From: Sphingopyxis witflariensis
GTDB lineage: Bacteria; Pseudomonadota; Alphaproteobacteria; Sphingomonadales; Sphingomonadaceae
DNA: 64,000 bases
Reading direction: 5' to 3'
Assembly: GCF_002205635.1 (NCBI RefSeq)
Contig: NZ_NISJ01000001.1
Location: 372,001-436,000, forward strand
Both the position numbers and the translations under genes were made by a program. The notes under the pieces are model-generated. The model did not search any database. It was given only the letters and a program-made list of their open reading frames with translations, and had not been told where the DNA came from. The number at the start of each line of letters is the position of its first letter. The stretch's first letter is position 1. Below are positions 1 to 64,000 of this stretch, one piece after another.

Positions 1-939
1 CTGCGCGCCCTGCGCCAGCCCGTCGTCGACAACCGCTGCCTCGGCCAATCGCGCGAGTTCGTCGCACATCGCGTCATAAATGCTGTCGTGAACATAGGCG
101 CGCTTGATCGCGAGGCACACCTGCCCGCAGTTCAGGAAAGCCGCGTTGAAAATACCCTGCGCGGCAACGCGGACATCGACGTCGTCGAGCACAATCCCCG
201 GGTCGTTTCCGCCCAGCTCCAGCGTCAGCCGCTTCAGTCCGTCGGCGGCGCTCGCCATGATCTTTTTGCCCGTCGCGGTCGATCCGGTGAAGCCGATTTT
301 GGCGATGCGCGGATCGGCGGTCAGGTAGCCGCCCAGATCATTGGCATCGACGATGATATTGACCACGCCCGCCGGGAAAATCGTCTGGCACAGTTCGCCC
401 AGCATCAGCGCGGTGACGGGAGTTGTCGGCGCGGGCTTCAGCACGATCGTGTTGCCCGCAAGCACTGCGGGCCCGATCTTCCAGCAGGCGACGAGCAGCG
501 GAAAATTCCACGCGATGATCCCCGCGACGACGCCCAACGGCTTGCGGCGGATCTGGATCAGCCCGTTTTCATCATCCTGGATCGTCCGCTCGGCGATCTC
601 CAGCGTCGCATAATGGCGCAAATACCCCTCGGCCCACGCGATTTCACCCTGCGCCTCGGCGAGCGGCTTCCCCTGTTCCTGCGTCAGCGCGCGGGCGAGC
701 GCATCGCTGTTGGCGACGATGGCGTCGGCAAGCGCGCTGATCTTCGTCCGCCGCTCGGCCATCGGGGTTGCTGCCCATGATGAAAAGGCGGCGGCAGCAG
801 CGGCAATCGCTTCGTCGGCCTGTCGTTCGGAAGCGCGGGCGACGGTAGCGAAAACCTCTTCGGTCGCGGGGTTGATGACGTCCATTTGGCTGTCGCCATC
901 GACGAGCTTGCCGCCGATCAGCATTTTATAGTCAGGCAT
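1..939 (-). CDS. Aldehyde dehydrogenase, NAD(P)-dependent (C-terminus beyond window)
   Basis: The minus strand reads 313 codons from ATG at 939 without a stop and leaves the window at base 1, so the C-terminal third is missing. The protein begins MPDYKMLIGGKLVDG and shows aldehyde dehydrogenase landmarks: the AWNFP motif near residue 143, a FTGS cofactor-binding turn near 217, the LELGGNDP motif with general base Glu241, and the nucleophile Cys275 in GQVCLA. A GGAGAG Shine-Dalgarno lies just upstream. It starts 12 bp after the receptor gene and is probably the last visible gene of the amine-oxidation operon. There it would oxidise the aldehyde released by the amine dehydrogenase. The exact substrate cannot be read from sequence. 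Confidence 0.93.
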   Translation of the reverse strand, partial: MPDYKMLIGGKLVDGDSQMDVINPATEEVFATVARASERQADEAIAAAAAAFSSWAATPMAERRTKISALADAIVANSDALARALTQEQGKPLAEAQGEIAWAEGYLRHYATLEIAERTIQDDENGLIQIRRKPLGVVAGIIAWNFPLLVACWKIGPAVLAGNTIVLKPAPTTPVTALMLGELCQTIFPAGVVNIIVDANDLGGYLTADPRIAKIGFTGSTATGKKIMASAADGLKRLTLELGGNDPGIVLDDVDVRVAAQGIFNAAFLNCGQVCLAIKRAYVHDSIYDAMCDELARLAEAAVVDDGLAQGAQ

Positions 940-951
940 TTCGCTCTCCGA

Positions 952-3158
952 TCAGAATTTCACGCCGACGGTCACGCCGTACGTCCGAGGCGTTCCGACA
1001 TGATTATAGTCGAAGCCGAAACCGGCGAGCAGGTCGACGCGTGAAGTGAAGTAGAATTTGTTGGTGAGGTTCTTACCCCACACCGACGCCGTCCAGCGCC
1101 CGTCGCCCGATTCCCAGTCGATATGCCCCGACAGAAGGACATATTTATTCTGCCGCAGCCGGGGGATGTTGAGCACTTCGAAATATTGGTTCGACGAATA
1201 ATTAATGTCGCCGTGCAGGCTGATCTCGCCGCTATCATTGTCCATCACCGTCGCATCGAAGCCACCGGTGAAGGTGAGCTTGGGCGCGTTCGACAAGCGG
1301 TTGCCGCTGACATCAACGCCGCTGACCATGCCGCGCTTGATCTTCGTGTCGAGGATGCCGACCCCGGCGCGCAGCGTCAGCATGTCGGTGGCGCGCGCAG
1401 TCAGCTCGGCCTCGCCGCCCAATATCCGCGAGCGCGGAATGTTGAGCAATGTTTGCGCCGCAGTCGCGGGATCGACGTTGATGAACTGCTGGTTGGCATA
1501 GCTGTAATGGAACGCCGCCATGTTCAGCGTGATGCGCCGATCGGCGAACTGGCTCTTCACGCCGAGTTCGAAGGCGTCGATTTTTTCGGCCTTGGCCACC
1601 GACAGTTCGGACGGGTCGAAAAAGGCCTGCGCGTTGAAGCTCGGCGCGCGATAGCCGCGGCTGTAATTGCCATAGACCATCACATCGGAGTTGATCTTGT
1701 AATCGGCGCCAATTTTCCCCGACAGATTTTCGGTGGTGTAATGGAGCGACGAGAGCGGGATCAGGTTCATCACCAGCACCTCGTTCGGACCAAAGGCATT
1801 GGCCTCGAAATCGCTCTGCGTGCCCTTGTCGCGCGTGTAGCGCAGACCGCCGCGCAGCGTCAGCGCATCGGTCAACTCAAAGCTCATGTCGGTATAGACG
1901 GCATAGCTTTTCTTGACCTGATCGAAGCTGTTGCGGAACAGGCAACCCAGGGGAAAGCCGATTGCGCAATCGGCATCGGTGACGCCCGGCAGTCCGTCGG
2001 AATCGACGTCCTTGGCGATTTCAAACGTCGTCTCGTTATAGACTTTCTCGCGGTTGAAATAGGCGCCGAGGATGAAGTTGAACGGCCCGCCGAAATCGCT
2101 GGTCAGGCGCAGATCCTGCGCAAATTGCGATGCACGGTCGAGGTAAGGAATTTCAAGCGTTTCGCTCGCGGTGCCGTCGGTGTCCTCGTAAAAGCTCAGC
2201 CGCCCCTTGTCCCACGAGGTAACACTGGTGATCGCAAGGCTGTCGCTGATATCGACGGTGCCGGTCAGCGCCACCGACCAGGTGCGCGCGCGGCGGCGTT
2301 CGGTGACATTCGCCTCAATCTCGCGGCGACCGAGCCCCGGACGATTGATCGCCTCGGGCTGGGCGTAAATGCCATAATTGCGCGGGTTCTGGTAACTGGT
2401 CGAGGCGCGCAGGACAAAGCGCGCGCTGTCCGACGGTTCGAACAACAGCGACCCGCGAATTCCATATTCGCGCACCCCGGCCAGATCGGGCTCGCCTGGC
2501 AGCTGGTTCTTGAACCAGCCGTCAGCGCGCGCGAAGGTAAAGGCGACGCGCGCGGCGAGCGTCTCGCCCAAGGGCACGCTGACCGCGCCATTGGCTTCGT
2601 ACCGGCCATAGTTGCCATAACCGAGGTTCAGATAGCCTTCGGTGTCGCCGAGCACCGGCGTCCGGCTGATCAGGTTGACCGCGCCGCCGGTGGTGTTCTT
2701 GCCATAGAGCGTTCCCTGCGGTCCGCGCAGCACCTCGACGCGCTCGAGGTCGTACATGGCGACGCCGAGGAAGGCGAAGTTACCCTTGTAAACTTCGTCA
2801 TAATAGGTTGCGACCGGGCTCGCCTGATTGAGGCTATAGTCGGACATCGACACACCCCGCAGGGCGAAAATCGGGGTGTTATCGCCGACGGTCGAGGTGA
2901 GCTGCAGATTGACGATCTTGCCCGCCAGCTCATCGGCCTGCGTCACCCGCTGGCGTTCAAGCGCATCGCCGCCGAGCGCGCTGACCGCGATCGGCACGTC
3001 CTGCAAGCGTTCGGCTCGTTTCTGCGCGGTCACGACAATGTCGGTGCCATCCGCAATCGCGGGAGGGGCGTTTCTTGCGCCAGCGCCGGAACCGACGCCC
3101 CGGCGAGTAGCAGCAGTGCCATGGAGCGCGCCGCACGGCGCTCTGTCATCTTGGTCAT
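952..3158 (-). CDS. TonB-dependent receptor with apparent frameshift after the signal peptide
   Basis: Outer-membrane beta-barrel receptor for energised uptake. The mature part has the TonB-box-like DIVVTAQKR, a plug domain (RGVSMSDYS, VEVLRGPQGTLYGKNTTGGAVN) and a barrel ending in a terminal Phe. The natural start is ATG at 3158, with an AGGGGAGG ribosome site 7 bases upstream and a 4-base overlap with the upstream cytochrome stop. This frame encodes a clean signal peptide (ALLLLAGASVPALAQETP) but stops after 42 codons. The plug continues in another frame. One extra C in the CCCC run (plus-strand G run 3065-3068) would join them into a 735-residue protein. This is therefore a real one-base deletion, a slippage site or a sequence error. 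The operon position suggests import of the amine substrate. Confidence 0.85.
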
Positions 3159-3643
3159 TGGATATCCTCCCCTGTTTTTTTGGTTGTTTCGTTGGTGGCG
3201 CCGAAGCGCGCGAGCAGATCCGCCCGCACCGTCGCCGCTTCGGTCCGCAAAGGTTTTTTTCGCAAACGTCCGATTTCGGCGGGCGTGTAGGGCGTGAAGT
3301 CAGCGGGCACATGCCCCGGATCAAAGCGGATCAGCGACCAGTTCAGCACCTCAGCCAGCGCGGCATCGGACAACGCGGCCGTGGCGACACCCGGCACCTC
3401 CCCCAGATATTCGCGCCCACCGGGGACGTGCAGAAATTGCGCCACTACCCCCGCCATCGTCGGCGTCGTCTGCGGCGTTCCCGTCGCATCGGCGCGGTGA
3501 CAGCCCTGGCATTGCAATATCCAGTTCTGCCGTGCGCGCAGCGGATCGGCGACGCCCGGCATCGCCTCCACCCCGCCGAAGGCCGGCGCCGTCACCGCCG
3601 CTCCGGTCGCCACGATCAGCGCCGAGACGGCCAGCCACTTCAT
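3155..3643 (-). CDS. Small mono-heme cytochrome c, second of pair
   Basis: A 162-residue secreted protein with an N-terminal hydrophobic signal (MKWLAVSALIVATGAAVTAPAFG) and one heme c motif, CQGCH, at residues 45-49. Heme attaches to Cys45 and Cys48, with His49 as proximal ligand. A methionine-containing segment (TPTMAGVV) follows. It overlaps both neighbours by 4 bases (ATGA), so translation is probably coupled to the cytochrome before it and the receptor after it. As part of the amine dehydrogenase operon it probably carries electrons from the quinone enzyme. The C-terminal 40 residues are basic and match nothing I recognise. Confidence 0.88.
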   Translation of the reverse strand: MKWLAVSALIVATGAAVTAPAFGGVEAMPGVADPLRARQNWILQCQGCHRADATGTPQTTPTMAGVVAQFLHVPGGREYLGEVPGVATAALSDAALAEVLNWSLIRFDPGHVPADFTPYTPAEIGRLRKKPLRTEAATVRADLLARFGATNETTKKTGEDIQ

Positions 3644-4086
3644 TTCGCGGCGCTGCCCGGCCGCAGGCGGGCGACCGCCGCGCCGTTGAGCGCCGATCCG
3701 CCGGCGCGGTATCCCGCGACTTCGCGCGGCGTGAACGCTCGCGCCGACGAGCCTTTCACCACATGGTTGAGCACCGCCGCGACCTGCGCATCATTGAGCC
3801 CCGCCTGCGCGGGCATGGTTCCGCGATAGGCCTTTCCTCCGACGGTCAGCGGCCCCGACACCCCGCGGATCACCGCGAGCGCCAGATAGCGGCGTCCCGC
3901 GGGGGTTGCGGCGAGCGCCTTGGTATCGACCTTCAACGACGGAAAGGCACCCGGCACACCCGCGCCATCGGCGAGATGACAGGCAGCGCAGCGTTTGTAG
4001 ATCGTGGCCCCGTCATCGGCGCGCGCGACCTGCGCGCCCGCAACCAACCCGGCCAGCGCCAACAATGTAGCGGCGCGCCGCATCAT
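3640..4086 (-). CDS. Small mono-heme cytochrome c, first of pair
   Basis: The chosen start is ATG at 4086, which overlaps the stop of the small-subunit gene by 4 bases (AAATGATG). A longer reading from 4128 would run into that gene. The 148-residue product has a signal peptide (RRAATLLALAGLVAGAQVARA) and a CAACH heme motif near residues 33-37. It also has a GKAYRGTMPAQ segment that could supply the axial Met, and AQVAAVLNHV, typical of class I cytochromes c. Its position after the TTQ small subunit matches the small cytochrome gene found after aauBEDA in aromatic amine dehydrogenase clusters. The likely role is periplasmic electron acceptor. Confidence 0.9.
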   Translation of the reverse strand: MMRRAATLLALAGLVAGAQVARADDGATIYKRCAACHLADGAGVPGAFPSLKVDTKALAATPAGRRYLALAVIRGVSGPLTVGGKAYRGTMPAQAGLNDAQVAAVLNHVVKGSSARAFTPREVAGYRAGGSALNGAAVARLRPGSAAK

Positions 4087-4646
4087 TTCTGCTCCAGCGC
4101 GACACCGAGGATCACCGCGGTCGAGCAATTATAGATCGCGCTCGACGTTCCGAGGCACCAGTTGATGTCGTTGTTGGCCTGCGGACGCACCATCGGCCGG
4201 TCGCGCTCATTGCGGTTGCACAGGCAGCGCCCGCACGAGGATTTGCCGCAGCAGTCATTGTAACTGATGATATAGGCCCGGTTGTCGGCGGGGTTCTGAC
4301 AGGTGCCGATCCAGGTAATCGGCGACATTTCGGTCCCCGGCGGGCATGTGCTCGCGGTGCCGCCGCAGCAGCTGCACAAAAAGCCGTCGATCGCGCAATA
4401 ACGCCAATAATCGCACTGGGTCTGGTCGCCCGGATCCTGCGGATTGCCGGTGGTTTGCGGCGCGATATGATCGCCGCTCCCGCCGCCATGCCCTCCCCCA
4501 TGGGTCTGGGCGCGGGCGACCGGCAGCACGGGAAGCGTCGCCGCCCCGGTGATCGCCCCGCCGATCAGCGTCAGCAGGCTGCGCCGCGATGTGGCGCGTG
4601 CCACCTGGCGCGTGACGGTTTCGGAAAATTTGTCCAGACGCGACAT
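4083..4646 (-). CDS. mauA: TTQ amine dehydrogenase small (light) subunit, MauA/AauA family
   Basis: A 187-residue Tat-exported subunit that carries the catalytic cofactor tryptophan tryptophylquinone. The N-terminus has a twin-arginine signal (SRRSLLTLIGG, residues 20-30). The mature part is cysteine-rich, with about fourteen Cys, and matches the family: CDYWRYCAIDG at 78-88, CPPGTEMSPITWIGTC and NDINWCLG. By family alignment the two tryptophans fused into TTQ are Trp112 (ITWIG) and Trp163 (NDINWC). A His/Gly-rich linker (THGGGHGGGSGDH) follows the signal. Sequence alone does not separate methylamine from aromatic amine dehydrogenase; the operon order favours the aau type. The gene is followed by the cytochrome gene with a 4-base overlap. 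Confidence 0.95.
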   Translation of the reverse strand: MSRLDKFSETVTRQVARATSRRSLLTLIGGAITGAATLPVLPVARAQTHGGGHGGGSGDHIAPQTTGNPQDPGDQTQCDYWRYCAIDGFLCSCCGGTASTCPPGTEMSPITWIGTCQNPADNRAYIISYNDCCGKSSCGRCLCNRNERDRPMVRPQANNDINWCLGTSSAIYNCSTAVILGVALEQK

Positions 4647-4676
4647 ATATGTCCCCTTCTTGTCGGGCCGCGCGGC

Positions 4677-5267
4677 TCAGCCGCGTGCGAGATATTCCTG
4701 AATGGAGGCGACGCGGCGTTCCTTGGCCTCGAACAGGCTTTCCAGATGCTCGCGATTGTTGACGAGGCCGAGCGAGGCGATGCGCCCCTCTTCGTCGATC
4801 AGCACCGCATAGGGCAGCTTCGACACGCCCAGCTTGCGGCCCAGATCTTCGGACAGGACATAATCGAAACCCGCCAGCCCCTCGGCCATCACCAGCCGGC
4901 GATGCGCGGCGGCATCGCCGTCGCTGGCCAACACCACGTCGAGCCAGCCGCGCTCCGCCCCGCGTGCCGAGCGGACCACCGGCAGAAGGGTCTTGCAGAC
5001 CGGGCAGTCGGGCGAGAGGAAGAAGATCAGCTGCCCGCGCCGATGGCGCTTGCCGCCGATGACGACCTGCGTCCCGTCGAGCGTTTCGAGCGTCATTTCG
5101 GGCGCGGTGTCGCCGACATTGACCTTTTGGTGCAGCGTCAGGGCGCCCGCCGGGGCGCTACGTTCGTGGAGCACCCCGACCTGCCGGGCGAGCGCCGCGA
5201 CGAGGACGGCGAGCACCGCAACCGCGATCCACAGCAAAATTTGCGAAGCGAAAACAAAGCCGGTCAT
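4677..5267 (-). CDS. mauD: MauD-like thioredoxin-fold maturation protein
   Basis: The start is ATG at 5267, overlapping the mauE stop by 4 bases; a longer open frame to 5540 lies inside mauE. The 196-residue product has an N-terminal membrane anchor (residues 5-28), then a thioredoxin-like domain with the redox motif CPVC at 88-91 and a cis-proline region KLPYAVLIDEEG. In the mau and aau systems MauD and MauE are needed for export, folding and disulfide formation of the small subunit, which has many disulfides. It sits directly before that subunit gene, 30 bp upstream. Confidence 0.93.
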   Translation of the reverse strand: MTGFVFASQILLWIAVAVLAVLVAALARQVGVLHERSAPAGALTLHQKVNVGDTAPEMTLETLDGTQVVIGGKRHRRGQLIFFLSPDCPVCKTLLPVVRSARGAERGWLDVVLASDGDAAAHRRLVMAEGLAGFDYVLSEDLGRKLGVSKLPYAVLIDEEGRIASLGLVNNREHLESLFEAKERRVASIQEYLARG

Positions 5268-5776
5268 CGTGCGGCACTCCTGATGGGAAGATGGGCAATC
5301 TCGCCCGCCGCAAAGAGCAGCGCGAGAAAAGCGAGGGCGGCGAAGATCGACTGACTGTCGATTGCACCGCCCCCGGCGGGAGAGAGAAGAAGCGCGAGCG
5401 CGGCGGCGGACAAAGCGAAGGCACGTCCGACGACGAAGCGCCCGATGCCATTGGGCCGCGCGCCAAAGTCGCAGCCGCAGTCCATGGCGGTATCGCCGCG
5501 GCGACGAGCGGCGAACAGCGCTGCGCCATATCCGGCCCACAGTAGCGCCGCGAGCAGGGCCCCGGCGGGACGCGACGCCGGAAAGAGCAGCGCGAGCGCG
5601 GCGGCCGCCTCGATCGTCGCGGCGGCCATCGTCAGCGGCATCGCGATTGCGGCATCGATCCGCAACAGGCCGGCGGTGGCCTGCGCCAACCGGCCGCGCT
5701 CGGCGAGCTTGTGCGCCGCCGCAACGCCCAGCACGGCGGCGAGGAAAAGGGTCAGGGCGGAGGTGATGATCGCCAT
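5264..5776 (-). CDS. mauE: MauE-like integral membrane maturation protein
   Basis: A 170-residue membrane protein with about four hydrophobic helices and the conserved DCGCDFG segment between helices, characteristic of MauE (a DoxX-like fold). The start ATG at 5776 overlaps the large-subunit stop by one base (TGATG), and the gene overlaps mauD by 4 bases, so all three are translationally linked. MauE is required with MauD for stable small subunit in studied systems. The two cysteines of the CGC motif could exchange disulfides with MauD; this is inference. Confidence 0.9.
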   Translation of the reverse strand: MAIITSALTLFLAAVLGVAAAHKLAERGRLAQATAGLLRIDAAIAMPLTMAAATIEAAAALALLFPASRPAGALLAALLWAGYGAALFAARRRGDTAMDCGCDFGARPNGIGRFVVGRAFALSAAALALLLSPAGGGAIDSQSIFAALAFLALLFAAGEIAHLPIRSAAR

Positions 5777-6942
5777 CAGCGCGACGCCGTCATCGTCATC
5801 GGGTCATGCGCGACGTCGACGATCGTGCGAACGAAAGCGCCGCTCGCCGCATCATAGACGTCGAGCGATCCGTCGGGGCGCGAGGCGACGAGCAGCGGCG
5901 CGGCCTGCTGGGTCGCCTCGATCGACACGCTGTGGTTTTTGAGCGCAATGCGGCGGACGACGGTCCGGGTCGCCGGGTCGATCACCCACGCCTCGGTGCC
6001 GCCATCCTTGTGCGACCCTTCGCCGCCTTTGGGGTTCATCAGCACATACAGCCGTCCGGCACGGTCGGAGGAGATGACCTGCCACCCGCCCGGCCGCGAT
6101 TCGGGTTCGCCGCCGGGCTGGGTGGGGATCTGAAAAGCGCCCAGATCGCGCGCAGCGGTTCCTGAGAAATCGATCCCGCGAATACCGCCCTTGAAACTGG
6201 CGAACCAGGCGGTCTTCCCGACCATCGCGGGGGTCATGAACAGCGGGTCGTCGTCGATATTGTTGAACGCCGAGCTCGTGACGGTTTCGCCCGCCTTGCC
6301 CGCTGCGTCGAGAGTGATGCTGGTCATCGTCCCGTCAGCGCAGAGCGACGTGAAACCCCGCGGTCCGGTCGGATAGACCAGCGAACAGCCCGGCAGTTCG
6401 ATGTCGGACAGGATTTTGCGCCCGTCGAGATCAACCACCGTCACCGACGATCCGGGGGTGAAGTTGAACACCAGCGCCCATTTTTCATCATTCGTCAGTT
6501 GCAGGCTGTTGCGCAGAGTGACGAAAAGGCCGCGTTTGGCGCCGGGAAGAATGATCTCCCCCTTCGGCGCCAGCGTCTTCGTATCCCAGATGGTGATGAC
6601 GTCGGTGCGCTCGCCGCGGGTCAGCCGCGACAGGAAAGTCTCGCCGACATAGATTTCGCCGCGCGTCGTCGATGGCAGGATATTGCCGAACTGCGCGACC
6701 GGTATCTGCCCGCGCACATGATGGTTTTCGGCAGCGACGTCGACGACCGCCGCGCGCCCGTCGGGCAGGCTGTTGAAATGCAGGTCATGCACCAAAACCC
6801 AGCTGTCGGGATAATCGGCAGGCAGTTCGGCGACTGACGGCACCGGCTCTTCGGCCAGCGGCTGCGGGTAGTCCGCTGCTGCTGACACGCTGGCCGATGC
6901 CATCAAAAGGGCAAAGGCCGCCCCACGTGCGATGCACTGCAT
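5776..6942 (-). CDS. mauB: TTQ amine dehydrogenase large (heavy) subunit, MauB/AauB family
   Basis: A 388-residue periplasmic beta-propeller subunit that pairs with the TTQ subunit. Start: ATG at 6942 has GGGAG seven bases upstream; a GTG at 6948 is the alternative. After a Sec signal (GAAFALLMASASVSAAA) come family features: HDLHFNSLPDGRAAVVD, GEIYVGETFLSRLTRGERTDVI, LTNDEKWALVFNFTPGSSVTVVDL, and GTEAWVIDPATRTVV near the end. First gene of the operon. Its promoter region is shared with a divergent TetR gene. The resemblance seems closer to aromatic amine dehydrogenase large subunits than to methylamine dehydrogenase, but an alignment is needed. Confidence 0.93.
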   Translation of the reverse strand: MQCIARGAAFALLMASASVSAAADYPQPLAEEPVPSVAELPADYPDSWVLVHDLHFNSLPDGRAAVVDVAAENHHVRGQIPVAQFGNILPSTTRGEIYVGETFLSRLTRGERTDVITIWDTKTLAPKGEIILPGAKRGLFVTLRNSLQLTNDEKWALVFNFTPGSSVTVVDLDGRKILSDIELPGCSLVYPTGPRGFTSLCADGTMTSITLDAAGKAGETVTSSAFNNIDDDPLFMTPAMVGKTAWFASFKGGIRGIDFSGTAARDLGAFQIPTQPGGEPESRPGGWQVISSDRAGRLYVLMNPKGGEGSHKDGGTEAWVIDPATRTVVRRIALKNHSVSIEATQQAAPLLVASRPDGSLDVYDAASGAFVRTIVDVAHDPMTMTASR

Positions 6943-6990
6943 CCTCACTCTCCCTGATCTGGTGTTGATGGCTCTGATGGCCGATTCGGG

Positions 6991-7022
6991 ATAATATTGT
7001 TCACTTGTCCAAATTTAGTCAA
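6991..7022 (-). promoter_or_regulatory. Candidate promoter of the amine dehydrogenase operon
   Basis: On the minus strand TTGACT (7022-7017) is followed by AATATT or TATTAT (6998-6991) with an 18-20 base spacer, in a clearly AT-rich stretch before the first operon gene. The -10 region and spacer overlap the first quasi-palindrome. This would suit repression by a TetR-type protein. The spacer is longer than ideal, so the assignment is tentative. Confidence 0.35.
6997..7012. promoter_or_regulatory. Candidate TetR operator, copy 1
   Basis: The 16-mer TTGTTCACTTGTCCAA is a quasi-palindrome (TTGnnCAnnTGnnCAA). It shares the 12-mer TCACTTGTCCAA with a second site 36 bp away. Both lie in the 150-bp region between the divergent TetR gene and the amine dehydrogenase operon. 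TetR-family regulators commonly bind such paired sites; binding here is inferred. Confidence 0.6.
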
Positions 7023-7032
7023 TCGTAAAAAT

Positions 7033-7048
7033 TAGGTCACTTGTCCAA
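7033..7048. promoter_or_regulatory. Candidate TetR operator, copy 2
   Basis: The 16-mer TAGGTCACTTGTCCAA repeats the 12-base core of the first site in the same orientation, exactly 36 bp further on. It is itself partly palindromic (outer T, GG/CC and CA/TG pairs). The spacing is between three and four helical turns. Confidence 0.58.
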
Positions 7049-7092
7049 GGAGCGAGAGACGGTTAACTAGGCCCCCGAAAGGCCACAGAAAC

Positions 7093-7770
7093 TTGACGAA
7101 TTTCATTGTTCCCGATTTGAAAATCACCCCGCGCACCGGGGGCTATGCCCGCGGCCAGGACGGCTTTGAGCATATTTTGCGCTCGGCACTGGCGCTGTTG
7201 GTGAACCATGGATCGGCCGCGCTGACGCTGCGCCGCATCGCCACCGAGTCGGGGATGAACGTCGGCAACCTGAACTATTATTTCCGGTCGAAGGAAGAGC
7301 TGATCCGCGAACTGCTCAACGCAGTGATCAGCAGCTATGAGGAATCATTCGACGAGATCGTCCATGAGGCCGGTGCGACCGCCGAGGCACGACTCGAAAA
7401 TCTGGTGATGCTGATCCTCGAGGACATCACGACGAAAAAGACGACGCGCTTCTTCCCCGAGCTATGGGCGATGGCGAACCACGACCCCTTTGTATACGAC
7501 CGGATGAACGAACTTTACGACCGCGCACGCGTGTCGCTCAATGAACTGATCGGCGAGATCAACCCGGCGCTTCCCGAAGATGAGCGCAAGATATTGGCGC
7601 TGTTCATTTCGGCCTCGATGGAAGGGATGACGATGTTCGCCGGCTATGAAAAGCCGTGGCGCGCGCAAATGCCGATGCTGGAAATCATCGCGCGGCGCAG
7701 CTTCATCCAGTTGGTGAGCACGTTGCGCCCCGGCGAGATCAAAGGCGACCTCTCGATCGGCGGATCCTGA
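7093..7770 (+). CDS. TetR/AcrR-family transcriptional regulator
   Basis: A 225-residue regulator, probably starting at TTG 7093; no ATG in this frame precedes the DNA-binding domain, and GAAAGG lies about ten bases upstream. The N-terminal helix-turn-helix is textbook TetR: LTLRRIATESGMNVGNLNYYFRSKEELIREL (about residues 46-76). The C-terminal all-helical part would bind the ligand. It is divergent from the amine dehydrogenase operon, with two matching quasi-palindromes between them, so autoregulation and control of the operon are likely. The effector is probably the amine or its aldehyde; that is inference. Confidence 0.92.
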   Translation: MTNFIVPDLKITPRTGGYARGQDGFEHILRSALALLVNHGSAALTLRRIATESGMNVGNLNYYFRSKEELIRELLNAVISSYEESFDEIVHEAGATAEARLENLVMLILEDITTKKTTRFFPELWAMANHDPFVYDRMNELYDRARVSLNELIGEINPALPEDERKILALFISASMEGMTMFAGYEKPWRAQMPMLEIIARRSFIQLVSTLRPGEIKGDLSIGGS

Positions 7771-7875
7771 ATTCAGGCGCGTTTCGCTTTAACGCGGCCT
7801 TGGCTATGTGTACCGCCGCGACGGATGAACCGGTCGCCGCTGGCAGGACAGCACCGATCGCGCTAGAGGCGCAGC

Positions 7876-8760
7876 ATGACGGATAGCCCGACCTATCGCC
7901 AGATCGGCGTCATCGGCGCCGGCCGGGTCGCCCGCGCCCTTGCTCTCGCGCTTGCGCCCCATTCGGCGGCGTCGCCGCTGCTCTGGGCGCGGTCCGCGGG
8001 CAGCGCGCGCACTGCGGTCGATCAAATCGGCAGCGCCGTCGCCTCGGATCGGATCGAGGCGCTGGTCCGGGCCAGCGACCTTATCGCCATCGCCGTATCC
8101 GATGACGCGATCGCCCCTGTCGTTGCCGAAATCGCCGCATTTGCGCCGACCGGCTCCGCCCCGTTCATCTTTCATGTCAGCGGCCGGAGCGGCGCAGAAA
8201 TCCTCGATCCGCTGCACGCAGCCGGCGCCGCGACGGCGGCAATCCATCCCGTCATGACCTTTACCGGCGACCCGCAAAATGAAGTCGCGCGCATGATTGG
8301 CGCGCGCTTTGCTATCACCGGGTCGAGTGCGGATGCGACCGCGCAGGCCAGGCAGGTCGTGCGCCTGCTGGGCGGCGTCGCGGTCGAAATCCGCGAGGAA
8401 CACCGTCCGCTCTATCATGCCGCGCTGTGCCACGCCGCGAACCATCTCGTCACGCTGATCAGCGGGGCTGCGCACGCTCTCACGCGCGCGGGCGTCGACG
8501 ATCCTCATGCGCTTGTCGCTCCGCTGGTCCGCGCGGCGCTCGAGAACAGCCTGGAGCATGGCTTTGGTGCGCTATCCGGCCCGTTGCTGCGCGGCGACGG
8601 CGAAACCATCGGCAACCATCTGGACGCACTCAAGCGCGATTGTCCCGAACTCTTGCCCGCCTATCGCGCTATGGCGCGCGCGACGCTCGACCAACTCGAG
8701 CGCAGCGGCGCCCCTGCCCCGTCATCGTCACTTCGGACCGCGTTGTCGTCGAAGGACTGA
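7876..8760 (+). CDS. Rossmann-like NAD(P)-binding and DUF2520 domain protein
   Basis: A 294-residue protein with an N-terminal dinucleotide-binding fold: IGVIGAGRVARALALAL, residues 9-25, gives the GxGxxA pattern. A C-terminal helical domain of DUF2520 type follows, with HPVMTFTG, the conserved YHAALCHAANHLVTL, and GPLLRGDGETIGNHLDAL. The layout resembles ketopantoate/ProC-like reductases, but the reaction of this family is not established to my knowledge. It stands alone between the TetR gene and a MaoC-like gene, so context does not reveal its substrate. Confidence 0.88.
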   Translation: MTDSPTYRQIGVIGAGRVARALALALAPHSAASPLLWARSAGSARTAVDQIGSAVASDRIEALVRASDLIAIAVSDDAIAPVVAEIAAFAPTGSAPFIFHVSGRSGAEILDPLHAAGAATAAIHPVMTFTGDPQNEVARMIGARFAITGSSADATAQARQVVRLLGGVAVEIREEHRPLYHAALCHAANHLVTLISGAAHALTRAGVDDPHALVAPLVRAALENSLEHGFGALSGPLLRGDGETIGNHLDALKRDCPELLPAYRAMARATLDQLERSGAPAPSSSLRTALSSKD

Positions 8761-8879
8761 GCCTCCCCGAAACGCGCCCTGCCGGATTGCCTGCGCTGCA
8801 ATGCGTCCCTAGATCGGCGCGATCACGCGGCCGCTCACGACAAAAGGGCCGGTCCAAAACCAAATGACAGGAACTCAAT

Positions 8880-9338
8880 ATGCAAAATCGCTCGCTCTAT
8901 CTGGAGGATCTCCACGTCGGCGACGTCTGGACCGGTGGCCCGATTTTCGTGAGCGAAGATGCGATCATCAAATTCGCGGCGGAATTTGACCCGCAGCCCA
9001 TGCATCTCGATCCCATCTCCTCCGCTGAAGGGCGCTTTGGCGGGATCATCGCGAGCGGTTGGCATGTCGCCTCGCTCGTGATGCGCGATTTCGTCGAAAA
9101 GCAGCCGTTCGGTGCGACCCCGTTGCTCGGGCTGCGGGTCGATGCGCTGCAATGGCTGACCGCCGTGCGCCCCGGCGACACGCTGAGCATCCACCGCGAA
9201 ATCATCGCGGTGACCCGGTCGCGATCAAAGCCCGATCGCGGGACGATCGAAATGAAGATGACCGTCACCAACCAGCGCGGCGAAGTCGCGATGAGCTTCC
9301 TCAACCTGATCCAGATGCCGGCCGCCGCGCCAGCATAA
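8880..9338 (+). CDS. MaoC-family (R)-specific enoyl-CoA hydratase-like protein
   Basis: A 152-residue single hot-dog-fold protein. The motif FDPQPMHLDP (about residues 36-45) carries the Asp and His pair that adds water to enoyl-CoA in MaoC/PhaJ enzymes, and GIIASGWHVASL follows as expected. ATG at 8880 is preceded by AGGA at 7 bases. The actual acyl-CoA substrate is unknown. It is transcribed in the same direction as its upstream neighbour, with 119 bp between them. Confidence 0.88.
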   Translation: MQNRSLYLEDLHVGDVWTGGPIFVSEDAIIKFAAEFDPQPMHLDPISSAEGRFGGIIASGWHVASLVMRDFVEKQPFGATPLLGLRVDALQWLTAVRPGDTLSIHREIIAVTRSRSKPDRGTIEMKMTVTNQRGEVAMSFLNLIQMPAAAPA

Positions 9339-9390
9339 ACTGTCGTCTTCGGGGTGGACGAATCAGCGCCTCCATCGCTACCGACGCGCG

Positions 9391-9597
9391 ATGAGTATCA
9401 CTGCCACGATCATGAACACGACCACCGGTCAGCCCATCCAGAAATTGAGCTTCGAGCGCATGCCGAAGCCCTGGGTGACCTTCCATCTCGAGAGCGGCGA
9501 ACAAGTTTCCGCCGAGCGCATCGACATCGGCAAACCCGCACCGGGCAAGTTTGCTACGCCGGTCTATATCTGGGTGACGCCTAAGTCGAACGGCTGA
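9391..9597 (+). CDS. Small hypothetical protein, 68 residues
   Basis: ORF from ATG 9391 (or ATG 9412) with no recognisable family. The composition looks protein-like rather than random (FERMPKPWVTFHLESGEQVSAERIDIGKPAPGKF), with a likely beta-rich core and a positively charged end. It lies in the 295 bp between the MaoC gene and the convergent SMR gene, where nothing else is coding. No good ribosome site is visible, so it may be non-coding. Confidence 0.45.
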   Translation: MSITATIMNTTTGQPIQKLSFERMPKPWVTFHLESGEQVSAERIDIGKPAPGKFATPVYIWVTPKSNG

Positions 9598-9633
9598 TGG
9601 CGGGCTGCGGCTTCTTGAACGAGACCGCAGCGA

Positions 9634-9963
9634 TCAATGCACCATAGCCTTTGAAAACAGGTTCATTACCGCAACACCGGCAACGATGAGCCCAATGCCC
9701 GCGATCGCCGGCGCGTCGAGCTTCTGGCCTTGGAACAGCCAGGCGACCGCAACGATCAACACGACCCCGACCCCCGACCAGATCGCATAGGCGATCCCGG
9801 TCGGGATGGTCCGAAGCGTCAGCGACAGGAAATAAAAGGCGATACCATAGCCGGCGACGGTCACGACCGACGGCCACAGCTTCGTGAAACCTTCGGACCA
9901 TTTGAGACACGAGGTCGCAACAACCTCGGCGAGGATCGCCAGCGCGAGATAGGCATAGTTCAT
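9634..9963 (-). CDS. SMR-family multidrug efflux transporter, EmrE-like
   Basis: A 109-residue inner-membrane protein with four transmembrane helices, the standard length of a small multidrug resistance transporter. It tracks EmrE closely: the proton/drug-binding Glu13 in [17 protein letters not shown], then [11 protein letters not shown], and the signature [18 protein letters not shown]. EmrE-type proteins act as dimers and exchange protons for cationic aromatic compounds. Because the pore Glu and the WSG motif are kept, drug/proton antiport is more likely than the guanidinium export of SugE/Gdx relatives. Confidence 0.93.
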
Positions 9964-10034
9964 CCACGGAGCCTGCCACCGGTTGGACCATGCCGCAACA
10001 TCCGCCGGTCCGGCTGCCTGATTTTACAAGATTT

Positions 10035-10064
10035 TTGCGTTGCCCGCGCGCTGGGTGGTATAGC
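10035..10064 (+). promoter_or_regulatory. Candidate sigma-70-type promoter of galE
   Basis: TTGCGT (10035-10040) and TATAGC (10059-10064) are separated by 18 bases and lie about 31 bases before the galE start, in an otherwise GC-rich region. The assignment rests on pattern only. Confidence 0.35.
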
Positions 10065-10095
10065 CGCACCGATACACCTCAAACGGGCGGAAAAG

Positions 10096-11115
10096 ATGAA
10101 AATCCTACTGACAGGCGGCGCTGGATATATCGGCAGCCACACGGCCGTGGCGCTGGCCGCACTGGGCCACGAGCTCGTCTGCTTCGACAATCTGTCGAAC
10201 AGCTCGGCCGATGTGATCGAACGGGTGGAAAGCATCAGCGGCGCGTCTTTCCCGCTGGTCGTCGGCGACATCCGCGACGGTGACGGGCTTCGACAGGCCA
10301 TGACCGATCATGGCGTCGAAGCGGTCGTCCATTTCGCCGGGCTGAAGGCGGTCGGTGAATCGGTCGCCGATCCGGTCCGCTATTATGACAATAATGTCGT
10401 CGGGACGCTGGCGCTGGTCGGGGCGATGGCCGACTGTGCGGTCAAGACACTGGTCTTCTCGTCAAGCGCGACTGTCTATGGGCAGCCGCAATATCTGCCG
10501 CTCGACGAAAACCATCCGACCTCGGCGACCAATCCCTACGGCCGGACGAAGCTGATGATCGAAGAGATGCTCGCCGACATCGCCGCCGCCGACCCGGCAT
10601 GGCGCATCGGCATCCTGCGCTATTTCAACCCCGTCGGTGCGCATGACAGCGGGATGATTGGCGAGGATCCAAACGGCATTCCCAATAACCTGATGCCTTA
10701 TATCAGCCGCGTCGCAGGTGGGCGCCTGCCCGAACTGTCGGTGTTCGGCGCCGATTATGACACGCCCGACGGCACCGGGGTTCGCGACTATGTCCACATC
10801 CTCGATCTCGCGGCAGGCCATGCCGCCGCGCTGGGTGCCCTTGCGAAACTCGATCGGCCGCTGTCGATCTGGAACCTGGGAACCGGGCAAGGCTATTCAG
10901 TGCTCGACATGGTTGCCGCCTTCGAGCGGGTGAACGCGGTCAAAGTCCCCTATCGGCTTTCCCCCCGCCGCGCCGGGGACGTCGCAAGCTGCTTTGCCAG
11001 TCCCGACAAGGCCAAGGCCGAGCTGGCGTGGGAGGCGAGCCGCGGGCTCGACGCCATGTGCGCCTCCAGCTGGACCTTCGAACGGGCGCGCGCCATGCGC
11101 AACACCAAGGCATAG
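10096..11115 (+). CDS. galE: UDP-glucose 4-epimerase
   Basis: A 339-residue extended SDR enzyme that interconverts UDP-glucose and UDP-galactose in the cytoplasm. The start is ATG 10096 (MKILLTGGAGYIGSHTAV); the frame stays open upstream to 9730, but that part overlaps the convergent SMR gene. Signatures: GGAGYIGS cofactor loop, HFAGLKAVGES, catalytic SSSATVYG, the YGRTK catalytic Tyr/Lys pair, and RYFNPVGAH. It probably supplies UDP-sugars for surface polysaccharide, although it lies about 15 kb from the main locus. Downstream is the convergent GDT1-family gene. Confidence 0.96.
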   Translation: MKILLTGGAGYIGSHTAVALAALGHELVCFDNLSNSSADVIERVESISGASFPLVVGDIRDGDGLRQAMTDHGVEAVVHFAGLKAVGESVADPVRYYDNNVVGTLALVGAMADCAVKTLVFSSSATVYGQPQYLPLDENHPTSATNPYGRTKLMIEEMLADIAAADPAWRIGILRYFNPVGAHDSGMIGEDPNGIPNNLMPYISRVAGGRLPELSVFGADYDTPDGTGVRDYVHILDLAAGHAAALGALAKLDRPLSIWNLGTGQGYSVLDMVAAFERVNAVKVPYRLSPRRAGDVASCFASPDKAKAELAWEASRGLDAMCASSWTFERARAMRNTKA

Positions 11116-11137
11116 CCCCGCGCCCGCTCGAAGGAGC

Positions 11138-11710
11138 TTAGCCGAACCAGCCGGCGGTCTGCGCCAACACCCACAGGCCAATCACCAGGAACAGCGTCGC
11201 CGCGACCATGCGAACCTTGGCGAGATCAACGCGCTTCAGCAGTTCATGACCCAGGAAGATAGCCGGAACATTGGCGATCATCATGCCCAGCGTCGTCCCC
11301 GTCGTGACCGCAATGACGTTGTGATATTGGGCGCCGAGCGCGATCGTCGCGATCTGCGTCTTGTCGCCCATTTCGACGAGGAAGAAGGCAACTAGCGTCG
11401 TCAGAAAGGCGCCGAACCGCGGCTTGGGCGCATCATCATCGTCGAATTTGTCGGGGACAAGCGTCCACGCCGCCATCGCGATGAACGAGGCGCCAATCGC
11501 ATAGCGAAAGATCGGGCTGTCGAGGAAAGCCGCAGCCTGCGCGCCGAGCAGCGCCGCTAGCGCATGGTTGGCAAGCGTCGCGAACAATATGCCCAATATG
11601 ATCGGCACCGGCCGGTTGAACCGCGTCGCGAGCAGAATCGCGAGCAATTGCGTCTTGTCGCCGATTTCGGCGAGGGCGACGACCGCGGTCGAGGTGAAAA
11701 TGGCTTCCAT
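11138..11710 (-). CDS. GDT1/TMEM165 (UPF0016) family Mn2+/Ca2+ transporter
   Basis: A 190-residue membrane protein with six helices in two inverted halves. Each half has the family motif ExGDKT: AEIGDKTQLLAILL near the N-terminus and VEMGDKTQIATIAL in the second half, separated by an acidic loop (DDDDAPKPR). Bacterial members export manganese. The start ATG 11710 has GGAG seven bases upstream; an upstream ATG at 11716 is too close to it. The yybP-ykoY riboswitch before it directly supports manganese-induced expression. It lies downstream of the tamA-tamB-lipoprotein genes on the same strand. Confidence 0.93.
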   Translation of the reverse strand: MEAIFTSTAVVALAEIGDKTQLLAILLATRFNRPVPIILGILFATLANHALAALLGAQAAAFLDSPIFRYAIGASFIAMAAWTLVPDKFDDDDAPKPRFGAFLTTLVAFFLVEMGDKTQIATIALGAQYHNVIAVTTGTTLGMMIANVPAIFLGHELLKRVDLAKVRMVAATLFLVIGLWVLAQTAGWFG

Positions 11711-11723
11711 GAACATACTCCGG

Positions 11724-11772
11724 GGCCGGGCGGCGGCGAATTCCAACGGTCATCGCTACCCGCCGCCCGGCC
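11724..11772 (-). promoter_or_regulatory. 13-bp inverted repeat: riboswitch expression platform
   Basis: Bases 11724-11736 and 11760-11772 are perfect inverted repeats (GGCCGGGCGGCGG on the plus strand) with a 23-base loop. On the transcript the hairpin falls between the riboswitch aptamer and the GGAG ribosome site of the transporter, ending 1-2 bases before it. No U-run follows, so it is more likely to affect ribosome access or Rho-dependent termination than to be an intrinsic terminator. Confidence 0.6.
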
Positions 11773-11779
11773 TGGACGA

Positions 11780-11900
11780 AAGGTGCGATGCCATTGGTCT
11801 CGCCCAAGCGGTTTCCCGCTTCCACCGCACCACGGCCTCTCGACCGAGTATGTTGACACGATGGCCCGTCGCGAACGACGGCTGGCTACTCCCCAGATGA
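11780..11900 (-). ncRNA. yybP-ykoY manganese riboswitch
   Basis: Read on the minus strand, the leader contains the conserved blocks of the yybP-ykoY class in order: GGGGAGTAGC (11894-11885), a short hairpin with perfect CCGUCG/CGACGG stem and UUCG loop, GTCAACATACTCGG, then GAGACCAATGGC (about 11801-11790). This class senses Mn2+ and commonly precedes UPF0016 transporters, exactly as here. The 5' edge overlaps the preceding lipoprotein gene: that gene's TAG stop is part of the GGGGAGTAG block. Boundaries are approximate. Confidence 0.9.
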
Positions 11901-12122
11901 CGGGGCGGCGTTAGACGGCTTGGCTGGCGGTGGCAAGTCTTCCGGTGCCGCGGCAGCCCCGTTCACCTCGCCAACCTCGGATTTGGCGATATCGGTGTCC
12001 ATCGCCTTCGCCCGCGCCTCAATCTCTTTTGCAGTCTTGTCGTATCGTTCGTCGAAATCGGGTTCTTTCTCGCACGCGGAGAGGAGCAAAAGCGGAACGA
12101 GCAGCAGACCCAAGCGGCGCAT
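11886..12122 (-). CDS. Small putative lipoprotein
   Basis: A 78-residue protein starting at ATG 12122 (MRRLGLLLVPLLLLSACEKEPDFDERY), overlapping the tamB stop by one base (TGATG). The lipobox LLSAC predicts lipidation at Cys and membrane anchoring. The rest is a charged, probably coiled-coil segment (TAKEIEARAKAMDTDIAKS) and a Pro/Ala-rich tail. No family recognised. Coupling to tamA-tamB hints at a role in outer-membrane assembly, but this is context only. Its stop codon lies within the downstream riboswitch. Confidence 0.8.
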   Translation of the reverse strand: MRRLGLLLVPLLLLSACEKEPDFDERYDKTAKEIEARAKAMDTDIAKSEVGEVNGAAAAPEDLPPPAKPSNAAPSSGE

Positions 12123-15100
12123 CAATAATCCTTGCGATAGCGGACGCTGACGTTCGTCTGCCCCGATCCGCCCGCCTGGCTGAGTATCGACAGCGCGCGC
12201 GTCAGGCTGATTTCCAGCTGCGTCGCGGTATAGCCCTTCCCGTCGGTGATGATCTCCAGATAAATATCCTTGGAGATATACTGCCCCGCCGCGATCGCCG
12301 TGCCGCGCCCCTCGGTGTCGTCGGCGCCTAGTATGCGCAGGCGATCGATCCCCGCCGCCGATTGCAGCGCGCCAAGCGGGCTCAACCCGCCGCTTCCGCG
12401 CAGCGCGTTGAGAGACGCGGCGAGCTGCACCGCCTGGATCGGCGACAGCTCAGTGATCGAATCGCCGAACAGGATGCGCGAGACGATCTCGTCCTGCGGT
12501 AGCCCCGGAACGCTCGAGAAGGTAATCTGCGGGTTCTGCGCGCGGCCAGAGACATTGACGTTCACCGTCACAGTCTCGATCGTGTCCGACGCAAGCAGCC
12601 GGATCGCCGGATCATAGGCATCGCCGGTCGGGAAGTTGATCCGCCCTTCCTCCAGATTGAACGACCGGCCGGCAAAGCCCAGCGTCCCGCGCACCAGTTC
12701 GATGTCGCCGGTGACGCGCGGCGCCTCGGTCGTGCCCTGTAGATTAATATCAGCCTGCCATTCGGATTCCAGACCCATGCCCGAGACATAGATTTCATCC
12801 TTGGCGCGCAGGCGAATATCGAGCCGGATGAGGTCGAACAGACTGCCGCCGACCGCAGCAAGGCCGTCGCCGCTGACACGCGTCCGGCCTGTGGCCGCCT
12901 TGCGCCGGATTCCGGTCAGCGCGGGCACCGTCGCGGCAGTTGCGCGTACGATGCGATAGCGCGTTTCGGGAAGCTGGAGGTCACCGGACAATAGCGCCGC
13001 CTGTCCCGCGACCTTTTCCAGTGTCAGATTGCCCGTCGCGCGCGCCGCGATATTCTCGCTGCGCGCCAGCCGGGCATTGTCGAGGGTCGCAGCGATGTTC
13101 ATCGGATAGCCCTGATCGGCCGCAAGGCTGATATAGCCCTTCGCCTTGACGCTTCCCTCGCCCGCGGTCGCGGTCAACTCGTCAATCTCGAGCCGGCTAC
13201 CATCGAAGCGGCCGTTGATCGCCATCTTGGTCAGCCGCGTGCCATAGGCCTGATTGTCATAGGTCATGTCCTTGCCGCGCACGACCCCTTGCAGGCACGG
13301 GTTGGACAGGCGGCAGCTGAAATCGGCGGCAACGGCAATCGGCCCCGCCACATGCTGACCTGCGGGACCAAAGAAGGAATAGAGCGTGTCGGCAGGGCCA
13401 TTATAACGAATACCGCCACCGAGCGGCGCCGCCTGAAGCCGCGTCGTCCAGTCCCCGGCGCCGGCGTCGAGCGGGCGCAGCGACGCCTGCATCCGGCCGA
13501 TCACGGTGCCGCGCCGCCGCATCACTGCGCGCGCCTCACCGCCGTCGCTCAGCAGCTTGCCGACGAAATTGACGTCGACCGGCTGGCTCACCGATGCCGC
13601 GGTGGTGCGTGTAAAATCGGTGACGGTCAGCCGCGCATCGGCGCGCGGAAAGGCCTCGCTGCTCGTCTGTTCGAAATCGAGGCTGCCCGTCGCGCGCCCG
13701 CCCAGTCCCATGTCGGGATATATCGCGTTGAGGATTGCCATGTTGACGCGCTCGAGCCGACTCTGCAGCATGACCCCGCCATCGCCATACCGCCCTGCGA
13801 TCCGCGCATTGCTGCCGCGCCCCAGATTGACCGCAGTCGGCAAAAGCTCATAGCCGTCCTTGCCGGGAATGATCCGTGCCGGCGAGGTTGTGCGGAAATT
13901 GATCCCGGTCGCGCGCCCCTGCACCGAAGCGCGCCACAATTCGGGCTTGAGATCGGCGTTCAACGCGACGCGGAAGGGGACGCCGCTCGTTCCTTCGACC
14001 AGCGCCTGCGCTTTGCCGCTGCCATCGCGATAGTCGATCTTGACCCGTCCGACCGCAATGTCGAAGTTGCGGATACGGGTGTCGGCAATCTGGATGTCGG
14101 CGACCACATGCGGCGTATCGTAAAGCGTGACATCGGCGTCGACGACCGCCGCGCCCAGTGCGAGCTGTGCGGCGCCGGGCAGCACGACATTATTGGCGCG
14201 GATATTGATCGCCGCCGCCTGATATTGACCTGCGGCGCTCAACCGCACGAGGCCGCCCAGCCCCTGTCCCGATGCATTGAGTTGGCCGACGAACGGCCCT
14301 GCGTCGCTGCGCACAAGCCGTCCGTTGAAACCGATCCCCGACAGGTCGCCGCGTTCGATATCGATCGTCATAGGGCCGGAGGCCATGAGTAGCACGACAT
14401 CGGCCGACAGCGGGCCATAGTCGGTCTCGCCGGTCGCGGCGAGACGATAGCCATTCTTCGCGCCAGTGATCCGTGCGACCAGATTGGCGAGCCCGATGCC
14501 CAGCCCCGGACGCGCCGCGGTCACCGTCGCGCGCGGATCGGTGATCGTGCCCGCAAGCTCGACACCCACCGGGCCATATTCGGTCGAGTTGGCGCGCGCG
14601 CTCAGTTGCACCCGACCATCGGGGTTATAGCTGCCCTGCCCGCTGGTAACGCGCAGCAAAGGTGCCGTCATCCGAAGATTGCTAAAGCGAATGATGCCGT
14701 CGGTGCCATATCGCACATCGCTCGACGCCACAGCATTGCCGCCCAGAAAATCGCGCACGCCCGAATTGAACAATTTGGTCGAACGCGCGCGCACCCTGCC
14801 CGCGATCGCAAAGCCGCCGCGCGGCGCCGTTTCCAGCTTCACATCGGTGTTGATGTCGAAAATGCCCACGCTTTCGATGCGATAATCGTTGATCCGCCCG
14901 TCGATCGCGCCGGTATAGAAGCCGCGATTCATGTCGGCGATCAATATGGCCTTGGCATCGATGCGCGGCGAGCGCAGCCGCATATTGTCGCTGAGGATGC
15001 GGCCATTTGCATAGGCAAGTTCACCGTCGAGCCGCACCGCGGTCAACGTCCCGCCCGCGACCGTATCGAGCCCGCGAATCCGCGCCACGCGGCCTGCGAC

Positions 15101-16348
15101 CGGAATGAGGATCTTGTCGGGATCGACGCGCGCGTTGCCCGCGAGGCTGATCGCCTCGACGACAATATCGTTGACCGCGAGCATATTGGCATCGGCGGTA
15201 TATTGAACCGTCGGGAGTGCGAAAGCGCCATCGAGCCGCGCGGTCGCGCGCACGCCGTTGGCGCGGACTGCCGGTGCGACGGCCGACGGGCGGAGCAGAT
15301 TGAAGGCGAGCCGGAGGTCCTCGTAACGGCTGGCGCCCAGATCGACCCCGCCGCTGATCCCGAGCTGAAACGCATCGGACGAAACCCGTCCGTCGAGGGC
15401 GGCTTTGCGCTCATCAAGCTTCGCAGTGAGATCGACATCGGTCTGCGGGCCAAGCAGTCCAGCAGTCGGGCCGGTGAAGAAGCGCGAAACCTGCGTCGTC
15501 CCCTTGGCCGCGAAAGTCCCGTCGCGGCCGGTCAGTGCGAGACGCGCCAGCGGGCCCGCGCCCAGATCGGCGACCAGATTGCCGTTCCAGACCTTCCAGT
15601 CGCCGCGCCCCTCAAGCTTGGCCACCAGCGGTTCCTTGAACCCGCCCATCGCGGCGAGTACCCCGCCCTGCGGCGCATTAAGGTCAAGCGTCACGTTGAA
15701 GCGATTGGCTTCGGGTACCGCATCGAGCAACAAGGCGAGCTTGTCGCCCTTTGCTTTCGCGCCGATGGTTTCAGCGTTGGCGGTCACCTGCGCGCGGCGG
15801 TCGGCGATCGCGATCTTGCCATTGAGGCGCGCTTCCTGGCGTTCGCCGGCGACAGCGGGTTCGAAAATCAGGCGATCAACGCGCACCATGCGAACGTCGA
15901 TGTCGATATCTGGCAGCAGCGGCTCACCGTTGTCGGGCACCACTTTGAATTCGGGTATCCGCTGCATAGTCACCGTCTGCGCGGTCGCCGAGCGAACATC
16001 GATATGGTTCGACAAATAGGCGAAGGGACGCCAGTCGACGCGAACCTCGGGCGAGGCGACGAACACACCCTTGGTATCGGAGAGGGTCAGATTTCGGACG
16101 ACCATTGCCCCGAAAAGCGACCCGTCGAGCCGGCCGATGCCGATCTTCATCCCGTTTTCGAATTCATATTTTTCGATCTGGGTAACGACGAACCGGCGCC
16201 CCGCGTCGCTGTTCAACCCGACGAGGAACAGCGCGACAAGCAGGACGAGGCCGAGCAGCGCAATGCCGATCCCGCGCAGAATTCGCCATGGCCACGAACG
16301 CCCTGGCGCTTTCGCTTCCTCGGCGACCAAAGGCGCGTCCTCGGCCAT
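12122..16348 (-). CDS. tamB: Translocation and assembly module protein TamB
   Basis: A 1408-residue inner-membrane-anchored protein spanning the periplasm. An N-terminal transmembrane helix (GIALLGLVLLVALFLVGL, about residues 28-45) is followed by a very long beta-rich region and a C-terminal DUF490/TamB domain (GLESEWQADINLQGTTEAP, FNLEEGRINFPTGDAYDPAI, DEIVSRILFGDSITELSP). TamB works with TamA in assembling outer-membrane proteins, and related AsmA-like proteins move phospholipids. The start overlaps the tamA stop by one base, so the pair is coupled. Confidence 0.95.
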   Translation of the reverse strand: MAEDAPLVAEEAKAPGRSWPWRILRGIGIALLGLVLLVALFLVGLNSDAGRRFVVTQIEKYEFENGMKIGIGRLDGSLFGAMVVRNLTLSDTKGVFVASPEVRVDWRPFAYLSNHIDVRSATAQTVTMQRIPEFKVVPDNGEPLLPDIDIDVRMVRVDRLIFEPAVAGERQEARLNGKIAIADRRAQVTANAETIGAKAKGDKLALLLDAVPEANRFNVTLDLNAPQGGVLAAMGGFKEPLVAKLEGRGDWKVWNGNLVADLGAGPLARLALTGRDGTFAAKGTTQVSRFFTGPTAGLLGPQTDVDLTAKLDERKAALDGRVSSDAFQLGISGGVDLGASRYEDLRLAFNLLRPSAVAPAVRANGVRATARLDGAFALPTVQYTADANMLAVNDIVVEAISLAGNARVDPDKILIPVAGRVARIRGLDTVAGGTLTAVRLDGELAYANGRILSDNMRLRSPRIDAKAILIADMNRGFYTGAIDGRINDYRIESVGIFDINTDVKLETAPRGGFAIAGRVRARSTKLFNSGVRDFLGGNAVASSDVRYGTDGIIRFSNLRMTAPLLRVTSGQGSYNPDGRVQLSARANSTEYGPVGVELAGTITDPRATVTAARPGLGIGLANLVARITGAKNGYRLAATGETDYGPLSADVVLLMASGPMTIDIERGDLSGIGFNGRLVRSDAGPFVGQLNASGQGLGGLVRLSAAGQYQAAAINIRANNVVLPGAAQLALGAAVVDADVTLYDTPHVVADIQIADTRIRNFDIAVGRVKIDYRDGSGKAQALVEGTSGVPFRVALNADLKPELWRASVQGRATGINFRTTSPARIIPGKDGYELLPTAVNLGRGSNARIAGRYGDGGVMLQSRLERVNMAILNAIYPDMGLGGRATGSLDFEQTSSEAFPRADARLTVTDFTRTTAASVSQPVDVNFVGKLLSDGGEARAVMRRRGTVIGRMQASLRPLDAGAGDWTTRLQAAPLGGGIRYNGPADTLYSFFGPAGQHVAGPIAVAADFSCRLSNPCLQGVVRGKDMTYDNQAYGTRLTKMAINGRFDGSRLEIDELTATAGEGSVKAKGYISLAADQGYPMNIAATLDNARLARSENIAARATGNLTLEKVAGQAALLSGDLQLPETRYRIVRATAATVPALTGIRRKAATGRTRVSGDGLAAVGGSLFDLIRLDIRLRAKDEIYVSGMGLESEWQADINLQGTTEAPRVTGDIELVRGTLGFAGRSFNLEEGRINFPTGDAYDPAIRLLASDTIETVTVNVNVSGRAQNPQITFSSVPGLPQDEIVSRILFGDSITELSPIQAVQLAASLNALRGSGGLSPLGALQSAAGIDRLRILGADDTEGRGTAIAAGQYISKDIYLEIITDGKGYTATQLEISLTRALSILSQAGGSGQTNVSVRYRKDY

Positions 16349-18684
16349 CAGAAGGCCTGGCCGATCGAGACATAGACGCTGATCCGCGATTCACCCGGCT
16401 GGCGGTTGATTGGGGTCGCAAGGTCGAGCCGCATCGGACCGAAATTGGTATAGAAACGCCCGCCGATCCCCGCCCCATAACGCATGTTAGAGAAATTGGG
16501 GGTCGAACCGCGATAAACCTGCCCCGCATCGACGAAGCCGACAACACCGAAATTGCCGAAGCGATAGCGCGCCTCGACAGCGGCCTCATTGACGCTGCGC
16601 CCACCGATCGGGTCGAGATTGGGGTCCTTGGGGCCAAGCTGCTGATAGCCAAAGCCGCGCACCGATCCGCCGCCGCCGGCATAGAAGCGCCGCGACGGCG
16701 CCAGCCGCTCGCGCGCCGCGCCAAAGATAGATCCCACGCGAACGCGTCCGGCAAGCACGATGCTGTCGGTCACCGGATAATAGCCGCTGACGTCGAGCCG
16801 CCCGCGCGCATAGGGAGAGAAACTTCCCGCCAGCGACCCTTCGGGCTGAACCAGCGCAGTTACACGAAACCCCTTGGTCGGGTCGAGCAGGCTGTCGGTG
16901 CGATCGATCCCGACCTGCCCGGACACGCCCAATATCGTATAGAAATCGCGGCTGCGCGCGCCGAGGTTGAAATCATAATCATCTTCGCGGGTCGCAAGCA
17001 GTTCGACGCCATAGGAATAGGTCAGCTTTTTCTGCCAGATCGGCGTCGAATCATAGCTGACCCGTGCCGCGACGCGGCCTGTGATCGCCTCGAACGCGTC
17101 ATAATTGCTGCGCGTAATGTCTGTGATCAACTCGAGCGTCCGGTCGCGACGCCCGGCATTAGAACGGCGCAAGGTCGCACTCAGCCCCTGCTCCTTCGTC
17201 CCGATCAGCCCGCGCCCGATCAGCGCGCCTTCGGGCGGCAGGAAATTGCGGCGGGTCCAGCTGCCCTCGAGCCGAATCCCCTCGCCAGTCCCATAGCCCG
17301 CGCTCGCGGCGATCGTGCGCGGCGGCCCGGCTTGCTGAGTGACCAGCATATTCACATATTGGGTATCATCCCCGGCGCTTTCCCCCGTGGGCTGCGCTTC
17401 GGCCGAAACCGTCGCGAACAGGCCGGTGGCGACCAGTGCCTGGCGCAGATCGTCGACCTTGCGGCTATCGTATAGATCGCCGCGCTTGAAACGCGCGAGT
17501 ACGCCGACATGTTCGGCATCAAAGGCGAGCTTTCCCGTTGTCTCGATACTGCCGAAGCGCGCACGCGTCCCGATATCGACGGGCAGCGTATAGACGCCGT
17601 CGCCCGTCGCGCCGTCGAGCAAGATGTCACGCTGTCCGACCTTGGCAAAGGGATAGCCCTCCTCGGGCAGCTTCAACGCAATCGCAGCTTCGGCGCCCTG
17701 AACGCGCTCGGCGACGATCGGCTCGCCGATGCTCAGCGGGAAATTGTCCGCGATCAGCGCCGGCGGAACCGTCGGCTTGGCGTCGATAATGATGTCGGAA
17801 AATGTGTAGCGCACGCCCGGCGTGACATCGATGACCGCGGTGAGCGACTGCCCGCGTTCGCCGCCCGCGCGCGCCTCGCGATCGACACGCGTCGCGACCT
17901 GCGCGTCATAATAGCCCTCCGACGCCAGGATGCGCTGCATCAAATCGCCGTCGGCTGCCAGCCGGGCACGGACCATCGCCGCGTTGTCGGCCTTGCCATC
18001 ACCGTCATAGAGCGCCGACAATTCGCCGAACAGGTTGGCTAGATTGGCGTCGGTGCTGTCATCGGCCGTCGCGAGCCCATTGACCTTGACCAGATAGGCA
18101 ATGCTGCGGTTCGCTTCATCATCCTCTGCCTCGGCGAATTGCACCGGCTCGACGTCAAAGCTGTCGAGCGGAGGCAGCGGCGCGGCGAGTTCACTGTCGG
18201 TAATCGGCGCGTCACCGATTGCTTCGACCGCATCGCCATCGGCAAGCGCCGGGATCGGTACGCCGTCGATCAACGGCGGCCCGGTTTCCACAACGGCTTC
18301 CGTCGCGTTGGTAGCGGTCGTTCCGTCCGTCTTGATGGCTTCCGCCGCCTGACGCTTTTCAAAGTCGGCGATCGATTCGAGCGGACGGTCGAGTTCGGCG
18401 TCATCTTCGGCGCTGATCGGCGGGATCGCCTTGCGAAACTCCTCGTCCTCGATGATCGGCGCGACCTCGGGAAGCTGCACCTCGGGCGGCGGCGGGGTTG
18501 GTGCGGCAATATCGTCCGGTACCGGCTGCTCCAGCGTCGGCACGACCTTCGGCGGCTGAACATCCTGGCCAAGGGCGGCGCCGGCCCAGCCGATGCACAG
18601 CAGCGAACCCGACACGGTCAGGAGCCTACGCCCCCTGACAGCGCGGCAGCGCATTAATATTGGAAGAAACTCAGGCCGATGCAT
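16348..18684 (-). CDS. tamA: Outer-membrane Omp85-family protein TamA
   Basis: An Omp85 barrel protein with N-terminal POTRA domains. The first 200 residues after a signal-like segment (LLTVSGSLLCIGWAGAALGQ) are Pro/Glu/Asp-rich, a long low-complexity insertion typical of sphingomonad members. POTRA-like parts (YTFSDIIIDAKPTVP, LPEEGYPFAKVGQRDILLD, VDDLRQALVATGLF) precede the barrel. The Omp85 signature VRGFGYQQLGPKDPNLDPIGG and a C-terminal Phe are present. Start: ATG 18684 (778 residues) or ATG 18654; neither has a strong ribosome site, and the longer frame from 18747 uses TTG. It is coupled to tamB downstream. Confidence 0.92.
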   Translation of the reverse strand: MHRPEFLPILMRCRAVRGRRLLTVSGSLLCIGWAGAALGQDVQPPKVVPTLEQPVPDDIAAPTPPPPEVQLPEVAPIIEDEEFRKAIPPISAEDDAELDRPLESIADFEKRQAAEAIKTDGTTATNATEAVVETGPPLIDGVPIPALADGDAVEAIGDAPITDSELAAPLPPLDSFDVEPVQFAEAEDDEANRSIAYLVKVNGLATADDSTDANLANLFGELSALYDGDGKADNAAMVRARLAADGDLMQRILASEGYYDAQVATRVDREARAGGERGQSLTAVIDVTPGVRYTFSDIIIDAKPTVPPALIADNFPLSIGEPIVAERVQGAEAAIALKLPEEGYPFAKVGQRDILLDGATGDGVYTLPVDIGTRARFGSIETTGKLAFDAEHVGVLARFKRGDLYDSRKVDDLRQALVATGLFATVSAEAQPTGESAGDDTQYVNMLVTQQAGPPRTIAASAGYGTGEGIRLEGSWTRRNFLPPEGALIGRGLIGTKEQGLSATLRRSNAGRRDRTLELITDITRSNYDAFEAITGRVAARVSYDSTPIWQKKLTYSYGVELLATREDDYDFNLGARSRDFYTILGVSGQVGIDRTDSLLDPTKGFRVTALVQPEGSLAGSFSPYARGRLDVSGYYPVTDSIVLAGRVRVGSIFGAARERLAPSRRFYAGGGGSVRGFGYQQLGPKDPNLDPIGGRSVNEAAVEARYRFGNFGVVGFVDAGQVYRGSTPNFSNMRYGAGIGGRFYTNFGPMRLDLATPINRQPGESRISVYVSIGQAF

Positions 18685-18841
18685 GAAATTGTCGCCGACG
18701 ATTGCGGTGTGTCCTGTCCATAGCGACGTATCCGGTTCTGATGGCAATGAAATCCCGATACACCCTCATGTCGTCGAATATCCCCTGCCCGGTCCGTGGC
18801 TTACTCTCAAGAACGAGTCGGTCCCGGTCAAGTTCCCAGAT

Positions 18842-20026
18842 TCAGTAATCGACGCCGAACAGGTCCCGGCTGTATACCTTGTCCGCCACATCGGCCAGTT
18901 CCCCGGTCACCCGGTTTGCGATGATCACATCGGCCTCGGCTTTGAAAGCGGCAAGGTCGCGAACGACGCGCGAATTGAACAGCATATCCTCATCGATCAG
19001 CGGTTCATAAACGATGACCTCGACGCCCTTGGCCTTGATGCGCTTCATCACCCCCAAAATGCTGCTCGCGCGAAAATTGTCCGATCCGGCCTTCATGGCC
19101 AGACGGTGGATGCCCACCACGCGCGGGCCGCGCTTCAGGACTTCCGATGCCACGAAATCCTTGCGGGTCGTGTTCGACGACACGATTGCCTGGATCAGGT
19201 TCTGCGGCACATCCTTGTAATTGGCCAACATCTGCTTCGTGTCCTTGGGCAGGCAATAGCCGCCATAGCCGAAGGACGGATTGTTGTAGAATTGCCCGAT
19301 CCGCGGATCGAGACTGACGCCCTCGATGATTTGCCGCGAATCCGCGCCATGCATCGCGGCATAGGTGTCGAGTTCGTTGAAGAAGGCGACGCGCATCGCA
19401 AGATAGGTGTTGGCGAACAGCTTGATCGCCTCGGCCTCGGTATTGCCCGTCTGCAAGACCGTTGTTTCGGGCTTCAGCGATGCGCCGAGCAGCAACTGCG
19501 CAAATTCCCCGGCGCGCGGATGGCTGTTGCCGATGATGATCCGCGACGGGTGCAAATTATCGTATAGCGCACGCCCCTCGCGCAGGAATTCGGGAGAAAA
19601 GACGATCGCATCGGTGCCATGCGCGGCGCGCATCCGTTCGGTGAAGCCCACCGGAACCGTCGATTTAACGATGATCAGCGCATCGGGCGCCAGTTTCAGC
19701 GCATCGGCAATGACCGATTCCACCGAGCCGGTGTTGAAATAATTGGTATCGGGATCATAATCGGTCGGCGTAGCCACGACCACGAAATCGGCGCCATCAT
19801 AGGCAGTCTGATTGTCCGTCGTCGCGACGAGATCGAGTTCGTGGTTCGCCAGATATTCCTCAATTTCGGGATCGGCGATCGGCGAAATGCGCGCGTTAAT
19901 CTGGTCCACCTTGCGATGGTCGATGTCCAGCGCGACGACGCGATTATGCTGCGCAAGCAGGACGGCGTTGGAAATACCGACATAGCCGGTACCGACAATT
20001 GCAATTTTCACCGCGGCGTTCGGCAC
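18842..20026 (-). CDS. ugd: UDP-glucose 6-dehydrogenase
   Basis: Makes UDP-glucuronate from UDP-glucose with NAD. The 394-residue protein contains the Rossmann motif [31 protein letters not shown] and the catalytic cysteine in [13 protein letters not shown]. The start was set at GTG 20026 because AGAGGAAG lies seven bases upstream; the open frame begins at 20050. It is separated by about 30 kb from the two UDP-HexNAc dehydrogenases of the polysaccharide locus and belongs to the short, Streptococcus/Klebsiella-like Ugd group. The product could feed uronic acids to the surface polymer. Confidence 0.93.
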
Positions 20027-20127
20027 TAGATATCTTCCTCTGTCATGCAAGCGCGCTCCCTAACAGCCCCGCCGCGATCGCTCAACTCCAACCGCGCGAA
20101 GCAACGGCCAAGAGAGCATCGCGGACC

Positions 20128-21591
20128 TCAGGTTCCGCAAAAAGTAGCGTAGGGCGCGGCTTCTGCGGGCGCCGGCTGCGCATATTCGGCCCACTCCGGG
20201 CGCTCGACAAACGGGTTTCTGACGACTTCCAGCAGCGTGGTCCACGCAGCAAGATCGCCCGCCTCCGCCGTCGCCAGCGCCGCTTCGACCTGGTGGTTGC
20301 GCGGGATATAGAGTGGATTGACGGCATCCATGGCATCGGCGCGCTCGCGCGGATGAATATCCTCGCGCTCCAGTTGCGCCCACCAATCGGCGATCCACGG
20401 CGCCATCGCGTCGGGTTCCGGCAGCAGCCCTTGGAGCATGGCGCCATCGCCGCGCAACAGCATCGCCAGCGCGCGAAAGAAGGAGGTGAAATCGACGCGA
20501 TGCTGCTCAAGCTCAGCAAACAGATTGTCGATCAGGTCAGCGTCATGATCACCTGCTGCGCCCAATCCCAGTTTCGCGCGCATCCGGTCAAGCCAGATCG
20601 TGCGGAACCGATCGGGAATTGCCTCGACCACCGCCTTCGCTTCCTCGACCCCGGCCGGATCAACCGCATGGATCGCCGGCAGCAGCGCCTCGGCAAAACG
20701 CGCCATATTCCAGTGCAATATCTGCGGCTGGCGGCCATAGGCATAGCGGCCATTGGCGTCGATCGAACTGAACACCGTGTCGACGGCGAAGCGATCCATG
20801 AAGGCGCAGGGACCATAATCGATCGTCTCGCCGCTGATCGCGACATTGTCCGTGTTCATCACGCCATGGATGAAGCCGACGCCCAGCCAATGTGCGATCA
20901 GCTCGCACTGCAGGCCGATGACGCGGTCGAGCAGCGAGAGATGCCGGTTCGGCGCGTCGGCGAGGTCCGGGAAATGGCGGTTGATACTGTAGTCCGAAAG
21001 CCGAACGATATGATCCGCGCCAAAATGCGCGGCAAAAAACTGGAATGTCCCGACCCGAATATGGCTGCTCGCGACGCGAGTCAGCACCGCGCCGGGGTGC
21101 GCGCGCGCGCGCTGCACCCGGTCGCCTGTTGCGACGGCAGCAAGCGCCCGCGTGGTCGGCACGCCCATCGCCGCCATCGCTTCCGACACGAGAAATTCGC
21201 GCAGCACCGGGCCGATCGCGGCTTTGCCATCACCATTGCGCGAAAACGGTGTCGGCCCCGAACCCTTGAGTTGCAGGTCGAACCGCGCACCATCGGGCGC
21301 CACAATTTCGCCTAGTAGCAGCGCGCGGCCATCGCCAAGCTGCGGTGAGAAATGGCCGAACTGATGTCCGGCATAGGCACAGGCGAGCGGGGCGGCGCCG
21401 TCCGGCAATTCCTTACCCGAAAAGAGAGCCGCTAGCTGTGCATCGCTCGCACCCAAGGTATCGACGCCCAGCTGTTCGGCAAGCGCTTGGTTAAAGATCA
21501 GCAGTTTAGGCGCTGAGGGCTTCACCGCCTCGGCCGGGGCGTAGAAGCCCTCCATACCATAAAGGAAGCTGTTATCGAAAGCGAAATCCAT
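20128..21591 (-). CDS. selO: SelO/YdiU protein adenylyltransferase (pseudokinase)
   Basis: A 487-residue member of the UPF0061/SelO family, which transfers AMP to Ser, Thr or Tyr of target proteins using an inverted ATP orientation. Seen: CAYAGHQFGHFSPQLGDGRA, LKGSGPTPFSRNGDGKA, SEAMAAMGVPTTRAL, and FIHGVMNTDNVAISGETIDYGPCAFMD with the metal-binding Asn/Asp residues. The C-terminus ends in FCGT; SelO proteins carry a redox-active Cys or Sec near the end, and the terminal Cys here would fit. Isolated gene, minus strand. Confidence 0.95.
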   Translation of the reverse strand: MDFAFDNSFLYGMEGFYAPAEAVKPSAPKLLIFNQALAEQLGVDTLGASDAQLAALFSGKELPDGAAPLACAYAGHQFGHFSPQLGDGRALLLGEIVAPDGARFDLQLKGSGPTPFSRNGDGKAAIGPVLREFLVSEAMAAMGVPTTRALAAVATGDRVQRARAHPGAVLTRVASSHIRVGTFQFFAAHFGADHIVRLSDYSINRHFPDLADAPNRHLSLLDRVIGLQCELIAHWLGVGFIHGVMNTDNVAISGETIDYGPCAFMDRFAVDTVFSSIDANGRYAYGRQPQILHWNMARFAEALLPAIHAVDPAGVEEAKAVVEAIPDRFRTIWLDRMRAKLGLGAAGDHDADLIDNLFAELEQHRVDFTSFFRALAMLLRGDGAMLQGLLPEPDAMAPWIADWWAQLEREDIHPRERADAMDAVNPLYIPRNHQVEAALATAEAGDLAAWTTLLEVVRNPFVERPEWAEYAQPAPAEAAPYATFCGT

Positions 21592-22134
21592 AAGGCGCTA
21601 TGTCGAGCGTTGACGCTATAAATACAAGCACACAATCACAAAAAGCCTGTCCGCTTCGGCGTCGCTTCGTTCGCAAAAAACCTGCAGATGCGGCAGAAAG
21701 AAGCCTGATCGCTTAGCCCTCCACCAGCTTCACATCCGACAGGTCGTACTCAACAGCAGTGCTTTGAACATCGCCGGCGATGGCTAGGCAGGCTCGCACT
21801 TGGCAGCCGGATAGAGCGGATCAAGAAGCACCGCGATCGCACTCCAATCGATAAGCGACACAAGCCTATCGAGCGACCAAGCCATGCGCTCGCGCCCGGC
21901 AAATCCAAAACGCTCCTGACCAATCGCCTGTCACACCGTCTCTCACGCTTGCATGACAACCAACCACACGGAATCAGAGAAATAACCCACCGTCCAGAAC
22001 TCCCCGCGCCTATGCCTCCTAATTGCGGCCGACAATCAAAGCAGGCCGCCCGCCATTTGAAGTTCCGTCACGCGATGACGGCTACTGCAGCACGTGCAGC
22101 ACGCAATTTCGCCAGGCGGGGAAGCCCCGCTCAA
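21592..22134. other. Gene-free scar region with IS remnants
   Basis: No intact gene lies between selO and the IS3 element. It contains a decayed IS5-type transposase fragment (21713-21930). The last hundred bases before the IS (22036-22134) probably contain the severed 3' end of the beta-helix gene on the minus strand. The rest shows nothing I can assign. Confidence 0.6.
21713..21930 (-). pseudogene. Decayed IS5-family transposase N-terminal fragment
   Basis: The minus strand from 21930 reads QAIGQERFGFAGRERMAWSL, then DRLVSLIDWSAIAVLLDPLY, then PAAKCEPA, a stop (TAG where TGG for Trp is expected), and SPAMFKALLLS. After a small deletion the reading shifts frame to YDLSDVKLVEG and a stop at 21713. 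This order (IDW...LLDPLY...MFKALLL...YDLSDV) is that of the first 70-80 residues of IS5/IS1031-type transposases. The rest of the element is gone and no terminal repeats were recognised. Confidence 0.75.
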
Positions 22135-22159
22135 TGATCTGCCCCCTTCTGAGTGGTCC
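22135..22159 (+). repeat. IS3 element left terminal inverted repeat
   Basis: TGATCTGCCCCCTTCTGAGTGGTCC with 5' TG. It aligns to the right end with one gap and a few mismatches; the inner GAGTGGTCC block is identical. Confidence 0.8.
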
Positions 22160-22197
22160 AAAATTGATGATATTTTGGATTACGAAGGAGATTATGA

Positions 22198-22476
22198 ATG
22201 CCGAGCAAGAAGCATCGCCCGGAAGAGATTATCGGCAAGCTGCGTGAAGCGGAGGTTGTTCTGGCGCAGGGTGCGACGACCGCAGAGGCGTGTCGGCGGA
22301 TCGCGGTCAGCGAGCAGACCTATTATCGGTGGCGCAAGGAATATGGCGGCCTGAAGACCGATCAGGCGCGTCGGATGAAAGATCTGGAGAAGGAGAATGC
22401 GCGGCTTCGTCGTGCGATCTCTGACCTGACGCTGGACAAGCTGATCCTGCAGGAAGCTGCTCGGGGAAACTTCTGA
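22198..22476 (+). CDS. IS3-family transposase OrfA (helix-turn-helix)
   Basis: A 92-residue DNA-binding half of the transposase. It contains the IS3 OrfA helix-turn-helix ([20 protein letters not shown], then [20 protein letters not shown]) and a leucine-zipper-like C-terminal helix ([18 protein letters not shown]) ending [17 protein letters not shown] 22198 is preceded by GAAGGAG. Frameshifting near its end produces the OrfAB transposase. Confidence 0.95.
22464..22470 (+). other. -1 ribosomal frameshift heptamer
   Basis: G GGA AAC in the OrfA frame fits the X XXY YYZ rule. Slipping back one base continues as GGG AAA CTT CTG into the OrfB frame ([11 protein letters not shown]). The OrfA stop follows six bases later. 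Confidence 0.75.
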
Positions 22477-22514
22477 GCCCCGCGCGCCGAAGGCGCTGTA
22501 TCGACCACATCAGA

Positions 22515-23369
22515 ATGATGATGCCGGTGTCCGAGCGACGGCTCTGCCGCGTGCTCGGGCAATACCGATCGACACAGCGCAAGGCGCCTCGCGGGGCAGA
22601 TGACGAAGCGGCTCTCACCGAGGATATCATAGCGCTGGCGCGGCAATATGGTCGTTATGGCTATCGCCGGGTGACTGCGTTGCTGCGCGACGCGGGGTGG
22701 CATGTGAACCGCAAGCGGGTCGAGCGCATCTGGCGACGCGAGGGGCTGAGGGTGCCGCAAAGGCAGCCGAAGCGCGGTCGGCTCTGGCTGAACGACGGAT
22801 CATGCATCCGGCTTCGGCCCGAGTATCCTGGGCATGTCTGGTCCTACGACTTCGTCGAAGGTCGCACCCACGATGGCCGCAAATACCGGATCCTGTCGAT
22901 CATCGACGAGGCGAGCCGGGAGTGCATGGCGTTGCCGGTCGCGCGCAAGCTCAAGAGCGACGACGTGCTTGCGGCCCTGGCCGAGCTGTTCGTTACGCGC
23001 GGGCGGCCAGCGCACATCAGGTCTGACAATGGGCCGGAGTTTATCGCGACCGCCGTGCAAGAATGGCTGGCGAAGGTCGGCGTGAAGACGCTCTACATCG
23101 CCCCCGGATCGCCATGGGAGAATGGTTATTGTGAATCGTTCAACGGGTCGCTGCGCGATGAACTGCTCAACGGCGAGATCTTCTACTCGCTCGCCGAGGC
23201 CCGCATTCTGATCGAGGCGTGGCGGCGACATTACAACACCGTCCGGCCGCACAGCTCCCTGGGATATCGACCACCGGCTCCAGAGGCCGTTCCATCGCCA
23301 GTGTCGCCCTCCGGTTCCGCTTCGCTCCACCTACGGCCAACACTGGCGATGGAGACGTCAATGCACTAA
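22515..23369 (+). CDS. IS3-family transposase OrfB (DDE integrase domain)
   Basis: A 284-residue catalytic part, open upstream in the same frame to the slip site, so it is normally made as an OrfAB fusion. It contains HTH_21-like [21 protein letters not shown], then the rve integrase core: Asp112 in VWSYDFVEG, Asp171 in [10 protein letters not shown] and Glu207 in [10 protein letters not shown], 35 residues later as in the DD(35)E family. The end [12 protein letters not shown] is typical. No internal stop is present. Confidence 0.95.
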
Positions 23370-24868
23370 CAATCCCCGCGGACCACTCGGTGGGGGCCGG
23401 TCATCAGCCCCGAAACGCTCGCATCGGCATCGACACGAACATCAAGATTTCGCGGAACGGGTCCCCCACTATAGCTTACCTTGACGGGCAGTTCGCGCCC
23501 GCGACTGAGATGTGAGCGCCGGGCTTGAATCCGCAAGAATTGCGTCGGGTCTTCCGACGCGAACAACGATTCACTCAAACCTACATCGACATCTTCGATA
23601 ATTATCGTTGCAGGTCCGTGCGTGCCCAATGCGCCCGGCAGGAAGAATGACCGCGAGACGCCATCGTCCACTATGTGTGAAAATAGATATCGTCGGGGAC
23701 TGGTATCGCCGACGACATTATACTGTAAACCGACCAGCGCCCCTTTAGGGTGGCCGGTTGAGTCGTGAATTCGAATGTTGCGGACCTCGCCCACGCCAAA
23801 GGGGAAACCCTTTGCGCGACCGGTACCACTACTCATGGAAATAGAAGTCGTCGGCAAATCATGTGCGCGTCCGGCGTAGCTTATCTCGATATCGGTAATC
23901 AGGCCGTCACCATGCTGATGATTGATATCAACCGAGCCGTAATAGCGCGAAGAGACCGATCGGAAGATTTTCAGTTCCCGCGTAACCCCTCCACCACCAG
24001 GTGCAAATACTTTTACGGATCGCCCAGCCGCTTCACGGATTGTTCCGCGCTGAATGATGGGCCGTGTCCCGCCCTCTTCTGCGGTCTGGAAAACGAGCAC
24101 TCCGTCCATGTCGACGCGCTCGGGCGACAAGGGACTGTCCTCACTATCGATACGGCACACCTCGAAATCCTCTATAGTCACATGACGTGCACTACTCGTG
24201 GATTGAAGGTTGCCCGTTACGCCAATGCCCAGCGAACCCTTCGACCCCGAAATGCCGGAACCCGCCGCCCGCGTCACATCCTTCACCGAAACATTGCTCA
24301 AACTAAGTCGGTCAAACCCACCCGAAAACAGCATACCGGAGGCGCCATAGGAATTGGCCGGAGTTCCATCCACACCGCTAGTGCCATTGACAATTTTCGC
24401 GTTCCGACATGCCAGCCCCCTGACCAGAAAATCACGACGCAGTTCGCCCGACACATTCTCAAATCTAGCGAAAAAGGGCATCGCGACGCGGTTTGTGCCG
24501 TCGATCGTCAAGTTGCCCTCGATACGGAATGGAGTTTCGCCTTCCGAGTAGATGCAAAGCGCCCAATGATGGCGCGGCCCCACATACCGCAACAGCCGCG
24601 GCCCATCTGTGATCAGATGGTAGCGCAAACCGCGCCGCGCGATGATCGTGATCGGCGAGGAAATGTCGAAATCACGATCAAGCAGGAGCGTTCCGCCCGC
24701 CACTTCCCACCGCGCCACGGCCGCCGACAGATCGGGAAATTCCGAGGCCCTGACCGGAGCAGGGCCGCCGCACGCGGCCTGACCGCGTGCTGCAACCGGA
24801 ATACTTGCGAGCCCTATTCCGGCAACAACTGCACGCCGACTCCAGATCCATTTTTCCTTATCGTTCAA
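23366..24868 (-). CDS. Tat-exported beta-helix protein, C-terminus replaced by IS sequence
   Basis: A 500-codon reading frame with a twin-arginine signal ([21 protein letters not shown], residues 9-29). It has a right-handed beta-helix pattern (repeated GxxI/V turns, [32 protein letters not shown]), like pectate-lyase-superfamily glycan-active proteins. The last 11 residues ([11 protein letters not shown]) and the stop are encoded by the IS3 terminal repeat. Without the IS and one TCA copy the frame would run about 28 more codons to a stop at 22036. It is next to the polysaccharide locus and divergent from it, so a role in trimming or degrading the polymer is possible. No catalytic residue can be named. 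Confidence 0.75.
23380..23403 (-). repeat. IS3 element right terminal inverted repeat
   Basis: Read on the minus strand it starts TGACCGGCCCCC and ends GAGTGGTCC. It supplies the last codons of the interrupted beta-helix gene. Confidence 0.8.
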
Positions 24869-25106
24869 TTTTTACCTCATATTTGTGCGAATAGGACCAT
24901 CGAATCTAACACATACCGAACAGTCTGCGCTAAACGAAACTCGTCGGATTGGTTGAATTTCCTGTCGTTTCTGCCATGCACCCAACAGACGGCAAGATGG
25001 ACGGTTTGGTCTAATTAGTGATTTTGGAGCAACCCGATTCGTGTTGGCGCATTTCATTCCATGCCTTCGACGATGTGACGGGGCCGTGAGAAACGACAGG
25101 CAGTAC

Positions 25107-27056
25107 ATGGCATTCGAAGACTATGGGAACTGGCGCAGTTTTCCGAATCAGATCCTGCGCTTCCTGGTGCAGCGTGCACGCGACGAGCGGCGGCTCTTGG
25201 CCGCTGCCATGGATGGCGTGCTTTGCGTCCTCGCGGTTTGGATCGCCTATTCTCTGCGACTGGGAACATGGGATCTTTTTTCACGCCCAGTGATCAGCTT
25301 CGCCGCCGTCGCGCTTATTTTCTGGTACCCTATCGCCTGGTCGATGGGCGTCTATCGGTCATTGATCCGTTTTTCTGGCGCACGCACGATTGCGGGACTT
25401 GGCGCCGCCTGCGCAGCCCTGATGGTACCACTCATAATCGCGTTTGTTTTTTACCGCATTCCGGCGGTTCCGCGTACGTTGACCATTCTTCACCCGATCA
25501 TTTTCCTGATGCTCCTCGCCTCGAGCCGCATCATCATCCGCTTTGCCCTTCTCGACTTGCTCAATCTCATCTCGACTGATGCCCGGCGAGTACTCGTTTA
25601 TGGCGCGGGCCGAGCGGGCCAGCAGCTGGCGCTATCGCTTCGTCATGAGAGGCAGGTCTATCTCGTCGGCTTCATCGACGATGACATCCGCCTCGATGGT
25701 CAACGGCTCGATGGCATTCCTGTCTTCGGTTCGAACAAACTGCACCAACTGCTCGAAACCACCGACGTCGACGAGGTGCTGCTTGCCCTTCCAAGCGCAT
25801 CGCGCATGCGCCGCCGCGAAATCATCGAAACACTTCAGGAAACCAATGTTTACGTGCGATCGCTGCCCAGCCTGACCCACATCATCGAGGGGTCGATTAC
25901 CGTAAACGATCTTCGGGAAATCCAGATCGAAGAGCTGCTCGGACGCGAAGCCGTCGTGCCGAACGAGGTGCTGCTGTCCAAAACGATCATTGGCAAGACC
26001 GTACTGGTTTCGGGTGCGGGTGGATCCATCGGAGGCGAACTGTGCCGGCAGATACTTCAATGCCGCCCGGCACGGCTTGTCTTGCTCGATCAATCGGAAT
26101 TTGCGCTTTATGCGATCGATCAGGAACTGTCAGCTATCGCCCTAGAACTCGGAACGAATACGCCGCTGATCCTCGAGCTCTGCAACGTTTCGGATCGCGC
26201 GACGATGATGCGCGTCTACGGTCGCCATCAGCCGGACACCGTGTTTCACGCCGCCGCTTACAAACATGTCCCGCTGGTCGAAAGCAACCCAGTCGTCGGT
26301 ATGCGAAACAATGTCATGGGCACTCTTTACAGCGCCGAGGCTGCGGAGGCTAATGGTGTCGCCAACTTTACCCTGATAAGCACTGACAAGGCGGTGCGCC
26401 CGACCAACGTCATGGGCGCGTCGAAACGCGTATGCGAACTGATTCTGCAGGCGCGCGCGCAGCAGACAAAGACATCGACGATTTTCAGCATGGTGCGCTT
26501 TGGCAATGTATTGGGATCAAGTGGCTCGGTCGTCCCGCGCTTCAAGGCCCAGATTGCTTCCGGCGGCCCCGTCACCGTCACCCACCAGGACATCACCCGT
26601 TATTTCATGACAATCCCAGAGGCCTCACAACTAGTCATTCAGGCGACGGCGATGGCGCGCGGGGGCGAAGTATTCGTACTCGACATGGGTCAACCGGTTA
26701 AAATTATCGACCTCGCGCGCAGCATGGTCCGCCTGTCGGGCCTGAGTGTCCGCGACGCGGATCATCCAGATGGCGATATCGAGATCATCGAGACCGGATT
26801 GCGCCCGGGCGAGAAGCTTTATGAGGAGTTGTTAATCGGCGACAACCCGGAGTCGACCAACCACCCTCGCATCCTGCGAGCCCGCGAGGGCTGCTGGCCT
26901 AGCGACATGCTCGAACGCGAAATGGTGGCGCTGGATATTGCGCTTCATAACGGGGACACTCAAATCGTGATCGAGATATTGTGCCGTCTCGTTCCGGAAT
27001 ATACTCGGGATTTGACATGGACACGGCAAATTGCAGGCGACAAAGCTGGCGCTTGA
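25107..27056 (+). CDS. Membrane UDP-sugar 4,6-dehydratase, WbpM/FlaA1/CapD type
   Basis: A 649-residue nucleotide-sugar dehydratase. The N-terminal quarter has four membrane helices (LAAAMDGVLCVLAVWIAYSL onward), then a Rossmann-like regulatory domain (RRVLVYGAGRAGQQLAL), then the SDR catalytic domain starting VLVSGAGGSIGGELCRQIL. The catalytic motif STDKAVRPTNVMGASKR has Met in place of the usual SDR Tyr, as in WbpM-type enzymes that make UDP-4-keto-6-deoxy-GlcNAc. The start is ATG 25107; the frame opens at 25041. First plus-strand gene of the polysaccharide locus, followed after 46 bp by a phosphoglycosyl transferase that could use the product (QuiNAc-type sugar). Confidence 0.92.
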   Translation: MAFEDYGNWRSFPNQILRFLVQRARDERRLLAAAMDGVLCVLAVWIAYSLRLGTWDLFSRPVISFAAVALIFWYPIAWSMGVYRSLIRFSGARTIAGLGAACAALMVPLIIAFVFYRIPAVPRTLTILHPIIFLMLLASSRIIIRFALLDLLNLISTDARRVLVYGAGRAGQQLALSLRHERQVYLVGFIDDDIRLDGQRLDGIPVFGSNKLHQLLETTDVDEVLLALPSASRMRRREIIETLQETNVYVRSLPSLTHIIEGSITVNDLREIQIEELLGREAVVPNEVLLSKTIIGKTVLVSGAGGSIGGELCRQILQCRPARLVLLDQSEFALYAIDQELSAIALELGTNTPLILELCNVSDRATMMRVYGRHQPDTVFHAAAYKHVPLVESNPVVGMRNNVMGTLYSAEAAEANGVANFTLISTDKAVRPTNVMGASKRVCELILQARAQQTKTSTIFSMVRFGNVLGSSGSVVPRFKAQIASGGPVTVTHQDITRYFMTIPEASQLVIQATAMARGGEVFVLDMGQPVKIIDLARSMVRLSGLSVRDADHPDGDIEIIETGLRPGEKLYEELLIGDNPESTNHPRILRAREGCWPSDMLEREMVALDIALHNGDTQIVIEILCRLVPEYTRDLTWTRQIAGDKAGA

Positions 27057-27102
27057 ACGGGTCCGTCGTTGACCGTGGCCGATCGAAAGCTATAGGCGCC
27101 AG

Positions 27103-28281
27103 ATGATCAGAACAACTATCGTGGGCGTCACTGGTGCAAACGGGAAAATCGGCAGAGCTCTCGTTCCCCGGCTGCGTCAATTGGGATACAAGACGCTGGC
27201 CTTTTCGAGAACCGGCGACACCGAGGGTGCGGGTGATGATGAGCTGGATTACAGCAGTCTCGATACAAAGCTCGCTCGATGCGACGTTGTTATTCATCTT
27301 GCCACACTCAACAATGACGCCGGGAAGAAGGATATCGCGGCATTCAGGGCAGCCAACGTGACATTCGCAAGCAATCTGGCATCGACGGCCGCTAGGTCCG
27401 GTGTCCGAAAATTTGTCAACCTTTCGACCATCCACACGCTGGCCCCAGAGAAGACAGATCCATATAGCGTCAGCAAGCGCGAGGCAGTCGCTGTCCTGAG
27501 GCAAGTTGACGGCTTATGCGTTTCCAACATTTACGCCTCACGCGTTTTTGCGCTTAACGGTGTACCCTCGGGTATCGCGGCCCTTTTCTGGCATGTCGCA
27601 CCGGCGCTGCAACCTTGCGTCAGCTTCGACCAGCTTGCCGGCGACCTCGTTGCAGAAATTGAAAGTAACGCGGCCGCCGATAGGATTTCATCGCATCCTG
27701 CCAGAACCCACATCCTCTATCGATGGGCCAAGCGCGCGATAGACATTGCTTTTGCCCTGTCGGTGACGTTGCTATTCTGGTGGCTACTCGCGTTGGTTTG
27801 GCTTGCAGTAAAACTCACGTCGGCAGGTCCGGGCATCTTCGCTCAAACGCGGGTCGGCAAGGACGGCGCCCACTTCACTTGTTACAAATTTCGTACGATG
27901 AGCGCGGATACCAAATCGGTCGCCACGCATGAAGTCACTGCAGCGAGCGTTACTCCGCTCGGAAAATTCCTGCGAGCCTCCAAATTCGATGAGCTACCCC
28001 AGATCGTCAATCTCCTGCGGGACGAAATGACATTGATCGGCCCACGCCCCTGCCTGCCTCAGCAGGAAGAGCTGATCCACGAACGATCGGATCGAGGCGT
28101 CTATGCGATAACGCCAGGAATTAGTGGTTTTGCTCAGGTGAACGGGATCGATATGTCAAATCCGGTTAGGTTGGCACAGCAAGACGCAATCTACCTCAAC
28201 ACCCAATCGCTGATCGGCGATATCAAGCTGTTGCTTCGCACGCTCGTCGGCGGCGGCAGCGGTGACAAGGTTCGCGCCTGA
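27103..28281 (+). CDS. SDR epimerase/reductase-phosphoglycosyl transferase fusion
   Basis: A 392-residue two-part protein. Residues 1-200 form a short SDR domain (GVTGANGKIGRALV cofactor loop, NLSTIHTLAPEK, YSVSKREA with YxxxK), resembling the reductase that finishes QuiNAc or FucNAc. Residues 205-392 form a monotopic phosphoglycosyl transferase of the PglC/WcaJ type. It has a re-entrant hydrophobic helix (FALSVTLLFWWLLALVWLAV), KFRTMSAD, the catalytic Asp-Glu in KFDELPQ, and GPRPCLPQQ. It would start the repeat unit by moving sugar-phosphate to undecaprenyl phosphate. The fusion joins sugar finishing and loading in one chain. Confidence 0.9.
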   Translation: MIRTTIVGVTGANGKIGRALVPRLRQLGYKTLAFSRTGDTEGAGDDELDYSSLDTKLARCDVVIHLATLNNDAGKKDIAAFRAANVTFASNLASTAARSGVRKFVNLSTIHTLAPEKTDPYSVSKREAVAVLRQVDGLCVSNIYASRVFALNGVPSGIAALFWHVAPALQPCVSFDQLAGDLVAEIESNAAADRISSHPARTHILYRWAKRAIDIAFALSVTLLFWWLLALVWLAVKLTSAGPGIFAQTRVGKDGAHFTCYKFRTMSADTKSVATHEVTAASVTPLGKFLRASKFDELPQIVNLLRDEMTLIGPRPCLPQQEELIHERSDRGVYAITPGISGFAQVNGIDMSNPVRLAQQDAIYLNTQSLIGDIKLLLRTLVGGGSGDKVRA

Positions 28282-28295
28282 CTCGCGGCAGATAT

Positions 28296-29471
28296 TCAGC
28301 CTCGAAGCGACAGGACGTCCGCCGCCATTTCTTTCATGATCGTACTCCGGCTAAATCGCTGAACGAAGGTCCGGCGATCATAACTTGCCGGCGCATTCAT
28401 GCTCCGGCGTATGCAATCGACCATCGCCTTGGCGTCACAGGGGCGAAATACCGCCGCCCCAACGATATTGCCGGAAATAAATTGCGCGCCATAGCCGGCG
28501 ATGCCGGCCAGAATCGGTTTGCCCGTCGCGGCATATTCGAACACCTTCGACGGGATGACCTTTTCGAAAGCAGGGTAATCATTGAGGTGGAGAAACAGTA
28601 GGTCAGCCGCGATATAATAGTCGGCCAACCGGGACCTCGGCACCGGATCGACCAGCTCGACATTCACCACCCCGGCATCGTGCAAGGCCATTTCCAGCTG
28701 TCGCCGACGCCCGCCTGCGCCAACGATAGTGAAGCGCGCCTCGGCCTCGAGTTTCTTAGCTACTATAGGAAGAATTTTGTGCAGTCCCTGCCCTTCCCCA
28801 ATATTCCCCGCAAAGATGATATTTACAGGCCGACTGAACGACGTTGCGGAAACCGATAGAGGTTTGAGCCATTCGGGGTCGATGCCGTTGGTGAACGTCC
28901 GGAATAGCTTGCCCGGCGCCATCTCCTCAAAGACACCCAGAAAGCCCGGTGACACAAGATTGACCGCGTCCGCGCGGCGAATGGTGGCTCTTTCAAGCGC
29001 GGAAATCAGCGGCATAGCAAGACGCCCGACCCCGACACCAAATATGTCACCGATTGTGTCGGAAAATATATCCCGGATATCGAGATACAACTTCGCCCGA
29101 TAGCGGGTCGCGACGGCTGCGGCGAGCGACGCAGTGAACAGCCGCGATGAGGTGCCGATAACCAGATCTGGGCGGTTGGCGCGGACTAACCTCAACGCAT
29201 GTAAGGAAAAATGGGCGAACGCCTTCGCCTGATCAACCATCCCGCTGTCATGCCGGGGAAGTTGAACCCGCTTGATGGTCACCGGTCCGTATATTTCGGT
29301 ATCGGGCGCTTCGACAGATGCCTGTTTATACCGGTTCGGGCTGGTTGTGATGACCGTGATCCGATCTTCCGCGCGCAATTGCCCGGACAACGCCTCAACC
29401 AGCGCCGCCGCACGGAAAGAGCCGGCGCTCAAGTCAGGCGGATAGTAAAATGTCAGAAAGGTAATGTTCAC
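28296..29471 (-). CDS. Glycosyltransferase family 4 (WbuB-like)
   Basis: A 391-residue GT-B glycosyltransferase. N-terminal domain begins FLTFYYPPDLSAGSFRAAALVEAL. The C-terminal nucleotide-sugar domain has IIFAGNIGEGQGL, FTIVGAGGRRRQL, and the ExxxxE-like FEKVIPSKVFEYAATGKPILAG. This subclass is often annotated WbuB and adds a deoxyamino sugar such as L-FucNAc; donor identity is inference. It overlaps the heparinase-like gene start region by 4 bases and is the last gene of the long minus-strand operon, convergent with the phosphoglycosyl transferase. Confidence 0.9.
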   Translation of the reverse strand: MNITFLTFYYPPDLSAGSFRAAALVEALSGQLRAEDRITVITTSPNRYKQASVEAPDTEIYGPVTIKRVQLPRHDSGMVDQAKAFAHFSLHALRLVRANRPDLVIGTSSRLFTASLAAAVATRYRAKLYLDIRDIFSDTIGDIFGVGVGRLAMPLISALERATIRRADAVNLVSPGFLGVFEEMAPGKLFRTFTNGIDPEWLKPLSVSATSFSRPVNIIFAGNIGEGQGLHKILPIVAKKLEAEARFTIVGAGGRRRQLEMALHDAGVVNVELVDPVPRSRLADYYIAADLLFLHLNDYPAFEKVIPSKVFEYAATGKPILAGIAGYGAQFISGNIVGAAVFRPCDAKAMVDCIRRSMNAPASYDRRTFVQRFSRSTIMKEMAADVLSLRG

Positions 29472-31126
29472 GCGCCAATCCAGCTTATGCGCAACCGATG
29501 TTCATCAACATCTCCACTGTCAAAGTCGATCACGATCACCTGCGTCGGCTCCGAAGCGCCAAAGCGAGGGTGGTGCGTGTCCGCCTCAACGCGAAGTACA
29601 AGACCCGACAGGCTGCTCATTTCAGCGAAAAAAACTCCGCTTGCACTGCAGTGAATTTCCACACACGAGGCATCCTTGGCGCGCGCGCGCAATCCGACAC
29701 CAAGGTGGAAATGAAGCTCCGCCTGATGGGATCCTTGCCCGGAAATGCGATCCGCGATGTCGAGATATAACGCCCCGAGCGACCATGTGCGTTGATGTAT
29801 AGGGCCTCCCGGAAGATGGCGGTAACCGTCATGTTGTGCCTGCAGATGCACAACGTCACCGATATCCAGCGCGACATTCTGCGGATAGGCGCGGCGTCCG
29901 ACGCGAAAGCTCGACCAGACCTCAGAAGAGTTCTCGCCGTCGAGAACAAGCGTCGAATGCGCAATCGTCCCCCGTTGGCGAAGTCGTTCCGCCCCAGACT
30001 CGTATAGCGATGTCCCGCCGTTTACGACAAGACGCCGTCCCGCAAGCGACATTTCAAAGCTCAACGTATCGGCATGGGCATGTCCAGGCAGGTAATCCGG
30101 CCCGACGCAGCCGACGTCGGCGATCACCACGGCGTCATGGCGTTCCAGTCGCGCATAGCCCGAAGATGCCAGCAAACGAGAAGAAGGAGGCTCTTCGGGC
30201 GCCGGACGGCCCAATCGGAGGGCGTAATCGACCAGGCCGGCAAGTGTTGACGCAATGTCGAACGCCGCATCGTTGAAAAAGGAAATCTCGCCATCAGGAT
30301 GGACCATCGTACGCGCCCACGAGAACATAGCCGGTAACCGTTCGTCGATCGCATCGACAATCGCACCAACATCGCTGCCTCGGTCCGCCCGCGCAGCGGC
30401 TTCAACAATGTTCATGATGTCCAGCACGTCCTCCAGAAAGAGAAGATGGTACATCGGACTGAGTTCGAAATGCGCCCCATCGGTCAGACATTGTTCGCGC
30501 AATTCGCGCAACAAAATCGAGCACGCCATTTTCCGCCACGCAGCGGCTTCCTCGCCGCTGAATATCAGCCCAGCGAAAAGCAGTGCTTTGGCGTTGGCGA
30601 ACAAATGATTGCCTAGGATATGCCATTCTATCCGGCTCGCCAGCCAGCGCGTCTGCAATGCGAGGCTATCCAATGCAGCTTTGTCCAACGCATTTTCACG
30701 CAATTGCCACTTGATCCAGTTCACAATCCGAAGCGATGTAGGATAAGGTTCCCACCCAGTTCCGGCCGTCGGTGGATTGGATGCAATCCACCGGTCGATG
30801 AGGGCGGAATGCCACTTAACCCGATCGCTAGCTCCAACCGCGTTCAAATCATCGAAATAATGGAGATTGTATCGCCATAATTTGCTGAAATCGGAAGGAT
30901 CCCAATCATCGCCAATCGGCCCTTCGCGGTTCAGGAAACATGCGCGGCCGGGTGCAATCAGCGACGACATGCGCGTTGCGGGCACCGCAAACGTCGAAAT
31001 CGGCGTGCCAGGCCGCGAAAGGGCCCCAATCCGCAACCCTTTCCGCGGCAATCGTTGAAGCAGCCGATGCCAGATTTGGGTTGCGCGCAGATGCCGGACG
31101 GTTCGGAACAGCCGACCAATATTCAC
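29468..31126 (-). CDS. Heparinase II/III family polysaccharide lyase-like protein
   Basis: A 552-residue protein with an alpha/alpha-toroid N-terminal half (WRYNLHYFDDLNAVGA, WEPYPTSLRIVNWIKW, HILGNHLFANAKALLFAG) and a beta-sandwich C-terminal half starting around PDYLPGHAHADTLSFEMSLAGRRLVVNGGTS, the core of Heparinase II/III. There is no clear signal peptide. Copies inside capsule or O-antigen loci are commonly found beside the two-domain oxidoreductase and a WbuB-like transferase, as here. It may cleave or edit a uronic-acid polymer, or act in synthesis; the family does not tell which. Confidence 0.9.
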   Translation of the reverse strand: MNIGRLFRTVRHLRATQIWHRLLQRLPRKGLRIGALSRPGTPISTFAVPATRMSSLIAPGRACFLNREGPIGDDWDPSDFSKLWRYNLHYFDDLNAVGASDRVKWHSALIDRWIASNPPTAGTGWEPYPTSLRIVNWIKWQLRENALDKAALDSLALQTRWLASRIEWHILGNHLFANAKALLFAGLIFSGEEAAAWRKMACSILLRELREQCLTDGAHFELSPMYHLLFLEDVLDIMNIVEAAARADRGSDVGAIVDAIDERLPAMFSWARTMVHPDGEISFFNDAAFDIASTLAGLVDYALRLGRPAPEEPPSSRLLASSGYARLERHDAVVIADVGCVGPDYLPGHAHADTLSFEMSLAGRRLVVNGGTSLYESGAERLRQRGTIAHSTLVLDGENSSEVWSSFRVGRRAYPQNVALDIGDVVHLQAQHDGYRHLPGGPIHQRTWSLGALYLDIADRISGQGSHQAELHFHLGVGLRARAKDASCVEIHCSASGVFFAEMSSLSGLVLRVEADTHHPRFGASEPTQVIVIDFDSGDVDEHRLRISWIGA

Positions 31127-31175
31127 TGAAAAATCCCCTGAATCACGCTACCATCCGCCGATGGTGATCCATGTT

Positions 31176-33311
31176 CTATGGTTGCAACCGAATCTTTTCG
31201 ACGGCCTCAATCGACGCTTCGACCACCTCGAATAGCTGGTCGTTCGGGATCGGACTTTCACGCCCCTCGGATATCGCCGCAAGGAAAGCGCTCGCGCAAT
31301 CGACCTGCCCCTTGTCCTGGCGCCATAGCTTTTCCTTTCGGAAACCTGGCCAACTAAAGCCGCGCAACGCAACGAAATTGTCGAGCTGAAGCGTCCGGCC
31401 TCCTGCAAACACCTCAATACGTTCTTTGGGAAAACTACTGCCGCCATTCGCAAGATAATGAACCGTGCCGAAGGAACCGTCGGCAAAACTGATAGTTATC
31501 ACGGCCTTGTCCTCAGTCAGCGGCTGGGACGTATTTCTTCCCATGCTCCGCGCCTCGATCGAGACGATCGGCGAACCGGCAAGGAATCGCATCAGGTCGA
31601 TGTGATGGCACGCCTCTCCGATAATGCGCCCCCCACCCAGAGCGGGATCCTGCGTCCAATGACTAGCAGGAATGAAACCTGCGTTCATGACCATGACAAA
31701 AGCCTTGGGCTCGGCCACGCGATCCAAGAGCGTCTTCATTTTCGATACCAGCGGCGAGAAACGGCGGTTGAAACCCACCATCAGCTTAGCGCCCGATGTC
31801 GCATGTGCCGCCTTGATCTCGGCTAGTTCATCGCGCGTCAGACACAACGGCTTTTCGACGAAAACATGCTTTCCGGCATTCAGGGCGGCAATGGTTAAAC
31901 GCGCGTGGCTGTCGTGGCGCGTGGCGATCACGACAGTGTTGATCGCCGGATCGGCGAGTAGTTCGTCGTTGTTGGACGATGCGTGGCGGAAGCCCGCGCT
32001 CTTGCCATGAAGAACACCGCTCGTCCCGCCCGCGGACGCAATCGTATGAAGTGTCGCACCGGCCTTACGAAACGCCGGAATCAAAACGCGCGAGGCATAG
32101 TTGCCTGCGCCGATGAAACCCACAATGGGTGTCGCGGCGTCCGGCACGCGCGCGTCGATAGCCGACACAAGGTCGACCCTCGTCCGGTGCCGCGACTCGA
32201 CGTCGTGCGAATAGTCGAGCACGATGCCCAGCGCGCCCTTGTCGCTCGTCAGAAGCTTGTAGGCCTCAGGGGCTTCGGTGAAAGCAACGCGGTGCGACAC
32301 CAGCCCTTCGATCGTCAGACGGCCCAATGCCATCATGTCGAGGATGGCCACGAAGTTCCGCTGTTCAGTCCAGCGGACGTATCCCAACGGATAGTCCTGC
32401 CCGCGCTCCTCATAGGCAAGATCATAGCGTCCGGGGCCATAGGAGCAGCTGACCTGGAAGGTCAGTTCTTTCTCGTAGAAATCGGCTCGGTTGAGCTCCA
32501 GCCCTGTCACGCCGATCAGGATGATGCGGCCGCGCTTCCTGCTCATTTGCGCGGCCTGTGTTACCGGGGCGTTGGATTTGGTCGATGCGGTGATAATGAC
32601 GGCATCGACACCTTGTCCGCTGCTGAAGGCCATGCCGGCCGCCACCGGGTCTTCACCCGCGCCTGGATTACAGGTTTCAGCGCCGAAGCGGCGAGCAAGC
32701 GCCAGCTTCTCTGCATCGAAATCGATCGCCAGCACGCGACAGCCATGCGCGCGAAGTAATTGTACCGTCAGCAGGCCGATCAACCCGACACCTGTAACGA
32801 CGACGGCTTCGCCAAGCGTCGGTTGCGCGAGGCGGATACCCTGCAGGCCGATGCTCGCAACGACGGTGAAGCAGGCCGCCTCGTCGCTGACGCCGTCGGG
32901 CACTTTGGCGCACAGGTTTTGCGGTACACTGACTACATCCGCGTGCTGTCCGTTCGATACGACCCGGTCGCCAACTGTAAAGCCATCGACCCCGGCGCCC
33001 ACCGCACGCACGACCCCGACATTGCTGTACCCGAGCGGAATCGGCTGCCCCAATTTTGAGCGAACGGCGTCGATCGTCGTCAGAAGACCGTCGGTTTTCA
33101 CCTTGGACAGGACCTGCGCCACTTTTTCAGGCTGCGCGCGCGCCTTCGCAATCATTCCGGCCTTGCCGAAATCGACAAGCATGCGTTCGGTTCCGGTCGA
33201 GATCAGCGTCTTTGTCGTATCGATCAGAAGCTGGCCTGGCCGGACTTGCGGTACCGGGGCCGTAACGAGGATGGTTTCGCCGCCACCGAGATCCTGAAGG
33301 ATTTGCTGCAT
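31176..33311 (-). CDS. Two-domain oxidoreductase: zinc-type alcohol dehydrogenase-like plus Gfo/Idh/MocA
   Basis: A 711-residue fusion. Residues 1-360 are a medium-chain dehydrogenase (LGYSNVGVVRAVGAGVDGFTVGDRV, VVVTGVGLIGLLTVQLLRAHGC), apparently without the usual structural zinc cysteine cluster. Residues 390-711 are a Gfo/Idh/MocA sugar oxidoreductase (VGFIGAGNYASRVLIPAF, HVFVEKPLCLTRDELAEI with the EKP motif). Such fusions recur in surface-polysaccharide loci next to heparinase-like genes. Substrate unknown; oxidation of a sugar hydroxyl coupled to a second redox or elimination step is plausible. It lies 49 bp upstream of the heparinase-like gene. Confidence 0.9.
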   Translation of the reverse strand: MQQILQDLGGGETILVTAPVPQVRPGQLLIDTTKTLISTGTERMLVDFGKAGMIAKARAQPEKVAQVLSKVKTDGLLTTIDAVRSKLGQPIPLGYSNVGVVRAVGAGVDGFTVGDRVVSNGQHADVVSVPQNLCAKVPDGVSDEAACFTVVASIGLQGIRLAQPTLGEAVVVTGVGLIGLLTVQLLRAHGCRVLAIDFDAEKLALARRFGAETCNPGAGEDPVAAGMAFSSGQGVDAVIITASTKSNAPVTQAAQMSRKRGRIILIGVTGLELNRADFYEKELTFQVSCSYGPGRYDLAYEERGQDYPLGYVRWTEQRNFVAILDMMALGRLTIEGLVSHRVAFTEAPEAYKLLTSDKGALGIVLDYSHDVESRHRTRVDLVSAIDARVPDAATPIVGFIGAGNYASRVLIPAFRKAGATLHTIASAGGTSGVLHGKSAGFRHASSNNDELLADPAINTVVIATRHDSHARLTIAALNAGKHVFVEKPLCLTRDELAEIKAAHATSGAKLMVGFNRRFSPLVSKMKTLLDRVAEPKAFVMVMNAGFIPASHWTQDPALGGGRIIGEACHHIDLMRFLAGSPIVSIEARSMGRNTSQPLTEDKAVITISFADGSFGTVHYLANGGSSFPKERIEVFAGGRTLQLDNFVALRGFSWPGFRKEKLWRQDKGQVDCASAFLAAISEGRESPIPNDQLFEVVEASIEAVEKIRLQP

Positions 33312-33359
33312 TTCAATAGTCTGCCTTGAATTGGGATGAATTACGCACTTCGCCTTAGA

Positions 33360-34100
33360 TCAGGGGCGCGCATAGGAAATCAGGACGGCGCGGTACACGC
33401 CGTTGAAGACGAACATACTGCCAGCCGCCGCGCCGCATGTCCCGATCGCGTCGATAAGCTCGCGCAAATGCTCGACGTTTCCTGCGCCGCCAAGCATCGT
33501 CGCAGGGAGGTCGACGGCAGCGCGGACGGACCGTGCGAGGTCAAGATCATAGCCCTGCATCATCCCATCGCGATCGATATGATTAACGACGACTTCGCCC
33601 GCTCCCCGATCCTCAACGAGCGGCAGGAAGTCTGCGAGCTTCATCTTCGCAGCTCGCTTGCCATTATGCGTGAAGATACCAGGTCGGCCCAGAAGGCCGG
33701 TTTTTTTTACATCGAGTGTCACCACCACACTTTGCCGCCCGACCGCGTCGGCGAGTTCGCGGATCAGCGCGGGGCGTTCCAGCGCAGCGGCACTGATCGA
33801 GACCTTTTCAAACCCCAATTTGATCAATTGGACGGCATCGGCAGCGCTACGAACACCGCCGCCATAACAAAGTGGCATCCGGCTCTCGACGGCGATGCTC
33901 CGCAGATGATCAAAATCGGGCCCACGCCCCTGAACGGTCGCGTCAATGTCGTAGATAGACAGTTCGTCGACCTCTTTTTCATTGTAGATTTTGACCGCAT
34001 TTATTGGGTCGCCTACATATTTGGGATCAGCAAACTGCCGTGTCTTCACGAGGCCGCTGTCCTGCATCAGCAGGCAGGGAATGATCCGCGAGCGCAACAT
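33360..34100 (-). CDS. HisF-like ammonia-channel cyclase of the acetamidino sugar module (HisF2/WbuZ)
   Basis: A 246-residue (beta/alpha)8 protein of the HisF family: MLRSRIIPCLLMQDSGLVKTR, PLCYGGGVRSAADA, and IDRDGMMQGYDLDL with catalytic-type Asp. It differs from true histidine HisF in the N-terminal CLLMQD segment and belongs with a HisH-like and a WbpG-like gene. In Pseudomonas and E. coli O-antigen loci this trio converts an N-acetyl into an acetamidino group, with HisH making ammonia and HisF channelling it. It overlaps the HisH-like gene by one base. Confidence 0.9.
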   Translation of the reverse strand: MLRSRIIPCLLMQDSGLVKTRQFADPKYVGDPINAVKIYNEKEVDELSIYDIDATVQGRGPDFDHLRSIAVESRMPLCYGGGVRSAADAVQLIKLGFEKVSISAAALERPALIRELADAVGRQSVVVTLDVKKTGLLGRPGIFTHNGKRAAKMKLADFLPLVEDRGAGEVVVNHIDRDGMMQGYDLDLARSVRAAVDLPATMLGGAGNVEHLRELIDAIGTCGAAAGSMFVFNGVYRAVLISYARP

Positions 34101-34717
34101 TATGCGGCGTCCGCAAAATTTACGAAAACCCGCGCCCCGTTCGAATGGCTTTTTTCCGGGTGAAACTGCATTCCAAAAACATTGTCGCGTTCAACCGCGC
34201 ATGGAAGATCGGCGCCGTAGGAAACATGCGCCCGGATATGCGCGGGATCGGCGGCGTCAAAATAATAGCTGTGAAGAAAGTAAAAGCCGAGCTCCTCATC
34301 GACACCATCGAACAGCTTCGCGCCGGGCGCGATCGCAACATTGTTCCAGCCCATATGGGGCAATTTGGGCTTCGCGTTGATTCGACCCGTGTCGATCTTG
34401 CGAACACGACCCGGAATCCAGCCTAAGCCGGGCAAGCTGCCTTCGTCGCTGCCGTCGGCGAGAAGATGCATGCCGACGCATATGCCGAGGACCTTCTTGC
34501 CTTTGCCCAGCACTTCCTCGCCCAGCGCATCGACGATGCCCGAACGCTGCAAAATGTCCATGGTCGGGTCGAACGCGCCAACGCCCGGCAGGATGAAGCG
34601 ATCGGCGTCTGCGAGTGTCGCCGGATCGCTCGTCAGCACATGCGGAATCTTGCGCTGACGCAAAATGTTCATGATGGCCCCGACGTTGCCCGAGCCATAG
34701 TCGATAATCGCAATCAT
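34100..34717 (-). CDS. HisH-like glutaminase of the acetamidino sugar module (HisH2/WbuY)
   Basis: A 205-residue class I glutamine amidotransferase: IIDYGSGNVGAIMNIL at the start, the nucleophile Cys in LGICVGMHLLADGSDEG, and the His-Glu pair in FGMQFHPEKSH. It would hydrolyse glutamine and pass ammonia to the HisF-like partner for amidine formation by the WbpG-like enzyme. It lies 9 bp downstream of the WbpG-like gene. The pair is unlikely to serve histidine synthesis because it sits inside the polysaccharide locus without other his genes. Confidence 0.92.
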   Translation of the reverse strand: MIAIIDYGSGNVGAIMNILRQRKIPHVLTSDPATLADADRFILPGVGAFDPTMDILQRSGIVDALGEEVLGKGKKVLGICVGMHLLADGSDEGSLPGLGWIPGRVRKIDTGRINAKPKLPHMGWNNVAIAPGAKLFDGVDEELGFYFLHSYYFDAADPAHIRAHVSYGADLPCAVERDNVFGMQFHPEKSHSNGARVFVNFADAA

Positions 34718-34726
34718 GCTCGCCTT

Positions 34727-35866
34727 CTAGCGTTTTGTCGCCTTTTCCGCACCAATTGCTTTCAGCACCTTAGCGCCCAGATCGAACATCCATTCCTGGT
34801 TCTTATAGTCACGATAGCTTTTTTTCGGCATCTCATGATAGCGCCGCAGTTCTTCGACGCCGATGCGCAATTTGCTCGCGATATATTCGAAATCATCGTC
34901 GATCGTAGCGGGGTCATATGCAGGCGAGATCAGCTTCTCCAACGCTTCCCCACGCGCCATCTGTCCGGTGAGGATTAGTGAAGAAAACTGGATGCGCCGC
35001 GTATCATACCCAAAGCGCGTCGGCAGCCAATAAGCTTCGAAAAACTTGGTGAAGCGGCTTTCGAAATGCTTCTGCGGATAGGCCTTCCAACCATATTCGC
35101 GGCTCAACGTCTCGATCGCCAGTTTCTTCGTATAAGGCAGAAGATCGAGCGGCTTGAACACCCTCACCCCGCGCGCGTAGCGCAGATAGAATTTGTGAAA
35201 AAGGATCGAGCTCGTCGGATAGGTCTTTAGCGGCCGGGTTCCGAACTGCCGATGAATATCGCGCAGTTGCGGCATGTCCGTGCCATAATAGAGCCAATCT
35301 TTGGGATTGCGCACACATTCGGTCGAGATATTCCCGCCGTTGAGAATCCATTTAACGCCATGCTTGTTCGCGAAATGATACAGCGTGGCGATGAAAGCAT
35401 GGTCTTGCGGAATGTCGAGGTGCGACACACCCGATTTGAAAAACGCCAACTGGAAATCGCGCATCTCTTCCCAGTTGATCACTTCGGTGTAGAGGTCGAG
35501 CCCCAGCCCGCCGACCAGGTTCTGGATATTGCTGACCGCGATGTCACTGTTCCACCCGCCGTCGACGTGAAAGACCAGCGGACGCAAGCCGAATTCCGTA
35601 ACCATCAAATGCAGCATATATGAGCTGTCGAGCCCGCCCGACATGCCGAGGATGGAATCGAACTGCTTGCCCTTGCCGCCCTCCTTGATCGTCGCCACGA
35701 CCTTTTCCACTTCGGCGCGACCGCGTTCATCGGGATGCCAATGCGGTACGACATCATCGTCGAAGGCATGGCAATGATCGCACACGCCAGCTTCGTCGAA
35801 CCGGATTTGGCTATCGCTGGTGTCCATCACGCAACGCGTGCAAACTTGGTAGGAGCGATGATTCAT
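34727..35866 (-). CDS. N-acetyl sugar amidotransferase, WbpG/WbuX family
   Basis: A 379-residue PP-loop ATPase that activates the N-acetyl oxygen of a nucleotide sugar so that ammonia can form an acetamidino group. Seen: zinc-finger-like CTRCVMDTSDSQIRFDEAGVCDHC at the N-terminus, the PP-loop LGMSGGLDSSYMLHL, and ILNGGNISTECVRNPKDW. Length and motifs match WbpG. It is followed directly by the HisH-like and HisF-like genes, completing the module. Probable sugars are FucNAc or ManNAc-type uronates; the locus has enzymes for either. Confidence 0.93.
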   Translation of the reverse strand: MNHRSYQVCTRCVMDTSDSQIRFDEAGVCDHCHAFDDDVVPHWHPDERGRAEVEKVVATIKEGGKGKQFDSILGMSGGLDSSYMLHLMVTEFGLRPLVFHVDGGWNSDIAVSNIQNLVGGLGLDLYTEVINWEEMRDFQLAFFKSGVSHLDIPQDHAFIATLYHFANKHGVKWILNGGNISTECVRNPKDWLYYGTDMPQLRDIHRQFGTRPLKTYPTSSILFHKFYLRYARGVRVFKPLDLLPYTKKLAIETLSREYGWKAYPQKHFESRFTKFFEAYWLPTRFGYDTRRIQFSSLILTGQMARGEALEKLISPAYDPATIDDDFEYIASKLRIGVEELRRYHEMPKKSYRDYKNQEWMFDLGAKVLKAIGAEKATKR

Positions 35867-35870
35867 GGTA

Positions 35871-37217
35871 TTACCTTAGAAGCGATGCAGAAATCGCGGC
35901 AGGATGCGGCACGGCCGGCCGAGAACGCAGCGGGAAACTTCCGCCACGATGATGGACGGTGCGGAGCGGTATGGCACGGGTTTGCGCCATGCTCATGATT
36001 AACGCCACCATGACCCAAATCTCTGGTGATTGTCCGATCGACCCCGATGTCATCGAAAGTGCGATCAATGCCGCCCCGGCAAGAGCAACCGAATAGCCAT
36101 ACGGTCCGAACCGCCCCGTGACCCCGTGCCATATGCCGCGCAGCATGATCAGAAGGCAGAAAAGATAAACCGATCCACCCACGACTCCAAGCGCCATGAA
36201 CGATTCCAGAAACACGTTATGCGCTAAAGCCGTGCCGTTCATAGTGATATAGCTGTACCCGATGATCGGTGATTTCTTGAAGTCACCCCACGCAGCCGCC
36301 GCGATATAGTCGCGCTCTTCGATAATACGCGAACCGCTGCCGTCGAACATCGTCCTGAAACGGTCGAAGGATGCAATCGTCAAATCACTAAAAAGTGCAA
36401 AGGCGACACCGCCGACAATCATTAGACCGAGATAGACCCAAACGCGTGGCCGGATTTTGAATTGTCCGATCGCACGGGAGTTCACTTTCAAAGCCGACGC
36501 AGCGACGAACATCAGTCCGAAAACGAACGCAACGACCGGGCCCCGCGACCCACCAAGCAGCATATTCGCGAGGCCTACGGCGAAAATACCGAGGTGAACC
36601 GCCTGAGAAAACAGCGTCATCCTGAAAAATACTGCGAAACGGCCAATAACGAAAAGCAAGAGCACGGCCCCCATCAGGCTGATCGTAATAGGATTGAGTA
36701 CCGAGGTCGCATCATCCTGACCGGTTACTTGAAAGCGATATGCAAGCGCATTTTCGGTTGCCAGATCCTGCGCCTGGATAGCAACGTAATAGAACAGCGC
36801 CAGATTTGTGAGGACAAGCATCCCAAAAAGCCATTTGTGCAGGACCTCCATGTCGTCCGCATCGAACGCAATCGCGATCGAAAGCACTGGAAGCACTGTT
36901 AGCCCGAAGAAATAGAGAAGAATATAACTGGGGCTGGCTAGCGGAGGGACGATACCAAGCCCAACCACGTCATAAAGCAGCCGGATCCCGAACAGACCAA
37001 ACAGCAAAAACAGTGGAAGCACGGTCGACGTGATGGACCGCCTCTGGGAGGCGGCAGCAAGGAGCGCCACGCCGAAAACCGCAGTAATCAGGCCCTTGAT
37101 TGCGTAGTTGAACAGGCCGAGCCCCTCGACGGGCACCCCAATCACCAGCAGCAGCACCGTAGTGAACGGATAGCTAAAAGCCAAAACAGCCATAGAGGGG
37201 ATATAAAATTTACGCAT
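35871..37217 (-). CDS. O-antigen polymerase/ligase-like membrane protein (candidate Wzy)
   Basis: A 448-residue inner-membrane protein with about ten to twelve hydrophobic segments. A large periplasmic loop around residues 290-330 (SGSRIIEERDYIAAAAWGDF, then GYSYITMNGTALAHNVFLE) contains the GxxH-N pattern of the Wzy_C/O-antigen ligase family. It is flanked by the flippase and the WbpG-like gene, which favours polymerase over ligase. The start ATG at 37217 overlaps an upstream stop in another frame (ATGCGTAA). Confidence 0.82.
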   Translation of the reverse strand: MRKFYIPSMAVLAFSYPFTTVLLLVIGVPVEGLGLFNYAIKGLITAVFGVALLAAASQRRSITSTVLPLFLLFGLFGIRLLYDVVGLGIVPPLASPSYILLYFFGLTVLPVLSIAIAFDADDMEVLHKWLFGMLVLTNLALFYYVAIQAQDLATENALAYRFQVTGQDDATSVLNPITISLMGAVLLLFVIGRFAVFFRMTLFSQAVHLGIFAVGLANMLLGGSRGPVVAFVFGLMFVAASALKVNSRAIGQFKIRPRVWVYLGLMIVGGVAFALFSDLTIASFDRFRTMFDGSGSRIIEERDYIAAAAWGDFKKSPIIGYSYITMNGTALAHNVFLESFMALGVVGGSVYLFCLLIMLRGIWHGVTGRFGPYGYSVALAGAALIALSMTSGSIGQSPEIWVMVALIMSMAQTRAIPLRTVHHRGGSFPLRSRPAVPHPAAISASLLR

Positions 37218-37335
37218 CGCTTGACATACTCTTCAGCGCTTCGATTGCCTCATCAACATGGCAAGCCGCTGCCCTGCACTCCCACGGCCGCTACCCGCCC
37301 GCCAGCGTCCGCGCAAGTCCATTGTCTCCGCGGCC

Positions 37336-38832
37336 TCATCCGTGATTGGCCTCCAAATCCCCGAATGGCCACCGCATCCGGAACGCCGCAACTGCGACAA
37401 GCCCCGTACCCGCAAGAGCGAGAGCCAAGGCACAGCCAAGAAATAGAAACATCCCTAACCGGGTCGAGCTCAACGGAGCGGCGAAACGTTCAAATGCCAA
37501 GGCGATCGCAATGGCGGCGACCGCCGGCACCAAGAGCAATTGAAGATATGTCCGCACGATACCAAAATTGAGAAACCGGCGATCGACGAGCGCGTGGAAC
37601 GCCATCGAAACCGAAAACTGGATAGCGAAAAATAGCGCAGCAGCGCCCACCGCTCCGAAGTGACCGACGACCAGCCAATAACCAGGTATTGAAACACACA
37701 AAGACGCGAGACCGAGAACGTTGTTAAAGCGCGTATAGCCGTTGGCTAGAGCCACACTGTACGTTAGCGAAGACATCGCCAGGAACGAATAAGATGCGAT
37801 TACCCACGGCACAAACGGGGCCGCATTTTTCGCCACATTGGAATTTCCAGTCCATCCCATCACGACCATTTCCGCATTAACCGCGATCGTTGCCATCACA
37901 GGAAAAACTAGCACCGCGACCAACATTGCAGTCCGTAAATAGAGATCGCGCGCACCGTCGCCATTGCCTTCCGAAAACCACGCCGTCAGGCGCGGCTGAA
38001 TGGCGGCCTGAAATGGCGAGGCAATGGCGATCATACCTGTGCCCAACGCGATAGCGATATTATAATAGCCAAGATATTCCAGATCGAGCAGGCGGCTAAG
38101 CACTATACGATCGAGCTGCGTGTTTACCAAAGCGACGATTGCGATAAGGAAGATGCCAGCCGCAAATCCGCGTATTCGCGCCAGCGTATCCCAATCGACG
38201 AACGGAACCTGAGCCGGTCGCCATGGCGCCAATACGCGGTTCAGTCGCCATTGCGCGACAAGCAGAAGCAGCAAGGTGGCGACCAACTGACAGAAAAAGA
38301 AAACAGAAAGTGTCGGCCATAACATCAGAGGAAGCAGAACCAGTCCGTTACGCGCCGCTCCCCAGGCAATATTGAAAATATTGGCTTCCACTTGCCGCTC
38401 GAGCCCCATCATCGCGCTGACGTAATAGCGGAAAAGCAGCTGCAGCCCCGCTTCGCAGGCGACGATTTTCAGGCACAATGCGATCAACTCACGGTCGATG
38501 GGTGTTTCATTGATAAAACTCACCGCGATGGGGCGCGCGAACAGCAACCCTGCGGCTCCGCAGACAAAAAGCACGAGAACATAGATTTTTTCGAACGCAC
38601 GAAAGCTGCGGAACTTTTCCTGCGCTGACAAATCCCTGCGCGCTATTTCGCGCATGATTGACACCGAGAGGCCTAGGTCGAGAACCATAAGCATCCCCGA
38701 AACAATCAGTGCGAAGGAAATCACACCATAATTGTCAATTCCAAGGATGGATATATAGAGTGGTATAAATATAAAATTGGAAATAGCTGACCAAAATCGA
38801 CCAAAAATATTTGCAATTACATTTCTATTCAT
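37336..38832 (-). CDS. wzx: Polysaccharide flippase, Wzx family
   Basis: A 498-residue MATE/MOP-superfamily membrane protein with about 12-14 helices. The N-terminus NVIANIFGRFWSAISNFIFIP followed by GIDNYGVISFALIVSGMLMVLDLGLS is typical of Wzx. It would move undecaprenyl-linked repeat units across the inner membrane. It overlaps the stop of the upstream acyltransferase gene by 8 bases. The 118 bp between its stop and the polymerase gene contain no intact gene. Confidence 0.9.
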   Translation of the reverse strand: MNRNVIANIFGRFWSAISNFIFIPLYISILGIDNYGVISFALIVSGMLMVLDLGLSVSIMREIARRDLSAQEKFRSFRAFEKIYVLVLFVCGAAGLLFARPIAVSFINETPIDRELIALCLKIVACEAGLQLLFRYYVSAMMGLERQVEANIFNIAWGAARNGLVLLPLMLWPTLSVFFFCQLVATLLLLLVAQWRLNRVLAPWRPAQVPFVDWDTLARIRGFAAGIFLIAIVALVNTQLDRIVLSRLLDLEYLGYYNIAIALGTGMIAIASPFQAAIQPRLTAWFSEGNGDGARDLYLRTAMLVAVLVFPVMATIAVNAEMVVMGWTGNSNVAKNAAPFVPWVIASYSFLAMSSLTYSVALANGYTRFNNVLGLASLCVSIPGYWLVVGHFGAVGAAALFFAIQFSVSMAFHALVDRRFLNFGIVRTYLQLLLVPAVAAIAIALAFERFAAPLSSTRLGMFLFLGCALALALAGTGLVAVAAFRMRWPFGDLEANHG

Positions 38833-39340
38833 CTCCTATCCGGCTCTTGATAACTTTAGCCGGAACCCCTCCCACAATAGAATAGGGAGGGATGTCACGA
38901 TTCACATAACTGTTCGCGCCGATGATAGACCCTTTTCCGACCCGGACACCCTTGCCGATGGTGACATTGGCACCAATCCAGACGTCGTCTTCAATATGGA
39001 CCGCCGCCTCGACATTGGCCTGTTGCACCATCGGGATATCTAGACTGGCAATGCCATGATCGAATGCGACAATCACCACATTGGGCGCGATCATGACGTC
39101 CCGCCCGATGAAAACCCCTGCGTCCCAACCGCCGATGGAGCCATTCTGAGCAATCGAGCTGCCCGCGCCCATCTCCAGCAACCCACGCACTCTAATGTTC
39201 GGCGACAAAGAAGCCCTCTTGGCGATCCGGCAACCGTGACGGTTATAGTAGTTGACACGGAACTTGCTGAATTCGTCGGGCAATCCGATGATAAATTCGC
39301 GGAACAGTGATTGCAGGGCCAGCAGGATTTTTCCCATCAC
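38825..39340 (-). CDS. Hexapeptide-repeat acyltransferase
   Basis: A 171-residue left-handed beta-helix acyltransferase of the WbbJ/LacA type: repeated isoleucine hexapeptides (AAVHIEDDVWIGANVTIGKG, then VRVGKGSIIGANSYVNRDIP), catalytic-type His in IVAFDHGIAS, and the closing YSIVGGVPAKVIKSRIG. It probably O-acetylates a sugar of the repeat unit. Start is MMGK, at 39340 or 39337. It lies nine bases downstream of a family 2 glycosyltransferase. Confidence 0.9.
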   Translation of the reverse strand: MMGKILLALQSLFREFIIGLPDEFSKFRVNYYNRHGCRIAKRASLSPNIRVRGLLEMGAGSSIAQNGSIGGWDAGVFIGRDVMIAPNVVIVAFDHGIASLDIPMVQQANVEAAVHIEDDVWIGANVTIGKGVRVGKGSIIGANSYVNRDIPPYSIVGGVPAKVIKSRIGDE

Positions 39341-39349
39341 GCTTCCCTC

Positions 39350-40498
39350 TCAATTCAATCTGGCGCGAACCGCACCGATCGCATCCGCAATGGATGCAGC
39401 TTCGATCGCAGCACTCTCGGGGAAGAAGCGCACCAGCAGATTGTTCCGAAATTGCACCGCGCGTTTCGCGGTGATGACCAGTGCATAATAGATCATCTGC
39501 GGAACGAGCGTCACCGGTCGCTCGTGCGTATGACGCATCGCATCCCGAATATCCTTTGCGTAAGACCGTTCGAAGATGAAACAAGCGCTATAAAGACACG
39601 CATCGCCAGGCACGCCGAGCGCTGTCGCCCCCGTCCGATTGATCGCGCTGCGCAGCGACTGCGCGTAGATAGTAGGCCCCGACCAGAAAAAGGGGATTTG
39701 CGAATACCATGTCTGCGCCGTATCGGCAGGGAGATGCTTTTGCTCGGCAATCGAACCGCGGTGCTCGCGCATCGTTCCTCGCCCCGCCCCGCTGCTTCGG
39801 CTGTGGCCGGCAATGATCAAGGGGCGTTCGACATGACGGCACCGCTTAACAAAAGCCGCGATCCCGATAGCATTCGCCATATCGGGGCTGGCGCCTGGAA
39901 AGTAGCTTCCGGTTCGATTTTCGACGGCGGCGAGCACTGCGCGACTGACAAAACCCTGATAAACACAGGGCAATCCCTCGAGTCCCAGCGCCCCGCTCCG
40001 AGCAACGACGCGGCGCGCGTCGGCGAGGATATCGGCACGGCCGCGACCGGTGAGTATCCGTCGCCGATAGAGTTTTCCACCGAGCCCACTAATGCTGCGA
40101 TGGGTGATGTCAGGCCATGTATAAAGAAGAACCGCGCCCATCACAGCATCGGCCCCTTCTCTCTTAGCGGCCGCCATTTCGTCCAGCGCCTCATCCAGCA
40201 TAATTCCGTCATCGTCGCCAAGCATGCACACATAGTCGCCTGAACAGGCTCGAACCGCCGCGTCGCAATTGTCGACCACCGAAATCCATCCGTTGGTATA
40301 GGCGTAATGGACGCGCGTATCGTTCAGCTCGGCAACATAAGCAGCCAGTTGATCGTCATCGGAATTATCCTGCAGGATGATTTCAAAATCCCGCCGGTCC
40401 GACCGCAACAGTTCATCGACCAGGTTGATCAGATAGGGCTGACGGTTTTTCGTCGGAATGGCGATGGACAACAGGATGTCGCTATTCTGCGACGCCAT
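39350..40498 (-). CDS. Glycosyltransferase family 2
   Basis: A 382-residue GT-A enzyme with LLSIAIPTKNRQPYLINLVDELL at the N-terminus, FEIILQDNSDDD and the metal-binding CMLGDDDGIM. ATG 40498 is preferred because AAGGA lies six bases upstream; a GTG at 40531 extends it by 11 residues. The long C-terminal part includes amphipathic segments. Acceptor and donor unknown. It follows the CapE-like dehydratase gene by 29 bases in the minus-strand operon. Confidence 0.9.
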   Translation of the reverse strand: MASQNSDILLSIAIPTKNRQPYLINLVDELLRSDRRDFEIILQDNSDDDQLAAYVAELNDTRVHYAYTNGWISVVDNCDAAVRACSGDYVCMLGDDDGIMLDEALDEMAAAKREGADAVMGAVLLYTWPDITHRSISGLGGKLYRRRILTGRGRADILADARRVVARSGALGLEGLPCVYQGFVSRAVLAAVENRTGSYFPGASPDMANAIGIAAFVKRCRHVERPLIIAGHSRSSGAGRGTMREHRGSIAEQKHLPADTAQTWYSQIPFFWSGPTIYAQSLRSAINRTGATALGVPGDACLYSACFIFERSYAKDIRDAMRHTHERPVTLVPQMIYYALVITAKRAVQFRNNLLVRFFPESAAIEAASIADAIGAVRARLN

Positions 40499-40527
40499 AG
40501 AAAAATCCTTCACGGTGCGGCTCAAAA

Positions 40528-41541
40528 TCACTCTTCACCAAGCTCCTGGCGCACATAGGACAGCGACCGCATCAGTTCCATCGTCTCCTCCACTGACAAT
40601 TGCTGCGTGTTGTGTGATGTATAGTCATCGACCACATTGGCCTCGACATTCCCTTCGCTGATGAACAGTTCGTAGTTGAGATCGCGATTATCGGCAGGAA
40701 TCCGGTAATAGCGGCCAAGGTCCTCGGATTTTGCCATTTCCTCGCGCGATACGAGCGTTTCATATAGCTTCTCACCGTGACGCGTGCCCATGATCTCGAT
40801 CGGCGCATCCGACCGGAACAACGTCTTCAACGCGGCGCTCAGATTTTCGAGACTGCACGCCGGCGCTTTCTGGACAAAGATATCGCCCTGATTGCCGTTG
40901 GCGAAAGCGTGGAGAACAAGATCCACCGATTCATCTAGCGACATCATGAAGCGCGTCATGCGCGTGTCCGTCACGCGCAGCGGCCTACCGGCCTTAATTT
41001 TCTCGATAAACAGCGGGATCACCGATCCGCGCGACGCCATGACATTGCCATAGCGAGTCGCGCACATCACCGGGCCTCCGGGGGGCGTTGCAAGCGCGCG
41101 GGCGATCAAGATTTTTTCCGCCATCGCCTTGGAAATACCCATGGCGTTGATCGGATAAACCGCCTTGTCGGTGCTGAGCAGAACCAAGCGCTCAACGCCA
41201 TTCTTAATAGCTGCACGCGCGACATTTTCGGTTCCGACGATATTCGTGCGGACGGCCTCCATCGGGTAGAATTCGCAGGACGGAACCTGCTTCAACGCCG
41301 CCGCGTGAAACACATAATCGACGCCCTGCATCGCGTTGTCGATCGAATCGAAATCACGCACGTCCCCCAGAACAAAGGATACTTTGTTACTGCGCAGTTT
41401 GATTCGAAGATCTTCCTGCTTTTTTTCATCACGGCTGAATATCACGATCCGGGCGACGTCGGTTGCGAGGAATCGGCCCAATACCGTCTTACCGAACGAT
41501 CCCGTTCCGCCGGTAATCATCAACGTCTTATCTTTGAACAT
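40528..41541 (-). CDS. UDP-GlcNAc 4,6-dehydratase/5-epimerase, CapE/FnlA/WbjB type
   Basis: A 337-residue SDR enzyme that makes UDP-2-acetamido-2,6-dideoxy-L-arabino-hexos-4-ulose, the first step to UDP-L-FucNAc or L-QuiNAc. Seen: LMITGGTGSFGKTVLGRFL, VIFSRDEKKQEDLRIKL, FHAAALKQVPSCEFYPMEAV, STDKAVYPINAMGISKAMAE (Met in the Tyr position, as in this class), and RYGNVMASRGSVIPLF. ATG 41541 has GGAG five bases upstream; the frame opens at 41565. Dedicated FnlB reductase and FnlC epimerase partners are not adjacent. Confidence 0.92.
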   Translation of the reverse strand: MFKDKTLMITGGTGSFGKTVLGRFLATDVARIVIFSRDEKKQEDLRIKLRSNKVSFVLGDVRDFDSIDNAMQGVDYVFHAAALKQVPSCEFYPMEAVRTNIVGTENVARAAIKNGVERLVLLSTDKAVYPINAMGISKAMAEKILIARALATPPGGPVMCATRYGNVMASRGSVIPLFIEKIKAGRPLRVTDTRMTRFMMSLDESVDLVLHAFANGNQGDIFVQKAPACSLENLSAALKTLFRSDAPIEIMGTRHGEKLYETLVSREEMAKSEDLGRYYRIPADNRDLNYELFISEGNVEANVVDDYTSHNTQQLSVEETMELMRSLSYVRQELGEE

Positions 41542-41651
41542 GAAAACTCCGTAGTCGTAGATCAAGCTGGTTTACACAGAAGCGTCGTACCGATTAATCA
41601 ATCATCGGGCGCCCCGACGGGATGCTTTTCAAAGCTGGCCCCCTAGCGCAA

Positions 41652-42767
41652 TCATGCCCGCCGCGCGCCAGATATTGTGTCAACGATTCGCCGCCGTTCT
41701 GCCGACCCCACCCACCAGCCGACAGGCACCGCTAAAACACGGTCCATAAACCATTCGGTACCGGGTAACGCCCCAGCCCGGCTCGCGAAACCGGAATAAA
41801 CATGATTGGGCTGATGTAGCTTGGAACAGCCGACCCCCTGCTCTTTCAAAGCCTTGAGCATATCGTCGCGTGCTTCGCAAAGCAGCAACATCGCCCAAAA
41901 GGCCGGAGTGGCACCGCTCAACGGTTGGACAGCAGCGACGCCCGGCACCCCGGCGAGCGCAAGCGTGATCGCTTCCACATTCGCGCGAATGGCCCGCTGC
42001 CGCGTGTCCAGCTGCGCCAGATTGTGCCGCGCCAATGCCGCGTTGACATTCGGCAGCGTCGCCGCGAAGCCTATTTCTGAAATGTCGGCCTGCGGATCGA
42101 TTTCACCTAGCGGATCACGGAAACGCCCCTGATCGATCCCGAAACGCCGCAACTTTCGCGCGGCTGCGGCGGCGTCTTTGTCGCGGCACAACAACGCCGC
42201 CCCTTCGATCGCATTGACTTGACGGTTGGCATAGAAGGAAAAGATCGCAAAATCGCCGATCGATCCTGCGCCCGCTCCACCGGGCAAGCGCGCGCCCAAT
42301 GCATTATTGGCATCTTCGATCAGGGTCAGACCTGCTTCATCGCAAAGCCTCCGCAGCGCCGCAGTATCGGCGGGGTAGCCTGCCACATGATATACAATGA
42401 GGGCACGCGTTGCTGCAGTGACCTTCGACCTCGCGTCATCGACATCCATCGTCGCCGTCGCGGTATCGATATCGACCCAAACGGCGGTGGCACCGATGTG
42501 GCGGATCGCACTGTTCGATGAGAGACAATTGTACGACAGCGTCAACACCTCGTCACCCGGGCCGACACCCGACAGACGTAACGCCAATTCGATCGCCTGC
42601 GTCATATCGCTCACCGCGACGACGGGCGCCCCTCCGTGCCGGGCCGACATCTCGCTTTCCAACGCACCCACGTGCGACCCCGCCGCCAGCTGGCCGGATA
42701 CCAGCGCCGGTGCCATTGCCGCAATCGCAGCTCCATCAACGCGACAATCGAACAGGGGAATCGCCAT
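41652..42767 (-). CDS. DegT/DnrJ/EryC1/StrS-fold protein lacking the catalytic lysine
   Basis: A 371-residue PLP-fold protein of the sugar aminotransferase family with degraded active-site motifs. The Schiff-base Lys is replaced by Arg182 (AIFSFYANRQVNAIEGA; the active sister has Lys in FSLQAIKHMTTVDGG). The SSGT phosphate-binding motif reads SDMTQ at 53-57, and the usual ED-A-H reads EDANNALGA. The overall fold signals are intact (GDEVLTLSYNCLSSNSAI, PNVNAALARHNLAQLD). It lies two bases downstream of a paralogue with a normal active site and shares unusual C-terminal motifs (SKLHQPNH, GWWVGSAERRRI). A partner or regulatory subunit, or a lysine-independent enzyme, is likely. Confidence 0.85.
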   Translation of the reverse strand: MAIPLFDCRVDGAAIAAMAPALVSGQLAAGSHVGALESEMSARHGGAPVVAVSDMTQAIELALRLSGVGPGDEVLTLSYNCLSSNSAIRHIGATAVWVDIDTATATMDVDDARSKVTAATRALIVYHVAGYPADTAALRRLCDEAGLTLIEDANNALGARLPGGAGAGSIGDFAIFSFYANRQVNAIEGAALLCRDKDAAAAARKLRRFGIDQGRFRDPLGEIDPQADISEIGFAATLPNVNAALARHNLAQLDTRQRAIRANVEAITLALAGVPGVAAVQPLSGATPAFWAMLLLCEARDDMLKALKEQGVGCSKLHQPNHVYSGFASRAGALPGTEWFMDRVLAVPVGWWVGSAERRRIVDTISGARRA

Positions 42768-42769
42768 CT

Positions 42770-43876
42770 CTAGCCCTTCGCCAGCGCATCGATGATCCGT
42801 TGCCGATCTTCATCGCCGACCCACCAGCCAGACGGTATATGAACCAGCCGCTGGTAAAAGCTGTCGAGCCCCGGCATCGGTCCGGCAAAAGGCGCAAATG
42901 CAGAATGAAAATGGTTCGGCCGATGCAGCTTTGACGCGCTGACACCGATCGCCGCAAGGCACTGCTCCACCTCATCCGAATTATCGGCTAGCAACGTGTA
43001 TATCCAGTAGCTCGGGTTGGCTTCGGCTAGGACAACGGCCGGCTTAATGCCCGCGATTGCGGCAAGCTCGCGATCGAAAAAGCGGCCGTTGTTGCAGTGG
43101 CGCGCGATCAGGCCGTCGATATGATCCAGTTGTTGCAGGCCAATCGTTGCCGTGACATTGCTCATATTATATTTGAAGCCCGGACGCTTTATGTCGACCT
43201 CCGTGCGGGGGACTCCTTTTGTCAGGCCGAACCAGCGCAACTGCTTCGCAAGCAAGGTCTGCGCGGGGTCGCGCAGACCCAAAATACCGCCATCGACCGT
43301 GGTCATATGCTTGATCGCCTGAAGCGAAAAAATGGCGGAATCACCGATGGTCCCGATCGGCTTTCCGGCGTAGCGCGCACCGAGCGCATGCGCACAATCC
43401 TCAATCAGGCCGATCTCATGCCGATCCGCGATCGCACGCAGCGCAGCCAGATCCGCCGGGTAGCCGGCATAGTGCACCACGCAGATCGCAGCCGTTCGCT
43501 CCGTCACCGCAGCCTGAACGGCGGCCGGTGATAGATTGCCCGTATCGGGGTCGACGTCGGCAAATACGGGCGTTGCCCCGGTTTGCATGATGACCGTGTT
43601 CGTCGGCTCCGCGGTCATCGACGTCGTGATGACCTCACGCCCCGGCCCCGCGCCCGAGAGCAACAGCGCCACATGCAGCGCACCGGTCCCGCTGCTTGTC
43701 GCAAGTGCCCGCGGCAATCCGAATTGTTCGCCAAAGCGGCGCTCGAATTCATAAACGGCTTCACCCTCCCCGATCATGCCGCTGTACAGCACCTCTTCCA
43801 GAGCCGGCATAAGCCGTTCCCGCGGCGGCATGGCGACTTTGACGAGGGGCAAAGGCGACGAGACCGAACTGGTCAT
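42770..43876 (-). CDS. DegT/DnrJ/EryC1/StrS aminotransferase
   Basis: A 368-residue PLP-dependent sugar aminotransferase with intact landmarks: TSSGTGALHVAL at 60-71, IEDCAHALGA at 158-167, and Schiff-base Lys189 in FSLQAIKHMTTVDGGIL. It would convert a 4-keto (or 3-keto) nucleotide sugar to an amino sugar, possibly the product of the CapE-like enzyme two genes downstream. The C-terminus (SKLHRPNHFHSAF, SGWWVGDEDRQRI) closely resembles the lysine-less neighbour. The two genes are separated by two bases, so equal production is likely. Confidence 0.9.
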   Translation of the reverse strand: MTSSVSSPLPLVKVAMPPRERLMPALEEVLYSGMIGEGEAVYEFERRFGEQFGLPRALATSSGTGALHVALLLSGAGPGREVITTSMTAEPTNTVIMQTGATPVFADVDPDTGNLSPAAVQAAVTERTAAICVVHYAGYPADLAALRAIADRHEIGLIEDCAHALGARYAGKPIGTIGDSAIFSLQAIKHMTTVDGGILGLRDPAQTLLAKQLRWFGLTKGVPRTEVDIKRPGFKYNMSNVTATIGLQQLDHIDGLIARHCNNGRFFDRELAAIAGIKPAVVLAEANPSYWIYTLLADNSDEVEQCLAAIGVSASKLHRPNHFHSAFAPFAGPMPGLDSFYQRLVHIPSGWWVGDEDRQRIIDALAKG

Positions 43877-43952
43877 AGTGAATCAGCTTTCCAACTTCCG
43901 CACGGCCCGGATGCGATGGCCCGGGCCGCTACGATGCGTCGCGATAGACGAG

Positions 43953-44828
43953 TCATTCCGAAAGGAAACGAACCTTGTTGTTAGACAAGGCCTTCAGAAC
44001 CCGTTGCTCGATCGGAGTGAACATTTTCTGATATTTTTTCGTGTCGATGTTGCAAATAGTCGCGTCGCCAAAGCGATCCGCAGCCGCCTGCTGGCGCGCG
44101 CTATCGCTGACGAAGACTATAGCCTCGTCTTTCCCGGCCGCCTTCCAGCGATAAGCGAGAATTCCGTCTGCTGCCCCATCCAACTGCTCGATGCCCAGCT
44201 CGACTTCGAGGTCGCTCATCCACCCGGTCAGCATCTCCCACTTCTCCTCGGCCGAAACCGTTTTGTAGAAGGACAATGCCTCCTTCTGCATGGCCGGCGA
44301 ACCGGCCAGCACGACTTCGGCGGGCCAGGACCTGGTGATGTTCGATCCGATCAGCGCGACGGTGCGACGACCGATCGTTACGCCAGAAGCACAAATGCAC
44401 GAACCGACCAACCAGACATCATCTTCGATCACGACGGGCCGTTCGCCATAAAGGGTGCAACCCTCGATCCGTTCGCCTGCCGCGACGTGCGACCAGATTT
44501 GCGAATACATGCCAACGCGAACGCCGTTGCCGATCGTCAGCCCCCCACTACCATCTAATACGGTGTTTTGGCCGAACCAGCCGTGCTGGCCGATCGTAAC
44601 GCCCTGAGTCGAAAGGATGAGGCAATTATCGTGCAGCGACGTCCAATCCCCGATGCTAACCGCACCACCGCTCACGATGAACTTGACACCCGGCCCGATG
44701 GAGCAATAATCGCCGATCTCTACGCGCGCCGGCTTATGAAAAACGATCTTGACGCCCGCAGCGATCGACGTGCCCTTACCGATTACGACCTCGCCATCGC
44801 CAATGATCTCGATATTGCTGTGCACCAC
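43953..44828 (-). CDS. Hexapeptide-repeat acyltransferase with C-terminal extension
   Basis: A 291-residue protein. Residues 1-180 are a left-handed beta-helix with many hexapeptide turns (GDGEVVIGKGTSIAAGVKIV, GDYCSIGPGVKFIVSGG, RPVVIEDDVWLVGSCICASG, VTIGRRTVALIGSN). After the closing EVVLAGSPAMQKEAL there are about 105 extra residues without a recognised fold, ending in a basic tail (KKYQKMFTPIEQRVLKAL). It follows a MarR-type regulator gene and precedes the two DegT genes, so N-acylation of a new amino sugar is a reasonable guess. Confidence 0.85.
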   Translation of the reverse strand: MVHSNIEIIGDGEVVIGKGTSIAAGVKIVFHKPARVEIGDYCSIGPGVKFIVSGGAVSIGDWTSLHDNCLILSTQGVTIGQHGWFGQNTVLDGSGGLTIGNGVRVGMYSQIWSHVAAGERIEGCTLYGERPVVIEDDVWLVGSCICASGVTIGRRTVALIGSNITRSWPAEVVLAGSPAMQKEALSFYKTVSAEEKWEMLTGWMSDLEVELGIEQLDGAADGILAYRWKAAGKDEAIVFVSDSARQQAAADRFGDATICNIDTKKYQKMFTPIEQRVLKALSNNKVRFLSE

Positions 44829-44913
44829 TCTTCTATCCTCTCGTTTCCATCTTGCTATTCTCTTTGGGTGACGCCCTTCGCATGGCCGCTATCCCGCACA
44901 AATCTGACCTGCC

Positions 44914-45276
44914 TCAACCGTCCTCAACGGGCACGTTCGCGTGCATGTCTGCCTGGAGGCTTTCAATTTCGGCTTTCAATGCGTCATACTCAGCCATCTT
45001 CCGCTTTATGAAGCGCGACGCGAGTATGGCCCGATGCGCTATGCCCTCGGGCGTCAACTCATAAATATAGCCAATTTTGTTCTGCGAAGACCGAAAGTTC
45101 GCTATCTTCACATGCCCCTTTTCGACGAGCGCATTTAGGCAATAGTTGATCCCGCCCAAGCTGATGCCCAACGCCTTTGCCAGTTCCCGCTGACTGATCT
45201 GTGGATTGGATTCGAGGATTCGCAATGCACGGAAGTTGACGTCTTCGTCACGACTGTTTTTTCTGCGATTGGTCAT
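44914..45276 (-). CDS. EPS-associated MarR-type winged-helix regulator
   Basis: A 120-residue protein with a winged helix-turn-helix (ILESNPQISQRELAKALGIS, then LGGINYCLNALVEKGHVKI) and a C-terminal coiled-coil helix (RFIKRKMAEYDALKAEIESL). This short form, found inside exopolysaccharide loci, is annotated as the MarR family EPS-associated regulator. A 14-bp palindrome (GTTCA-TATT-TGAAC) lies 66 bp before its start and may be its binding site. It likely controls part of the surrounding locus. Confidence 0.88.
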   Translation of the reverse strand: MTNRRKNSRDEDVNFRALRILESNPQISQRELAKALGISLGGINYCLNALVEKGHVKIANFRSSQNKIGYIYELTPEGIAHRAILASRFIKRKMAEYDALKAEIESLQADMHANVPVEDG

Positions 45277-45341
45277 GCCGCCGCCTCGCTATCGCGCCGA
45301 AACCCTTCAACCACGCAAATGGAGACGTGAAGATGGACCTT

Positions 45342-45355
45342 GTTCATATTTGAAC
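45342..45355. promoter_or_regulatory. Candidate operator before the MarR-type gene
   Basis: Perfect 5-bp inverted repeat GTTCATATTTGAAC in an AT-rich pocket of the 148-bp gap. A second palindrome, AGCACGGCGTGCT (45365-45377), lies 10 bp further and could be the end hairpin of the preceding glycosyltransferase gene. Assignment to MarR binding is a guess. Confidence 0.4.
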
Positions 45356-45424
45356 GCATACTCCAGCACGGCGTGCTCGTAAAGCCCACGATGCCATTTT
45401 GGACGGGAGGCGCGTCAGCTATGC

Positions 45425-46594
45425 CTATTCAATAGCCTTGGACGCGATGGCGCTGAACGCGAAAACGCGCGGACCCTTTTGGGCAGCCACAGCGCTCAGA
45501 CGCTTGACCTCGGCTCCATCGTCGGCTGTCAATTCGCTCAGCAGCCGGTCCAGCGTCTCGGGGCTGGCATCGTCGATGATCCGTGTATTTCCACCGATAT
45601 CCAGATGGTCCATCCCCCGCCAATGATGGAAAATGGTACCGAGCCCATGCCCGATGGCCTCTTCCCACAATACCGAATGGGTACCCGGAAACAGGGCGAG
45701 GTCACCCGCCCAGAAGATGCGATAGATTTCGTTCGCCGGCGTCCAGCCCAGCATATGCACATCGTCATGGATATCGATGCCGTCGAGCTCGACCTGGACT
45801 TCAGGTGTCGCCTGACCAAAAACGAGAAGATGGGCGTTACCAATCTCTCCTCTCTGCTTGGCGCGCGAAAAGCGGTCGATCAGCGTATGGATATTCTTGC
45901 GAAGATCGAGCTTCCCGCCAGTCACGAACAGCAGTGCGTCGTCGGGAATTCCCCATCCGGCTCGCGCTTCGCGTCGAACCTGACTACGGTCGAGCCCTTC
46001 GGTCTGCGTGTCGTCCGCCCCGAACGGAAGCAATTCCATCTTCGCGCGGTCGACCCCGTAAACCTCGTGCAGAAAATCTCCGCGAACCGGCAGAGTCGGC
46101 AGGAAACGCTGCACGATCGGCGATACGCGCCTTAGGATGGCGCGATAAAACAGCCCGTGTAGCAAGTGGCGCGAGACGAAGCCGCGTGCGCTATTGACAT
46201 AGTCGGTATGGCAGTCCGCATAGACCGGCGTCGGGCGTCGAAGCACATAGCTCCGGATGGTCAGGAAATCCCAGAACTGGACGTCATGGACGAAGATGAG
46301 ATCAGGCTTGAACTCTTCAAGCAGTTTTTCAACGCCCTCATAGGCGCGAACCTTGGCCTGAAGGAGCTTCGGTACCCACGAAGCATAAGGCAAGCGATGT
46401 ACAGGCACGCCATCCTCGTTGATGTAACTCGACGGTTCGACGTATCCTAGCTGCGTCCGATCAAGATATGTTTCGGTCGAGGCGACGATCATCACATCGT
46501 GCCCCATCTTTCGGTGAATGCGCGGAAGGATATTTTCCTGGTAACCGAAGCCATCGATATAGAATGCCGCGAGGCAGACATGAGCTATGCGCAT
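45425..46594 (-). CDS. Glycosyltransferase family 4
   Basis: A 389-residue GT-B enzyme. N-terminal domain starts [21 protein letters not shown]; the donor domain has [73 protein letters not shown] (E-x7-E pattern). It overlaps the upstream acetyltransferase gene by 10 bases. Donor sugar unknown. It probably adds one sugar of the repeat unit on the cytoplasmic side. Confidence 0.9.
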
Positions 46595-47202
46595 TGTTCA
46601 AGCCGCTCTAAGAATTTTTGGGGATCGCGGATGTCCTCCGCACATTGCTCCAGAACCGCATCCGGCCGATCCCACCACCGGCTCGCAAGTAGAGCCTCGC
46701 GGACTGGTTCATCGAAACGGTAGCGGATGAAACGTGCGGGGGAGCCCGCAACGATCGCGTAGGGCGGAACATCCCGCGTCACCACAGCACCAGCGCCGAT
46801 CACCGCACCATGGCCGATGGTGATGCCCTGCATGAGGATCGCGCGGTAGCCGATCCAGACGTCGCTACCCACCATTGTGCGCTGCGGATCGGGACGCGGG
46901 AAGATCGAGAGCTTCTTCACGACGCTGTCGCGCCCCTCATAAAAAACCGGCGAGGTGCCGACCCATTCGATCGGGTGCCGACCTCCGCCAATAACGACGT
47001 AATTCGCGATCGAGCAAAAATGGCCGATGTCGGTCGTCGTGATTTCGCAATCATAGCCACAAAAGCTGTGACGCCCCATTGTGCTATCGACGAAAGAAGA
47101 GCCCGGCTCGACCTTTGACGTCGTATGGACTTCGCTACCGCGAATGGCCGCACCGCGGATCTTGCGGAACAGTTTCGACCACAGGTAAACGGGAGACGGC
47201 AT
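46585..47202 (-). CDS. CatB-related hexapeptide acetyltransferase
   Basis: A 205-residue left-handed beta-helix acetyltransferase of the xenobiotic/CatB group: [21 protein letters not shown] with the active-site His, [54 protein letters not shown]. The C-terminal helix ([18 protein letters not shown]) is characteristic. It probably acetylates a sugar of the polymer. It is downstream of the asparagine-synthetase-like gene, with 36 bp between. Confidence 0.9.
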
Positions 47203-47238
47203 GGCGTTTTCTCCGTCAGGGTCTTAGCAGCAGCGGGT

Positions 47239-49179
47239 TCATGCTGCGACCTCGACCGGTTGATCAACACTCATGTCGCCATCGATGAAAATGCGGAACC
47301 ATAGCTCAACGCTCAACAGGCGGAATAATAAGGTGCCATGATTCTTGCGGCCCGACCGATGATCCTCGATCATCCCCTTCAGCCCTTCGTCATCGAACAG
47401 CCCCCGCGCAAGGCACCGGTCGCCGAGCAGGATGTCCAGCGGACCCGTTCCGGGCGTGTAGGGTTTTTGGAACTGTCGTCCGATCGGGGTGGTAAAACCA
47501 TATTTGGTCGTTTCATCAAGGATCGCATCATCGACCAGCCCACGCATGGCCTGGCGATGAATATATTTGCCTACGCCCAGTTCGACTTTGAAGTCGCCGG
47601 GAAGAGGCCAGACAAATTCCACCAGCCGGTGATCGAGGAAGGGCATGCGCGCCTCAAGGCTATTCGCCATCGAAATGGCGTCGCCATAGTGCAGCAAGTT
47701 GACGAGCCCGCCACTATGCTGTTCACGCAGCCGCCGCGCGAGAGCTCCTTCTCCCGCGACAGGTTCCAAAGTCGGGAAATCGGCCATAGGCGCATGTTCG
47801 CGTAATCGAGGCCCATAGATGACGTCGAACCCCTGTAGCCGCTGTTGCAAGCGCAAAATCCACGGCAGATCGTTGCTTGCCTGCCTCGCGACCAGAAAAA
47901 TCAATGAGCGGAGCGTATAGGTTTTTAGATATTGCCGCAGGCCGCGCCACGCCTTCCCCAGCCGTCCCGATGCAATCAGGTCGCGTTCAGCGGGCCACAC
48001 CACCGCCGAGATATAGCCGGCTAGTAGTTCGTCGGCTCCCTGCCCGTCCAACACCACGGTCAAGCGTTTGCGTGCTTCCTGGAGCAGCTGCATCAGCGGG
48101 ATCACCGCGGGCGAGCTGTTGCCGCTTTCGAGATGATAAACGATCTGGCCAAGCCGTCCGATGAAATCGGAATAATTAGTGTCTATTATATGGGCATCGA
48201 GACCAAGCCTTTCGGCGGTCTCGCACGCAACGATCGATTCATCTATCCTCCTCGTGCTATCCTGATAGATAGTGCCGTCCTGAACCAGCCCTTCCTCGTC
48301 ATCGAACCGCGCGGTAAAGCTGTGGTGCGGTGCTGGGTCGATGACCTGCATGACCGACGCGATCGAATTGGAATCGACCCCCGACGACAAGGTAATGCCG
48401 AGCGGAACATCGCTCCGCATCCGCAGACGAACCGCGTCTTCGAATAATTCGCCATATTGACGCCGGGCTTCGTCGAAGCCGAGGTTGCACCGCCCGATCG
48501 GATAATCCCAATATCGCCACATTCGCAGCGCGCCGTTGGCGTCGATCGTCAGATTATGGCCCGGTTGCAGCCGACGGACGTCGCGGAACCAGCTCTGTTC
48601 GTGCTGAGCACCTACCGATGTGCGGCAATAATTGGCGATCACGCCGTAGTCGGGCTCGGCCAACGCCGGCGCATAGTGGAGCAATGATTTGATTTCGGAC
48701 GCAAACAGCAATTGACCGTCATGCACGGCATAGTTGAACGGCTTGATACCAAACCGATCTCGCGAGGCGAAAATCGTCCGCTCGACGCAGTCATAAATGG
48801 CAAAAGCCCACATGCCGTTGAAACGACTGACACAGTCATCGCCCCACTGTATATAGGCCCGGAGCAGGACCTCGGTATCACCGCTCGTCTGAAAAGCGAC
48901 ACCGAGCGCCTCCAGTTCGGCTCGGAGTTCGAGATAATTGAAGATCTCGCCATTATAGGTCAGCCAATAACGGTCGGAAATCTGGAACGGCTGGTTGCTT
49001 TCATCGGACAGGTCGATGATCGACAGCCGGGCATGACCGAACATCACCCCATCTACGACCCGCTGCGACCGCCGCCCGTCGGGTCCACGATGAGCAAGTT
49101 TTTCCAGCCCTTCGCGGAATCGACCCTCATCGATCGGGCGCCCGCCACCCAGGTCAACGATGCCGAAAATGCCGCACAA
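47239..49179 (-). CDS. asnB: Glutamine-hydrolysing asparagine synthetase-like amidotransferase
   Basis: A 646-residue protein with an N-terminal Ntn glutaminase domain (nucleophile Cys2 in MCGIFGIVD, then HRGPDG, YNGEIFNYLEL, SGDTEVLL) and a C-terminal synthetase domain (PP-loop ITLSSGVDSNSIASV, VVLDGQGADELLAGY). True AsnB makes asparagine, but copies inside O-antigen and capsule loci are linked to amidation of uronic acids. The neighbouring UDP-HexNAc dehydrogenases make that role likely here; it is not proven. Confidence 0.9.
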   Translation of the reverse strand: MCGIFGIVDLGGGRPIDEGRFREGLEKLAHRGPDGRRSQRVVDGVMFGHARLSIIDLSDESNQPFQISDRYWLTYNGEIFNYLELRAELEALGVAFQTSGDTEVLLRAYIQWGDDCVSRFNGMWAFAIYDCVERTIFASRDRFGIKPFNYAVHDGQLLFASEIKSLLHYAPALAEPDYGVIANYCRTSVGAQHEQSWFRDVRRLQPGHNLTIDANGALRMWRYWDYPIGRCNLGFDEARRQYGELFEDAVRLRMRSDVPLGITLSSGVDSNSIASVMQVIDPAPHHSFTARFDDEEGLVQDGTIYQDSTRRIDESIVACETAERLGLDAHIIDTNYSDFIGRLGQIVYHLESGNSSPAVIPLMQLLQEARKRLTVVLDGQGADELLAGYISAVVWPAERDLIASGRLGKAWRGLRQYLKTYTLRSLIFLVARQASNDLPWILRLQQRLQGFDVIYGPRLREHAPMADFPTLEPVAGEGALARRLREQHSGGLVNLLHYGDAISMANSLEARMPFLDHRLVEFVWPLPGDFKVELGVGKYIHRQAMRGLVDDAILDETTKYGFTTPIGRQFQKPYTPGTGPLDILLGDRCLARGLFDDEGLKGMIEDHRSGRKNHGTLLFRLLSVELWFRIFIDGDMSVDQPVEVAA

Positions 49180-49241
49180 AACCCATACCCTCTCTGTCGC
49201 TTTTTACCGATTGAATGGCCCGAGTCATGGACCCCAGTCGA

Positions 49242-50522
49242 TCACAGCCTCAGATCGCTTGCTTCCGCTGGAAGCAAATATTTGAGATCGTAAAGAATGT
49301 GATCGCGCTTGCCGAACGCGCGCAACGCCTCGCCACCTAAAGCTCGAAATTCTTCGTGCGCTACCGCAAGGATGATACCGTCATAAGTGCCTTTCGCCGG
49401 ATCGTGGACGAGCATCAGGCCATATTCGGCCGCAGCTTCCCCAGCATCGACCCAGGGATCGTGGACATCAGCCTCAATGCCATAACCTTCGAGTTCGCGC
49501 ACGACGTCAATGACGCGCGTATTGCGCAGGTCGGGGCAATTTTCTTTGAAAGAGAGCCCCATCACAAGTACGCGCGCACCGCGAACCTGGATCGACCGAC
49601 CAATCATCGCCTTTACCATTTGTCCAACGACGTAAGCGCCCATTCCGTCGTTCAGCCGGCGTCCTGCCAGAATGATCTGGGGATGATAACCGATCGCCTG
49701 CGCCTTGTACGTCAGATAATAAGGATCAACGCCGATGCAGTGCCCACCGACCAGACCGGGTCGGAACGGCAAAAAATTCCATTTCGTGCCTGCGGCATCG
49801 AGCACCGCCTGGGTATCAATGCCCATACGGTTGAAAATCATCGCGAGTTCATTGATCAGCGCGATATTCAGATCGCGCTGCGTGTTCTCGATAACTTTTG
49901 CCGCTTCGGCCACCCGGATCGATGCAGCACAATGCGTTCCCGCCGTAATGACGCGGCGATAGACGGCATCGACGAGTTCGGCGACCTCAGGCGTCGAGCC
50001 CGACGTGATCTTGCGAATATCGGGCAGCCGGCGCGTCTTGTCGCCGGGATTGATCCGTTCGGGGCTATAGCCCGCGAAGAAATCGCGATTGAACACGAGG
50101 TTCGACTGCGCCTCCAATATGGGTACGCAATCCTCTTCGGTGGCACCCGGATAAACGGTCGATTCATAGACCACGATATCGCCGCGCTTCAGCAGCTTGC
50201 CGACCGTCTCCGATGCCTTCAAAAGCGGTGTAAGGTCGGGTCGTTTCTGCAAATCCACCGGGGTCGGAACAGTGACGATATAAAAGTTGCAGTCGGCAAG
50301 CTCTGTCGCCTCGGTCGTGAAATAGAGATTAGTCGCGGCTGCCAGTTCGGCCTCGTCGACTTCCAATGTCTCATCAAAGCCACCTCTCAGCGAAGCGATG
50401 CGTTGGCTGTTGATGTCGAATCCGACAACCCGCCCGACTTTTGCAAACTCCACAGCAAGCGGCAGGCCGACATAGCCGAGCCCGACGATTCCGATACGGG
50501 CCTGTTCTGCAGTATTGATCAC
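49242..50522 (-). CDS. UDP-N-acetyl-D-hexosamine 6-dehydrogenase, WbpA/TviB/WbpO type
   Basis: A 426-residue nucleotide-sugar dehydrogenase: [84 protein letters not shown], catalytic Cys in [19 protein letters not shown], and [14 protein letters not shown]. This group oxidises UDP-GlcNAc or UDP-GalNAc twice at C6 to the uronic acid. It overlaps the WecC-like gene by 4 bases, giving two different HexNAc dehydrogenases in tandem. Confidence 0.93.
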
Positions 50523-51790
50523 GCTGCCCCCCTCACGCCGGTCCAGACCCCGCGCGTATCGACGATCAGCCCCTTCGGCACCGCCATCGCCTTAAATTCG
50601 CGATGATCGACCAACAACACATGGATGTCGGCCGCGATGTCGGCGGCCGAACCGAAATGGCAACGGTCGAGGCTGACCGGCAGGCCATCGATATTCGGTT
50701 CGATCACCACAAGCCGTTCGCCGAACCGCTCTTGAAGCTGCTCGGCGATATACAGGGCGGGGCTTTCGCGCAGATCATCGATATCAGGCTTGAACGCGAG
50801 GCCGTAGCAAGCGACGGTCACTTCACCCGCGCTACCACCGCTGCGCATGCTCCACTGTGCAACGGCAGCGTCGACTTTCTCTAGCACCCAGTCCGGTTTT
50901 CCGTCGTTCACCTCACGCGTCGCACGGATAAGGCGGGACACATCGGGCGCGCTCGACACGATGAACCAGGGATCGACAGCAATGCAGTGACCACCAACCC
51001 CAGGCCCCGGCTGCAGGATATTTACGCGCGGATGGCGATTGGCCAGCGCGATCAACTCCCACACGTTGATATCCAGTCGATCGCAGATCAGCGACAATTC
51101 ATTCGCGAATGCGATGTTCACATCGCGAAAAGCATTCTCCGTGAGCTTGGCCATTTCAGCGGTCCGCGCATCGGTGACAACGCATTCGCCCTTCACAAAC
51201 AAGCTGTAAAGCGACAGCGCCGCGTCCGAACAGGCTGGCGTGATGCCACCGATGACGCGATCATTTTGAATGAGTTCCTGCATCACTTTGCCCGGCAGCA
51301 CCCGCTCAGGACAATGCGCGACGCGAACGTCCGACGCCTCGCCGGACCGGTGCGGAAAACTGAGGTCAGGCCGCGCTTCGGCCAACCAGGCCGACATTTT
51401 TTCGGTGGTGCCGACCGGCGAGGTCGATTCCAACACCACCAGATTGCCCGGCGCCAGAACCGGCGCAATAGACCGGCATGCGGCCTCGATATAGGATAGG
51501 TCGGGGTCGTGATCATCGCCCTTGAATGGTGTCGGCACCGCAATCAGGAAAGCGTCCGCCGGTTCCGGCGTCGTAGTCGCCCGCAAATAGCCCTGGCTAA
51601 CTGCCGAATGGACAGCGATATCAAGATCTGGCTCGACAATATGAACCTTGCCTTGGTTGATCGTTTCGACAGCGTGCTCGCTGACGTCGATTCCAACCAC
51701 ATGAATTTTCCGTGACGCGAACATCGCCGCAGTAGGCAGGCCAATATAGCCCAGCCCCACCACTGAAATTCTATTAAACTGCCAATTCAT
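50519..51790 (-). CDS. wecC: UDP-N-acetyl-D-mannosamine dehydrogenase
   Basis: A 423-residue UDP-HexNAc dehydrogenase of the WecC group: [74 protein letters not shown], and catalytic Cys in [13 protein letters not shown]. It makes UDP-ManNAcA from UDP-ManNAc, which would come from the WecB epimerase encoded at 59751-60866. The two together support a ManNAcA residue in the polymer. Confidence 0.94.
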
Positions 51791-51799
51791 ATTTTTCCA

Positions 51800-52816
51800 T
51801 CACTTGCCTGCATAATCGCGATACCAACTGACGAAATCGCGAATCCCGTCACGATAATTCGTCTGGGGGCGGTAGCCCGTCAACTGTTCGAGAAGCGATG
51901 CATCCGCCCACGTCGCAGGGACATCGCCGGGCTGCATGTCCATATAATTGCGCTGCGCCTTCATCCCGAGCTCGGCTTCGATCGCCTCAATGAAGTCGAG
52001 CAGTCGGACCTTATCGTTGTTGCCGATGTTCACGATACGAAACGGCGCGACGGGACTCAGCGAATCCCCATCGGCAACATCAGCGGGTGATGCCGGACGC
52101 TGCGGCACGGCCTCGATCAGCAATCGAATCCCGCGCACCAAATCGCCCACGTAGGTAAAGTCGCGGTACATGTCGCCATGGTTATAGATGTCGATCGGCC
52201 GCCTATCCAAAATGGCGTCGACGAATTTATACAGCGCTAGGTCGGGACGCCCCCACGGCCCATAAACCGTAAAAAAGCGGAACATTGTCGTCGGCAGATT
52301 CCAAAGATGCGCATAGGAATGCGCCATCGCCTCATTCGCCTTCTTCGTCGCGGCGTAGATGGTCAGCGGGGTGTCGGCCTTTTCGGTTTCTGTGAACGGC
52401 ATTTCCTCATTCGCGCCATAGACGGAGGAGGTCGACGCCATCAGCAGGTGCTGAACCTCCAGTCGCCGTGCAGCCTCCATGACATTAAAAGTACCGACGA
52501 CATTACTGTCGATGTAGGCGCGAGGATTTTCGATACTGTAACGCACGCCGGCCTGTGCAGCGAGGTGGACGATGACATCGGGCTCGAAGGAATCGACCGT
52601 CCTGTCCAGAAGTGCATGATCCTCGAGCATCCCCTCAGTAGCGCCAAAGGACGCGTTCTCGAGCAACGTCTGATGCCGCCGCTGCTTCAGGCGGACGTCA
52701 TAATAATCGGTCATGCCGTCGAAGCCGTGAACCGAATACCCCTCCGTGATCAGCAGACGAGCGAGGTGAAAGCCGATAAAACCGGCAGTCCCAGTAATGA
52801 AAATCTTTTGCGGCAT
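51800..52816 (-). CDS. NAD-dependent UDP-uronate 4-epimerase-like SDR
   Basis: A 338-residue extended SDR. ATG 52816 has GGAGG five bases upstream and is preferred over the open frame from 52915. Seen: IFITGTAGFIGFHLARLLI, FDGMTDYYDVRLKQRR, HLAAQAGVRYSIENPRAYIDSN, STSSVYGANEEMPFTE, YAATKKANEAMAHSY (YxxxK), RFFTVYGPWGRPDLALYKF. This pattern is that of UDP-glucuronate 4-epimerases, so it may supply a galacturonate-type sugar. It lies nine bases upstream of wecC. Confidence 0.92.
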   Translation of the reverse strand: MPQKIFITGTAGFIGFHLARLLITEGYSVHGFDGMTDYYDVRLKQRRHQTLLENASFGATEGMLEDHALLDRTVDSFEPDVIVHLAAQAGVRYSIENPRAYIDSNVVGTFNVMEAARRLEVQHLLMASTSSVYGANEEMPFTETEKADTPLTIYAATKKANEAMAHSYAHLWNLPTTMFRFFTVYGPWGRPDLALYKFVDAILDRRPIDIYNHGDMYRDFTYVGDLVRGIRLLIEAVPQRPASPADVADGDSLSPVAPFRIVNIGNNDKVRLLDFIEAIEAELGMKAQRNYMDMQPGDVPATWADASLLEQLTGYRPQTNYRDGIRDFVSWYRDYAGK

Positions 52817-52862
52817 GCCCACCTCCGTCCGTGTTACATTCGGCCGCTGATGCGGATCAGAA

Positions 52863-54095
52863 TTAGCGCGTAGCTTGCGCCGTCGCAGATCCCGTCGGCG
52901 CCAGAGAAAGGTCACTCAGATAGACATCGATACCCGCCGCGTCATCAGGGAGAAAAATATCAAGCGAGACCCAGCGCCAATTGCACCCGTCTCCCGCTAT
53001 CCGCACAGGCGCCTGCTTTTTCCCTGCTGCGGCCGGCACGATCACCGGGGGTAACGATGCCCCGTCGGCCTCGGCACAAAATATCCTGAAACGCAATGAA
53101 TTGTCGGCATTACTGGATAGAACCCAGTTCAGCGTATAGTCACCCGGCGAAAGCCGGACCAACTGCCTGGCGGCCATGCCTTGCGCTCCACCGATCGCAG
53201 AGATCAAGAGGCGCTTCCTTGCTGGCTCAATCGTGGCGCCAAGGTTGCCCATCGCGGCCAATTCCCAATCGAGCGGCGGAAAGTGAGGCTGGTCCGCGAA
53301 ACGCCCATTGATCAGCCGGTTCGTCTGCCCCCGAGCGCGCCAGGTCAGTGGCGCTAGGCTGTCAGCCAGAGCGAACGCTTCGTCGAGTTGCCCATATTGG
53401 ACGAGGCCGAGGACAAGCCGTTCATCCATCGCGTCGATCGTCGTCTGGCGCCAGGGTCGCTTAACCAAAGCCAGGCGCAATTTTGCGGCATTTCCAAGGC
53501 TCTGAGGATGCAGGACCACAGCACGCCAATAGTCGGGTGCCCATTTGGGGGCTGCGCCGATCACCGGCGTCAATGCCTCGACCGCGCCGGGCATCGACGT
53601 CGCCTGAGCAATGACCCCGACATAGGATTTTCGGGCTTCATTGTTAGTAAGCATCGACCGCGACAGCCATTGGAAGAACGCCTGCTTATCATCCCGGTAG
53701 CCAGCCGACTCGATCAATTCGGCATTGATAAGGGAATTGCGGCGCGTCACCTTGCCGGCAAGCTCGAGCAGGGCTTGCCGGTCCTTACCGCTCATCTTTT
53801 CTCGAAATGGTGCAATCAGGGTCGATAGCGCGTTCGCCGAGAGCGGCTCCGCCCGATAGCCCTGCAGCGCCATCGCGCGCTCAAGCTTCAGAACAAACGC
53901 TTTGGCATTTTTCTGGCGGCGCGCGGCATAGGTTGCGGCTGCAAGATTGGCGCAAGCTCCACTGGAAGGAGGGACCTGGATCGCGCAGGCCCTTTCCGGC
54001 GATCGAACCTCATACGCCACAACATAGCTGGACAAGGCAACGCCGATCGCCAGAATAACTGCGACTATCCATAGCGCTATGTTGTAGATTTTCAC
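52863..54095 (-). CDS. Unrecognised membrane-anchored protein of the polysaccharide locus
   Basis: A protein of about 410 residues, probably from GTG 54095 (GGA about six bases before); the frame opens at 54212 within the tail of the Wzc gene. It has one N-terminal membrane helix (IALWIVAVILAIGVALSSYVV), then a helical, repeat-like region (ANLAAATYAARRQKNAKAF, FALADSLAPLTWRARGQTN) suggesting TPR-type packing. A C-terminal beta domain (NWVLSSNADNSLRFRIFCAE, WRWVSLDIFLPDDAAG) looks like a carbohydrate-binding sandwich. I do not recognise the family. Its place after wzc suggests a periplasmic role in polymer assembly or export. Confidence 0.7.
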   Translation of the reverse strand: MKIYNIALWIVAVILAIGVALSSYVVAYEVRSPERACAIQVPPSSGACANLAAATYAARRQKNAKAFVLKLERAMALQGYRAEPLSANALSTLIAPFREKMSGKDRQALLELAGKVTRRNSLINAELIESAGYRDDKQAFFQWLSRSMLTNNEARKSYVGVIAQATSMPGAVEALTPVIGAAPKWAPDYWRAVVLHPQSLGNAAKLRLALVKRPWRQTTIDAMDERLVLGLVQYGQLDEAFALADSLAPLTWRARGQTNRLINGRFADQPHFPPLDWELAAMGNLGATIEPARKRLLISAIGGAQGMAARQLVRLSPGDYTLNWVLSSNADNSLRFRIFCAEADGASLPPVIVPAAAGKKQAPVRIAGDGCNWRWVSLDIFLPDDAAGIDVYLSDLSLAPTGSATAQATR

Positions 54096-54129
54096 GGTTT
54101 TTCCAAATATGCGATTGACGCTAAGGAGC

Positions 54130-56316
54130 TCAATTGCCGTCCTTCGTCGCTTCGTTGCCATAGCCATAGCCATAGCCATAGCCGTAGCCGTAAACTTGAT
54201 TCTTGGCGCCAACCTTGGTCACGATAGCACCGAACAGACGAGCACCCGACATTCGCAAACGTGTCAGTGCCGTAGAGACAGCACGCCCCTTCGTCACATT
54301 CGCTTCGATCACGAACAACACGCCTTCGACACGTTGAGCAATGAGCGGAGCGTCCGCGAGACCAAGCAGAGGTGGCGCGTCGATCAGCACATGATCGTAA
54401 CGACGCAGCAAGATTTCAATGAGCTGCGCGAGGCGGTCGTTGCCAAGAAGTTCGGCAGGATTCGGCGGCTTCTTCCCGGCCGTGATGATCGAGAAGCCGA
54501 ATTTCTTTAGCGGCATGATCATTTCATCAACGTGGTCGTCACCAGCCAGATAATGGCTCAAACCGCGCTGCATCGGGATATCCAAATAGCGATTCAAGGA
54601 CGGGTTTCGGATGTCGGAATCGACGAGGACCACCGATTTTCCGGTCGCGGCCAAAACTGTGGCAACGCTGAGCGATGAGTTGCTCTTCCCTTCCTTTGGA
54701 CGGGAAGACGTCAACATGATCGACCGTGGCGCTCCATGTTCTGTCAGGAACGTCAGGTTAGTCATGACCGAGAAATAGGCTTCGTAAATCGGCGATTTCT
54801 TGTCGACGATCGCGTCGGCCACATCCTTGTCGACGCTTTCCGGAATCGCACCCAGCAGGGGCAAGCCGAAGCGCGCGCCCACTTCCTGCGGATCGCGAAC
54901 AGAGCTGTCCATCCGTTCGAGGAAGAACGCAAGACCGACCGCAAGAATTAGACCGGGCAATAGTGCCAAGACAAGGTTCAGCTGAAGATTGGGGCTCGAC
55001 GGCGAGCCCGCCACCTTCGCCCTGTCGACGATTGAAATATTGTTCGTTCCAACGCCCGCAGCACCGATTTCTTTATAGCGCTGGAGCAAGCCATCATAAA
55101 GCTGCCGGTTAGAATCCACTTCACGCTGAAGGATCGCCATCTGAATCGAATCGCGCTGTTGAACATTATATTTGTCCGTCAGCTGGTCGAGCTCCGTCTG
55201 CAACTGTCGCTCGCGCTTGAGTGCGGCGTTATAGGCCTCTTGGTTGCCCTGCTTCGAGCGCCCGGTTTCCGCCGATAGACTGCGGTCCAGATTGGCCACC
55301 TGCGCACGAAGCGAAACCACTGTCGGATAATCATCCCCGAAAGTAACACGCTGGCGAGCAAGTTCGGCTTCAAGATCGGCGCGACGCTGGCGCAAACCGA
55401 CAATCGTCTGTGCGTTCGCCTGTCCGGCCCCCGTCAGCGTGTTCGACAATTCGGCTTCGGTGGCGATACGTTGCTCACGCGCGCGCCCCAATGCGCGACT
55501 GATTTCCGTGATGTCGGTTCCGACCAGCGTTTCCGATTGTGTATTCCCATTGGCATCGGCCTTCGAGGAAATGGTGACAATCCCTCGGCTCGTCGCATAG
55601 TTGATAAGTCCGCGCTCGGATGTTTCCAGATTCTGTCGCAGCGTATCAAGGCGCGCCTCAAGATATTTGCGCGCATCAGACGTCGCCGCGAAGCGGCGAT
55701 CTATGTTCGATTGAACGAACTGAGTCACCCACAGGTCGGTGAGTTTCGCCGAAAGCGCCGGCGATGGCGTCGAAAAGCTAACGTCGATGAGGCTCGACGC
55801 CCGCATCGGCGACACAGTCAATCGATCGAGCAGAACCATCGCAGCATTGGTTGTCAAGCTCTCTCGTTGCGCGCTCGACAATGCCCCTTCCGGATTCTCC
55901 AACTTGAACAGACGTAGAAATTCTTCATTCGCCGTCAGATTGCCCGCGCGGACGACGCGTTCGGCAAGCGAGCGGGATTCGAGCAGGGAATATTGCGTGT
56001 TATAGAAAGCCACCTCGTTGATCAGGCTTCGTTCGCGCTCCCCTGCAACCGACGTGGAAACCGGAGCGTCGGGCAAGATTTCGATACGTGCCGTCGAAGT
56101 GTATTGCGGTGTGGCAATAAAGGTCAAGAGTAGGCCGAGAACCAGCGAACCCGCAATTATGCTCAGCGCCAAATAGCGATGATTAAGAATCACCGACATT
56201 ATCTGTTCGAGGATCGAAAGTCCGAACCGAGAGGAATCGTAGCGAGCCTCCTCATTCTCCAGAGCGATCATATCCTTACTGGACATCGCTTCGCGTCCGT
56301 TCACAATGGGACTCAT
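54130..56316 (-). CDS. wzc: Polysaccharide co-polymerase and tyrosine autokinase, Wzc family
   Basis: A 728-residue inner-membrane protein. Wzz domain and first helix (NHRYLALSIIAGSLVLGLLLTF) near residues 45-67, a long periplasmic coiled coil (about 180-430), second helix (LVLALLPGLILAVGLAFF), then a BY-kinase domain: Walker A SSRPKEGKSNSS, Walker A' VVLVDSDIRNP, Walker B VLIDAPPLLGLADA. The C-terminal tyrosine cluster is unusual: six Tyr-Gly pairs in a row encoded by a hexanucleotide repeat. It controls chain length and export with Wza. It overlaps the wza gene by 4 bases. Confidence 0.94.
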   Translation of the reverse strand: MSPIVNGREAMSSKDMIALENEEARYDSSRFGLSILEQIMSVILNHRYLALSIIAGSLVLGLLLTFIATPQYTSTARIEILPDAPVSTSVAGERERSLINEVAFYNTQYSLLESRSLAERVVRAGNLTANEEFLRLFKLENPEGALSSAQRESLTTNAAMVLLDRLTVSPMRASSLIDVSFSTPSPALSAKLTDLWVTQFVQSNIDRRFAATSDARKYLEARLDTLRQNLETSERGLINYATSRGIVTISSKADANGNTQSETLVGTDITEISRALGRAREQRIATEAELSNTLTGAGQANAQTIVGLRQRRADLEAELARQRVTFGDDYPTVVSLRAQVANLDRSLSAETGRSKQGNQEAYNAALKRERQLQTELDQLTDKYNVQQRDSIQMAILQREVDSNRQLYDGLLQRYKEIGAAGVGTNNISIVDRAKVAGSPSSPNLQLNLVLALLPGLILAVGLAFFLERMDSSVRDPQEVGARFGLPLLGAIPESVDKDVADAIVDKKSPIYEAYFSVMTNLTFLTEHGAPRSIMLTSSRPKEGKSNSSLSVATVLAATGKSVVLVDSDIRNPSLNRYLDIPMQRGLSHYLAGDDHVDEMIMPLKKFGFSIITAGKKPPNPAELLGNDRLAQLIEILLRRYDHVLIDAPPLLGLADAPLIAQRVEGVLFVIEANVTKGRAVSTALTRLRMSGARLFGAIVTKVGAKNQVYGYGYGYGYGYGNEATKDGN
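54157..54192. repeat. Six tandem hexanucleotides in the wzc tyrosine tail
   Basis: Four perfect copies of gccata followed by two of gccgta (plus strand). They encode (Tyr-Gly)6 of the autokinase tail on the minus strand. In-frame copy changes would add or remove phosphorylatable tyrosines without breaking the gene. Confidence 0.9.
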
Positions 56317-57056
56317 TTTCTCATCTCGCTCGCAAGGAGGATAATCGGTGACAGCAACGCCGGAACCGACTGCAGCAGCTGGTTGAATCGACGCCGCTGT
56401 GGGGAATCGCCAACAATCACAATATCGTTCGGGAAAACTTCAGGATCGGGATAATTGCCCCGTCGGATCGCCTCCAGATTATAGAGGCCGACATATTCCT
56501 TGCCGCCAACGGTACGGAAGATAACAACGTCTTCGAGCTTCGCAAATTCGTTCGTGCCACCAGCAAGGGCAACAGCACGCATCAGGGTGACGCGACCCAC
56601 GACCGGATATGCACCGGCCTTTTTCACTTCCCCATCTACCGCCACGGTCATCGATTGAATCGAATATGCACTGGTCGGCGATTTGAAGTTCACCGTGACC
56701 TGCGGATCACGGACATAGCGACCAGCCAATCTACTCCGAATTTCTTCTGAAACCATGTTGGTGGTCTTGCCGCCCGCATCGAGTGCACCGACCAACGGAA
56801 AGGTAAACCCGCCCTGCCCGTCTGTCATGACATCGCGCTGCATTTCCGGAACACCGAAGACCTCGACGCGCAGTTCGGTGAAAGGGCCAATATATGCCAC
56901 ACGGCTTGCACGTACTCCATCGTCCGCACCGGGGAGTGGCAGCTCAGTCAGCGACGTGATGGGCGTGCCCACCGCACTGGCCACCGGCGGCGGCGAACTC
57001 GCGCAACCAGCGAGCAAGACAACATTGAATGCGAGCGCTAGACGAAAGTGCTTCAT
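56313..57056 (-). CDS. wza: Polysaccharide export outer-membrane lipoprotein, Wza/Poly_export family
   Basis: A 247-residue lipoprotein (lipobox LLAGC, residues 14-18) with a Poly_export domain (GPFTELRVEVFGVPEMQRDV, GGFTFPLVGALDAGGKT, YVRDPQVTVNFKSPTSAYSI) and a SLBB domain (VTVAVDGEVKKAGAYPVVG). It forms the outer-membrane channel with Wzc below it. It is shorter than E. coli Wza and lacks a clear C-terminal amphipathic barrel helix, though the last 20 residues are hydrophobic. Confidence 0.93.
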   Translation of the reverse strand: MKHFRLALAFNVVLLAGCASSPPPVASAVGTPITSLTELPLPGADDGVRASRVAYIGPFTELRVEVFGVPEMQRDVMTDGQGGFTFPLVGALDAGGKTTNMVSEEIRSRLAGRYVRDPQVTVNFKSPTSAYSIQSMTVAVDGEVKKAGAYPVVGRVTLMRAVALAGGTNEFAKLEDVVIFRTVGGKEYVGLYNLEAIRRGNYPDPEVFPNDIVIVGDSPQRRRFNQLLQSVPALLSPIILLASEMRK

Positions 57057-57107
57057 GGTTTGATTGATCCAGAGTTCCGAAGATGGAGACGGCTATAGAG
57101 GCTGCAA

Positions 57108-58592
57108 CTATGCTCGCAAGCCGCTATCATCGCTGCGTCGGCTCGTTTTCCGGCCGATCCTATTTACGGGCGAAGCAGGAATAATTGTCATCAGCAACAT
57201 GATCGCAACCACCTGCATCGACGGCACGCGCAGCGGATAGTCCGTCGCGCTCGCTGCCGCCAGCAGCATCGTCACCGCAATGACCATCAGGCGCATGTCA
57301 CCGCGATGCCCCTTGATCGGGTTCCGAAGTCCCCTTGCTAAGATGGCACGACCCAACCAGACGAATGCACCAAAGAGGATCAGCACAAAAGGCAAACCGC
57401 CCGTAAGCACCGCCTCTGTCCAGTCATTATGCGCATGATTGAAATAGCTGGGCTGCAGCAAGTGGTCTGGTTCATATACCTTATAGATTTCAGCGAAAGA
57501 GCCGAACCCGCTACCCGTCAGCCAATATAGGTCAATCATCGATTGCACGGTTGGCCAGGCACGAACACGCAGGTCGTCTGCAACACCCTCGCCCATGAAG
57601 CGCGCGACGGCGCTCGCACGGCTTCCAAGCCAGAGGGTAGCGCCCAGAGCAAGCGCAAGCAGAACCGGGGGAGCAAAGAGAATAGCATTTTCCCAACGCG
57701 TCGCGAACGCTTGAGGCGCCGAGAGCCCCCGCTTGCTTGCTGGCAACTCACTTTGGCCGGCCCGCCAGGCCAAGCCCACGACCGCATAGCCAAGGCAAAA
57801 TGCAGCGACCCCAGCTGCGAATCCCGCGCGCGAACCGATCAGCGCGGTCAGAGCGGTCAGAAAAAGTGCTGAAAAGATTAGCCCCACCTGCACCATTTTG
57901 CGCTGCCGCTTGCGCATCAATTCGTCGCGCAGCAGCGTTGCGGCAACGAGCACAGCGATAGCGAGGAAGATGGCATGATGATTGCGGTTTGCGAACAAAC
58001 CGACCATCGAAATGGGATCGGTTATGCGATAAAAATACGCCGCACTTCCAACACCCGACAGAATCTGGATCAGACCGAGCAAGGCGCTGAACGTCGAGAT
58101 GCCGACGATAGCGAACATCATCTCGCGCTGGCTTTCGCTGCTCATCCTCGCAGCTACAAGCAGCGCCGCGATTGGAACAGTCAACGCAAGGAGACTGTTC
58201 CAGGTTTTTGACGGAGCAAAGGAAATCGGGCGCCACACATCGGGCTGCCCCAACAATTGATCGATCGCGAAAACCGTGCCGCGCCCCGGCAGAGCTTGCC
58301 AGGTGCCAGGCGGCAGCGGGATGAGTTGAACAGCAGTCCAGATTGCAAGGAGAAGCAACAGAACGAGCGGCGTTCGAATACACTTCCAGTCGTCACGAGA
58401 CATCCCGGCCAATGCCCAGCAAGCGAACAGAACCGCCCCGCCCCGCAACAATGGAAGCGACGCGACATCGCTGCGAGACGAACCCCCGAGCAAAACGACG
58501 AATGCAACAAAAAGGACGGGCATACGATCACGAACCGCAAACCTGGCTTGCGACCTAAAAGCGACAACCGACTGAGATGTTTTACTCATCAA
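57108..58592 (-). CDS. O-antigen ligase family membrane protein (second polymerase/ligase candidate)
   Basis: A 494-residue membrane protein with about twelve helices. The Wzy_C-type loop contains SMIDLYWLTGSGFGSFAEIYKVYEP and the conserved NHAHNDWTEAVLTGGLPF, the H-N-x-W signature seen in exopolysaccharide polymerases and WaaL-like ligases. It lies at the promoter-proximal end of the minus-strand operon, before wza and wzc. Because a second family member lies at 35871-37217, one may polymerise and the other ligate or serve a different polymer. Confidence 0.85.
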   Translation of the reverse strand: MMSKTSQSVVAFRSQARFAVRDRMPVLFVAFVVLLGGSSRSDVASLPLLRGGAVLFACWALAGMSRDDWKCIRTPLVLLLLLAIWTAVQLIPLPPGTWQALPGRGTVFAIDQLLGQPDVWRPISFAPSKTWNSLLALTVPIAALLVAARMSSESQREMMFAIVGISTFSALLGLIQILSGVGSAAYFYRITDPISMVGLFANRNHHAIFLAIAVLVAATLLRDELMRKRQRKMVQVGLIFSALFLTALTALIGSRAGFAAGVAAFCLGYAVVGLAWRAGQSELPASKRGLSAPQAFATRWENAILFAPPVLLALALGATLWLGSRASAVARFMGEGVADDLRVRAWPTVQSMIDLYWLTGSGFGSFAEIYKVYEPDHLLQPSYFNHAHNDWTEAVLTGGLPFVLILFGAFVWLGRAILARGLRNPIKGHRGDMRLMVIAVTMLLAAASATDYPLRVPSMQVVAIMLLMTIIPASPVNRIGRKTSRRSDDSGLRA

Positions 58593-58742
58593 ACTCTTAG
58601 ATCAAAAAGCCAAGGGCAGATCAAGCCGCCCGAAATCATGCTGGCCGGCGCTTAAACGCTTGCACCATCAGTGACAAGCAATATGACAAGGAAAGCTGAG
58701 CCGGGCGCTTGACACGTTCCGGCCCTTGGCACAGGCGCCCTC

Positions 58743-59519
58743 TCATGATCGCGCTTCGCGCGCAAACAAATACCAGCGCTGGTCATTTTCGAGCGCCAAC
58801 GCAGCAAGACATCCACTCTGAAACGCACCAAGATCGATTCCAATCCGATTAGCTTGCTCATCGGGCTCTGCTGTGATGCTATGCCCATGAACGATGATCT
58901 TGCCATGATCGCTCGTTTCATCGAGAAACTCGTCTCGAATCCAACGCAAATCGGTTAGCGATTGCCGCTCAAACGGCACGCCAGGGCGGATGCCGGCGTG
59001 GACAAAGGCGTAGTCGCCAATCTCTATATAATCTTCGCCGCTGTTGAGGAAGTCGATGTGGGACTGCGGCACCAGGGTAGGCAGGCGCGCCGCGACGTCT
59101 TCGAAGCTGGCATTGGCCAGACAGCCACTATCCTTCCAATAGCTCTCCACTGTCGCGTCGCCACCAATACGCATGAAATAGCGCAGTCGACGGACACTGC
59201 CCGTCAGCGCGGCGAGAAAGCACTCCTCATGATTTCCAATGAGCAGTCGAGTGTCAGGGAATTCGTTTTTCAGGAGACGCGCGCGCTCGACGACCTCGGC
59301 CGAAGCAGGCCCGCGATCGACGAGGTCGCCCAGAAGGATTAGAGTCGTTTCCGCCTGCGACCGAGATAAATTGTCGGTGCGTATCATGTCGATTATCTGC
59401 GAGAACAGATCGTCGCGGCCATGAATGTCGCCGATCGCATAGACTCTACGCCCGACCGGAATGGCATGAGCAACGGGAATTTTGCGTTCTTTGGACTGGC
59501 TTCTAAACTTCCAGAACAT
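58743..59519 (-). CDS. Metallophosphoesterase, serine/threonine phosphatase-like
   Basis: A 258-residue calcineurin-like phosphatase. Metal-binding motifs in order: YAIGDIHGRDDLF (GDxHG), LILLGDLVDRGPAS (GDxxDRG), LLIGNHEECFLAAL (GNHE), FVHAGIRPGVP, and IIVHGHSITAEP. ATG 59519 is preferred; the frame opens at 59651 with no better start. Such small PrpA/ApaH-like enzymes near capsule loci could dephosphorylate proteins, including the Wzc tyrosine tail, though that role is normally taken by Wzb-type phosphatases; none is visible here. Confidence 0.88.
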   Translation of the reverse strand: MFWKFRSQSKERKIPVAHAIPVGRRVYAIGDIHGRDDLFSQIIDMIRTDNLSRSQAETTLILLGDLVDRGPASAEVVERARLLKNEFPDTRLLIGNHEECFLAALTGSVRRLRYFMRIGGDATVESYWKDSGCLANASFEDVAARLPTLVPQSHIDFLNSGEDYIEIGDYAFVHAGIRPGVPFERQSLTDLRWIRDEFLDETSDHGKIIVHGHSITAEPDEQANRIGIDLGAFQSGCLAALALENDQRWYLFAREARS

Positions 59520-59750
59520 GGTGTCGAAAAACCTTCGGCAATGCAGGTATATGGAGACATAAAGCGCGAATCCGCTGTCCTTTGGCGACCGGTACCAGCG
59601 CGGCACGGGATCGACAACAACGCGTGTCCGGCCTCGACGTTCCTTCACCACGCTTTATCACAGACGCAACTTATTTAAGTGGCAGTTCCGCAACGGCTTG
59701 TTATCGAGCGTCCGCAAGCGGGGCGCGCCCGTTACATGGAGATGTTTGCG

Positions 59751-60866
59751 ATGAAAGTGATGGCGGTTTTCGGGACGCGGCCTGAGGCGATTAAGATGTT
59801 CCCCGTAATCCACGCGCTGAGAAACCAAGAAAACATCCACGTCCGTGTATGCGTGACCGCCCAGCACCGTGAGATACTGGACCAAGTGCTCCATATTGCG
59901 CGAATCACACCCGATGTGGACCTCAACGTTATGCAAAAAAATCAGTCACTTGATGGGCTTCTCGCGCGTCTGGTGACAGGCCTCGGCGAAACCTTCGACG
60001 CCGAAAAGCCCGATCGAGTTCTGGTCCATGGCGACACACTGACCACGATGGCGGCAACATTGTCCGCCTATTTCCGGAAAATCCCGGTCGGTCATGTCGA
60101 AGCGGGACTACGGAGCGGCAATATTTATCACCCCTGGCCCGAAGAAGTTAACCGCAAGATCGCCGGCGCTGTCGCCGACCTACATTTCGCGCCGACCGAA
60201 ACCGCCGCAGCGGCGCTGCGCGCAGAAAATGTACCGGCCGATCGCATCCACGTCACCGGCAACACGGTGATCGATGCGCTGTTGGCGACCAAGGCACGAA
60301 TCGATGACGAACCCGCCCTTGCTGCCGGACTAGATCAGCTTGCGGCACGCTTTGCCGCAAAACGCATCATTGCCGTCACATCGCACCGGCGCGAGAATTT
60401 CGGCGACGGGATGACCGCGATAGCCGAAGCCGTCGCCGCCATCGCATCTCGCGACGATGTCGCGGTAGTCTTCCCGGTTCATCCCAATCCGCAAGTGCGC
60501 TGTATTATGGAACCGATCCTGCAGAGCCTCGACAATGTTGCGCTGATCGACCCACTCGATTATCCGCACTTCGTCCGCTTGCTCACTATGTCCGCACTTG
60601 TCCTGACCGACAGCGGCGGCGTCCAAGAAGAGGCACCCGCACTAGGCAAGCCGGTCCTAGTGATGCGTGAGACGACCGAGCGGCCAGAAGGCATCAAAGC
60701 TGGCACGGCGCGGCTTGTTGGAACCGATAAGCAGCGTATTGTTTCTGAAGTTTTCAGCCTTTTGGATGACGAGGATGCCTATACTGCCATGGCCCGCGCC
60801 CATAACCCCTTTGGTGACGGCACAGCAGCCAGGCAGATAGCTGAGATTATCGCGCGTGCCCATTGA
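59751..60866 (+). CDS. wecB: UDP-N-acetylglucosamine 2-epimerase (non-hydrolysing)
   Basis: A 371-residue GT-B-fold enzyme converting UDP-GlcNAc to UDP-ManNAc. ATG 59751 (MKVMAVFGTRPEAIKMFPVI) has GGAG nine bases upstream; the frame opens at 59679. Landmarks: VCVTAQHREILDQVL, VHGDTLTTMAATLSAY, HVEAGLRSGNIYHPWPEEVNR, TSHRRENFGDGM, VFPVHPNPQVR, LTDSGGVQEEAPALGKPVLVMRETTERPEG. It supplies the substrate of the WecC-like dehydrogenase in the minus-strand cluster. It is divergent from the phosphatase gene. Confidence 0.96.
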   Translation: MKVMAVFGTRPEAIKMFPVIHALRNQENIHVRVCVTAQHREILDQVLHIARITPDVDLNVMQKNQSLDGLLARLVTGLGETFDAEKPDRVLVHGDTLTTMAATLSAYFRKIPVGHVEAGLRSGNIYHPWPEEVNRKIAGAVADLHFAPTETAAAALRAENVPADRIHVTGNTVIDALLATKARIDDEPALAAGLDQLAARFAAKRIIAVTSHRRENFGDGMTAIAEAVAAIASRDDVAVVFPVHPNPQVRCIMEPILQSLDNVALIDPLDYPHFVRLLTMSALVLTDSGGVQEEAPALGKPVLVMRETTERPEGIKAGTARLVGTDKQRIVSEVFSLLDDEDAYTAMARAHNPFGDGTAARQIAEIIARAH

Positions 60867-60867
60867 T

Positions 60868-61011
60868 ATGGGACAAAGAACCACCGTTCTCGGGCGTGGA
60901 TATATCGCCGCGCTCCTAGAGCGTGGTGACAAGATGGTCTATGGTACCCGCAGGCTGTGCCTCGGCCAGCCGAGCGCCGCCGGGCGCGGCCACATCAATC
61001 GCGCGGCTTGA
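60868..61011 (+). pseudogene. Possible remnant of a GDP-mannose 4,6-dehydratase gene
   Basis: A 47-codon frame beginning one base after wecB reads MGQRTTVLGRGYIAALLERG then DKMVYGTRR. It resembles the start of Gmd (nucleotide loop, then YLAxLLLExGYxVYGxxRR), with internal losses in the glycine loop. After TRRL the similarity ends abruptly and a stop follows. If correct, this is what remains after deletion of gmd between wecB and the mannose-6-phosphate isomerase gene, a natural metabolic pair. The match is short. Confidence 0.4.
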
Positions 61012-61018
61012 TTTGGCA

Positions 61019-61867
61019 ATGCGCGTACCACCGCGTCAAATCCTCCGGAAAAGCGCGGCGACATTTCAACGCTTGGAAACGATTGTCATTGAAAAACCGT
61101 GGGGCCGCACAGACATCCTGCACGAATTCGGCGATTTTGCGGGCCAGCGGATCGGCGAAATCTGGTTCACGCATCCCGATGGCAATGCAGCACCGTTCAT
61201 GATCAAATTTCTCTTCACCTCCGAACGGCTGTCGATTCAGGTCCACCCCGACGACGACGACGCGCGCGCGGCCGGATTGGCGCGCGGCAAGGACGAATGC
61301 TGGCTGGTCATGGCGGCAGATCCGGGGGCCATATTGGGCGTCGGCCTGACCGAGAAAGCAACGCGCGAAGCCGTGCACAGTGCCGCGCTGGATGGATCGA
61401 TCATCGACATGGTCGACTGGCGTCCCGCCGCCGCGAATGATTTCGTCTATAATCCCGCCGGCACCATCCACGCGATCGGCGGCGGCCTGACGATCGTCGA
61501 AGTCCAGCAGAATGTCGACCGCACCTACCGCCTCTACGACTATGGCCGGCCGCGCGAACTGCACCTCGAAGAGGGGCTGCAGGTCGCATCGACTGAACCC
61601 GTTGCCGATCCGCGCGATTGCCACATAGACCCCGCCCGCGACCGCAAGCTTGTGAGCGGTCCCTATTTTCACGTCCTGCACCTGACCAGCCCTGTCGACC
61701 CGGAAATTTTGACCGGCATCGACGGCGAATTGACCCTCCTTCCGCTGTCAGCCGATTGCAGCGTCGCGGGCGAAAGGCTCCGCTTTGGCGAAGCCGTGCT
61801 GCTGGTCGATCCCGCATTGATCGACATCGCCCCGGGCGGTCGCGCGCTGCTCTGCTGGGCACCCTGA
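61019..61867 (+). CDS. manA: Mannose-6-phosphate isomerase, type I
   Basis: A 282-residue cupin-fold, zinc-dependent isomerase interconverting fructose-6-phosphate and mannose-6-phosphate. Seen: [26 protein letters not shown], zinc ligands in [12 protein letters not shown] and KDECWLVM, and [21 protein letters not shown] with the active-site region before [13 protein letters not shown]. It is shorter than E. coli ManA (about 390) because the helical insert is absent, as in other alphaproteobacteria. The start is uncertain: ATG 61019 or TTG 61073, without a clear ribosome site. It would feed GDP-mannose-type sugars. Confidence 0.9.
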
Positions 61868-61925
61868 TCGAAACGACAACGCCCTGCCCTTGCGGGCCGC
61901 CGAACGATCTCCCATATCGCCGTTC

Positions 61926-62492
61926 ATGAGCGAAACATCCACGCAACGTGCCGCGCCTTGGCACGGAACCACCATCCTTTCCGCCCGCACCCCTGAAAAG
62001 GTCGTCATCATCGGCGACGGTCAGGTGTCGATGGGCCAGACGGTGATGAAACCCAACGCTCGCAAGGTCCGCCGCCTGCACGACGGCAGCGTCATCGGCG
62101 GCTTCGCCGGCGCGACCGCCGACGCCTTCACCCTGTTCGAACGGCTTGAGGCCAAGCTGGAACGCCACAATGGCCAGTTACTGCGCGCCGCGGTCGAACT
62201 CGCCAAGGATTGGCGCACCGACAAATATCTGCGCAACCTCGAAGCGATGATGATCGTCGCCGATAAGGACGTGACGCTGGTGATCACCGGCAATGGCGAT
62301 GTGCTCGAACCCGAGGGCGGGATCGCTGCGATCGGCTCGGGCGGCAATTTCGCGCTCTCCGCCGCGACTGCGCTCGTCGATTATGAAAAAGATGCCGAGG
62401 CCTTGGTGAAAAAGGCGATGCAGGTCGCCGCGCGCATCTGCGTCTACACCAACGACCAGTTCACCCAAGAAACCATCGAAATTCAGGCATAA
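61926..62492 (+). CDS. hslV: ATP-dependent protease subunit HslV
   Basis: A 188-residue proteasome-like peptidase of the HslUV complex. The catalytic N-terminal threonine after processing is in [22 protein letters not shown], and the [20 protein letters not shown] and [16 protein letters not shown] motifs match. Start ATG 61926 ([16 protein letters not shown]); the short propeptide ahead of the Thr is normal for alphaproteobacteria. It is followed after four bases by hslU. Confidence 0.96.
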
Positions 62493-62496
62493 TTCC

Positions 62497-63798
62497 ATGA
62501 ACAAAGATCTGACCCCGAAGGCGATCGTCGCCGCATTGGACACGCATATCATCGGCCAGGACGCTGCCAAGCGCGCGGTCGCCGTCGCGCTGCGCAACCG
62601 TTGGCGCCGCCAGCAGCTGTCGACCGATCTGCGCGACGAAGTGACGCCGAAGAATATCCTGATGATCGGCCCCACGGGCTGCGGCAAGACCGAGATTTCG
62701 CGACGTCTGGCCAAGCTCGCCAACGCCCCCTTCATCAAGGTCGAGGCGACCAAGTTCACCGAGGTCGGCTATGTCGGCCGCGACGTCGAACAAATCGCCC
62801 GCGATCTGGTCGAGGAAGCCGTGCGGCTGGAGAAGGACCGCCGCCGCGAGGCGGTGCGTGCCGCCGCAGAAGACGCCGCGATGGAACGGTTGCTCGATGC
62901 CCTCACCGGCAAGGGCGCCAGCGAGGCAACCCGCCAGAGTTTTCGCCAGCGGATACGCGATGGGCATCTCGACGACAGCGAAATCGAGATCGAAGTTTCC
63001 GACGCCCCCAGCATGCCATTCGAGCTACCCGGTCAGCCGGGGCAGATGGGTATGATCAACCTGTCTGACATGCTCGGCAAGGCGATGGGCGGCGCCCCCA
63101 AAAAGCGCCGCAAACTGAAGGTCATCGAAGCCGCGACGCGCTTGATCGAGGAAGAGCAGGACAAGCGCCTCGACCAGGATGATGTTGCGCGCGTTGCGCT
63201 CGCCGATGCCGAGGCCAATGGCATCGTCTTCCTCGATGAAATCGATAAGATCGCGGTCAGCGATGTGCGCGGCGGATCGGTGAGCCGCGAGGGCGTTCAG
63301 CGCGACCTCTTGCCGCTGATCGAAGGCACGACGGTCGCGACCAAATATGGTCCGATGAAAACCGACCATATCCTGTTCATCGCCTCGGGCGCCTTCCATG
63401 TTGCCAAGCCCAGCGACCTGCTCCCCGAATTGCAGGGCCGCCTGCCAATCCGCGTCGAGCTGAATGCACTCACCGAGGCCGATTTCGTACGTATCCTCAG
63501 CGAGACCAAGGCGGGCCTGCCCGAACAATATGTCGCGCTGATCCAGACCGAAGGCGTTACCATCTCCTTCACCGACGACGCCATCGCGCGCGTCGCGAAG
63601 CTCGCCGCAGAGGTGAATGAGAAGGTCGAGAATATCGGTGCGCGCCGATTGCAGACGATGATGGAACGGCTGGTCGAAGAAATCAGCTTCGGCGCGGAGG
63701 ATATGGGCGGGACAACCCTCGAAATCGACGCCGCTTATGTCGATCGGCAGCTCGCCGATGTCGTGGGCGATACAGACCTCAGCAAATACGTACTTTGA
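62497..63798 (+). CDS. hslU: ATP-dependent protease ATPase subunit HslU
   Basis: A 433-residue AAA+ unfoldase that feeds proteins to HslV. Walker [19 protein letters not shown], the pore motif [15 protein letters not shown], an intermediate domain (about 110-220), Walker [14 protein letters not shown], sensor [29 protein letters not shown], and the C-terminal DLSKYVL that inserts into HslV. Intact and of normal length. Confidence 0.97.
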
Positions 63799-63806
63799 GG
63801 TTGGGT

Positions 63807-63850
63807 GGTCACTCAGCCAATATTGGCCAAGTGACCTCGTGCTTCACGAG
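63807..63850. terminator. Nested palindromes between hslU and the convergent gene
   Basis: GGTCACT (63807-63813) pairs with AGTGACC (63830-63836) around a perfect CCAATATTGG centre (63817-63826), all on one axis. A second hairpin, CTCGTG-CTT-CACGAG, spans 63836-63850. Position between convergent genes suits a bidirectional terminator, but there is no T-run. Confidence 0.4.
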
Positions 63851-63893
63851 ACGAACGAGTTCTCGAAACACGCGTTTACTGCCGGTTCAGAAT

Positions 63894-64000
63894 TTATCGA
63901 AGCTGAGCATCAAGATAGGCGCGTATGCTGCGGAGGTCGGCAATGTTGCCACCGAGCAGCCAATCGAGTGCACTATGCCCGCCAAGCTCTGGAGCAGAAT
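63894..64000 (-). CDS. 3' end of a gene cut by the window edge; antitoxin-like C-terminus
   Basis: Minus-strand frame with 34 visible codons and TAA stop at 63894. It reads SAPELGGHSALDWLLGGNIA, then DLRSIRAYLDAQLR. The LGGxSxLDWLLGG pattern is reminiscent of the C-terminal toxin-binding domain of Xre/MbcA/ParS (DUF2384) antitoxins. The N-terminus lies outside the window, so this is only a weak resemblance. Confidence 0.45.
   Translation of the reverse strand, partial: SAPELGGHSALDWLLGGNIADLRSIRAYLDAQLR

Follow-up and report, generated by a model that had tools for sequence, protein, structure and literature searches.

A tandem pair of DegT-family proteins with arginine in place of the catalytic lysine in the downstream member: a candidate heteromeric nucleotide-sugar aminotransferase

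Introduction

Enzymes of the DegT family make amino sugars found on bacterial surfaces and in antibiotics. In published structures both subunits contribute to each active site (PMC5936713; PMC8040287). The locus described here raises the question of what a DegT protein is kept for when it carries an arginine in place of the catalytic lysine and is encoded directly beside a paralogue that retains this lysine. In Spr1654, the pyridoxal phosphate (PLP) site of one chain comprises Thr59, Tyr84, Asp170, His173, Ser194, and Lys199, and a flexible loop from the partner chain, together with further residues of that chain, closes the modelled substrate site (PMC5936713). The partner chain of Pcryo_0638 adds Lys215 and Tyr229, and the only ligand contacts of this enzyme that are strictly conserved in PglE and DesI are Thr60, Asp156, Ser180, Lys185, and Asn239 (PMC8040287).

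In this study, we analysed a stretch of 64,000 nucleotides from Sphingopyxis witflariensis (assembly GCF_002205635.1, contig NZ_NISJ01000001.1, positions 372,001 to 436,000), hereafter the window, in which such a pair had been noticed from the letters alone (the original prediction). The lysine-bearing and the lysine-less members are called the K chain and the R chain, respectively; K2, R2, and K:R denote their dimers.

Materials and Methods

Pair loci were collected with R-chain queries in 1,989 genome searches, in which some genomes were covered more than once, and in a plasmid collection. All matches at E 1e-60 or better in one genome search and at 1e-75 or better in the others were inspected. 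In most genome searches 5 to 11 candidates per genome were scored, and in two of them (106 and 19 matching genomes) weaker matches were checked at the lysine column in up to 30 loci each. Loci L004, L005, and L006 were merged in the counts with G021, G1488, and G1285, whose contigs have the same lengths (40149, 37118, and 103844, respectively), and the repeat copies L103 and L104 were left out. Some start codons were chosen by hand: for G235 the scripted start gave an overlap of 76 bp and a later ATG was chosen, giving a distance of −1; for G1219 a TTG start gives −4 and the inner ATG +14; and in G745 an inner Met was taken as the start of the K chain. In G1727 the contig ends within the R chain, and the neighbourhood of this pair was left out of the context counts.

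The maximum-likelihood tree contained the 78 rows left after exclusion of sequences shorter than 330 residues, identical rows and repeat copies of pair loci, and was rooted at the midpoint. The 50 rows referred to as other DegT proteins were matches of the R-chain searches and are thus a biased sample of the family.

Results

The K chain (P0002; 42770..43876, minus strand, 368 amino acids) is the upstream gene of the pair and the R chain (P0001; 41652..42767, minus strand, 371 amino acids) the downstream one, with a gap of 2 bp between them. The K chain, a DegT-family aminotransferase, has the motifs SSGT and EDCAH, and its Lys189 (codon at 43310..43312, minus strand, counted from the start at 43876), the internal-aldimine lysine, lies within AIKHMTT. 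The R chain reads SDMT and EDANN at these motifs, and its Arg182 (codon at 42222..42224, minus strand, counted from the start at 42767) lies within ANRQVNA. Coordinates, strand, gap and these residues agree with the original prediction, and its proposal that Arg182 takes the place of the catalytic lysine was borne out by alignment to the solved DegT protein AtmS13, which sets Arg182 on the lysine column. The two window chains are 37% identical in a pairwise alignment. With the R chain as query, the pair gave the only two strong DegT matches of the window genome (17 candidates scored); a third DegT protein was considered as partner and discarded, since its match (E 8e-4, about 99 residues) was too weak to count.

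Both chains match PF01041 over their full length (227.6 bits for the R chain and 292.4 for the K chain; cut-off 19.8), and both are far below the cut-offs of the NCBIfam equivalog models for nucleotide-sugar aminotransferases (ArnB, PseC, DesI, WecE, and others), the K chain scoring 208.9 bits with the ArnB model (cut-off 631). The AlphaFold2 monomer models had a mean pLDDT of 89.1 (R) and 87.7 (K), with values below 50 in the K model at residues 189-191, around the catalytic lysine, and at loop residues 217-227 and 229-232. The best structural matches were 7b0m for the R model (Z 47.0, rmsd 2.9 over 358) and 4zas for the K model (Z 46.5, rmsd 2.0 over 356), and the 50 structural matches listed for each chain are sugar aminotransferases and relatives of the DegT family, matching over the whole length. 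A profile of the R chains scored at best 263 bits against DegT entries, with E1 dehydrase in the middle of the list (131 bits) and ColD among the weakest matches (97-100 bits).

The pair was present in 14 genomes and one plasmid record. Its hosts are Sphingopyxis and relatives, Pseudomonas, Cupriavidus and its kin and two more distant groups; they include Sphingopyxis granuli, Cupriavidus sp. U2, Pseudomonas sp. BGI-2 and, for the plasmid, Sphingomonadaceae bacterium OTU29MARTA1. In one set of named genomes the pair was found in three of four relatives. The lysine lies in the upstream chain and the arginine in the downstream chain in all 15 pairs, and the intergenic distance ranges from −4 to +15 bp (some start codons chosen by hand). 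As the loci had been found with R-chain queries, the informative part is that a K chain adjoins every R chain. Neither a solitary R chain nor a solitary chain of the K clade was seen among the matches inspected (E 1e-60 or 1e-75 or better); G760 and G440, two lysine-bearing relatives that occur singly, branch outside the K clade. In the deepest pair, G1727, the R chain is 33-40% identical to the other R chains and still has Arg. No relative was found among viral contigs searched with a five-row R profile.

The original prediction had named loss of the arginine in orthologues retaining the pair, or another lysine in the active site, as findings that would speak against it. Neither was found: Lys189 is present in 15/15 K chains and Arg182 in 15/15 R chains, which accordingly lack the internal-aldimine lysine, and the sole Lys invariant over 14 R chains is the C-terminal Lys308, replaced by Arg in the 15th. 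Chance or a sequencing error as the source of the arginine was ruled out because 15 independent loci agree. Two points of the motif reading had to be amended. SKLHxPNH and GWWVG had been called rare motifs shared by the pair, but just three of the 14 R chains have SKLHxPNH, while S-x-[LIV]-H-x-[RA]-N-[DH] stands in the other 11, and GWW is also found in AtmS13, so that these C-terminal motifs are not pair-specific. EDANN is correct for the window R chain, but its second Asn varies (12 of 14 R chains have Asn and two have Ala; the 15th has Glu).

With respect to the cofactor site, the R chains keep Asp152 (14/14), Ser177 (14/14) and Thr56 (13/14, with Ser in the other one), and the 15th has the same Asp and Ser, with Ser also in place of the Thr. 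The counterparts of these three residues hold the PLP phosphate and ring nitrogen in Spr1654 (PMC5936713). The His/Gln position that contacts O3′ of PLP is Asn or Ala in 14 R chains and Glu in the 15th, and the aromatic position that packs on PLP (Phe, Trp or Tyr in 45 of 50 other DegT proteins) is Cys in 14/14 R chains and Ala in 14/14 K chains. Of ten cofactor or substrate positions derived from Spr1654, six are invariant in 14 R chains, compared with 50 of 361 positions elsewhere (Fisher p = 0.001), and five of the six are also kept in the 15th. Asp54, Cys81, Tyr126, Arg182, Phe216, Gly221, Glu222, Ile223, and Tyr324 are constant in 15/15 R chains and rare elsewhere. Near the N-terminus the R chains keep [ST]-G-x-[IL] (Gly25 in 14/14), which, mapped by eye, appears to correspond to the segment that lines the uracil pocket of Spr1654 (PMC5936713).

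The inter-subunit loop differs between the chains. That of the K chain (residues 217-238; 43163..43228, minus strand) ends in the canonical G[FY]KYNM, in which Lys235, Tyr236, and Asn237 are present in 14/14 K chains; in other DegT loops Lys or Asn stands at the first of these positions in 48/50 and Asn or Arg at the third in 48/50. In view of Arg229 of ArnB and the flexible region described in PMC5936713, and of what is usual in the family, these [NK]-x-[NR] residues probably act in trans. The R-chain loop (residues 210-240; 42048..42140, minus strand) lacks them in 14 of 14 chains, and the 15th has Phe and Cys there. Its own pattern (F216-R217-x3-G221-E222-I223 ... D228 ... G233 ... N240) includes a motif FR-x3-GEI, found in 15/15 R chains, with F216, G221, E222, and I223 kept in all of them; it continues as F-R-x3-G-E-I-[DN] and stands earlier in the loop than K-Y-N. 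The loop is always 15 residues long in K chains and 22 in R chains; since 22 is the commonest length among other DegT proteins (17/50), it is the K loop that is the short one. All nine R-invariant columns of residues 210-240 are retained in the deepest pair, compared with 30 of 43 other columns, a difference that is not significant (p = 0.09).

In the 78-row tree the 14 R chains formed one clade and the 14 K chains another, each with 100/100 support, and both clades grouped with the lone relatives G760 and G440 apart from 48 other DegT proteins. When the G1727 pair was added (FastTree) both groups remained intact (support 0.91 for R and 0.999 for K). The catalytic column is Lys in 49 and Gly in one of the 50 other DegT proteins, and the loss of the lysine is for this reason placed most simply on the R stem. 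The K and R identity matrices correlate at r = 0.88 (0 of 5,000 permutations as high), but the controls, in which K or R was compared with three other proteins of its locus (dehydratase, glycosyltransferase, and flippase), gave 0.82 to 0.94. Co-phylogeny was thus discarded as evidence of a K:R complex, and the correlation is attributed to the shared cassette.

It must be considered that the R gene could be a decaying, functionless duplicate, as its lysine is gone and R has evolved faster than K, with the lower identity in 91/91 genome comparisons (mean identity 51% vs. 65%). Nevertheless, dN/dS was 0.08-0.12 for R and 0.04-0.09 for K (6/6 comparisons; dS 0.65-2.24, partly saturated), values which indicate that the R gene is maintained under purifying selection. 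In addition, 56 columns are invariant over 14 divergent R chains, and R adjoins K in every pair, down to the 33-40% identity of the deepest one. These selection and conservation results refute a pseudogene, and we give this explanation practically no credence.

The pair lies in a cassette of polysaccharide genes. Immediately upstream there is a hexapeptide-repeat (LbH) acyltransferase-like protein (43953..44828, minus strand), in the slot that a GNAT occupies in 10 of 14 pair loci, and upstream of the cassette a MarR-type EPS-associated regulator (TIGR04176; 44914..45276, minus strand). Downstream are an FnlA-like UDP-GlcNAc 4,6-dehydratase of the SDR type (40528..41565, minus strand), the presumed source of a 4-keto sugar, a family 2 glycosyltransferase (39350..40531, minus strand), and a Wzx-type polysaccharide flippase (37336..38832, minus strand). 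The flippase and the glycosyltransferase are downstream on the same strand in 14/14 pair loci. The dehydratase is on the same strand in 13/14, within 1.4 kb in 12 of them and at 5.5 kb in G235. The exception, G745, has it on the opposite strand, beside L-FucNAc-type genes. An acyltransferase is directly upstream of the pair in 12 of the 14 loci inspected (10 GNAT and two LbH, the latter in the window and in S. granuli), and no such gene was found at this place in G054 or G745. The six full-length SDR proteins that were scanned scored 491-578 bits, below the FnlA equivalog cut-off of 730, and for this reason they are called FnlA-like and not FnlA. This setting suggests a 6-deoxysugar derived from UDP-GlcNAc, 4-aminated and N-acylated.

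Discussion

We consider it moderately probable that K and R build one obligate heteromeric nucleotide-sugar aminotransferase with a lysine site and a remodelled Arg site, because the pairing is strict, the genes are closely coupled and the inter-subunit loop has been fixed anew. Complex formation, loop placement, ligand, and substrate are what we infer from the sequences, as follows. The K chain, with PLP bound to Lys189, would perform the transamination, and the R chain would be a duplicated copy that lost its lysine early and persists as an obligate partner. As R has lost the loop motif, the lysine site of a K:R dimer would receive a non-canonical loop: the R loop with FR-x3-GEI would lie over it, in place of the loop of a second K chain. 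The R pocket (Asp54, Cys81, Asp152, Ser177, and Arg182) would in turn be covered by the canonical KYN loop of the K chain, and it probably still binds a phosphate-bearing ligand, either PLP or pyridoxamine phosphate (PMP) or a nucleotide sugar, with no Schiff base. The likely substrate would be the 4-keto product of the nearby FnlA-like dehydratase, and the 4-amino product would be N-acylated by the adjacent GNAT or LbH enzyme and then passed to the adjacent glycosyltransferase and flippase.

The obligate partnership suggested by the original prediction fits the adjacency in 15/15 loci and the remodelled inter-subunit loop, the heterodimer itself being a further step of reasoning. That R simply completes the active site of its neighbour fits less well, given that the [NK]-x-[NR] loop residues are gone from R and present in K; an R homodimer may instead perform a different reaction. 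Some observations go against the heteromer. Nothing that was tested is missing from the K chain for a complete homodimeric site. The R pocket shows strong conservation, which would be needless in a purely structural partner, and gene adjacency also fits two successive enzymes of one pathway.

The constancy of the K loop says that it would serve either K2 or an Arg site that still binds ligand, and the constancy of the R pocket points likewise. A more elaborate form of the heteromer would have two unlike functional sites at its interface: a lysine site with a borrowed, non-canonical loop, and an Arg site with the canonical loop which binds PLP/PMP or a nucleotide sugar without a Schiff base and performs or gates a second step, so that two linked reactions would take place on the same sugar. 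We put this forward tentatively, as rather improbable. It is also rather improbable that two separate homodimers act in succession, with K2 as an ordinary 4-aminotransferase and R2 as another enzyme of the pathway, whose remodelled site would use PMP or PLP with no Schiff base, as in ColD/E1, or would dispense with PLP. The complete site of K2 agrees with this, and as the lysine and the neighbour-contacting loop motif are lost in the same chain, the R2 site would be coherently remodelled. The retention in R of Thr56 (13/14), Asp152, and Ser177 (both 14/14) and the constancy of Asp54, Cys81, Tyr126, and Arg182 also count in its favour. Nevertheless, R lacks the His/Gln of the O3′ contact position (it has Asn or Ala there, and Glu in G1727), ColD-type enzymes carry His and not Arg at the lysine position, and ColD is among the weakest of the R-profile matches, although E1 is in the middle of them. 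Moreover, there appears to be no evident missing step of the pathway for R2 to perform, and a complex agrees well with genes that overlap or are closely spaced.

An R chain acting as a non-catalytic homodimer or accessory, a carrier or regulator to which the labile 4-keto nucleotide sugar binds before it is delivered to either K2 or the acyltransferase, would agree with the preserved [ST]-G-x-[IL] (Gly25 in 14/14) and its apparent match to the uracil pocket of Spr1654, whose authors suggested that a complex might serve to transfer unstable 4-keto intermediates internally (PMC5936713). It does not explain why Arg182 and the neighbour-reaching loop are conserved, and we find it distinctly unlikely. 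We know of no free-standing sugar-carrier role for any DegT protein.

Returning to the K:R heteromer, we found no paper describing a DegT protein that is heteromeric or carries the Arg in the open-licence literature, which is narrower than all that is in print, nor is there anything on such a protein in the available part of PMC9309667. If the heteromer is true, it would be, as far as our searches show, the first DegT aminotransferase built of two unlike chains, and the pair spans several bacterial classes. It would also provide a soluble bacterial model for the evolution of pseudoenzyme partners of PLP enzymes. In the plasmid locus the R chain is labelled an aminotransferase, yet it cannot form the internal aldimine, which is a warning for annotation; the signature of arginine plus loop makes the question directly testable.

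The new part is the lysine-less paired paralogue, as the fold, the family and the type of pathway are already known. AtmS13/CalS13 (PDB 4xau, 4zwv, 4zas) are the best PDB sequence matches of both chains and have the same fold. AtmS13 shares the C-terminal GWW with the pair and the lysine segment Q-A-[IL]-K-H-[ML]-T with the K chain, but these enzymes have the lysine, whereas the R chain has Arg and lacks the [NK]-x-[NR] loop residues, and the aromatic residue that packs on PLP in AtmS13 is Ala in K and Cys in R. PseC and ArnB are symmetric dimers with the lysine in each subunit. Together with Spr1654 and Pcryo_0638, they belong to the same PF01041 family as the pair and follow the same pathway logic, from UDP-sugar 4,6-dehydratase to aminotransferase and, in Pcryo_0638, to N-acetyltransferase. 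Spr1654 and Pcryo_0638 are likewise described as symmetric dimers with a lysine in each subunit (PMC5936713; PMC8040287).

The sugar 3-dehydratases ColD and E1 (AscC-type) have the DegT fold and, as in the R chain, a replaced catalytic lysine. They carry His at this position and use PMP. The R chain differs from them in having Arg and in lying beside a lysine-bearing paralogue in all 15 loci, and its membership of the ColD-type dehydratases was ruled out by the presence of Arg, not His, in 15/15.

Outside the family, bacterial glycine decarboxylase P-protein is encoded by the tandem genes GcvPA/GcvPB, one with the PLP lysine and the other without it, in a different family and with no sugar substrate. 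In serine palmitoyltransferase, the lysine-less hLCB1 partners hLCB2, with a single active site as the working hypothesis (PMC3794620). LCB1/LCB2 thus resemble K/R as lysine-bearing and lysine-less paralogues of a PLP enzyme; they differ in family and chemistry and in being eukaryotic and membrane-bound, and the heterodimer that is established for them is the arrangement that we propose for the K and R chains.

The Pair and its Lysine-Less Relatives

In the upstream, lysine-bearing chain of the pair (K chain, 42770-43876), Ala89 stands where most DegT enzymes have an aromatic side chain packed against PLP. The segment in which it lies, M-T-A-E-P-T-N (residues 87-93), was invariant in the K chains of all 14 pair loci compared, and inspection by eye revealed it in the fifteenth K chain as well.

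A further DegT-like protein without the lysine was observed in genome G093 (locus L014, C1:875459-876499), with glycine at the lysine column, within 'FDLSQPGVICCGEGG', and with the phosphate serine replaced by aspartate. In the maximum-likelihood tree it fell outside the clade of the downstream Arg182 paralogues (R chains) and formed the longest branch.

Genes Surrounding the Pair

The position occupied by a GNAT protein in 10 of the 14 pair loci is taken by a hexapeptide-repeat acyltransferase-like protein in two others, those of the window (43953-44828) and of S. granuli. The enzyme of the acylation step thus appears to differ between loci through non-homologous replacement. Upstream of the pair in genome G745, the acyltransferase place is held by a protein with 6-phosphogluconate/3-hydroxyisobutyrate dehydrogenase domains (locus L077, 7491-8798), whose first 143 residues matched no family in a Pfam search at E 1e-5.

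The window polysaccharide locus of the pair also encodes a 711-residue fusion of zinc-type alcohol dehydrogenase and GFO/IDH/MocA oxidoreductase domains (31176-33311), together with a long protein (47239-49179) whose N-terminus presumably resembles an enzyme of the glutamine-dependent asparagine synthetase type.
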